The translations under genes were made by a program, and so were the position numbers. A stretch of DNA of 35,328 nt from contig JAHJVW010000066.1 in NCBI GenBank assembly GCA_018828585.1, positions 1-35,328 of the forward strand. The letters are read 5' to 3'. The notes under the pieces were generated by a model that was not told the origin of the DNA, made no database searches, and worked only from the letters and a program-made list of their open reading frames with translations. This document shows positions 1 through 35,328 of the stretch, one piece after another. The DNA comes from Bacteroidota bacterium (GTDB lineage: Bacteria; Bacteroidota; Bacteroidia; Sphingobacteriales; Sphingobacteriaceae). How positions within the stretch are numbered: the stretch's first letter is position 1; each line of letters begins with the position of its first letter.

Positions 1-51
1 AATTTCATTCTATACCAACCTTTATGTGGATAATGGTTTAAAATCAATGGC

Positions 52-59
52 TATATTTG
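52..59 (+). promoter_or_regulatory. Candidate -7 promoter box of mfd
   Basis: TATATTTG matches the Bacteroidota -7 consensus TAnnTTTG exactly and ends 15 bases before the ATG at 75. I see no clear -33 TTTG at the expected distance. Its position argues against the TTG at 57 as the start codon, because that TTG lies inside the box. Confidence 0.5.
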
Positions 60-74
60 CGCCAGAATCTATTT

Positions 75-3000
75 ATGAATATCAAAGAAATACTAGACAA
101 TTATAAGACGGATAAACGAATTTTAGGTTTAACTAAATCGGTTCAATCTAAAAACGCTAGAATTCAACTCAAAGGCCTTATTGGTTCTCTAGATGCTTTT
201 GTGGCGTCATCAAATTATTTCCTTAACCATAGAAATATGGTTTTTATACTACCAGACAGAGAAGAAGCTAACTATTTCCAAGCTGATTTAGAGAATTTAA
301 TGGATAAGGAAGTATTGATTTTTCCGTCCTCCTATAGAAAATCTTTTGATTTTACCCAGACTGATTCTGCTAATGTATTGATGCGAGCTGAGGTTTTGAA
401 CGAACTAAATCACACTGCTGAATTTGGAAATCTAATAGTTACCTATCCTGAGGCGATGGCCGAAAAGGTGATTGACAGGACTGCCTTAGAAAAAAATACC
501 CTTGAAATTTCCATCAATAATAAATTAAGTATAGAGTTCATCAATGAGTTTTTAATTGATTACGATTTTGAACGGACTGATTTTGTTTACGAGCCAGGAC
601 AGTTTTCTGTTCGGGGTGGAATTGTAGATATTTTCTCGTTCTCTCATGATTTACCTTATAGAATCGAGTTTTTTGGTGATCATATTGAGTCTATCCGGAC
701 TTTTGAAATCGAAGATCAACTGTCGGTGGAACAGGTGAAGACCATTACCATTGTTCCAAACGTACAAGCTAAATTCTTAACCGAGAGCAATATTTCTTTA
801 TTAGAATTTATTGATAAAGATGCCGTAGTTTGGTTTAAAGATGTCCAATTCACGTTTGATATAATAAAAACGGGCTATAAAAAATCAGTCGAATTGTGGA
901 AAGCATTATCGGCTGAGCAAAAGCAACAAAACCCAGATTGGATTGATCCTAAATTTGCTTTTACAGATGAAAAAATGATTTCTGATCAATTGAATGACTT
1001 TCCTGTGGTAGAGTTTGGTAAACAGTTTTTCTATCATCCAACTGAAGTCATCAATTTTGATGCTCGTCCGCAACCTTCCTTTAACAAAGATTTTAATTTG
1101 TTGATGCACAATATCAAACAAAATGAAGATCAGAAACTCACCAATTTCATTTTAACAGATTCGGCCAAACAGCAAGAGCGTTTGTTTGCCATTTTTGATG
1201 ATTTGGATAAGAAAATAAAGTTTCAACCCATCAATGTTTCTATACGTGAAGGTTTTATAGATTTTGAACAGAAAATAGCCTGCTATACTGATCATCAGAT
1301 TTTTGATCGATATTATAAATACAAACTCAAAAAAGGGTATGCAAAATCACAAGCTATCACTTTAAAAGAACTACGAGATTTAAAACCTGGTGATTACATT
1401 ACACATATTGATCATGGAGTTGGTAAGTATGCTGGCTTGGAAAAGGTGGAAGTGAATGAGAAAGTACAGGAAATGATTCGTTTGGTATATGCAGATAACG
1501 ATTTGTTGTATGTAAATATCAACTCACTAAACCGGATTTCGAAATATACGGGTAAAGACGGTCACGTTCCTAAAATGAATAAACTGGGAACAGATGTTTG
1601 GGATAAACTAAAGAAAACAACAAAAAAAAAAGTTAAAGACATTGCCCGAGACTTAATCAAGCTTTACGCGATGCGTAAAGCACAAGAGGGAATGGCTTTT
1701 TCTCCCGATACTTATCTGCAAAATGAATTAGAGGCTTCCTTCATTTATGAGGATACACCAGACCAAGAAAAGGCTACGGCTGATGTGAAAAGGGATATGG
1801 AATCGCCACATCCAATGGATCGATTGGTTTGTGGTGATGTAGGTTTTGGTAAAACAGAGATAGCGATTAGAGCGGCATTTAAAGCAGCAACAGATGGGAA
1901 ACAAGTAGCTATTTTAGTACCTACTACTATTTTAGCCATGCAGCATTATAAAACCTTTAACGAACGCTTATCCGAATTTCCCGTAAGGATAGACTATATC
2001 AATCGTTTTAAATCAACAAAACAAGTAAAAGATACTTTGGAAGCTTTAAAAGCTGGAAAAGTAGATATCATAATTGGTACGCATAAATTGGTGAGCAAAG
2101 ATGTGAAGTTTAAAGATTTAGGTCTTTTAATTATTGATGAGGAGCAAAAGTTTGGGGTAACGGTAAAAGAGAAATTAAAACAGTTTAGAGCTAATGTTGA
2201 TACTTTAACGTTAACGGCAACGCCAATTCCAAGGACTTTACATTTCTCTTTAATGGGTGCCAGAGATTTATCAATTATCCAAACGCCGCCACCAAACAGA
2301 CAATCTGTACAAACAGAATTACATGTTTTTAACGAAAAACTAATTAAAGAAGCTGTCGAGTTTGAACTAGATAGAGACGGACAAGTTTTCTTTATTCACA
2401 ACAGAGTTGCTGATTTACGTCAATTAGGTGGATTGATTCAAAAATTAGTCCCTAAAGCAAAAATTGCCATTGCACATGGACAATTGGAAGGCGATAAGCT
2501 GGAAGATATCATGCTCGATTTTATCGATGGAAAATACGACGTCTTAGTCGCTACAACCATTATTGAAGCTGGTTTGGATGTTCCAAATGCAAATACGATG
2601 TTAATTAACCATGCGCACATGTTTGGGTTGAGTGACTTGCATCAAATGCGAGGAAGAGTTGGACGTTCTAATAAAAAAGCATTTTGTTATTTATTAAGTC
2701 CGCCGCTTTCTACTTTAACTTCAGAAGCAAGAAAACGTCTAAGCGCTATTGAAGAATTCTCTGATTTGGGAAGCGGATTTAATGTGGCGATGCGAGATTT
2801 GGATATCCGCGGAAGCGGAAACCTATTAGGTGCAGAACAAAGTGGTTTTATCGCTGAAATAGGTTTCGATATGTATCATAAAATTTTGGATGAAGCCATA
2901 CAGGAATTAAAAGAAGATGAGTTTAAAGGCTTGTTTACTGACGATAAACCTCGTCCTTTTGTGAGTTTTACACAGATAGATACGGATATGGAGTTGATGA

Positions 3001-3425
3001 TTCCGGATGAATATGTCACCAATATTCAAGAACGGTATAATTTATATACCGAGCTTTCTAAAATTGATAATCAAATCCAATTAGACGCTTTTGCTAAAGA
3101 ATTGCATGATCGATTTGGTCCCGTACCAAAGCAAGTGAGAGATCTTTTAAGAACGGTAGAATTGCAATGGATTGGAAAAGAAATAGGTCTCGAAAAAATT
3201 AGTTGGAAGAAAGGGGTTTTGCGAGGGTACTTTATTTCAGATAAGCAGTCTAAATATTTTGAAAGCGAGGCTTTTGGAAGGATTTTATCCTTTGCGCAAC
3301 AAAACCCTAGAAATGTGAATTTGAAAGAGGTGAAAAACACTTTAAGGATTGCCATAGAAGGAATTAGAATAATTGATGATGCTATTTTTGCTTTGGAGCA
3401 GATGCGAGATCCGGTAATGATTTAA
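75..3425 (+). CDS. mfd: Transcription-repair coupling factor Mfd
   Basis: Mfd is a DNA translocase that removes RNA polymerase stalled at lesions and recruits UvrA for transcription-coupled excision repair. The 1116-residue product has the family's usual length and order. An N-terminal UvrB-like region is followed by a CarD-like RNA-polymerase-interaction domain near residue 438 (LKPGDYITHIDHGVG). Then come the RecG-like helicase lobes with Walker A GDVGFGKT at 587-594 and the DEEQ box at 688-691, and a C-terminal TRCF domain. The TATPIPRTL motif that follows the DEEQ box is typical of Mfd/RecG. I chose the ATG at 75; an in-frame TTG at 57 would add six residues but overlaps the likely promoter. 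The gene appears to be alone, with a non-coding stretch of 276 bases after it and no strong terminator hairpin. The identification is secure. Confidence 0.97.
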   Translation: MNIKEILDNYKTDKRILGLTKSVQSKNARIQLKGLIGSLDAFVASSNYFLNHRNMVFILPDREEANYFQADLENLMDKEVLIFPSSYRKSFDFTQTDSANVLMRAEVLNELNHTAEFGNLIVTYPEAMAEKVIDRTALEKNTLEISINNKLSIEFINEFLIDYDFERTDFVYEPGQFSVRGGIVDIFSFSHDLPYRIEFFGDHIESIRTFEIEDQLSVEQVKTITIVPNVQAKFLTESNISLLEFIDKDAVVWFKDVQFTFDIIKTGYKKSVELWKALSAEQKQQNPDWIDPKFAFTDEKMISDQLNDFPVVEFGKQFFYHPTEVINFDARPQPSFNKDFNLLMHNIKQNEDQKLTNFILTDSAKQQERLFAIFDDLDKKIKFQPINVSIREGFIDFEQKIACYTDHQIFDRYYKYKLKKGYAKSQAITLKELRDLKPGDYITHIDHGVGKYAGLEKVEVNEKVQEMIRLVYADNDLLYVNINSLNRISKYTGKDGHVPKMNKLGTDVWDKLKKTTKKKVKDIARDLIKLYAMRKAQEGMAFSPDTYLQNELEASFIYEDTPDQEKATADVKRDMESPHPMDRLVCGDVGFGKTEIAIRAAFKAATDGKQVAILVPTTILAMQHYKTFNERLSEFPVRIDYINRFKSTKQVKDTLEALKAGKVDIIIGTHKLVSKDVKFKDLGLLIIDEEQKFGVTVKEKLKQFRANVDTLTLTATPIPRTLHFSLMGARDLSIIQTPPPNRQSVQTELHVFNEKLIKEAVEFELDRDGQVFFIHNRVADLRQLGGLIQKLVPKAKIAIAHGQLEGDKLEDIMLDFIDGKYDVLVATTIIEAGLDVPNANTMLINHAHMFGLSDLHQMRGRVGRSNKKAFCYLLSPPLSTLTSEARKRLSAIEEFSDLGSGFNVAMRDLDIRGSGNLLGAEQSGFIAEIGFDMYHKILDEAIQELKEDEFKGLFTDDKPRPFVSFTQIDTDMELMIPDEYVTNIQERYNLYTELSKIDNQIQLDAFAKELHDRFGPVPKQVRDLLRTVELQWIGKEIGLEKISWKKGVLRGYFISDKQSKYFESEAFGRILSFAQQNPRNVNLKEVKNTLRIAIEGIRIIDDAIFALEQMRDPVMI

Positions 3426-3456
3426 TTTTTTTTTTGAATTAAGGAATAAAGTGGTA

Positions 3457-3485
3457 AGCAGAAGGCTAAAAGCAGAACGCTAAAA
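3457..3485. repeat. Tandem AGCAGAAnGCTAAA micro-repeat
   Basis: Two adjacent units, AGCAGAAGGCTAAA and AGCAGAACGCTAAAA, differ at one base. A related string, AAGCAGAAGGCT, follows ffh at 9068-9079, and AAAGCTAAAA occurs twice upstream of ruvX. All are intergenic. The function is unknown. Confidence 0.5.
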
Positions 3486-3655
3486 TTGTAAAATTTAAGA
3501 TTTATATTTTTTATAATGTTCTATTTTAAAGATAATACGACACAAAAGCAAATAAAGATACTGAAATTGAATATTTTACTGTTTGTGGTAAATATAAAAT
3601 TTTCAGTAAAAAAGGAAAATCCAACCATCAAAAAAGTCACTTTTTTTATTCAATG

Positions 3656-3679
3656 AAGGTTTTGATTTCTGAAAACCTT
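3656..3679. other. Perfect 8-bp stem-loop upstream of the DUF3078 gene
   Basis: AAGGTTTT and AAAACCTT form a perfect 8-base-pair stem around an 8-base loop. The structure ends 10 bases before the TTTCTTTG box of the next gene. It is not followed by a T run, so it makes a poor terminator for mfd; an operator for the downstream gene is the alternative. Either role is inference. Confidence 0.3.
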
Positions 3680-3689
3680 TAGAAATTAT

Positions 3690-3697
3690 TTTCTTTG
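3690..3697 (+). promoter_or_regulatory. Candidate -7 box of the DUF3078 gene
   Basis: TTTCTTTG is one base from TAnnTTTG and ends only 4 bases before the ATG at 3702. If it is used, the transcript would start at or inside the start codon. Confidence 0.35.
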
Positions 3698-3701
3698 CGT
3701 A

Positions 3702-4703
3702 ATGAATAAGTTTAAAGCGTTTACCTTCTTGTTGATTTTTAGTTTATTATTCCTATTTAATAATAAAGTTCAGGCTCAGGCAAATAGAATTGATTCTATT
3801 AAAGTAAGTGAACTTTATGTTAAGAAAAACCCGTTCTCTGTACGTCCCTCATTATTCTTTATTTATAAAAGAAAATTGCCAATTAGTAATTTACACTTAA
3901 AGGTGAATTACTGGAAAACCAAAGCGAGTTTGGGCATTAATATAAATCAAGCTGCATTTAGTAGTAATTGGAGTGCTGGCGGTGTAAATTCCATGGCTTT
4001 AGGATCATTGTTAAATTATAAGTCAGAGTATAATAAAGATGGAAAAAACTTTACCTCTGAACTTTTGCTGCAATATGGAAAATTAAAAAATGAAGGTCAG
4101 TTAGAACGTAAAACAAATGATAGAATATTTTGGGATAATAAGGCGGCAATGTCGCTATCTAAAAATTGGAGTTTCTTCGGTTCTATTAGTTTCGAGTCTC
4201 AGTTTGATTTTGGTTATAGTTATGGCAAAGATGCTAATGGAAATGAAACCAGAAAATTGATTTCTAAATTTATGGCGCCTGGATATTTGACCGAGTCTGT
4301 AGGTTTCGAGTATAAACCAGTAAAATACTTTAGCGTCCGATTGGGTACGGGTACTGCTCGTCAAACATTTATGTTAGACACTACCTTATATAAAAATAAT
4401 CCTAAAAATTTCGGTGTCGAAGTGGGCAAAAAATTCAAGAATGAGCTGGCTTTTCAGGCTGTTGTGAATTTTGATAAAGACATTGCCAATAACTTGAATT
4501 TAAAGTCGAGGTATTTACTCTTTGCTGCTTATGATAGGATTAATAATATCGATCAAAGGTTAGATATAACAATTACTGCAAAAATTAATAAGTTAGTGAA
4601 TGTCACAGTTGGTGCAACTGCGTTATATGATGATAATTTTAGCGGTAAAATTCAATATGGACAAAATTTAGCTTTAGGTATCTTATTTAAAATTCCTCGC
4701 TAG
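3702..4703 (+). CDS. DUF3078 outer-membrane-type protein
   Basis: This 333-residue protein has a Sec signal peptide (hydrophobic core at residues 8-20, likely cleaved after VQAQA). The segment at about 66-150 is typical of DUF3078: a tryptophan-rich start (NYWKTKASLGININQAAF, then SNWSAGGVNS) followed by alternating strands. The rest reads as amphipathic beta strands ending in ALGILFKIPR, consistent with a small outer-membrane barrel. The family is common in Bacteroidota and its function is not known; I do not assign one. The gene stands alone between mfd and the DUF5916 fossil. The family call is from memory of its conserved motif. Confidence 0.75.
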   Translation: MNKFKAFTFLLIFSLLFLFNNKVQAQANRIDSIKVSELYVKKNPFSVRPSLFFIYKRKLPISNLHLKVNYWKTKASLGININQAAFSSNWSAGGVNSMALGSLLNYKSEYNKDGKNFTSELLLQYGKLKNEGQLERKTNDRIFWDNKAAMSLSKNWSFFGSISFESQFDFGYSYGKDANGNETRKLISKFMAPGYLTESVGFEYKPVKYFSVRLGTGTARQTFMLDTTLYKNNPKNFGVEVGKKFKNELAFQAVVNFDKDIANNLNLKSRYLLFAAYDRINNIDQRLDITITAKINKLVNVTVGATALYDDNFSGKIQYGQNLALGILFKIPR

Positions 4704-4708
4704 AAAAT

Positions 4709-4737
4709 AAAAAAGCGCCCCACGTTCCGGGGCGCTT
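4709..4737 (-). terminator. Terminator-like hairpin left by the DUF5916 gene fossil
   Basis: AAGCGCCCC (4713-4721) pairs with GGGGCGCTT (4729-4737) in a perfect 9-bp stem with a 7-base loop. The T run lies on the minus-strand side, so it terminates leftward transcription. It is a diverged copy of the hairpin at 5035-5062: the pair C4719-G4731 here is T5044-A5056 there, a compensatory change. It may also block transcription leaving the DUF3078 gene, though the plus-strand side has no T run. Confidence 0.65.
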
Positions 4738-4756
4738 ACCTGCATTAACACTTTAA

Positions 4757-4816
4757 TTAACTAACTTTTTCCTTTAACTGCAGATGATCAAAGTAATAAA
4801 GACCTTTGTATAGAAA
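4757..4816 (-). pseudogene. Fossil C-terminus of a second CBM9/DUF5916 gene
   Basis: Read on the minus strand, this stretch encodes FLYKGLYYFDHLQLKEKVS then stop. It aligns with the last residues of the intact neighbour at 5083-7518, which ends KILYYLDYLQLRRKVS then stop. An in-frame stop at 4817-4819 lies just upstream, and no further similarity is visible beyond about position 4823. The bases downstream, including the terminator hairpin at 4709-4737, are also duplicated. The simplest reading is a tandem paralogue of which only the last 19 codons and the 3' untranslated region survive. A partial duplication of the 3' end is the alternative. Nothing here can be expressed as a functional protein. 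Confidence 0.7.
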
Positions 4817-4823
4817 TTAGATG

Positions 4824-5034
4824 TAATTACGCTTTTGGCGATACACCTTAATTTAGAAAATAAAATTTTTGATTTATCTACTTTAAATATCAAAAGATAA
4901 TAACTTAATTCACCCTCGTGAATTAAAGTTTAAATTCTAATAAATTTGTTTAAAATGATATTAAAGTGCTTCTGATTTGTTTAAAACTAGGCATTTTTTA
5001 GCGTTTTAACTAAATAACCCACAAATTTTATGAT
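4824..5034. other. AT-rich spacer without a gene
   Basis: Between the gene fossil and the terminator of the intact DUF5916 gene I find no open frame of note and no strong hairpin, only a weak TTCAC/GTGAA stem near 4910. It probably marks where the body of the lost paralogue was deleted and has since eroded. Confidence 0.4.
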
Positions 5035-5062
5035 AAAAAGCGCTCCACTTTCTAGAGCGCTT
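5035..5062 (-). terminator. Rho-independent terminator of the CBM9/DUF5916 gene
   Basis: On the minus strand AAGCGCTC and GAGCGCTT form an 8-bp stem followed by TTTTT. It lies 20 bases beyond the stop codon at 5083. Confidence 0.8.
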
Positions 5063-5082
5063 ACCTGTATTAACACTTTTAA

Positions 5083-7518
5083 TTAACTAACTTTTCTTCT
5101 CAACTGCAGGTAATCAAGATAGTAAAGAATCTTTATAGAGAAATTTTGATTTTGAGGCCCATTAAAGGTGTTATCAAAATTTCTAAAATATTTTAACTCC
5201 GAATTTCTGTTAAACATAGACGAAGCATCTTTCCAGGCAACGCTCAACTCGCTTCCTGGTGCAAAACGCCATACGTAAATCATATCCACATTAAACGCAT
5301 TAAAATTCTGGTCTAAACCATGAATAAACTCTGAAGTTTTGTCTAAATCTCCTTCTTGATTTAAAACATAGAATTCTTTGTTAATCAACTTAGACCAGTA
5401 GTGCCTCGCTCTTAAATTTAAACCCATTTTATTATTAAAAGTGTATTTGAGTTCTAGCGAATTTTCTACTGTTTTAATGTCCCTTCTAGAGAAGTAAATG
5501 TCTCCAGTATTTGCATTTTTTGAAATATAACCAGCCTGATTCGTTCTTGGGTTCATGCTAAAGTCAGTTTCTATTCTAAATTTATTATTGATTCTGAAAT
5601 TTTGATAAGTTCCATATCCAACAGAAAACCCATTAAACAAATCTTTTTTCCGAGTAGAAATGTAGGCTCCGCCACTTATTTTCTTAGCCCTATTAGAATT
5701 GAAACGGGCATTAAATCTGAAGCTTTCTGGGCTTCTAAATACTCTTCCTGCTGTTCGAGCCTCGTAAAAATCATTTCCTTTGGCGCTATAATTCAAATTC
5801 AAATTCATTGACCAAAGATTTTTAAATTGAACATATCCTCCCGATTCCATTTCAAAAGATTGATACATGTTAGGTTTATACCTTTGTGAATGATTAGCGT
5901 TAAACCATGTGTTTAATTGGTTATACCATTTTGTGGCTTTGTACCAGCTGTATCCTAAATAAATAGAATTATCCAAATTGTTGTTGTTAAATAAAATACC
6001 TAAATCATTTGGATTGAAATTTTCATCAACCAACGAAAAGGAATAACTATAAGTAAAGTTCCCACTTCTTTTCCCTAAGCCTAGATTGTAACTATATCCA
6101 AGTTCTGGATGAGCATAAACACCGCCTGATAGACGGCTCATTTTCACACTACCGTTGGTGTTATATTTATTTTCCTTAGTATTTAAGTTGAAAACCAATG
6201 CGCTAACATTCGCATCATAAGTGTTACCTTTTCTTAAAACACTTGAATTAATGAAGGATACTGACGAGTTATTTTTTAGATTTTGATCTAATACCAAAAT
6301 GTTATAATTAGTCAATGGTGATGTTTCGATTGTTTGTCTCGTTCCATCTGGATGCTCTAAAATAGCCTCTGTTTTATTGGTAATTGCATTAAAGAAACCT
6401 ATTCCTAAACCTTTTGATGTTCTACCTGAAATTTTGGTAGCATTCAGTAATTTAGTTTGCGAAGGATTATCGATAATTTTATCATTATTATTTAAAGCGT
6501 CATAAAATTTATAAGAATTTATAGGGGTGGACCCCACTCTTCTAGAATAAAATAAGTCGCCTTTGTTAAAAAGCTCGGTGCCTTCAGTGAAAAATGGACG
6601 ATTCTCACTATACCTAATTTCAAAAGGAGAAAGGTTTAAAACTTGATTATCAGATTGTACTTGTCCAAAATCAGGGATTAATGTTAGATCTAAAGTAAAG
6701 CTTTCGTTGATGCCGTACTTCACATCCATTCCTCCGTTTAAAGAAGCAGTAGTATTTTTAATATTAGCCTGATTGTAAGGGTAATGATTCACATAGGTTG
6801 ACAGATAAGGACTAAATGACAAACGCAAAGGGGCTGTTATTTTTTCAATACCTAACAATTCGCCTTCTTGATTGATAAACCCACTTCTTTTGGGGTCTAA
6901 TTCATTCCAAGTTAGTTTTTGTTGGAACTTTTGACGATTTCTAACAAAATTTAGTCCCCAAGTTTGAATATCCTTATTGGAAAATCTTAAGGCTGAATAG
7001 GGTATTTTTATTTCCGCGGTCCATTCGTTACCATTAATTTTTATAGCACTCTCCCAAACGGCATCCCAAGCTTCATCTTCTCCATTTTCAGAAATCTTTG
7101 CATCCAATTGTACACCGGCAGACGTAACTATAAATTCACTGGCGTTAATTTTATCATTATAGGTGTCTAAAATGATACCAAAAAAATCAGAATTTCCAAT
7201 TTGATCTCTATTGACAAATTCAGTAGAAATGTCTTCAGCTTTACTTTCCTTCATTCGAGCTCCGATATAAATCGCTTGATCATCATAAAGAATATAAACC
7301 TCTGTTTTATGATCTTGATCTTCTTTTATGCCTGGTACAGGTTGAAAAGCAACAAAATTGTTAGCTAATGGGGCTTCTTTCCAAACCATATCATCTAAAA
7401 TCCCATCTATCTTTGGTGCAACAGCAGTTTTTTTAGCTGTTAATGTCTTAATTGGTATTTGTGCGCAAACTGTTAAAGATATTGTGGTAACTAAAATATA
7501 GGTAAAAAGTAACTTCAT
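5083..7518 (-). CDS. CBM9-like / DUF5916 outer-membrane protein
   Basis: The 811-residue product has a signal peptide (residues 1-19, cleaved near CAQ). A carbohydrate-binding family 9-like domain at about 25-215 starts with the hallmark IDGILDDMVW (37-46) and contains DFFGIILDTYNDK and the WTAEIKIPYSALRF strand. From about residue 230 to the end comes the DUF5916 region, rich in alternating beta strands and closing with ILYYLDYLQLRRK, which suggests a C-terminal barrel. Members are abundant in Bacteroidota, and substrate and role are unproven; carbohydrate handling at the outer membrane is only an inference from the CBM9 fold. The gene is a single unit with its own terminator, divergent from ffh. 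The remains of a close paralogue lie just downstream at 4709-4816. The family call is firm, the function unknown. Confidence 0.85.
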   Translation of the reverse strand: MKLLFTYILVTTISLTVCAQIPIKTLTAKKTAVAPKIDGILDDMVWKEAPLANNFVAFQPVPGIKEDQDHKTEVYILYDDQAIYIGARMKESKAEDISTEFVNRDQIGNSDFFGIILDTYNDKINASEFIVTSAGVQLDAKISENGEDEAWDAVWESAIKINGNEWTAEIKIPYSALRFSNKDIQTWGLNFVRNRQKFQQKLTWNELDPKRSGFINQEGELLGIEKITAPLRLSFSPYLSTYVNHYPYNQANIKNTTASLNGGMDVKYGINESFTLDLTLIPDFGQVQSDNQVLNLSPFEIRYSENRPFFTEGTELFNKGDLFYSRRVGSTPINSYKFYDALNNNDKIIDNPSQTKLLNATKISGRTSKGLGIGFFNAITNKTEAILEHPDGTRQTIETSPLTNYNILVLDQNLKNNSSVSFINSSVLRKGNTYDANVSALVFNLNTKENKYNTNGSVKMSRLSGGVYAHPELGYSYNLGLGKRSGNFTYSYSFSLVDENFNPNDLGILFNNNNLDNSIYLGYSWYKATKWYNQLNTWFNANHSQRYKPNMYQSFEMESGGYVQFKNLWSMNLNLNYSAKGNDFYEARTAGRVFRSPESFRFNARFNSNRAKKISGGAYISTRKKDLFNGFSVGYGTYQNFRINNKFRIETDFSMNPRTNQAGYISKNANTGDIYFSRRDIKTVENSLELKYTFNNKMGLNLRARHYWSKLINKEFYVLNQEGDLDKTSEFIHGLDQNFNAFNVDMIYVWRFAPGSELSVAWKDASSMFNRNSELKYFRNFDNTFNGPQNQNFSIKILYYLDYLQLRRKVS

Positions 7519-7673
7519 TAATTATTGGTTTGTTCAATAGACGCACAAGCTAGAAAAACGTTACAGTACATTTTGTTAAAAGATTGTTAAAGGTTTAATT
7601 ATAAACGAATTATTTTTTTTTGGGCTTTCGCCGATAATGTGAAAATCGGATAAAATGTTTTCAGTCAAAATGA

Positions 7674-7681
7674 TAACTTTG
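7674..7681 (+). promoter_or_regulatory. Candidate -7 promoter box of ffh
   Basis: TAACTTTG matches TAnnTTTG and leaves a leader of about 30 bases before the ATG at 7720. No clear -33 box is visible. Confidence 0.45.
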
Positions 7682-7719
7682 TAATCCGAAATTTTAAGAA
7701 TACAACAAGGCTTTAGAAC

Positions 7720-9066
7720 ATGTTTGACAATTTGCAGGATAAGCTCGAAGGAGCGTTTAAAGTATTAAAAGGACAAGGTACCATTACCGAAATTAACGTG
7801 GCAGAAACCATGAAAGAGATTCGTAAAGCTCTTTTAGATGCCGATGTTAACTATAAGACAGCTAAAACTTTTACCGATGAGGTGAAGCAAAAGGCGTTAG
7901 GACAAAATGTATTGACCGCAGTTTCACCTGGTCAGTTGCTCACCAAAATCATGAATGATGAGCTAACTGAGCTGATGGGTGGAAGTGTTGAAGAGCTCAA
8001 CATCAAAACCAATCCAACGGTTATTTTAATTGCAGGTTTAAATGGTGCGGGTAAAACGACTTTTACTGGGAAACTGGCTCTTTATTTAAAATCTCAAAAA
8101 GGTAAAAAACCATTATTGGTTGCTGGTGACGTTTATCGACCAGCGGCGATTGACCAATTAGAGGTTTTAGCGGGACAAGTAGGTGCCGAAGTTTATACCA
8201 ATCGCGAATCAACCAATCCTATTGAGATAGCCTTGGAAGGTATCGCTCATGGTAAGAAAAACGGAAATAATGTCATCATTATAGATACGGCTGGTCGTTT
8301 AACTTTAGACGATGCACTGATGGATGAGATTGCTGATGTTAAGCGAGCAACTCAACCACAGGAAATACTATTCGTGGTTGATTCTATGACTGGTCAAGAT
8401 GCGGTGAATACAGCTAAAGTATTCAACGATAGATTGGATTTCACCGGAGTGGTGTTAACAAAATTAGATGGTGATACCCGTGGTGGTGCTGCTTTATCTA
8501 TCAAATCGGTAGTTAACAAACCTATTAAGTTTGTAGGTACTGGCGAGAAAATGGATGCGCTGGACGTTTTCTATCCAGACAGGATGGCTTCCCGTATTTT
8601 GGGTATGGGTGATGTGATTTCCTTAGTGGAAAGAGCACAACAACAATTCGACGAGAAGGAATCGGCTGCTTTGCAGAAGAAAATCCGCAAGAATAAATTC
8701 GATTTTAACGATTTCTTGAGCCAGATCCAACAAATCAAAAAGATGGGTAACATCAAAGATTTGATGGGGATGATTCCTGGCGTAGGTAAAATGATGAAGA
8801 ACGTTGATATCGACGACAATGCTTTTAAAGGCATCGAGTCCATCATCCAATCCATGACGCCTTACGAGCGTGAAAATCCGGATAGCATTAATCAAAACCG
8901 CAGAAACCGTATTGCTAAAGGTAGCGGTACAGATATGACAGAAGTGAACAAACTCATCAAACAGTTTGAGGATATGCGTAAGGTGATGAAACAATTCTCG
9001 GATCCCGCTGCCATGATGAAAATGCAAAAGATGATGAAGGGAATGCCGGGAGGGGGCATGCGTTAG
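7720..9066 (+). CDS. ffh: Signal recognition particle GTPase Ffh
   Basis: Ffh binds signal sequences emerging from the ribosome and, with its receptor FtsY, delivers them to the Sec translocon. The 448-residue product shows the helical N domain. The G domain follows, with P-loop GLNGAGKTT (106-114), DTAGRL (189-194) and TKLDGD (247-252). The M domain starts near residue 300 and includes GMIPGVGKMM; its C-terminal tail is methionine-rich (MMKMQKMMKGMPGG). The P-loop carries N and A where many relatives have Q and S (GLQGSGKTT), a small variation. The length is normal. The gene ends 48 bases from the convergent nudK-like gene. No 4.5S RNA gene is apparent nearby. Confidence 0.97.
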   Translation: MFDNLQDKLEGAFKVLKGQGTITEINVAETMKEIRKALLDADVNYKTAKTFTDEVKQKALGQNVLTAVSPGQLLTKIMNDELTELMGGSVEELNIKTNPTVILIAGLNGAGKTTFTGKLALYLKSQKGKKPLLVAGDVYRPAAIDQLEVLAGQVGAEVYTNRESTNPIEIALEGIAHGKKNGNNVIIIDTAGRLTLDDALMDEIADVKRATQPQEILFVVDSMTGQDAVNTAKVFNDRLDFTGVVLTKLDGDTRGGAALSIKSVVNKPIKFVGTGEKMDALDVFYPDRMASRILGMGDVISLVERAQQQFDEKESAALQKKIRKNKFDFNDFLSQIQQIKKMGNIKDLMGMIPGVGKMMKNVDIDDNAFKGIESIIQSMTPYERENPDSINQNRRNRIAKGSGTDMTEVNKLIKQFEDMRKVMKQFSDPAAMMKMQKMMKGMPGGGMR

Positions 9067-9084
9067 GAAGCAGAAGGCTTTAAG
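9067..9084. repeat. Single AGCAGAAGGCT micro-repeat unit
   Basis: GAAGCAGAAGGCTTTAAG immediately follows the ffh stop codon and shares AAGCAGAAGGCT with the tandem units at 3457-3485. Confidence 0.35.
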
Positions 9085-9113
9085 TTGATTTGATTATTAA
9101 ATAATAAAAGTTA

Positions 9114-9695
9114 TTACAAAATTTTGTGAAGCCTTAAATATTGTAATAGCATGATTGTTTTTCCGTCTTTTATTGTTCCCATATCAATCATATTAAGAGC
9201 AGTATTAAAATTGATTTCTAATACCTCTATATTTTCTTGTTCACTTAATAACCCACCACCTAAACCAATTTTCATTTTATTAGAGTATTCTGCAATAAAA
9301 AAATGAAGAATTTCAGTAACCGATCCCGGTGACATATAGGCCTCAAAAATTTTTTTCACATCAGTTATTTGAAATCCTGTTTCTTCTTCAGTTTCTCTTT
9401 TTATGCAATCTTCTGGGTGGTCTTTACCCAATAGTCCTGCACAAGACTCAATCAGCATTCCAGTCTCATTACCGTTGATGTAGGTTGGTAATCTAAATTG
9501 TTTTGTGAGGATTACAGTGCTTAAATTTAGGTTGTAAAGTAAAATTGTTGCGCCATTTCCCCTATCATAAGCTTCTCTTTCCTGCGTTTCCCAAACACCG
9601 CTCTCGGTTAAGAAATTAAATGTAATCTTCTTAAGTGTGTACCAATTGTCTGAAAGTATTTCAGTTTTAAGAATCTGAATTTTAGAACTCGGCAT
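9114..9695 (-). CDS. nudK: NudK-type Nudix hydrolase (GDP-mannose pyrophosphatase family)
   Basis: Nudix enzymes of this group hydrolyse nucleotide sugars such as GDP-mannose to GMP and mannose 1-phosphate. The 193-residue protein carries the group's signatures: [13 protein letters not shown] near 43-55, the [14 protein letters not shown] segment (64-77), and a Nudix box at 87-108 ending RETEEETGF with the metal-binding glutamates in place. Its first 14 bases overlap the end of the DUF4406 gene at 9682-10041, so the two are probably co-transcribed and translationally coupled. The gene converges on ffh with no obvious terminator in the 47-base gap. The family is clear; the exact substrate cannot be read from sequence. 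Confidence 0.85.
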
Positions 9696-10041
9696 GAGGT
9701 ACGTCGTCTAAATTGTAATAAATTTTCATTCCTAATTCTTGAGCAATTCTAACATCTTCATCTGCTCCTTTTGATATGCCAGATAAACGAAGTATTGCAT
9801 CGCATTTCCTTAATAGCCGGTGAGCAACTGGATATTGTATACTTGTCCAAACTTCATCACCGGTTTTATTAGAGCCAGCTAACTTCATAATCGGCAATGC
9901 CAACCATTCACCAATAATGGGAACATGTCCTTTAAGAAACAATGGTAATGCAACAGATTCAAGATGATTTAAATTCTCTCGCATTTTAATTGGGTCATCA
10001 TTTGTACCACTTCTATACGGTCCAGAAATTAATATTAGCAT
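9682..10041 (-). CDS. DUF4406 family protein (nucleoside deoxyribosyltransferase-like fold)
   Basis: This small 119-residue protein begins [12 protein letters not shown], the pattern at the start of DUF4406 and related nucleoside 2-deoxyribosyltransferase-like proteins. It also has [25 protein letters not shown], matching the C-terminal half of that fold, where bound nucleotide and a conserved acidic residue sit. The family has no settled function. It precedes and overlaps the Nudix gene by 14 bases, suggesting that both act on nucleotide-type substrates; this is inference from context. The start is the ATG at 10041, and no better upstream start is seen. No signal peptide or membrane segment is present. 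Confidence 0.7.
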
Positions 10042-10091
10042 ATTTTTTTTGTAAATAAAGTAATAATTAGTTGCTAAAAAGTTAAGGTATC

Positions 10092-10679
10092 TTAAGAAAC
10101 AGATTTTTTATTTTTTGATACTATATTACTTAAGAATTCGGGGGTTACACCCAAATAAGAGGCTATTTGTTTTTGTGTGACCACTTTCGCAATTTGTGGA
10201 TATTTCAACAAAAAGCTTTGGTATCTTTCTGCTGCCGTTAACGATAAATTTTCTAAAACCCTTAGCTGCTCTCTTGTATAAGCATTCTGCATTAAAATCC
10301 TGAAAAAGCGCTCAAACTTTGGAATTTTAATGTAAAGCATTTCTAAATTTTCCTTACTCAATTGATAGATTAAACAATCATTTATCGATTCAATAAACAC
10401 CATCGCTGGTTTTTTATTTAAAAAGCAAAACATATCGGTAATCCACCAATCTTCAATAGCAAACATTATTGTAGATTCCTTTCCTGTTTTATCTAAATAA
10501 AAAGCTCTTAGTGCGCCACTATGTACGTAATAAATATAATTACAAGCTTCTCCTTCTTGTAGGATAAATTTTTTATGAGCAACTTTTTTGAAATTAAGTA
10601 CTGAAATAAATAGGTTTTGCTCCTCATTATTCAATTCAATATGTTTAGCTATATTTTTTAAAATTGAATCTGTATTCAT
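10092..10679 (-). CDS. Crp/Fnr family transcriptional regulator
   Basis: The 195-residue protein has a cyclic-nucleotide-binding-like beta barrel at about 28-115 (KKFILQEGEACNYIYYVHSGALRAFYLDKTGKE). A long dimerisation helix follows, then a C-terminal helix-turn-helix at about 168-187 (VTQKQIASYLGVTPEFLSNI). It lacks the Fnr cysteine cluster and the Crp cAMP-binding RxS motif, so the ligand is unknown, as for many short Bacteroidota members. It is separated from the DUF4406 gene by 50 bases in the same direction, so it could be the first gene of the same transcript. A near-consensus TCAGTTTG box lies 12 bases upstream of its ATG (10691-10698). The family call is firm, its targets unknown. Confidence 0.85.
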   Translation of the reverse strand: MNTDSILKNIAKHIELNNEEQNLFISVLNFKKVAHKKFILQEGEACNYIYYVHSGALRAFYLDKTGKESTIMFAIEDWWITDMFCFLNKKPAMVFIESINDCLIYQLSKENLEMLYIKIPKFERFFRILMQNAYTREQLRVLENLSLTAAERYQSFLLKYPQIAKVVTQKQIASYLGVTPEFLSNIVSKNKKSVS

Positions 10680-11043
10680 TATTGATAATTCAAACTGAAT
10701 CTATAAAAATTTATGTAGTATTCTTTACCTTATTATAAATAAATTAGGTCAGAACGGAGTCTGCTTTATACTCCTTTATTTCGTTGCAATAATTCGCTAA
10801 CGACATTATTCCTCATAAATTAAAAGGAAATCTTCAAAAGGAGTAGAAGGATATTTTCATCAGGCTTCCCAAATAATTGGTCCAACATTGTTAGAGTTTC
10901 TTTAGCCACAGCTTCGAGAAATAGTTCAGTACAACAATTATTTATCATGTAAAACAAGTGGAATAATGATCATTCATCACGAATGGGTCATTTTGAACGC
11001 AAGGCTTTTCATTTGTTCCGGTTGTGGATATATTGCACCTTTT
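10680..11043. other. 364-base stretch without a convincing gene
   Basis: The stretch divides the minus-strand Crp/Fnr-type gene from the plus-strand phosphoesterase. On the minus strand it holds two short frames. One of 42 codons (10820-10948) has an amphipathic run, TELFLEAVAKETLTMLDQL. The other, of 20 codons (10744-10806), has GAGG five bases before its ATG. Neither resembles a family I know. A hairpin GGAGT/ACTCC lies near 10756-10774. The plus-strand frame could be extended upstream to 10966, but the phosphoesterase start at 11044 is better supported. It may be eroded mobile or repeat DNA. Confidence 0.4.
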
Positions 11044-12246
11044 ATGAAAAGAAAAATTAGTCTTTTACCTATTGTAGTTATTCTTGCTGTTTTAGCCCTT
11101 TTAAACTTTTACGTTTTTGGTGGCTTTGCTGTTTTATTTCCTTCAAATAAGTTTGCCGTTCTTTTTGGTGGGTTAGTTATAGCAATCATCATCTCTTTTA
11201 TTGTTGCCCTGTTTAGGTTTGGAAATCGTAATCAAGACGTGTTTTTTAAGATTGCAGTTCATGCCTTTGTAGGTTTTACAGTTTCTGAAATTTTATTCTC
11301 CATCATTTTATTGATTGGAGATATCACCAGAATGGTGCTCAATATTGCTGGATTTCATCTTACTGAACGCATTTATGGTTTTTCATTAGCCGCGGCAATT
11401 GCTTTTGTTTTGATGATTTTACTTTTCGCTTATGGGATGATTAGCGGAAAATATCGTTACCGAGTGATTAAGCAGGTTTTATATTTTGAGGATTTACCTA
11501 ATGCTTTTGATGGCTTTACCGTTACACAAATTTCTGATATCCATTCGGGGAGTTTTGGCAATGCCGATGCCGTACAAAGAGGAATCGATTTGATTAAAGC
11601 CCAAAATTCTGACCTATTTGTTTTTACTGGCGATTTAGTGAATAATAAATCATCTGAAATTGTTCCATGGATTCCTATGTTTTCTCAGATAAAAGCTCAA
11701 TACGGCACTTTTTCCATCCTAGGAAATCATGATTATGGCGATTATGTTCAATGGCCCAGTGAAGATAAGAAACGGGAAAATCTGGATGATTTAAAAAGAC
11801 AGCATCAAAAGATTGGCTTCAGCTTATTGCTAGATGAACATGTAGAAATCGAAAAGGATGGAGAGAAAATCATTTTAGCTGGGGTAGAAAACTGGGGCCT
11901 AGGTTTTGGTGAAAGAGGTGACTTGAATCAGGCTTTGGTCGGAACAAAGACGGATGAATTTAAAGTTTTGCTCTCTCATGATCCTTCTCATTTCGATGCA
12001 CAAGTGAAAAACCATCCTTCAAAAATTCATTTGACTTTAAGTGGCCACACCCACGGAATGCAATTTGGAATCGAAGCTTTTGGGATAAAATGGAGTCCAG
12101 TTTCTTTGCGTTATAAGCATTGGGCTGGTTTAAAAGAAGAATTTGGAAGATACCTATATGTCAATCGCGGTTTTGGATTTTTAGGTTTTTCTGGTCGTGT
12201 TGGAATCTGGCCAGAGATTACCGTTATTGAACTGAGGAAAAAATAG
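11044..12246 (+). CDS. Membrane-anchored metallophosphoesterase
   Basis: The 400-residue product starts with about four membrane-spanning segments (residues 5-135), followed by a calcineurin-like phosphoesterase domain. All metal-binding motifs are present: DIH (D165, H167), GDLV (D197), GNHD (N228, H229), SHD (H312) and GHTHG (H335, H337). This resembles YkuE-type enzymes, which in other bacteria act at the membrane on lipid-linked or other phosphoesters; the substrate here is unknown. I prefer the ATG at 11044 to an in-frame ATG at 10966. The extra 26 residues look unlike a membrane protein start, and a TATATTG box at 11029-11035 sits just upstream of 11044. The gene converges on recQ, with one base between their stops. 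Confidence 0.88.
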   Translation: MKRKISLLPIVVILAVLALLNFYVFGGFAVLFPSNKFAVLFGGLVIAIIISFIVALFRFGNRNQDVFFKIAVHAFVGFTVSEILFSIILLIGDITRMVLNIAGFHLTERIYGFSLAAAIAFVLMILLFAYGMISGKYRYRVIKQVLYFEDLPNAFDGFTVTQISDIHSGSFGNADAVQRGIDLIKAQNSDLFVFTGDLVNNKSSEIVPWIPMFSQIKAQYGTFSILGNHDYGDYVQWPSEDKKRENLDDLKRQHQKIGFSLLLDEHVEIEKDGEKIILAGVENWGLGFGERGDLNQALVGTKTDEFKVLLSHDPSHFDAQVKNHPSKIHLTLSGHTHGMQFGIEAFGIKWSPVSLRYKHWAGLKEEFGRYLYVNRGFGFLGFSGRVGIWPEITVIELRKK

Positions 12247-12247
12247 T

Positions 12248-14362
12248 TTAACCTTCTCGTTTTTCCAAAACTGCTAATGCCAACCTAATTTTATAATAGG
12301 GAATAGTTTCTTTTAATTGTTCGTAAATGGGTTTTAACACCTTACTTTCTCCAACAACATTCAAAGCCTCTTTCACTTGTACAATATCATCTTCATTTAC
12401 AAAATTTGTTAAGCTATCAATTTTACCAAATAGATAAAGCTGAGCAATGTGCGAATAAATGGTAGTTTCTGCCAGATTTCTTTGTTTGGCAATTTCTTCA
12501 ATATTAATGTTTTGTTGGAAAAGATGGAGTGTTTCTAAATAAGTGTCACCTTTATTTTTATTAGAATTTGTTGGAGAGAAGTCAATAATCTTATTTAAAA
12601 ATGCTTGTCCGTATTTCAGCAACTTATGCTCACCGACTCCAGAAACCAATAATAAATCACTTTCGGTCATTGGTTTTTGCTTGGCCATTTCGTCTAAAGT
12701 AGCATCAGAGAAAATCACATAAGCAGGCACATTTTCTTCTACTGCGAAATCTTTTCTTATCCTTCTTAAATGGTTAAACAATTCCTCATCAGGACTAAAT
12801 GAAGAAGCTGTTTTCTTAACTTTCTCAGTTTTCTCAGATGGTTTGATGACTTGTAAAACGGTGAGGTCAATTTTTCGCTTATTGTATAAAACCTCTTTAC
12901 CAAAAGGGGTGATTTTTAAAGCGAAATTTTCATCATAAGCCATTTCGATAATACCTAAATTCAGCATTTGCATGATGTAACGCTGCCAATCTAAAGCGGG
13001 TACTTCTGCTCCTGCTCCATGAGTTTTGATTTTATCATAGCCTGCGGCAATAATTTCTTGTCTTTTCGAACCCCTTAAAACATCAATCACCATATTTCCA
13101 CCCTCTTTTTCGTCCATTCTCACAATTGCCGAAAGTGCTTTTTGTACCATAATGGTCCCATCAAAATGCCGACGAGGATTTTTGCAAACATCACAGTTGC
13201 CGCAATCTTTATCAGGATTTTCTGAGAAGTAATTGAGTAAGATTTTCCTTCGGCAACTATCTGCTTCTGCGTATTGCTGAATGCGTTTTAGCTTCTCCAG
13301 ATTTACTTCAGCCATAGGTCCTTCACCAGCAAATTTATTCAGGATTTGAAGATCGGCGTAGTTATAATAAAGTATCGTTTCCGATGGTAAACCATCACGC
13401 CCAGCTCTACCAATTTCTTGGTAATAACCTTCTATATTTTTTGGTAAATTATAATGAATCACCCAACGAACATTAGATTTATCAATCCCCATCCCGAAAG
13501 CAACGGTGGCACAAATCACCTGCAAATCATCGTTGATGAAACGTTCTTGTACACTCGAACGGGCTTCACTGCTCATACCCGCATGGTAAAACATGGCGTT
13601 CACTCCAGCATTTTTTAAGGCCTCAAAAGTCTCTTCACATTTCTTTCTGCTCAAACAATAGATAATTCCGTTCTGATTTTCTCGCTCTTGTACAAAATCA
13701 ATAATCTCGACTATCTTGTCTTTTGGCTTTACGCCGATGCGAACATCTAGACTCAAATTTTTTCTATCAAATGAGGCAAGGAAAACCTGTGGGCTTTTGA
13801 GCTTGAGTTGTTTGATGATATCTCGGCGAGTCACTTTATCGGCAGTGGCCGTTAAGGCTACAAATGGCACCTGAGTAAAACGCTCTCGCAAAAACCCCAT
13901 TTGAGTATATTCAGGTCTAAAATCATGTCCCCAAGAGGAAACACAATGGGCCTCATCAATGGCAAATAAGCTTGGTTTACAGGCTTTAGTAATTACTTCA
14001 ACATCGGATAATAATTTCTCCGGAGAAATATAAAGCAGCTTAATTTCTTCACGATGGCAGGCGTCTAAAATATATTGCTGTTCCTCAAAAGATTGTGAGC
14101 TATTATAAAATCCAGCGTTGATTCCGTTACTACGTAAAGCGTCCACCTGATCTTTCATCAGGGAGATTAATGGAGAAATCACAATGGCTGTACCGGGTAA
14201 TAGTAAAGCTGGAATTTGGAAGCATAAGGATTTTCCGCCACCGGTTGGCATTAAAACTAAAGCATCCGCATTACTTAATATTTTTTCGATGATTTCTTCC
14301 TGTTGTGGGCGAAATGTTTCGTAACCAAAATGTTTTTTTAAAAGTTGCTGAGGAGAAACCAT
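12248..14362 (-). CDS. recQ: ATP-dependent DNA helicase RecQ
   Basis: RecQ is a 3'-5' helicase acting in recombination and stalled-fork repair. The 704-residue protein has the motif-0 sequence FRPQQEEII, Walker A PTGGGKS (39-45), the DEAH box (136-139) and the aromatic-rich loop HCVSSWGHDFRPEY. These are followed by LTATA, GRAGRDG, a zinc-binding cysteine set (CRRKILLNYFSE then CGNCDVC), a winged-helix RQC domain and an HRDC domain (LFNHLRRIRKDFA through LLKYGQAFLNKI). It ends with a helix-turn-helix region (EEIAKQRNLAETTIYSHI), common in Bacteroidota and Firmicutes RecQ forms. It starts one base after the ruvX stop, so the two form an operon. Confidence 0.97.
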   Translation of the reverse strand: MVSPQQLLKKHFGYETFRPQQEEIIEKILSNADALVLMPTGGGKSLCFQIPALLLPGTAIVISPLISLMKDQVDALRSNGINAGFYNSSQSFEEQQYILDACHREEIKLLYISPEKLLSDVEVITKACKPSLFAIDEAHCVSSWGHDFRPEYTQMGFLRERFTQVPFVALTATADKVTRRDIIKQLKLKSPQVFLASFDRKNLSLDVRIGVKPKDKIVEIIDFVQERENQNGIIYCLSRKKCEETFEALKNAGVNAMFYHAGMSSEARSSVQERFINDDLQVICATVAFGMGIDKSNVRWVIHYNLPKNIEGYYQEIGRAGRDGLPSETILYYNYADLQILNKFAGEGPMAEVNLEKLKRIQQYAEADSCRRKILLNYFSENPDKDCGNCDVCKNPRRHFDGTIMVQKALSAIVRMDEKEGGNMVIDVLRGSKRQEIIAAGYDKIKTHGAGAEVPALDWQRYIMQMLNLGIIEMAYDENFALKITPFGKEVLYNKRKIDLTVLQVIKPSEKTEKVKKTASSFSPDEELFNHLRRIRKDFAVEENVPAYVIFSDATLDEMAKQKPMTESDLLLVSGVGEHKLLKYGQAFLNKIIDFSPTNSNKNKGDTYLETLHLFQQNINIEEIAKQRNLAETTIYSHIAQLYLFGKIDSLTNFVNEDDIVQVKEALNVVGESKVLKPIYEQLKETIPYYKIRLALAVLEKREG

Positions 14363-14363
14363 A

Positions 14364-14786
14364 TTAAAAACCCAAACTCCTTTTCTCTAGATAAGATTGT
14401 AAAATAATCACTGCTGAAACGGTATCCACCAAATCTTTTTTATGTCGATCTGATTTTTTGAGACCACTTTGAGCAATAGTTGCTGATGCCATTTTTGAAG
14501 TGAATCGCTCATCTATCATCTCCACAGGAATCGCTGGGAAGTGCTTTTTTAGCATCGTAACAAAACCTTTTACCTGTGGTGCAGATTGCGATGCCAAACC
14601 ATTCATTTGTTTAGGTTCACCCACGATAAAAAGCGCAACTTGTTCTGTCATTAAGTATTTAGTTAAAAATTCGATACAATCTTTTGGATGAATGGTGGTT
14701 AAGCCAGTCGCAAACATTTGCAAAGGATCGGTTACGGCAATCCCTAAGCGTTTGGTTCCAAAATCAAAAGACATTAATCGAGGCAT
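14364..14786 (-). CDS. ruvX: RuvX/YqgF-type Holliday junction resolvase
   Basis: This 140-residue protein has the RNase H-like fold of the YqgF family, which takes part in 16S rRNA 5' processing and, in some bacteria, Holliday junction cleavage. Visible motifs are FDFGTKRLGIAVTD (D8), IVGEPKQMNG (E57), DERFTS (92-97) and HKKDLVDTVSAVIIL (D121), which supply the acidic metal-binding residues. It is first in a two-gene unit with recQ, pairing a possible junction nuclease with a helicase that processes such structures. A TAGCTTTG box at 14830-14837 on the minus strand may be its promoter. Confidence 0.92.
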   Translation of the reverse strand: MPRLMSFDFGTKRLGIAVTDPLQMFATGLTTIHPKDCIEFLTKYLMTEQVALFIVGEPKQMNGLASQSAPQVKGFVTMLKKHFPAIPVEMIDERFTSKMASATIAQSGLKKSDRHKKDLVDTVSAVIILQSYLEKRSLGF

Positions 14787-14806
14787 TTTTTCTAAACTGA
14801 ATACTT

Positions 14807-14840
14807 AAAGCTAAAAGCTCCAAGCATGACAAAGCTAAAA
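14807..14840. repeat. AAAGCTAAAA direct repeat with overlapping -7-like box
   Basis: AAAGCTAAAA occurs at 14807-14816 and again at 14831-14840. The second copy overlaps TAGCTTTG on the minus strand (14830-14837), which fits the TAnnTTTG promoter consensus for ruvX. Confidence 0.35.
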
Positions 14841-14881
14841 AATTATGAGGAGGGATTTGAAGTTGTTGAAAAGCAATCGAC

Positions 14882-15586
14882 TTATAAATCAAAATCAATA
14901 ATAACCGGAACATGATCACTTAAAGAACACCATTTTGAATGTAATCCAATTTCGACAGTTTTCAATTTTCTGATAAAATCTGAAGAAGCAAAGCAATAAT
15001 CGATATGATAAGGCTTATTCTCATGTCGGTACATGAAAAGAGTTGAATTAATTTCTTTGCCATGTTCCTGTTTATTGAAAACATGATAAACACTTTTAAT
15101 TCCTTTTAATTTAAGTTTTGAAACCACGTCAGAATGATTTCCGATTCTTTTAGGTTTATCCCAGATGGTGTTACTATTAAAATCACCAATCAATAGGGTG
15201 CTTTGCTCATTTATCAGCTCTTCATAAAAATGAATGGCTTTCCAAACCTGAGTAACGTATTGTCCATCCTTATCTTTTGGGTTGTTAGCCCAAATCGCAA
15301 ATAGAATAAATTCCTCATTTTCTCTGAAAACTCTTAAAGGGATAACATTCTTAAAATTCAAGTTATGATTATCCAATACCTCGAATTGATATTCACTAAA
15401 CGAAAAAACACCCACACCTTTATTTGGGTTTTCTCCATACCAGAATGAGGAAGTAGGTTTGGTATCGAATTTTAGTTTCTCGAGATTTTCACATTCTTGG
15501 ATAATTAAAATATCTGGACTCAATTCTAAAATAGAATCAGCTTTCTTTCGAAAAGCCATATTACAGTTCCAAGTAATGATTCTCAT
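14882..15586 (-). CDS. Endonuclease/exonuclease/phosphatase family protein
   Basis: The 234-residue protein has the complete catalytic set of the exonuclease III/DNase I-like superfamily: TWNCN (5-9), QECE with the metal-binding E31, GDFNSN (134-139), HIDYCF (194-199) and SDH (223-225). Members cleave phosphodiester bonds in DNA, RNA or lipid head groups. This one lacks the signal peptide of secreted forms and is probably cytoplasmic. It lies 11 bases after the end of the toxin pseudogene on the same strand, so it may once have been transcribed from the toxin-antitoxin promoter. Which substrate it uses cannot be told from the sequence. Confidence 0.85.
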   Translation of the reverse strand: MRIITWNCNMAFRKKADSILELSPDILIIQECENLEKLKFDTKPTSSFWYGENPNKGVGVFSFSEYQFEVLDNHNLNFKNVIPLRVFRENEEFILFAIWANNPKDKDGQYVTQVWKAIHFYEELINEQSTLLIGDFNSNTIWDKPKRIGNHSDVVSKLKLKGIKSVYHVFNKQEHGKEINSTLFMYRHENKPYHIDYCFASSDFIRKLKTVEIGLHSKWCSLSDHVPVIIDFDL

Positions 15587-15597
15587 ATCTTAGTTTG

Positions 15598-15879
15598 TTA
15601 AACCTCTTGTCTATTATCCCAAAGAAATAAGATCACGATGTTATCATCATTTATTTGATAATAAAAAGAACAGTTTTTATTGATTAAACCAATTCTGATG
15701 CTTTCGCTGAGTGAGGAAGATTTGAAAATATAAGGTTGCTGGGCAACAGTTTCAAAAGTTTGATAAGCTGAATCGAGAAACTTATTAGCTTTGTTTTCAC
15801 CTCATTTATTTTCAATGAAAGCGGATACAGCCACTAACATATCAGAAGCTTCATCAGTAAACAAAACTTCTAAACTTAT
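15598..15879 (-). pseudogene. RelE/ParE-type toxin, inactivated by start loss and an internal stop
   Basis: A 93-codon reading frame directly follows the antitoxin. It reads (I)SLEVLFTDEASDMLVAVS, then AFIENK, stop, GENKANKFLDSAY and on to DDNIVILFLWDNRQEV. This matches the compact RelE/ParE-like toxin pattern, including the hydrophobic final strand before the terminal charged residues. Two lesions are visible. The codon where an ATGA start/stop overlap with the antitoxin would lie (15879-15877) is ATA. Codon 26 (15804-15802) is TGA where relatives usually have tryptophan in a KWGE-like motif. No in-frame ATG follows the stop, so no active toxin is expected. Sequencing error could explain one lesion but hardly both. 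Confidence 0.8.
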
Positions 15880-16085
15880 TTATTAGAGAGTAGTCGTTTC
15901 ACTTCCTCAAAAGTTTTTGTTCTTCCCGCTTTAACATCTTCCAAACCTCTTTGAATTCCAGCTAAAACAAAATCACTTAACTCTTCATTTGGCTGAGTTT
16001 TAAACTGAACTTTTAAAGCTTTCAAAACTGCTTTTACAGTTTCTGCTTGTTCGGCATTTTCTGGATGTATTAAAATGGCTTCCAT
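15876..16085 (-). CDS. DUF2683-like antitoxin, partner of the dead toxin
   Basis: This is a 69-residue protein, MEAILIHPENAEQAETVKAVLKALKVQF then a charged helical tail (GLEDVKAGRTKTFEEVKRLLSNK). The opening is typical of short Bacteroidota antitoxins (DUF2683-like) found directly upstream of RelE/ParE toxins. Its stop codon TAA overlaps the first two codons of the toxin frame. The N-terminal part probably forms the DNA-binding dimer and the C-terminal helix would embrace the toxin; that is family knowledge, not seen. It is intact and has a good promoter box, so it may still be expressed although the toxin is not. It is divergent from holB, with 79 bases between the start codons. Confidence 0.75.
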   Translation of the reverse strand: MEAILIHPENAEQAETVKAVLKALKVQFKTQPNEELSDFVLAGIQRGLEDVKAGRTKTFEEVKRLLSNK

Positions 16086-16090
16086 ATTAT

Positions 16091-16098
16091 CAAATATA
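16091..16098 (-). promoter_or_regulatory. Candidate -7 box of the antitoxin gene
   Basis: On the minus strand TATATTTG matches TAnnTTTG exactly and ends 5 bases before the ATG at 16085, implying a leaderless or near-leaderless transcript. Confidence 0.5.
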
Positions 16099-16151
16099 CA
16101 AAACCAAATATCAAATCTCTACACTCATAACCCAAATCTCAATACTTCTTT

Positions 16152-16159
16152 TTATTTTG
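16152..16159 (+). promoter_or_regulatory. Candidate -7 box of holB, supports its start
   Basis: TTATTTTG resembles TAnnTTTG with one base less between TA and TTTG, and ends 5 bases before the ATG at 16165. It supports that start over an in-frame ATG at 16075, which lies inside the antitoxin gene. Confidence 0.4.
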
Positions 16160-16164
16160 CAGCG

Positions 16165-17313
16165 ATGCAGTTTAAAGATATTGTCGGTCAGGAAGCGGTT
16201 AAAAATCACCTAATTCAAACCGTTAAGGATGAAAGAATTAGTCATGCTCAGCTATTTTTGGGCCCCGAAGGTTCTGGAAGTTTGGCGCTGGCTTTAGCTT
16301 ATGCACAATTCATCAGCTGCGAAAATAAATTAGAAAACGATTCTTGTGGCGAGTGTTCCTCTTGTCGTAAATACAATAAACTGGTTCACCCTGATTTACA
16401 TTTTTCTTATCCATTTTTTGCAAAACACAAAGAAGATACTGCAACAACATTTATTGAAGAATGGCGGAAAGCTTTTTTGGCAAATCCTTATTTAGGTTTG
16501 GACGAATGGCGTGACCAATTGAGTGCCGATAACAAACAAGCCAACATCAACATCGCAGAGGCACACAGCATTATTCAAAAACTTAGCTTAAAACCTTTTG
16601 AGTCAGAATATAAAGTGTTGATTTTATGGTTGCCCGAATATTTGGAAAAAGAGGGAAATGCGCTATTAAAAGTGATTGAGGAACCATCGCAAAAGACCTT
16701 GTTTTTGTTGGTGGCACAAAGTCAGGAACAGATTTTAAATACCATCATTTCTAGAACACAAATTGTTAAAATTCCAAAATTAAAAGCGGAAGATATTGAA
16801 CGATTTTTAATTAAGGATAAAGGTTTAGATACGACTTCTGCTGCCCAGTTGGCATATTTGAGTAATGGAAATTTACAAATCGCTCAGCATTTATTAATCC
16901 ATAAGGAAAACGATTATCACGAACTTTTAAGAACATGGCTTGGTGCCAGCTGGAAAAATAATGGATTAAAATTTGTAGAATTGAGTGAAGGAGAGCTAGC
17001 TAAAATGGGCCGAGAAAATCAAAAAAATTTCTTACGTTATGGCATCAATTTGATGCGTGAATGCATGCTTTTTTTGGCCGAAACTCCTGGATTAATTCAT
17101 TTGCCCGAAAAAGAGTTAGAATTTATTAGTAAATTTTCCCAAATTTTAAATCTAGCCAAAGCCGAAGCAATTGCTGAAGAATTGGAAAAGGCGCATTATC
17201 ACATTGAGCGGAATGCGAATCCGAAAATATTATTTTTAGATGTATCTTTGAAACTAGTTAAGATTTTAAAGTTTAATACGCTCCCGAAAGGGACTCACGA
17301 TATATTGTTATAA
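16165..17313 (+). CDS. holB: DNA polymerase III subunit delta' (HolB-type)
   Basis: Delta' is part of the clamp loader that places the sliding clamp on primed DNA. The 382-residue product starts MQFKDIVGQEAVKNHLIQTV, has a degenerate P-loop GPEGSGSLAL (33-42) in which the catalytic lysine is missing, and a four-cysteine zinc module (C52, C61, C64, C67). It also has the SRTQ motif in the place of the family's SRC arginine-finger motif. Loss of the P-loop lysine is expected for delta', which does not hydrolyse ATP. The start at 16165 gives the standard N-terminus; an upstream ATG at 16075 would add 30 atypical residues. It is the first gene of the holB-ricT-gldH operon, with 3 bases before the next gene. 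Confidence 0.93.
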   Translation: MQFKDIVGQEAVKNHLIQTVKDERISHAQLFLGPEGSGSLALALAYAQFISCENKLENDSCGECSSCRKYNKLVHPDLHFSYPFFAKHKEDTATTFIEEWRKAFLANPYLGLDEWRDQLSADNKQANINIAEAHSIIQKLSLKPFESEYKVLILWLPEYLEKEGNALLKVIEEPSQKTLFLLVAQSQEQILNTIISRTQIVKIPKLKAEDIERFLIKDKGLDTTSAAQLAYLSNGNLQIAQHLLIHKENDYHELLRTWLGASWKNNGLKFVELSEGELAKMGRENQKNFLRYGINLMRECMLFLAETPGLIHLPEKELEFISKFSQILNLAKAEAIAEELEKAHYHIERNANPKILFLDVSLKLVKILKFNTLPKGTHDILL

Positions 17314-17316
17314 AAA

Positions 17317-18654
17317 ATGGGATGTGGAAGTTGCTCATCAGGTGGATGTACACCTGGAGGCTGTAAAAGTAATGGCTCTTGTCTAACAGACGGAGGTTGC
17401 AGCAAATTAGATGTTTACGATTGGCTATCCGATATGGATTTGCCTTCCAATTATAAACCGTTTCCTTACGTAGAAATAAGATTTAAAGGATCTAGGAAAG
17501 ACTTTTATAGAAACGAAGAGAATATTTACCTCGAAGCAGGGGAACTCGTTGCTGTAGAAACTACTACTGGTGGTTATGATATTGGCCATGTTACCCTAAC
17601 AGGTGAATTGGTGCGTATGCAGATGAATCGCAAACGCGTAACCGAAGAAAAATCTCCATTAAAGATTTATAGAAAAGCTACCGTTCAGGATGTTGATAAA
17701 TGGAAAAACGCAAAAGAGCGTGAATCTGAAACCATGTACAAGTCTAGAACTATCGCTCTAGAATTAGGTTTGGCAATGAAACTGAGTGATGTGGAATATC
17801 AAGGTGATAGAAGCAAAGCAACATTTTATTATACCGCTGAAGGAAGAGTCGATTTTAGAGAACTCATCAAAAAATTAGCAGAAGCTTTTAGGGTAAGAAT
17901 CGAGATGCGTCAGATTGGAATGCGTCAAGAGGCGAGCCGCTTGGGCGGGATTGGCTCTTGCGGAAGAGAATTATGTTGCAGTACTTGGTTAACTGATTTT
18001 AAAACGGTTTCTACTTCTGCGGCTCGTTATCAAAACCTTTCTTTAAATACCTTGAAACTTGCGGGTCAATGTGGCAAGTTGAAATGTTGTTTAAACTATG
18101 AGTTGGATACTTATATGGATGCGTTGAAAACAATTCCAGATCATGTAGATAGATTGAAAACTCAAAAGGGTGATGCCAGATTACAGAAGACGGATATTTT
18201 TAAGCAGTTGATGTGGTTCAGCTTCGCTGATGATAATACTTGGATTCCTTTGGGAGTTGATAGAGTAAAGGAAATTGCTGCCATGAATAAGAATGGTGAG
18301 AAACCCGAAGATTTAAAAGATTACTCAGCTATTTTAGAAGATTTAGAAGTGGTCGAGAAATCTTTTGATTATGAAAATGTGGTGGGTCAGGATAGTTTAA
18401 CACGGCTAGACGATAAAGGCAAAAAGAAAAAGAATAATAATCGTAATAAATCTAGAAATAGAAACGGGAGTAATGTTGCTCCACAAGGAGAGAAACCAGC
18501 GGTCGAAAACAAAAATCAACCAAGACCTCAAAGACCACAGCAATCAAAGTCAGAGGGTAATGCACTTACAACGGAGGGGGAGCAAAGGGCTAATCCAAAC
18601 CGTAACCGCAATAAAAAGCGTAAAAATAACAACAATAAACCTCCTCAAGAATAA
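17317..18654 (+). CDS. ricT: PSP1-domain RicT-like protein
   Basis: This 445-residue protein contains the PSP1 C-terminal domain found in RicT/YaaT, which in Bacillus forms a Fe-S complex with RicA and RicF that affects mRNA processing and development. Visible are GELVAVETTTGGYDIGHVTLTGELV (about 75-99), the RVRIEMRQIGMRQEASRLGGIGSCGRELCC block (C215, C220, C221) and CGKLKCCLNYE (C252, C257, C258). The cysteines probably bind metal or a cluster. There is a six-cysteine N-terminal extension (C3, C6, C11, C16, C22, C28) within the first 28 residues. The tail from about 370 is low-complexity and basic, rich in N, K, R and Q, and could touch RNA. The stop codon abuts the gldH ATG. The exact role in Bacteroidota is unknown. 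Confidence 0.88.
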   Translation: MGCGSCSSGGCTPGGCKSNGSCLTDGGCSKLDVYDWLSDMDLPSNYKPFPYVEIRFKGSRKDFYRNEENIYLEAGELVAVETTTGGYDIGHVTLTGELVRMQMNRKRVTEEKSPLKIYRKATVQDVDKWKNAKERESETMYKSRTIALELGLAMKLSDVEYQGDRSKATFYYTAEGRVDFRELIKKLAEAFRVRIEMRQIGMRQEASRLGGIGSCGRELCCSTWLTDFKTVSTSAARYQNLSLNTLKLAGQCGKLKCCLNYELDTYMDALKTIPDHVDRLKTQKGDARLQKTDIFKQLMWFSFADDNTWIPLGVDRVKEIAAMNKNGEKPEDLKDYSAILEDLEVVEKSFDYENVVGQDSLTRLDDKGKKKKNNNRNKSRNRNGSNVAPQGEKPAVENKNQPRPQRPQQSKSEGNALTTEGEQRANPNRNRNKKRKNNNNKPPQE

Positions 18655-19125
18655 ATGAAGAGAGCTGTCAAATTGATTTTTATCGGTGTTGTCGTTGCTG
18701 TTTTACAAAGCTGTAACGACAATGCTTTGGTAAATACTTTTGAGACCATTCCAAATCAAAATTGGTCATACGTTAATCCTATAAAGGCGAAAGTTGAAAT
18801 TACTGATAGTACAAAACCTTACAATATCTATCTTAATTTTAGACATACACCTGATTACAACTATTCTAATATATGGCTCCGTTTCCATCTTTTAGGTCCA
18901 AAGTTAAAGGATTTGCCAGAGCGTAAAGAGTTTGAATTGGCCTTAGCCGATGGTGCTTGGTTGGGTAAAGGAAGTGGTAATTTGTACAACTATCAATTAA
19001 TTTATAAGGAAGGGTACAAATTCCCATCTGCAGGAACTTATACCATTGTAGTAGAACAGAACATGAGGGATAATCCTTTAAAGAATATATCTGATGTAGG
19101 GATTAGGGTTGAACCCGCAAATTAA
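18655..19125 (+). CDS. gldH: Gliding motility lipoprotein GldH
   Basis: GldH is a Bacteroidota lipoprotein required for gliding in Flavobacterium, thought to support the motility and type IX secretion machinery. The 156-residue product has a lipoprotein signal ending in VLQSC (lipidated C20) followed by a beta-rich domain with YNIYLNFRHTPDYNYSN and the GAWLGKGSGNLY segment typical of the family. Its ATG directly follows the ricT stop (TAAATG), so translation is likely coupled. The holB-ricT-gldH order is, from memory, common in the phylum. Its TAA overlaps the convergent murF stop. Whether this organism glides cannot be told, as gldH also occurs in non-motile relatives. Confidence 0.88.
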   Translation: MKRAVKLIFIGVVVAVLQSCNDNALVNTFETIPNQNWSYVNPIKAKVEITDSTKPYNIYLNFRHTPDYNYSNIWLRFHLLGPKLKDLPERKEFELALADGAWLGKGSGNLYNYQLIYKEGYKFPSAGTYTIVVEQNMRDNPLKNISDVGIRVEPAN

Positions 19126-20420
19126 AGCAACTCCATTAATCCTTCTAATTTCATTCCACGGCTACCTTTTAAAAGTACCAACGAGTTTTGGATTGGATTT
19201 TTCTTTAGATATTCAATCGCTTCGTCTCTGTTTTTAAAGAACTTGGCTTTCGCCGATGAGGATAATTTTGTAAACATTTCTCCAATGAAGATGATCTCAT
19301 CAAAATCATAACTCATGGCTTTATTGATGATACTTTGATGTTCTTCCGCTGATTCATCTCCCAGCTCAAACATATCTCCTAAAAGCACTACTTTCTTTTC
19401 CGCAGTTAAAGCAGCCATATTTTCTAAAGCGACAGCCATACTGCTTGGGTTTGCATTGTAATAATCACCTATAACTGTATTATTTGCTGTTTTAATGATT
19501 TGTGAACGGTTATTTTGTGGCGCATAGTTGCAAATCCCAGTATTGATTTCTTTAGGCGAAAGTCCGAATCTTAAACCAATGGCCACAGCTACTAAGATAT
19601 TTTCAAAGTTATAAGTTCCTGTTAGATGGGAAACAACTTGATAACTTTCATGATTAGACGTCCATTTAACTTCTAAAAAAGGATGATTACTGATTAATTC
19701 TCCAGAAACATCACAGCTTGAGGAGGCGCCATAGCTAATCACTTCCTTAAAATTTCTAGTAGCGGCCATTTCCATTAAATGCGTATTATCTTTATTGATA
19801 AATACAGTCCCGTTATGGGTGACTAAGAAGTCATATAATTCACCTTTCCCCTTTTTTACGCCTTCAAAACCGCCGAAACCTTCTAAATGTGCCTTACCCA
19901 CATTGGTAATTAAACCATAATTGGGTTGGCACAAACCACTCAACATTTCAATTTCTTTCTGATGGTTAGCGCCCATTTCTATGATGGCAATCTCCACATC
20001 GTTATTAATTTCTAATAAAGTTAAAGGAACTCCAATATGATTATTCAGATTCCCTTTTGTTGCAGAAGCCTTGAATTTTTGAGAAAGAACAGAATTAATA
20101 AGCTCTTTTGTTGTCGTTTTTCCGTTGGAACCAGTTAAACCAATAAATGGAATTTTTAATTGTTGACGGTGATGTTTTGCTAGTTCTTGTAATGTTAAGA
20201 GAGTATCATCCACTAAAATGCATTGCTCGCTCTTTTTAAATTCAGGATTGTCAATTACTACATAAGCAGCGCCTTTTTCTAATGCTTGTTCGGCAAAATT
20301 ATTAGCATCAAAATTTTCTCCTTTAAGTGCAAAAAATAAACATCCATCTGTAATTTTACGGGTATCGGTACAAATTTGAGGATGTTGTAAATAAATGCTG
20401 TAAATCTCTAAAATACTCAT
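19122..20420 (-). CDS. murF: UDP-N-acetylmuramoyl-tripeptide--D-alanyl-D-alanine ligase
   Basis: MurF adds D-Ala-D-Ala to the peptidoglycan precursor in the cytoplasm, using ATP. The 432-residue protein has the N-terminal substrate domain (TDTRKITDGCLFFALKGENFDANNF), the ATP loop TGSNGKTTT (96-104), KGNLNNHIGVPLTLL and IIEMGANHQKEI. It also has NVGKAHLEGFGG and the C-terminal ligase domain with DYYNANPSSM and LLGDMFELG. The murF-specific NNHIGVP, MGANH and DYYNANP strings separate it from MurC, MurD and MurE. It lies outside any wall-synthesis cluster in this window. It ends tail to tail with gldH: the two stop codons overlap within 4 bases. Confidence 0.97.
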   Translation of the reverse strand: MSILEIYSIYLQHPQICTDTRKITDGCLFFALKGENFDANNFAEQALEKGAAYVVIDNPEFKKSEQCILVDDTLLTLQELAKHHRQQLKIPFIGLTGSNGKTTTKELINSVLSQKFKASATKGNLNNHIGVPLTLLEINNDVEIAIIEMGANHQKEIEMLSGLCQPNYGLITNVGKAHLEGFGGFEGVKKGKGELYDFLVTHNGTVFINKDNTHLMEMAATRNFKEVISYGASSSCDVSGELISNHPFLEVKWTSNHESYQVVSHLTGTYNFENILVAVAIGLRFGLSPKEINTGICNYAPQNNRSQIIKTANNTVIGDYYNANPSSMAVALENMAALTAEKKVVLLGDMFELGDESAEEHQSIINKAMSYDFDEIIFIGEMFTKLSSSAKAKFFKNRDEAIEYLKKNPIQNSLVLLKGSRGMKLEGLMELL

Positions 20421-20451
20421 CTGTTTCGAATAATACTGATATTATTTTACG

Positions 20452-20545
20452 TTAGGGATTAGAGCGGCATCCTTTTTTGTCATCCTGAGCGGAGTCGAAG
20501 GATAAGCAAAAAAGATACAGCGTAAAGCCCGCTCGAACGCCCTAA
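20452..20545. repeat. Palindromic dispersed intergenic repeat, copy 1
   Basis: The outer ends TTAGGG (20452-20457) and CCCTAA (20540-20545) are inverted. GAGCGG near the left end pairs with CCGCTC near the right, and CATCCTTTTTTG on the left faces CAAAAAAGATA on the right. The whole folds as a long imperfect hairpin. The middle carries ATCCTGAGCGGAGTCGAAGG, a string I recall recurring between genes in many bacteria. A diverged copy lies at 34814-34900. No protein is encoded. Confidence 0.7.
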
Positions 20546-20623
20546 TTATTGTAATTTTTAAATTACTTCCCAAAAATAGCAGCTTTTATGCAAACAACAG
20601 TTTTTTTAAGCAGGCTATTTAAC

Positions 20624-20631
20624 TATTTTAG
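20624..20631 (+). promoter_or_regulatory. Candidate -7 box of the M14 peptidase gene
   Basis: TATTTTAG differs from TAnnTTTG at one base and ends 4 bases before the ATG at 20636. It favours this start over the in-frame ATG at 20588. Confidence 0.35.
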
Positions 20632-20635
20632 GCTT

Positions 20636-23149
20636 ATGAAAAGAATTTTACTCGGATTTCTCCTCCTAATTGGAGGGTTCAATCTCACTTATGCTCAGCA
20701 AAAACTACAAACTCCATCAGAATTTTTAGGATATGAGCTTGGAACGCATTTTACTTTACATTACAGAGTTTTGGAATATTATCGATACTTGTCGGCAAAT
20801 TCTAAAAATGTAAAGCTTCAAAGCTATGGTAGAACAAATGAGGGAAGAGAGCTTTTGGTAGCTTTTGTTGCCAATGATGAAAATATTGGAAGATTAGATG
20901 AAATAAGAGAAAGCAATTTAGCGCAGGCTGGATTAGGGACCGGTAAAGTGATAGCGAACCAACCAGCAGTTGTTTGGTTAAGTTACAATGTGCATGGTAA
21001 CGAATCGGTAAGTACCGAGGCTTCAATGAAAACTATTTATGATTTGTTGGACCCAACTAATGCTAAAACCAAAGCGTGGTTAAAAAACACAATTGTGGTG
21101 ATTGACCCTTGTATTAATCCCGATGGTAGGGATCGTTATGTAAACTTTTACAATCCGGTAGCAACGTTAATGAACGACCCAAAGCCGTATGCCCGTGAAC
21201 ATCGTGAACCTTGGCCGGGAGGAAGAGTGAATCATTATTATTTTGATTTGAACCGTGATTGGGCTTGGCAAACACAAATAGAAACGCAACAAAGATTAAA
21301 ATTATTCAATAGTTGGTTGCCTGAGGTTCATGTGGATTTCCACGAACAAAGCGTGAACGAGCCTTATTATTTTGCACCAGCTGCAGCTCCTTTTCATAAA
21401 GTGATTACTCCATGGCAATCAGAATTCCAAACGATTGTGGGTAAGAATAACGCAAAATATTTTGACGCTAAGGGTTGGATGTATTTCACTAAAGAACGAT
21501 TTGACTTATTGTATCCATCTTACGGAGATACTTATCCTATTTATAATGGCGCCATCGGGATGACCTTTGAGCAAGGTGGCGGTGGTGTTGCTGGTTTAGC
21601 TATCTTAAATGAAGAAGGCGATACTTTAACTTTAAAGGATAGAATTGCACATCATTATACCACAGGTTTATCTACTGTGGAGGCAACGTCTCAGTATGCT
21701 GATAAATTGATCTCTGAATTTAAGAAGTTTTATGATGACGGTAGAAATGCTGCAACATCTGAATATAAAACCTTCGTGATTAAAGGTGATAATAATGCAA
21801 TGGCTAATAAATTAGCCGGTTTATTAAAAAGAAACGGAATTGAAGTAAGCTATGGAGTTTCTAAATCAGCATCAGGATTTAATTATTTTACAGGAAAAAC
21901 GGAGAGTTTTAGCATTGCTCCTAAAGATTTAATTGTAACGGCTTATCAGCCAAAGTCTGTTTTGGCAAGGGTTTTATTAGAGCCACGCACTTTTGTTGCC
22001 GATTCTAACACTTATGATATTACAGCATGGGCTTTGCCTTATGCGTATGGTTTGCAAGCTTATGCCTTAAAAGACGAAGTTAAAGGAAGCAACGCAATGC
22101 CTCCTCCACCAACGCCAATGGAACCTGAGTTGGCAGGGAAAGCTTACGCATGGGTTGCTGAATGGAAATCTTTAGATGATGTAAAGTTTTTATCCGCTTT
22201 ATTAAAGAAAAACATTAAAGTAAGATATTCTGAAGCTCCTTTTGAAGCAAATGGGAATAAGTTTAACGCAGGGGCGTTGATTATTGCTAGAACGAGTAAC
22301 GATGCTATCGGAGATAAATTAGAAAGTTTGGTGAAACAAATAGCACAAGAAAATGGTGAAACACTAACCAAGTTAACCAGTGGATTTGTAGATAAAGGAT
22401 CAGACCTAGGGTCTGATAAAATCAGATACATTAATAAACCTACGGTTGCGGTTTTAGCCGGTGACGAAGTAAGTTCCGGAGGTTTTGGCGAAGTTTGGCA
22501 TTTCTTTGAGCAGCAAATTGGATATCCAATCACTGTAATTAGAACAGATGATATTAACCGTGTTAAATGGACTGATATTGATGTTTTAATAGCCCCTAAT
22601 GGTTATTACAGCGATTTAGGTAATACTAAAATTAAAGATTGGATTAATGCCGGAGGTAAATTAATTGCTATTGAAGGAGCTGTTAAAAAGTTAGCAGGCG
22701 AGAAGGGATTTTCTTTAAAATTGAAGGAGGAAAAAGATTCGGCGAAAGCTGATAAAAAGTATCCTTACGCTGATTTAAAAACTTATGCCGACAGAGATAG
22801 AGCTGATTTGGTAAATAGTATTCCGGGTGCGATCTATAAAATTGATTTAGATAATACGCATCCATTGGCTTTTGGCTATCCTAAATATTACTATTCTTTA
22901 AGATTAGATGGTAATTTATACAACTATATGGAAGATGGCTGGAATGTTGGAACCATTAAGAAAAATAATTACGAAACAGGTTTTATTGGTGTTCAAGCTA
23001 AGCAAAAATTAAAAGATGGGACTTTATTTGGAGTTCAAAGTATGGGAAGAGGAACGGTAGTTTATTTAGCTGATGACCCATTATTCCGTAGTTTTTGGGA
23101 AAATGGAAAATTACTTTTTAGTAATGCGGTTTTTATGGTTGGTAATTAA
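20636..23149 (+). CDS. Secreted M14 family zinc carboxypeptidase
   Basis: The 837-residue protein has a signal peptide (KRILLGFLLLIGGFNLTYAQQ) and an N-terminal zinc-carboxypeptidase domain. The zinc ligands H120 and E123 lie in NVHGNE, and the third, probably H236, in VDFHEQ; H232 in the same segment is the alternative. The general-base glutamate is probably E312 in MTFEQGGGG. The DPCINPDGRDRYV and DLNRDWAWQ strings are family hallmarks. The remaining 450 residues include two regions resembling glutamine-amidotransferase-like folds (VLAGDEVSSGGFGEVWHFFEQ), as in other large Bacteroidota M14 proteins. It is exported, probably to the periplasm or surface, and trims peptides. The start at 20636 directly precedes the signal peptide, whereas the ATG at 20588 would spoil it. 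A terminator follows at 23174. Confidence 0.9.
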   Translation: MKRILLGFLLLIGGFNLTYAQQKLQTPSEFLGYELGTHFTLHYRVLEYYRYLSANSKNVKLQSYGRTNEGRELLVAFVANDENIGRLDEIRESNLAQAGLGTGKVIANQPAVVWLSYNVHGNESVSTEASMKTIYDLLDPTNAKTKAWLKNTIVVIDPCINPDGRDRYVNFYNPVATLMNDPKPYAREHREPWPGGRVNHYYFDLNRDWAWQTQIETQQRLKLFNSWLPEVHVDFHEQSVNEPYYFAPAAAPFHKVITPWQSEFQTIVGKNNAKYFDAKGWMYFTKERFDLLYPSYGDTYPIYNGAIGMTFEQGGGGVAGLAILNEEGDTLTLKDRIAHHYTTGLSTVEATSQYADKLISEFKKFYDDGRNAATSEYKTFVIKGDNNAMANKLAGLLKRNGIEVSYGVSKSASGFNYFTGKTESFSIAPKDLIVTAYQPKSVLARVLLEPRTFVADSNTYDITAWALPYAYGLQAYALKDEVKGSNAMPPPPTPMEPELAGKAYAWVAEWKSLDDVKFLSALLKKNIKVRYSEAPFEANGNKFNAGALIIARTSNDAIGDKLESLVKQIAQENGETLTKLTSGFVDKGSDLGSDKIRYINKPTVAVLAGDEVSSGGFGEVWHFFEQQIGYPITVIRTDDINRVKWTDIDVLIAPNGYYSDLGNTKIKDWINAGGKLIAIEGAVKKLAGEKGFSLKLKEEKDSAKADKKYPYADLKTYADRDRADLVNSIPGAIYKIDLDNTHPLAFGYPKYYYSLRLDGNLYNYMEDGWNVGTIKKNNYETGFIGVQAKQKLKDGTLFGVQSMGRGTVVYLADDPLFRSFWENGKLLFSNAVFMVGN

Positions 23150-23173
23150 TTGCCTATAGCATTAGCACTATTT

Positions 23174-23210
23174 AAAAGCCATCTTAGATTAAATCTAAGG
23201 TGGCTTTTTT
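23174..23210 (+). terminator. Terminator of the M14 peptidase gene
   Basis: AAAAGCCATCTTAGATT pairs with AATCTAAGGTGGCTTTT (one G-T pair) and is followed by TT. The shorter A run on the left would let it work weakly for the convergent barrel gene too. Confidence 0.85.
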
Positions 23211-23255
23211 AGGTGATATAAATCAGGTTTATCTTAATATGCCTAAAGAAAAAAC

Positions 23256-25676
23256 CTAATCTTTAATTCTTGCTTTTTCATCACTAACACCAATTTTTCT
23301 TTTACGCTCTCCTTTTACGGTAGTGTTTCCAAACTTATAACTAAAGCTTAGACGGAAACTTCTAGTTTCTCTTTTCTCTTTAGCCACTAAATCCAGATTG
23401 TATAAGTTGCTGCTATATCTACTACTATTGGTGTCAAAAATATCAGTAAAGGTAAACCTTACACTTCCAGCTTTTTTAAATATAGTTTTGGACAAACCAA
23501 AATTGGCAAAGTAAAGTGGCTTAAACTGATAAATAGCATAAGCTGTTGGAGTCTCGTAGTGTAAGTTGAGTAGTGCATTATAGCCTTTGGGTAATTTAAA
23601 AGTAGCATTCAGGTTGTATAAACCACTAAAACTCTTGTTCTTTACTTCGCCAGAAAAAGTGGAAGTATATTTAAAGAACTCATAATAGTTTTGCAAAGAC
23701 AAATCCATCGATAACCATTTTGTAATATCTTTTGGTATATCAAACTCAAAACCTATCGTTTTTCGATAATCAAAATTGCTCCTGGTAGTTATCGCAACCT
23801 GATTATTATCATTTTGTTGATAAACCGTGTACATAAAGTCTTTAATGTGGTTATACTGTAGGCTAAAACTGTAAGTATCCTTAATGGTATAATTAATTTC
23901 AAAGGAATTAGCATAAGTAGGTTTTAAAGATGGATTACCTTGGGAATAAGTTTTTTGATCTAGAAAATAAATGAAGGGGTTTAAATCTTGATAATCAGGA
24001 CGGTTTACTCGTCTGTTATAAGAAAATGAAAGTCGATCATTTTTATTAATGTCTCTCGAGTATAGAAACACAGGAAAAAAACTCCAATAATTTCTGTTAA
24101 TTAATTCATTTCCGTTACCCGAGGTTCCTTTCGCGATGGTTTGTTCTGTTCTTAATTGAAATTCTAGGTTACTTTTCTCTTTCTTTTTCCTAAATATAAA
24201 ATATGCCGCATTGATGTTCTCTTTGTAAGCAAAGTTTGAAATGTTGCTTCCAAACGGATTTACCCCTGATTTTAAATCAAATACTCTTTCACTTTCAGTT
24301 TTGGCCATACTAAATTTAAATCCGGCATCTAAAAACCAATCCTTTTTTAAAGGCTGTGTTAAATCTACTTTAAAGGAACCGAGGTTAATATTTGATGGAG
24401 ATTGGTTAACTAAATTTAAATCTGTTTTTTTACCGTATGGAGGGGTGAAAGATTTGTAATTACTGCTAAAGTTCTCGTTAGATGTCCTTTTGTATCTCAA
24501 ATAATCTGCGTCTGCAGAAATTTTAGTTCCCTTTTTACCGATAGAACCCACGTAATTTAGGTTGATGGTACCATTCTTTATATTTCTTTCTTCGTAGGAG
24601 GTTGAGATAATAGAAGAATCTAAACGAGTTGAAGAATAGATGTTACTAAGGTTATTTTCATCCGAAGTGAGTTTGTTGATAAACCCATTCAATAAAACCC
24701 CAATGGTTTGCCCAGGCTTTACATTATAATCGAAACCTAAATTTATATTGTAATTATCTCTTCCTTTTAAGTCAGCATTTTTGATATCATAAATAACACT
24801 GTTAGTTGTAATGGCTCTATTTAAATAATTATCATCAATACTTTTTATTTTACTGTAGTCAAAGTTGCCATAAAAATTGGTCTTTTTCCCACGATTATTT
24901 AGACTTAAACCGGTATTATACCTATAATTTCTTCCTATCCCAACACCCGCAGAGTAAGTGGCACTTGTCCCCATGTTTTTACCTTTTTTAAATTTAATAT
25001 TAATGATGCCCGCATTTCCGGCAGCGTCATATTTTGCGGATGGAACAGAGATAATCTCTATCTGATCTATATTATTAGTGGGTATATTTTTTAGATATTC
25101 TACTAAATCGGACTTAGCCAGGTTGCTGGGTTTTCCATCAATATAAATTACAACACCGCTTTTGCCTTTAATTGAAATTTGTTCATTATTATCAATACTA
25201 ACACCTGGAGCTATTTGCAGAATTTCAAAACCACTACTTCCAGTGGCAAAAACGCTATTCTCTACATTTAAAATTGTTTTTCCACTGCGCCTTTGAATAG
25301 TTGGAACATTCCCCGAGACGATCACCTCTTTTAAATTTTTAATTGAGGCAGTTAACGTTATGGTTGGTATAATAAACTCTTTAATTTCTTTTGTAATTGT
25401 TAAATCTTTAAACGTGGTATCTTTGAAACCTAATTTTCTAAAGTTAAGACTGTAAGTTCCGGGTGGAATATTTTTAAATAAAAAAGTTCCATTAGATTGA
25501 GTGGTAGTTGTATTTTTAAAAGAGGAATCTATATTAGAAATGTTAACCACAACGTCTGATAGCTTAACGTTCTTTGAGGTAACTAGTCCTTTTAAGTTTG
25601 TTGAATTTGTTTGAGAAATACCGACGTTTATCAAAACAAATTGAAAGAAAATAAAGAAGAGTAAATATTTAATCAT
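23256..25676 (-). CDS. TonB-dependent-receptor-like outer-membrane beta-barrel protein
   Basis: The 806-residue protein has a signal peptide (IKYLLFFIFFQFVLINVGISQ) and a carboxypeptidase-regulatory-like beta-sandwich at about 27-115 (LKGLVTSKNVKLSDVVVNI, NGTFLFKNIPPGTYSL). A plug domain at about 125-230 includes VVIYIDGKPSNL and SVPSAKYDAAGNAGIINIKFKKG. A long barrel follows, ending RSFRLSFSYKFGNT before a short charged tail. This is the outer-membrane beta-barrel family 3 type, related to TonB-dependent receptors but without a partner SusD. No signal-transduction (STN) domain is present, so it is not an obvious sigma-factor-linked transducer. The substrate is unknown. A TAATTTTG box at 25721-25728 gives a leader of about 44 bases. 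Confidence 0.88.
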   Translation of the reverse strand: MIKYLLFFIFFQFVLINVGISQTNSTNLKGLVTSKNVKLSDVVVNISNIDSSFKNTTTTQSNGTFLFKNIPPGTYSLNFRKLGFKDTTFKDLTITKEIKEFIIPTITLTASIKNLKEVIVSGNVPTIQRRSGKTILNVENSVFATGSSGFEILQIAPGVSIDNNEQISIKGKSGVVIYIDGKPSNLAKSDLVEYLKNIPTNNIDQIEIISVPSAKYDAAGNAGIINIKFKKGKNMGTSATYSAGVGIGRNYRYNTGLSLNNRGKKTNFYGNFDYSKIKSIDDNYLNRAITTNSVIYDIKNADLKGRDNYNINLGFDYNVKPGQTIGVLLNGFINKLTSDENNLSNIYSSTRLDSSIISTSYEERNIKNGTINLNYVGSIGKKGTKISADADYLRYKRTSNENFSSNYKSFTPPYGKKTDLNLVNQSPSNINLGSFKVDLTQPLKKDWFLDAGFKFSMAKTESERVFDLKSGVNPFGSNISNFAYKENINAAYFIFRKKKEKSNLEFQLRTEQTIAKGTSGNGNELINRNYWSFFPVFLYSRDINKNDRLSFSYNRRVNRPDYQDLNPFIYFLDQKTYSQGNPSLKPTYANSFEINYTIKDTYSFSLQYNHIKDFMYTVYQQNDNNQVAITTRSNFDYRKTIGFEFDIPKDITKWLSMDLSLQNYYEFFKYTSTFSGEVKNKSFSGLYNLNATFKLPKGYNALLNLHYETPTAYAIYQFKPLYFANFGLSKTIFKKAGSVRFTFTDIFDTNSSRYSSNLYNLDLVAKEKRETRSFRLSFSYKFGNTTVKGERKRKIGVSDEKARIKD

Positions 25677-25720
25677 ACAGGAGATTAAATGTAAAAATTA
25701 TGTTAATAAAACGAAAAGTA

Positions 25721-25728
25721 CAAAATTA
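25721..25728 (-). promoter_or_regulatory. Candidate -7 box of the barrel gene
   Basis: On the minus strand TAATTTTG matches TAnnTTTG, 44 bases before the ATG at 25676. No good -33 box is seen. Confidence 0.4.
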
Positions 25729-25751
25729 TCTTAAAATGTAAATAAAAAAAT

Positions 25752-25775
25752 AAAAAAGGCGCCATTAGGGCGCCT
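25752..25775 (-). terminator. Terminator of the padR-pspC operon
   Basis: On the minus strand AGGCGCC, a five-base loop and GGCGCCT form a perfect 7-bp GC-rich stem followed by TTTTTT. It lies 25 bases past the pspC stop. Confidence 0.85.
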
Positions 25776-25799
25776 AGTAAACATGTTACATGAATGCAA

Positions 25800-27449
25800 C
25801 TAAAAAACTATATTCTCTTTAACTTCAGATTCGATATTATTATTTTTATTGTAGTTTTTTTGACGTTCTATCGCATCAGCTGTTTTTTGACAAATAAAAC
25901 CATCTTTAGTGGCTTGCACTTTTACATAGGTGTCTGATTCGTCCGACCAATCTGAACAATCATACATTTGGTTCCTCAAAAAATGGTCTATAAATCTTTT
26001 CTGTACATATAAGGTAGAACCCACAGGGATGTTAAGTTTTAAATCCACTTCCTGTGCCCTCCACAAGCTGCCGTCTTTTAATCCTAAACTATAATCAAAT
26101 GATAAAAGCGAATCTTTTTGTGAATAGTAGTACTCAAGCTGTTGTGCATTTTTTAAAGCCTCTTTAATATTTTTACCTCTTGCAGTATAGGTTTTGATAA
26201 CGGATAGGTTATTATCATTTACTAAATTAAGGCGTAAGTCAATTTTGTTAGGCGTGTCAAAATCTCTGTCATTGCCAGTTATGGTAATAATTTTATCAGA
26301 TGAATCATTGCCTCCTACAAAATTCTCTTGTATCGTTCTTTCACTTCCTATTTTTAAGTAATAAACTTTTGAATCATTTGCTTTTAAAGCGATGGATTCA
26401 CTAAAACTAGCTTCTTCTTTAAAGTCCGTTGCATTTTTAGAAATTGTGAATATTCCAACTGCCAGTGCGATTATCCAAACCATTAATAGGCTAAAGCCAA
26501 TAGATTTACCAATCGTACGGTTGTTAAATAAAACTCTAATCACTAAGAAAATGATTCCAAGCAAAGGAATAAAAATTACAAAAAAAGCAGCAATATAAAT
26601 AGCAGGTCTTAAAGATGCATTTACCGCATTTAGAGGAAAGATGGTTGAAACATCAGTATTTCCGGCATAACCAAGAAAGATTAATAGAGCTATAAAAGCA
26701 CAAACTAAACCTATACCAACAAAAGCGATGATTATAAAACCAAATAATTTTAAAAGAAGCTTACCTGTGGTGCCAAGAAATCTCATTAAGCCATCCACTA
26801 GATCTCTTAAAAATGAACCTATTCTGTTTAAGCCGGGTATGGCCTGTTGATGAACATCAGATAACCTACTACCCACAGCATTCAACTCTTCTTCGAAATT
26901 CTTTTGGAATGATTGTAAGTTGATCTTTTCTCCTTTCATTTCCATCTTCTCACTACGGGTTTTTGCCTTTGGCATTACCACCCATAATAACAGATAAGGA
27001 AGAAGACCAAATCCGTAAAACATAAACAATAGAATAAACGCTACTCTTATCCAACGAGCTTCAATATCAAAATAATGACCTATTCCAGAGCAAACACCAC
27101 CTAAAATACGATCATCAATATCTCTGAATAGTTTCCTACGGAAAGACTGATGAGAACTTTCCTCAGTTTTATATTCCTCATCTTCACTTTCAAATTCAGA
27201 TGGATTGCCCATTTTAGAAATCACCAACTTTACATCATCAGCTATAATCACCTGCTTGTTTTCACTTGCCAATACTTCTGCAAGCATTTCGGCGATTCTA
27301 TTTTCTATATCTGTTATGATTTCAAAATTATCTTTAAAAGAAGCAAAATGAGCCTTAATATCAGTCATGTAGGTCTTTAGCATCTCGTAAGCGTCTTCTT
27401 CTATATGAAAAATTACGCCACTTATATTTATAATAATTGTCTTATTCAT
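25800..27449 (-). CDS. PspC domain membrane protein
   Basis: The 549-residue protein begins with a charged helical region (residues 1-100, NISGVIFHIEEDAYEMLKTYM). A PspC domain follows at about 104-162 (RKLFRDIDDRILGGVCSGIGHYFDIEARWIRV) with its membrane hairpin. Further membrane segments lie near 235-262, 285-315 and 320-342. The C-terminal 200 residues, after the last membrane segment, look like beta strands and probably form an extracytoplasmic domain. PspC proteins elsewhere sense envelope stress; that role is carried over by inference. The gene overlaps padR by 8 bases (ATGAATAA), so it is co-transcribed and translationally coupled. Its regulation is probably by the PadR product. Confidence 0.85.
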   Translation of the reverse strand: MNKTIIINISGVIFHIEEDAYEMLKTYMTDIKAHFASFKDNFEIITDIENRIAEMLAEVLASENKQVIIADDVKLVISKMGNPSEFESEDEEYKTEESSHQSFRRKLFRDIDDRILGGVCSGIGHYFDIEARWIRVAFILLFMFYGFGLLPYLLLWVVMPKAKTRSEKMEMKGEKINLQSFQKNFEEELNAVGSRLSDVHQQAIPGLNRIGSFLRDLVDGLMRFLGTTGKLLLKLFGFIIIAFVGIGLVCAFIALLIFLGYAGNTDVSTIFPLNAVNASLRPAIYIAAFFVIFIPLLGIIFLVIRVLFNNRTIGKSIGFSLLMVWIIALAVGIFTISKNATDFKEEASFSESIALKANDSKVYYLKIGSERTIQENFVGGNDSSDKIITITGNDRDFDTPNKIDLRLNLVNDNNLSVIKTYTARGKNIKEALKNAQQLEYYYSQKDSLLSFDYSLGLKDGSLWRAQEVDLKLNIPVGSTLYVQKRFIDHFLRNQMYDCSDWSDESDTYVKVQATKDGFICQKTADAIERQKNYNKNNNIESEVKENIVF

Positions 27450-27804
27450 GATTGTTGGTTGTATTAGGTTTGATATTTCTACTTTTTATACTGTTTTCCA
27501 CTGCATAGGATAAATCGGACCAAGTTTGATCTAACTGTGTTAGGGCATCTTTGCCAGTATCAGAGAGTTGATAATACTTTCTTGGTGGTCCAGAAGTAGA
27601 CTCTTGCCAATTATAATTTAACAGGCCATTGTTCTTTAACCTGGTAAGAAGAGGATATAGCGTACCCTCTACAACTAGAAGTTTCGCTACTTTCAACTCT
27701 TCGATAATATCAGAGGCATAAATCTCTCCTCTAGAAATTATGGAGAGAATACAGTACTCTAGAATACCTTTCCTCATTTGAGTTTGCGTGTTGTCTAAAA
27801 TCAT
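27442..27804 (-). CDS. PadR family transcriptional regulator
   Basis: This 120-residue winged-helix repressor shows the family's signature: RKGILEYCILSIISRGEIYASDIIEEL, then VVEGTLYPLLTRLKNNGLL, then the wing SGPPRKYYQLSDTGK. A short C-terminal helix for dimerisation follows. PadR repressors usually control the operon they sit in. Here it is the first gene before pspC, and an inverted repeat overlaps its promoter (27819-27844). I chose the ATG at 27804; the ATG at 27777 is an alternative that would still keep the DNA-binding domain. The inducer is unknown. Confidence 0.92.
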   Translation of the reverse strand: MILDNTQTQMRKGILEYCILSIISRGEIYASDIIEELKVAKLLVVEGTLYPLLTRLKNNGLLNYNWQESTSGPPRKYYQLSDTGKDALTQLDQTWSDLSYAVENSIKSRNIKPNTTNNHE

Positions 27805-27808
27805 AATG

Positions 27809-27816
27809 CAAAGATA
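27809..27816 (-). promoter_or_regulatory. Candidate -7 box of padR-pspC
   Basis: On the minus strand TATCTTTG matches TAnnTTTG exactly and ends 4 bases before the ATG at 27804, so the mRNA is probably leaderless. Confidence 0.55.
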
Positions 27817-27818
27817 TA

Positions 27819-27844
27819 TGTATTAATTGGTATTATGTAATACA
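27819..27844. promoter_or_regulatory. Candidate PadR operator
   Basis: TGTATTA (27819-27825) and TAATACA (27838-27844) are perfect inverted repeats 12 bases apart. A second palindrome, GTATTA-TG-TAATAC (27830-27843), shares the right half. The cluster sits just upstream of the padR -7 box, where bound repressor would block polymerase. The protein-DNA link is inference. Confidence 0.5.
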
Positions 27845-28107
27845 AAGTACTATAAATATTAATTTAATTTTTAGTAAACAGCAAATCAATAAATAATGAG
27901 TAATTAGTGAATAAATGGATATAAATTATTGCTCAGGCATTATTCTTAATAAAAATTAAAAGAATTTATCCTTTAGATAAAAAATAAATAAATAATTGAA
28001 GGTTAAATCAGTTAATAACGTACTTTATACACTATATTATTATCATTATGTTAAATACTTGTTTATCAAGTGTTTATTATTAAAAGATTAAAAATATTTT
28101 ATTTTTA
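27845..28107. other. Very AT-rich spacer between padR and susC
   Basis: No gene is visible. The stretch is mostly A and T with only short structures, such as the small hairpin ACTTG-TTTAT-CAAGT near 28057-28071. It probably holds upstream promoter DNA for the divergent padR and susC units. Confidence 0.45.
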
Positions 28108-28140
28108 TTTGTTTATAACGGTTTTGTTACGTTATCTTTA
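28108..28140 (+). promoter_or_regulatory. Candidate susC-susD promoter
   Basis: TTTG (28108-28111) and TATCTTTA (28133-28140, one base from TAnnTTTG) are 21 bases apart, close to the Bacteroidota -33/-7 spacing. An inverted repeat ATAACG (28115-28120) / CGTTAT (28130-28135), 9 bases apart, lies between and over them and could be a regulator site. Confidence 0.45.
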
Positions 28141-28146
28141 ACTCTT

Positions 28147-28171
28147 ATTAACACTATTAATTAACTAACTT
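28147..28171 (+). repeat. 25-base susC leader element, shared with the DUF5916 3' ends
   Basis: The sequence ends TTAATTAACTAACTT and lies 13 bases before the susC ATG. It matches 5069-5093 at 24 of 25 bases and 4744-4767 with one base missing, all in the same plus-strand orientation. At those places it covers the last codons and the start of the 3' untranslated region of the minus-strand DUF5916 gene and its fossil. Confidence 0.55.
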
Positions 28172-28184
28172 AATTTTAAATTGT

Positions 28185-31100
28185 ATGAAAAAACTTATAC
28201 AAAGTTTATTCATCTTGTTGCTTATTGCGTCTACCGCACTAGCACAAGACCGAACCGTTTCAGGTACGGTAACTGCCAAAGAGGATGGACTTCCTCTACC
28301 TGGCGTTAGTGTAAAAGTAAAAGGAACCAACATTGGTTCTCAAACAGATTTTTCTGGAAAGTTTGCACTTAAAGTATCAGGAAATGGTACAGTGGTTCTC
28401 GTATTCTCTTACGTAGGATATTTGCAAAAAGAAGTTTCTGTTTCTGGAAACACCGCAAGTGTAAGACTAGAAACTGATTCAAAACAATTAACCGAAGTTG
28501 TTGTGACTGCCCAAGGTATCGAAAGAACCAAAGGTGAATTACCCTATGCTACTCAAGCTATTGACGGTGCTGAGGTGAGCAAAACACGTACCACCAATTT
28601 TGTTCAGGGTCTTTCTGGTAAGATAGCTGGATTAGATGTGAAGCAAAACAACACCCTAGGAGGCTCTACCAACGTTGTTTTAAGAGGTAACAAATCATTA
28701 ACCGGTAATAACCAAGCTTTATTTATTATTGATGGTGTTCCGGTAAACAATGATTTATTCAACTCTGGGGGTCAATCTTCAGGACGTGGTGGATATGATT
28801 ACGGTAATCCAGTAGCGGATATCAATCCAGATGACATCGCTTCAATAAACGTGTTGAAAGGTGCAGCTGCATCAGCCCTTTACGGATCAAGAGCATCAAA
28901 CGGTGTTATTGTAATTACTACAAAAAAAGGCAGACAAGGTCTAGGAATAACTGTAAACTCTGGTATTAATGTAGGTAGTATTGATAAAAGTACGTTTGTT
29001 AAATACCAAAAGCAATACGGTCAAGGTTACGGAGCATATTATGAAGATCCCTCTGGTTTTTTCTTGTACAGAGACGTCAACGGTGATGGTAAACCTGATT
29101 TGGTAACCCCAACCAGTGAAGATGCTTCTTATGGAGCAAAGTTTGATCCTAATTTATTGGTTTATCAAGCAAGTGCTTTCAATCCTGCCTCGCCTAATTT
29201 TGGTAAGGCTACTCCTTGGGTAGCTGCAGCAAATGATCCTACAACATTTTTTACAGACCCAATCGCGTATAACAACAGTGTTTTTATTGATGGTGGAAAT
29301 GAAAAAAGCACCTACAAATTAGGATACACCAGAAGTGATGAGAAAGGTATTTTACCTAATAGTAAAATCAATAAGGATAACCTAAATTTTGGTAGCACTT
29401 TCAACATTAATAAGGATTTTAAAGTGGGTGGTAGTATCAATTATACCAGAACTAAAGGCTTAGGAAGATATGGAACAGGTTATGATGATAAGAACGTTGC
29501 AACCAACTTTAGACAGTGGTGGCCAGTAAACGTAGATATTCAAGAGCAAAAAGACGCCTATTTTAAAAACAGATTAAATGCAACTTGGAACTACGCAGAT
29601 CCTAGCGATTTAACCCCAATTTATTGGGATAATCCGTATTTCTCTAGGTATGAGAACTATGAGGATGATGAGAGAAACAGATACTTAGGTAATGTTAATG
29701 CCTCTTATAAAGTCAATGATTGGTTTGATGTAACAGGTAGAATTTCATTAGATCAATATACAACAGGACAAAATGAAAGACAAGCAGTTGGAAGTGTAAC
29801 TGTTCCTCATTATATTTTAAGAACTAGTGCTTTTAAAGAGTGGAATTATGATTTATTATTAAACTTTAATAAGAATATTACCAAGGATATTAAGTTTAAA
29901 GGTCTTTTAGGTTCCAACATCAGAAGAAGTATTGCGACTCAATTTCAAGCTTCTAGTAATGGTGGTTTAGTCGTTCCAAGATTGTATGCGTTAGCAAACT
30001 CAGTAAGCACTCCAAATGCTCCTAACGAATATTTAGCAGAAAGAGAAGTGGACGGAGTTTTTGCAGCAGCTACCTTCAATTATAAGGAATTATTAACGTT
30101 AGACTTAACTGGGAGAAGAGATGCCTCTTCAACACTTCCAAAAGGAAATAATATTTATTACTATCCTTCAGTTTCAGGAAGTTTCCAGTTTGGAAAACTA
30201 CTTAGTGATTCCAAAATCATTACTTCAGGTACTTTAAGAGCTAATTATGCCGAAGTAGGTAATGATGCTTCTCCTTATAGAACAACAGATACCTATGATT
30301 TAATTACTCCTTTTAATTCTCAAACATTAACTTCTGTAGGTTCTACAAAAAACAATCCTAATCTAAAACCTGAAAGAACTCAAAGTACTGAGTTGGGTTT
30401 ACAAATGGGATTCTTAGAAGATAGAATTGGGTTTGATTTAACTTTATACAAGACGAATACAGTAGATCAAATTTTACCAGTTTCAGTTACCGCAGCTTCT
30501 GGTTTTACTACAAAATTTGTAAATTCAGGAAAGGTAGAGAATAAAGGGTTGGAGCTAAGCATATATGCTACTCCAATAAGATCAAATAAATTTAGCTGGA
30601 ACACGAGTATCAACTTTACTGCGAACAGAAATAAAGTTGTTGAACTTTTCGAAGGCGTACAAAATTTATTACTCGCTTCTTATCAAGGAGGTGTTACTAT
30701 CAATGCTACAGTTGGTGAGCCTTACGGTATTATTAAAGGTGAAGGTTTTGTTTATACAAATGGTCAAAAAACCGTTAGCTCAACAACCGGTCGTTATCTA
30801 AAAAATGGTAACTCAAGCACTATTATTGGAAATGTAAATCCTCAGTGGATTGCAGGTATAAACAATAGTTTTAGATATAAAGATTTAGCATTAAGTTTCT
30901 TAGTAGATATGAAGCATGGTGGTAGTTTGTTTTCTTTAGATAGATATTATGGTTTAGCTACTGGAAACAGTGTGGAAACAGTAGGTTTAAATGCTAAAGG
31001 TAATGATGTAAGATCTCCAGTTTCACAAGGTGGAGGTATTTTATTACCAGGTGTTAAAGCTGATGGAACGCCTAATGATATTTATGCAGCAAATACAAAC

Positions 31101-31397
31101 TTCGGATTATTGGGCTATGCTCGTACACCAGCACAAGGATTTGTTTATGATGCCAGTTATGTGAAATTGAGAGAAGCAGCTTTAACCTATTCTTTACCCG
31201 CAAATGTGGTGAGTAAATTAGGTTTAGTTAAAGGAGTAGACTTGTCTTTAATTGGTAGAAACTTATGGATTATCCATAAAAATCTTCCTGATGCTGATCC
31301 AGAGGATGGTATTGTATCAGGTAACGCACAAGGTTATCAAGGTGGTAGTTACCCAACTGCAAGAACAATTGGGTTTAATGTTAAATTTAAATTTTAA
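28185..31397 (+). CDS. SusC/RagA family TonB-dependent outer-membrane transporter
   Basis: The 1070-residue protein has a signal peptide (residues 1-20, ending TALAQ). A carboxypeptidase-regulatory-like domain follows at about 23-97 (VSGTVTAKEDGLPLPGVSVKVKG). The plug domain carries the SusC hallmarks LFIIDGVPVNN and LKGAAASALYGSRASNGVIVITTKKG, and a long barrel ends ARTIGFNVKFKF. It forms the energised channel of a SusCD nutrient importer powered by TonB. There is no STN domain, so it does not signal to an anti-sigma factor itself. It is first in an operon with susD (gap 11 bases). No glycoside hydrolase or lyase is nearby, so a glycan substrate is not indicated. The family call is certain, the substrate unknown. 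Confidence 0.96.
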   Translation: MKKLIQSLFILLLIASTALAQDRTVSGTVTAKEDGLPLPGVSVKVKGTNIGSQTDFSGKFALKVSGNGTVVLVFSYVGYLQKEVSVSGNTASVRLETDSKQLTEVVVTAQGIERTKGELPYATQAIDGAEVSKTRTTNFVQGLSGKIAGLDVKQNNTLGGSTNVVLRGNKSLTGNNQALFIIDGVPVNNDLFNSGGQSSGRGGYDYGNPVADINPDDIASINVLKGAAASALYGSRASNGVIVITTKKGRQGLGITVNSGINVGSIDKSTFVKYQKQYGQGYGAYYEDPSGFFLYRDVNGDGKPDLVTPTSEDASYGAKFDPNLLVYQASAFNPASPNFGKATPWVAAANDPTTFFTDPIAYNNSVFIDGGNEKSTYKLGYTRSDEKGILPNSKINKDNLNFGSTFNINKDFKVGGSINYTRTKGLGRYGTGYDDKNVATNFRQWWPVNVDIQEQKDAYFKNRLNATWNYADPSDLTPIYWDNPYFSRYENYEDDERNRYLGNVNASYKVNDWFDVTGRISLDQYTTGQNERQAVGSVTVPHYILRTSAFKEWNYDLLLNFNKNITKDIKFKGLLGSNIRRSIATQFQASSNGGLVVPRLYALANSVSTPNAPNEYLAEREVDGVFAAATFNYKELLTLDLTGRRDASSTLPKGNNIYYYPSVSGSFQFGKLLSDSKIITSGTLRANYAEVGNDASPYRTTDTYDLITPFNSQTLTSVGSTKNNPNLKPERTQSTELGLQMGFLEDRIGFDLTLYKTNTVDQILPVSVTAASGFTTKFVNSGKVENKGLELSIYATPIRSNKFSWNTSINFTANRNKVVELFEGVQNLLLASYQGGVTINATVGEPYGIIKGEGFVYTNGQKTVSSTTGRYLKNGNSSTIIGNVNPQWIAGINNSFRYKDLALSFLVDMKHGGSLFSLDRYYGLATGNSVETVGLNAKGNDVRSPVSQGGGILLPGVKADGTPNDIYAANTNFGLLGYARTPAQGFVYDASYVKLREAALTYSLPANVVSKLGLVKGVDLSLIGRNLWIIHKNLPDADPEDGIVSGNAQGYQGGSYPTARTIGFNVKFKF

Positions 31398-31408
31398 TTA
31401 AGGCTAAT

Positions 31409-32839
31409 ATGAAAAAGATAATAATATTAAGCGGAATAGCCTTTTTGTCGGTAGTTTCTTCTTGTAAAAAGGATTTAACAAGTTTGAACATCGATCCAAA
31501 AAGCGCCACATCGGTGCCTTCAGTTTCTCTATTTACAAATGCACAGAGAAACTTCGCTGATTATATTTCTACACCAAGTGTAAACGTAAATATATTTAGG
31601 TTAATAGCTCAGCAGTGGACAGAAACAACCTACTTTGATGAAAGTAGGTATGATTTAGTAACAAGAAACATTCCAGGAGGTACTTTCACAATTCTATATC
31701 GAGATGTTTTAAATGACCTAAATGCAGCTAAAACACTAATTGCTGCTGATATAACGGCAGCAGATGTGAAGGCCAATCAAATTGCAATTGCCGACATTAT
31801 GCAGGTATATGCCTATTCAATTTTGGTCAATACATTTGGTAATGTTCCTTATTCAGAAGCTTTAGATATCAATAATGTTCAACCAAAGTATGATGACGGA
31901 TTAACCATCACCAAAGCTTTAATTGTGAGATTAAATACAGATATAGCTGCTTTAAAGCCAGGCGCTGCTAGTTATGGTGGTGCAGATTTAATTTACGGAG
32001 GTAATGTTGCTAAATGGATTAAATTTGCCAATACCTTAAAGTTGAAATTAGGTATTACAATCGTTGATGCAGACGCAGCAACAGCCAAGACAGCTATCGA
32101 GTCAGCCTCAGCAGGTGCTTTCTCTTCTAGCGCTGATAATGCAGCATTTGCGTATCAATCTTCCTCACCAAACACGAATCCAATTTGGACCAACTTAGTG
32201 CAAAGCGGAAGAAAGGATTATGTAATTGCAAATACATTTGTTGATAAAATGAAAGCATTAGGTGATCCTAGAATTCCATTATATTTCACTAAAGATGCAG
32301 CAGGAGGTTACTCAGGCGGTATATATGGAACTAGTAATAGTTATTCAACATTTTCTAAGCCAAGTGCTACTTTGACCGCTCCAGATTTTGAAACTTTATT
32401 TTTAAGTTATTCAGAAGTTGAGTTTTACAAAGCGGAAGCAGCAGCAAGAGGTTTTAATGTTGGAGGAACTGCCGCAACTCATTATGATAGTGGGGTCACA
32501 GCTTCTATTAAATATTGGGGTGGTACAGATGCAAGTGCCGTTACTTACTTGGCTAACCCAAGTGTAAACTATGCTACTGCTACGGGTACTTATAAAGAAA
32601 AAATTGGTACTCAGGCTTGGATAGCTTTCTATAATAGAGGATTTGAAGCTTGGACAGAGTGGAGAAGATTAGATTTTCCAGTTCTTAATGTTCCTCCTGG
32701 ATTAACTTATGCCGACATTCCTTTGCGATTTACTTATCCAATTCCAGAGAAAAGTTTAAATGGAACGCAATACACAGCAGCAGCATCAGCGATTGGCGGA
32801 GACAAGGTTTCTACTAAATTATTTTGGGATAAATTCTAA
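31409..32839 (+). CDS. SusD/RagB family lipoprotein (SusD-like 2 type)
   Basis: The 476-residue surface lipoprotein (lipobox VVSSC, lipidated C19) acts as the lid and substrate-binding partner of the upstream SusC channel. Features of the SusD-like 2 group include the early NIDPKSATSVP segment, AIADIMQVYAYSILVNTFGNVPYSEAL, GGNVAKWIKFANTLKLKLGI and the late YNRGFEAWTEWRRLDFP segment near the C-terminus. The helix-rich tetratricopeptide-like scaffold fits these segments. The gene is followed by a strong terminator, so the operon is probably just susC-susD. The ligand is not predictable from sequence alone. Confidence 0.94.
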   Translation: MKKIIILSGIAFLSVVSSCKKDLTSLNIDPKSATSVPSVSLFTNAQRNFADYISTPSVNVNIFRLIAQQWTETTYFDESRYDLVTRNIPGGTFTILYRDVLNDLNAAKTLIAADITAADVKANQIAIADIMQVYAYSILVNTFGNVPYSEALDINNVQPKYDDGLTITKALIVRLNTDIAALKPGAASYGGADLIYGGNVAKWIKFANTLKLKLGITIVDADAATAKTAIESASAGAFSSSADNAAFAYQSSSPNTNPIWTNLVQSGRKDYVIANTFVDKMKALGDPRIPLYFTKDAAGGYSGGIYGTSNSYSTFSKPSATLTAPDFETLFLSYSEVEFYKAEAAARGFNVGGTAATHYDSGVTASIKYWGGTDASAVTYLANPSVNYATATGTYKEKIGTQAWIAFYNRGFEAWTEWRRLDFPVLNVPPGLTYADIPLRFTYPIPEKSLNGTQYTAAASAIGGDKVSTKLFWDKF

Positions 32840-32857
32840 ACCAGAATTTTAATATAC

Positions 32858-32894
32858 AAAAAGGGTGCTTGTTTTAAAACAAGCACCCTTTTTT
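32858..32894 (+). terminator. Terminator of the susC-susD operon
   Basis: GGGTGCTTGTTTT and AAAACAAGCACCC form a perfect 13-bp stem with no spare loop bases, preceded by AAAAA and followed by TTTTTT. It could act in both directions. Confidence 0.9.
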
Positions 32895-32971
32895 GCATTT
32901 TAAATGGAAATTAAAATGTGACATAAAGGTCTCGATATAATTTCATAGATTTAGTTTTCTAAACCTTTTTT

Positions 32972-34741
32972 ATGAAGAAATTACTCATTGCAATCTTTGC
33001 TTTAACTATCCTTTTTGGATGCAAGAAAAAAGAAAAAAGTGCCAACCCCGAGTTAGCCAAAATGTTCGATCAATATTTTGAAGATCGACTAAAACTATAT
33101 CCCTTAGAAGCAACTAGCCAAGGAGACAATAGATACAATGATTTATTACCTAATGATATCTCTGCTCCTTTCAGAGCGTCAGCTAAAGCATTTTATAAAA
33201 ATTATCTGGATAAAATTAGTGCTTACGACCGTGAAAGTTTAGATGATAATGATCGTATTTCATACGATATTTTTAAACGCGAAATGGCGATGAACTTAGA
33301 GGGCTTAAGCTTTAAAGCTACCTGGGAAATTCCATTTCAGCAATTTTGGGGTTTACCCATTACCATGGGACAGTTAGGTTCTGGAGCTGGAAATCAACCT
33401 TTTAAAACTGTTAAAGATTATCAGGATTGGTTAAAAAGAATTTCCGCATTTAGTATTTGGGCCGATACTGCTATAACAAATTTTAAGGCGGGCATGGCGG
33501 ATGGAACAGTTTTACCAAAAGCTTTGGTGATAAAAATGATTCCACAAATGGAAAGTCTGGTGGTTACAGATGCTAGTCAGAGTTTATTTTATGATCCTAT
33601 CAAAAACTTGCCAAAAGATTTTTCTGATGCTGATAAAAAACAATTAACGACTGCTTATGTAAAGGCAATCAATACCCAAATTGTCCCAACGTATAAAAAA
33701 TTAGGCGATTTTCTGAAAACAGAATATTTACCAAAAGCCAGAACAACAACTGGAATTTCTGGTATCCCTGATGGGGATAAATACTATAAATATTTAGTAA
33801 GGTTTTGGACCACGACAGATAGAACGCCAGAACAGATTTATCAGACTGGTTTAGATGAAGTGGCAAGAATTAAAACAGAAATGGAAAAAACCAAAGAAGC
33901 TGTTGGTTTTAAAGGAGACTTAACAGCATTTTTTGAGTTTATGAAAAATGATTCTCAATTTATGCCTTTTAAAACTCCAAAAGAGGTTTTAGATTCTTTC
34001 GAACACATTCATCAAATCATGATTCCTAATTTGAAAACCATGTTTGGTAGAACACCGAAGACTAAGTTTGAGATTAGACAAACAGAAGCCTTTAGAGCCG
34101 CCAGCAGTAGTGCCGAATACAATCAGGGTTCGGCAGATGGCTCGCGTCCAGGAGTATTTTATGTGCCAATTTTAGATGCAACCAAATTCAATATTACCTC
34201 TGGAATGGAATCTCTTTTTTTACACGAGGCCATTCCAGGACACCATTACCAAGTTTCCTTACAACAAGAAAATACAGGTTTGCCAAAATTCCGCAGGTTT
34301 GCTTGGTATGGTGCTTACGGAGAAGGTTGGGCTTTATATAGTGAGTCTTTAGGAAAAGAACTAGGTTTATATACCAATCCATATCAATATATGGGCGCTT
34401 TAGGTGATGAAATGCACAGAGCCATCCGTTTGGTGGTGGACGTGGCTATGCATACCAAAAACATGACCCGCGAAGAAGCGATTAAATATATGATGGATAA
34501 TGAAGCGATTAGTGAAGATGGTGCAACCGCAGAAATTGAACGCTATATGGCTATTCCCGCTCAAGCTTTGTCTTACAAAACTGGGGCAATGAAGATTAGG
34601 GAATTGAGAACTAAGTATGAAAAAGAACTGGGAGATAATTTTAAATTATCTGATTTCCACGATGAAGTTTTGAAAGACGGTGTAATGCCTCTAGATGTTT
34701 TCGAAAATAAAATGAACGCTTGGGCTGCAAAGCTAAAATAG
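32972..34741 (+). CDS. DUF885 family lipoprotein, putative metallopeptidase
   Basis: The 589-residue lipoprotein (lipobox LFGC, lipidated C17) belongs to DUF885. The diagnostic segment is FLHEAIPGHHYQ (H418, E419, H424, H425), a zinc-peptidase-like HExxxxxHH arrangement. It is followed by AYGEGWALYSE, whose glutamate would complete the metal site. The N-terminal half is helical, and the C-terminus has the typical YKTGAMKIRELR and FHDEVLKDGVMPLDVFE strings. Family members are thought to be peptidases, but the reaction is poorly established. It lies directly after susC-susD in the same direction but beyond a strong terminator, so it is probably separately transcribed. It has its own terminator. 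A TAGATTTA box near 32947 could be its promoter. Confidence 0.88.
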   Translation: MKKLLIAIFALTILFGCKKKEKSANPELAKMFDQYFEDRLKLYPLEATSQGDNRYNDLLPNDISAPFRASAKAFYKNYLDKISAYDRESLDDNDRISYDIFKREMAMNLEGLSFKATWEIPFQQFWGLPITMGQLGSGAGNQPFKTVKDYQDWLKRISAFSIWADTAITNFKAGMADGTVLPKALVIKMIPQMESLVVTDASQSLFYDPIKNLPKDFSDADKKQLTTAYVKAINTQIVPTYKKLGDFLKTEYLPKARTTTGISGIPDGDKYYKYLVRFWTTTDRTPEQIYQTGLDEVARIKTEMEKTKEAVGFKGDLTAFFEFMKNDSQFMPFKTPKEVLDSFEHIHQIMIPNLKTMFGRTPKTKFEIRQTEAFRAASSSAEYNQGSADGSRPGVFYVPILDATKFNITSGMESLFLHEAIPGHHYQVSLQQENTGLPKFRRFAWYGAYGEGWALYSESLGKELGLYTNPYQYMGALGDEMHRAIRLVVDVAMHTKNMTREEAIKYMMDNEAISEDGATAEIERYMAIPAQALSYKTGAMKIRELRTKYEKELGDNFKLSDFHDEVLKDGVMPLDVFENKMNAWAAKLK

Positions 34742-34754
34742 ATTCATTTGCATT

Positions 34755-34794
34755 AAAAAAAGTGCTCGTTTCAATTTGAAGCAAGCACTTTTTT
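34755..34794 (+). terminator. Terminator of the DUF885 gene
   Basis: AAAAAAGTGCTCGTTTCAA pairs imperfectly with TTGAAGCAAGCACTTTTTT. The A run on the left means it could work in both directions. It resembles the susC-susD terminator in its GTGCT/AGCAC core. Confidence 0.85.
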
Positions 34795-34813
34795 AATTTT
34801 ATTTTGCGATATG

Positions 34814-34900
34814 ATTGAAACGGCATCCTTTTTTAGCCTTAGACTTCAATCATGGAGATAAAAAAGATATAGTAAAAAGCCCACAAGAACGCTCTCAAAA
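34814..34900. repeat. Palindromic dispersed intergenic repeat, copy 2
   Basis: CGGCATCCTTTTTT on the left, and AAAAAAGATATAG, AAAGCCC and GAACGCTCT on the right, match copy 1 at 20452-20545, where they read AAAAAAGATACAG, AAAGCCC and GAACGCCCT. The middle has diverged. It lies between the DUF885 terminator and the end of the DUF4197 gene. Confidence 0.6.
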
Positions 34901-34903
34901 AAA

Positions 34904-35328
34904 TTATCCTCCTTTTTGTCTGTCGGCGTAGCCAAATACTTTTTGTAGTAATGAAGTGCTTCTGGCCGAAATATTCTGACGAATTTTTAACTCCTCTAAT
35001 GCGATTTCATAGAATAAACCGTCCATTGCTTTTTGGGTAACGTAGCCTGCTAAATCTGTATTAATTGGTTTTACCAGCGGAATTCTATTGTAGGTGTTGG
35101 TTAAATCGCCCCAGTAACGTGTAGCGCCAACCTGACTTAAACTGGAATTAATAATAGGTCTAAACTTATCGGCAAGTGCAATGCTAGTGGTTCTTTTAAA
35201 ATATAATGTAGCAGCATCGGGTTGCCCTAGAAGAATATTGGTAACATCCTGAAAGCTCATTTGCTTTATCGCATTTACAAAAATAGGCTTTGCCTCTAAC
35301 GCAGCATTTTCAGCAGCTCTATTTAAGC
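34904..35328 (-). CDS. DUF4197 protein, N-terminus beyond the window
   Basis: The frame stays open to the window's last base, so the gene is partial. The visible 140 codons read from LNRAAENAALEAKPIFVNAIKQMSF through ILLGQPDAATLYFKRTTS and GYVTQKAMDGLFYEIALEELKIRQN to a stop at 34904. This is the C-terminal two thirds of DUF4197, a family of exported proteins of unknown function. The internal ATG at 35260 is not the start, because the conserved family sequence continues upstream of it. No function can be assigned. Its 3' end is 3 bases from the dispersed repeat, which may serve as its transcription end. Confidence 0.85.
   Translation of the reverse strand, partial: LNRAAENAALEAKPIFVNAIKQMSFQDVTNILLGQPDAATLYFKRTTSIALADKFRPIINSSLSQVGATRYWGDLTNTYNRIPLVKPINTDLAGYVTQKAMDGLFYEIALEELKIRQNISARSTSLLQKVFGYADRQKGG

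Follow-up and report, generated by a model that had tools for sequence, protein, structure and literature searches.

Probable toxin-first decay of a chromosomal DUF2683 antitoxin and ParE/RelE-type toxin pair between holB and ruvX in a Sphingobacteriaceae bacterium

The decay of chromosomal toxin-antitoxin pairs of Escherichia coli by nonsense mutation and deletion is described in passages of two reviews (PMC7167474, PMC2654758), in which ccdO157 (Mine et al. 2009) is presented as a decaying chromosomal type II module. For Klebsiella pneumoniae, orphan antitoxins are reported to be abundant, and the authors suggest, in the relevant part of their article, that these belong to degrading pairs or act in anti-addiction (PMC7192599). 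The locus described here shares with ccdO157 a conserved chromosomal location and, as far as the review passages go, loss by nonsense mutations and deletion. It differs from ccdO157 in its toxin and antitoxin families and in that the comparison is made between different species and not between strains of one. With the Klebsiella orphans it shares an antitoxin without a working toxin, a state that in part of those cases is also found in the context of a valid pair; however, that study, in the part cited, is a population survey by domain search (PMC7192599), whereas here each lesion is assigned to a single base by comparison with an intact copy from the same chromosomal position. A more remote likeness is to the ParE toxins of solved structure (8c24, 3kxe, and 5cw7), whose chains are matched by a profile of 12 relatives of the toxin (best match 8c24, E of 0.00018); at the present locus the toxin is paired with an antitoxin of the DUF2683 family, for which a full-text literature search found one passing mention.

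The locus lies in the window, i.e., the whole stretch of 35,328 nucleotides that was analyzed. It was compared mainly with three relatives: G005, the closest, whose holB protein is 98% identical over 380 codons; G014, a metagenome-assembled genome (MAG) of a congener (Sphingobacteriales bacterium JN15.004); and G007, Pedobacter cryophilus. The RuvX tree is (G007,(G014,(G000,G005))), where G000 is the genome of the window. The features of the locus are as follows.

15876..16085, minus strand: intact antitoxin gene, 69 aa, DUF2683 (PF10884) by Pfam; 93% identity to G014, dN/dS 0.13
15598..15879, minus strand: inactivated ParE/RelE-type toxin frame, 93 codons plus stop; ParE_toxin (PF05016) when read through; 79% identity to G014
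15876..15879, minus strand: lesion 1, ATAA in the overlap against ATGA in G014; toxin start gone, antitoxin stop preserved
15802..15804, minus strand: lesion 2, toxin codon 26 is TGA against TGG in G014
16091..16098, minus strand: promoter-like box TATATTTG 5' of the antitoxin; identical letters in G014, TAAATTTG in G007
16165..17313, plus strand: DNA polymerase III delta-prime-like gene, called holB; top NCBIfam match holB at 157.4 bits, under the cut-off of 180.6
14364..14786, minus strand: ruvX; NCBIfam RuvX at 84.6 bits, cut-off 43.25
14882..15586, minus strand: ORF of the endonuclease/exonuclease/phosphatase family, between toxin and ruvX; Pfam PF03372 at 31.9 bits, cut-off 24.5
14877..16113 (approximate), no strand: stretch missing in G005, in which the sequences upstream of ruvX and of holB adjoin

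The pair has the layout of a type II module, with a small antitoxin gene placed 5' of the toxin and a four-base overlap between them that reads ATGA in G014 and ATAA at the same place in the window (minus strand, 15879-15876). This overlap is, to the base, what the first-pass annotation had described: the antitoxin stop is kept as TAA, and codon 1 of the toxin becomes ATA. All toxin codons except codon 26 are open to the stop at 15598, and the remainder of the frame is therefore preserved, as had been stated. Compared with G014, where both positions are intact, each change replaces G by A on the coding strand, and the earlier reading of two separate inactivating events is thereby supported. 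With ATA in the place of the start codon and TGA at codon 26, the window holds no expressible toxin ORF. Restart inside the toxin was ruled out, since the sole in-frame ATG, GTG, or TTG 3' of codon 26 in the codon table is a GTG at codon 82, which leaves no useful restart.

The promoter-like box upstream of the antitoxin, a putative Bacteroidetes -7 box, begins at -13 in the window and at -12 in G014, and its counterpart in G007 begins at -22. On the far side of the box, the mechanical ORF call for holB begins 30 codons upstream, across the antitoxin start (16075-16164); the start used here is the ATG at 16165, which matches the ORF of G005. The PF03372 ORF has no counterpart at this position in G014 or G005.

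The identification of the locus as a toxin-antitoxin pair stands. The antitoxin is a 69-aa open frame that scores 45.1 bits against DUF2683 (cut-off 27), and it is intact, as the annotation had it. The toxin frame, read through and entered with an initial M and an X in place of the stop, scores 27.2 bits against ParE_toxin (cut-off 23), close to the 29.4 bits of the G014 toxin. These matches above the cut-offs indicate that the toxin frame is more than a chance ORF. The part of the window toxin 3' of codon 26 taken alone scores 18.1 bits, which is under the cut-off, and the interrupted frame was not among the four matches returned by a ParE_toxin family search of the genome. Those four are other, distant members of the family, and the best other match to the window toxin within the genome has 20% identity (E of 0.076). 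The antitoxin is thus an orphan: it is intact, with no working toxin adjoining and no close toxin elsewhere in the genome. Among NCBIfam models it finds only weak RelB/ParD-type matches, the best at 17.9 bits against a cut-off of 70.

In G014 an intact pair, with the ATGA overlap and TGG at codon 26, occupies the same chromosomal place between holB and ruvX; its antitoxin is 93% and its toxin 79% identical to those of the window. The alignment of the read-through toxin with its homologues, which the first-pass annotation had proposed as a check, comprised 25 homologues from 29 loci (L004-L032), the partial matches L020, L024, L025, and L031 being left out. Column 1 is M in 18 of the 25 and V in 4. 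At column 26, 13 homologues have W and 12 have F, so that tryptophan, claimed to be usual there, is so in the three nearest relatives, whereas over the whole set Phe is as common. All ten toxin columns that are invariant after column 1 (alignment A1) are retained in the window. By eye, the C-termini of the window and G014 toxins are both unlike the usual ending, as if there were a junction at that point. Stops at the same Trp column occur elsewhere too, as TGA in L106 (G020, Parapedobacter soli) and as TAG in L190 (G303).

These observations very probably reflect the ordinary toxin-first decay of a chromosomal type II module, made up of a DUF2683 antitoxin and a ParE/RelE-type toxin, between holB and ruvX. 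The pair was most likely inherited from the ancestor of the four-species clade, with a toxin that was presumably active and a module that would have worked until recently. In the lineage of the window, the start codon of the toxin would then have been lost and its codon 26 turned into a stop, in either order. Either lesion alone should abolish the toxin protein, and once one was fixed the other would be free to drift in. That the antitoxin is still intact would be expected if it could not safely be lost before the toxin. The surviving antitoxin should still be made and may bind its own promoter, with no partner and probably no present job, and the likely next step would be loss of the whole locus, as in G005.

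The toxin frame bears the mark of past purifying selection. Between the window and G014, dN/dS (NG86) is 0.12 for the toxin, taken over codons 2-91 without codon 26, while the antitoxin has 0.13, holB 0.06, and ruvX 0.10; with YN00, the values are 0.10 for the toxin, 0.07 for holB, and 0.08 for ruvX. Such a low ratio for the toxin against the G014 copy indicates that its loss is recent and, together with the intact copy at the same place, upholds the earlier view of a recent decay. By arithmetic from the ratio of 0.12, with sampling error ignored, the window lineage could have been neutral for at most about a quarter of the time since the split, if prior selection on the toxin was total. The toxins differ at 21 amino acids. 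The change looks to have occurred on the window side at 12 of these, the two lesions included, and on the G014 side at 7, with 2 unassignable, which shows no clear excess of change in the window. The low ratio would fit equally well a toxin that is somehow still made; the lost start and the early stop argue against this, and it is unlikely.

Synonymous change follows a different pattern, as it affects 8 of 64 same-residue codons in the antitoxin against 178 of 533 in the toxin, holB, and ruvX together (Fisher p of 0.0005). The antitoxin thus has about a third of the synonymous change of its neighbors. In the comparison of window positions 15878-16177 with the G014 locus (L004), the antitoxin and the stretch upstream of it (approximately 15880-16180) are 90-95% identical, and the toxin and most of holB are lower. 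The low synonymous change in the antitoxin could be due to a recombination tract or to constraint at the DNA level.

Other stages of decay are found in relatives. G005 lacks the whole locus, the antitoxin included. In P. cryophilus (G007), the antitoxin is present with an ATGA overlap, and the likeness of the toxin ends after about 22-25 codons. This antitoxin is 43% identical overall and scores 14.8 bits against DUF2683, under the cut-off of 27, and its orthology therefore rests on position and on the C-terminal half. Where the remainder of the P. cryophilus toxin should be, there is an opposite-strand immunity gene of the Imm11 family (L042, 736-1383). A profile of the window antitoxin, run against the genome collection, gave five named loci, of which one (G014) has an intact toxin and four have broken ones: Parapedobacter soli has a TGA at the same Trp, P. 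cryophilus has the truncation, and two Mucilaginibacter MAGs have frameshifts, as judged by eye from three-frame translations.

The family was surveyed from both sides of the pair. Starting from the toxin, an internal stop was seen by eye in 18 of the 150 rows among the matches listed, window included. These 18, with 5 of the 6 loci of a second list (G003:C3 was left out), gave 23 loci with stops, of which L120 and L121 proved intact on inspection and were dropped, leaving 21 stopped toxin frames. An antitoxin-size ORF, defined as at least 45 codons with its end at most 60 bases from the toxin start, accompanies 19 of these 21 (window included), and 2 of the 19 are visibly shortened. It also accompanies all 28 loci without toxin stops, and an intact toxin without such a neighbor was not seen among the toxin-led loci examined. 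As a count of intact toxins, 28 of 28 was rejected as too lenient, given that at least two of these toxins are frameshifted (L020 and L024) and L025 lacks the C-terminal motif (L020 is the same place as L058, and L025 as L211). That count was superseded by an antitoxin-led survey in which one full toxin frame was required.

In the antitoxin-led survey, which is blind to loci whose antitoxin is gone, a six-row antitoxin profile found matches in 138 of 301 family genomes. No stop was present inside the antitoxin match among the 50 best-scoring matches. A full toxin ORF follows the antitoxin in 28 of these best 50 (16 of 30 in the first batch and 12 of 20 in the second, where one lacks the C-terminal motif), and no intact toxin is present in the other 22. 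Five of the profile seeds are within the best 50 (G000, G014, G110, G020, and G007), the sixth (L057) being outside; without the seeds, 19 of 45 antitoxin loci have no intact toxin. At 7 of the 22 (L177, L181, L184, L194, L198, L205, and L212), tblastn found no recognizable toxin, although a toxin of a different kind may be present at some of them. The antitoxin-size ORF kept beside 19 of 21 stopped toxins and the 22 of the best 50 antitoxin loci without an intact toxin point to the same order of loss in the relatives as in the window. Two species (loci L107 of G071 and L108 of G108) share the same internal toxin stop and an identical antitoxin-like ORF upstream, which is either an old shared null allele or a transferred broken pair.

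The main alternative is that the antitoxin has been selectively kept after the loss of the toxin because it represses by itself or protects against related toxins (anti-addiction), roles that the first-pass annotation had suggested, and we consider it improbable. The frame is open and constrained, its synonymous divergence is unusually low (8/64 against 178/533 codons), P. cryophilus has the antitoxin adjoining a cut toxin, no intact toxin is found at 22 of the best 50 antitoxin loci of the family, and a review passage tells of a chromosomal ccd pair that acts in anti-addiction (PMC2654758). However, the constraint is older than the recent loss of the toxin, and it is for that reason uninformative about the antitoxin after the loss. 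The closest relative, G005, lacks the antitoxin too. Nor was a related toxin found from which protection would be needed in plasmids, phages, or viral contigs: the G014 toxin had no match at E of 0.001 in 72,556 plasmid records or in 50,697 phage records, and a pattern search of viral contigs, which sees close relatives only, gave 14 matches that encode no relative of the toxin. Each of these collections may be thin for these bacteria, which makes the negative result a weak one.

Extended to the family, the same idea would be that antitoxins of the DUF2683 group are repeatedly freed and kept awhile as useful alone, as repressor or protection, with nearly half of such loci in the family antitoxin-only at any moment; this we likewise regard as improbable. 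In the genus of Parapedobacter soli, a group of alike loci was compared across six species: the toxin is intact in two and damaged in four, each time by a different lesion. The antitoxins have dN/dS of 0.035-0.20 in the 11 of 15 pairs for which it was computable. The toxin remains are, by eye, mostly alike, from which the losses look young. They are thus read as separate young losses and not as one old orphan lineage, and this favors turnover over long-kept orphans.

It is less probable still that one or both lesions are errors of sequencing or assembly in an intact pair. The genome is a single assembly in 153 contigs, but two independent errors in one 93-codon gene would be needed. Among 77 aligned sister ORFs, the other internal stops in this genome are confined to a second toxin and to a small ORF with 5 stops, one of which faces a gap, and interrupted toxins of the same kind occur in many other assemblies.

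This second ParE-type toxin (L092, C153:11281-11589) is open except for codon 87, a TGA in the place of a conserved Trp that is encoded by TGG in G005 and G014. It is preceded by an intact antitoxin-size ORF of 78 aa that matched no Pfam antitoxin family. Because of this toxin, and because TGA is the stop of none of the 23 clear genes in the window, we tested whether TGA is read as tryptophan in this organism, in which case codon 26 would be no stop and the antitoxin stop would have changed from TGA to TAA for that reason. Even with two toxins that carry TGA at a conserved Trp, there is practically no chance of this, since 28 of the 271 ORFs with 150 aa or more (10%) terminate in TGA over 386 kb of the 3.58-Mb genome, window included, the next stop lies a median of 4 codons past the TGA ends, no stop falls in the 319 Trp columns of the 77 sister ORFs outside the two toxins (3 rows), RF2 is present (479 bits), and the toxin start codon is lost regardless. 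Recoding of TGA to Trp was accordingly rejected on the stop counts, the Trp columns, and RF2, and the genome uses the standard genetic code within the 386 kb sampled. In the relatives, TGA ends 25 of 174 such ORFs in G014 and 5 of 45 in G005.

Toxin-first decay as found at this locus is a new, well-resolved instance of a known process. The pair has been caught soon after the loss of its toxin, with every lesion resolved to the base, and in related species the same chromosomal position shows it intact, cut, or deleted. Together with the survey of the family, in which 22 of the best 50 antitoxin loci have no intact toxin, it provides a natural series in which to ask whether orphan antitoxins are merely slow to vanish or are kept for a reason.
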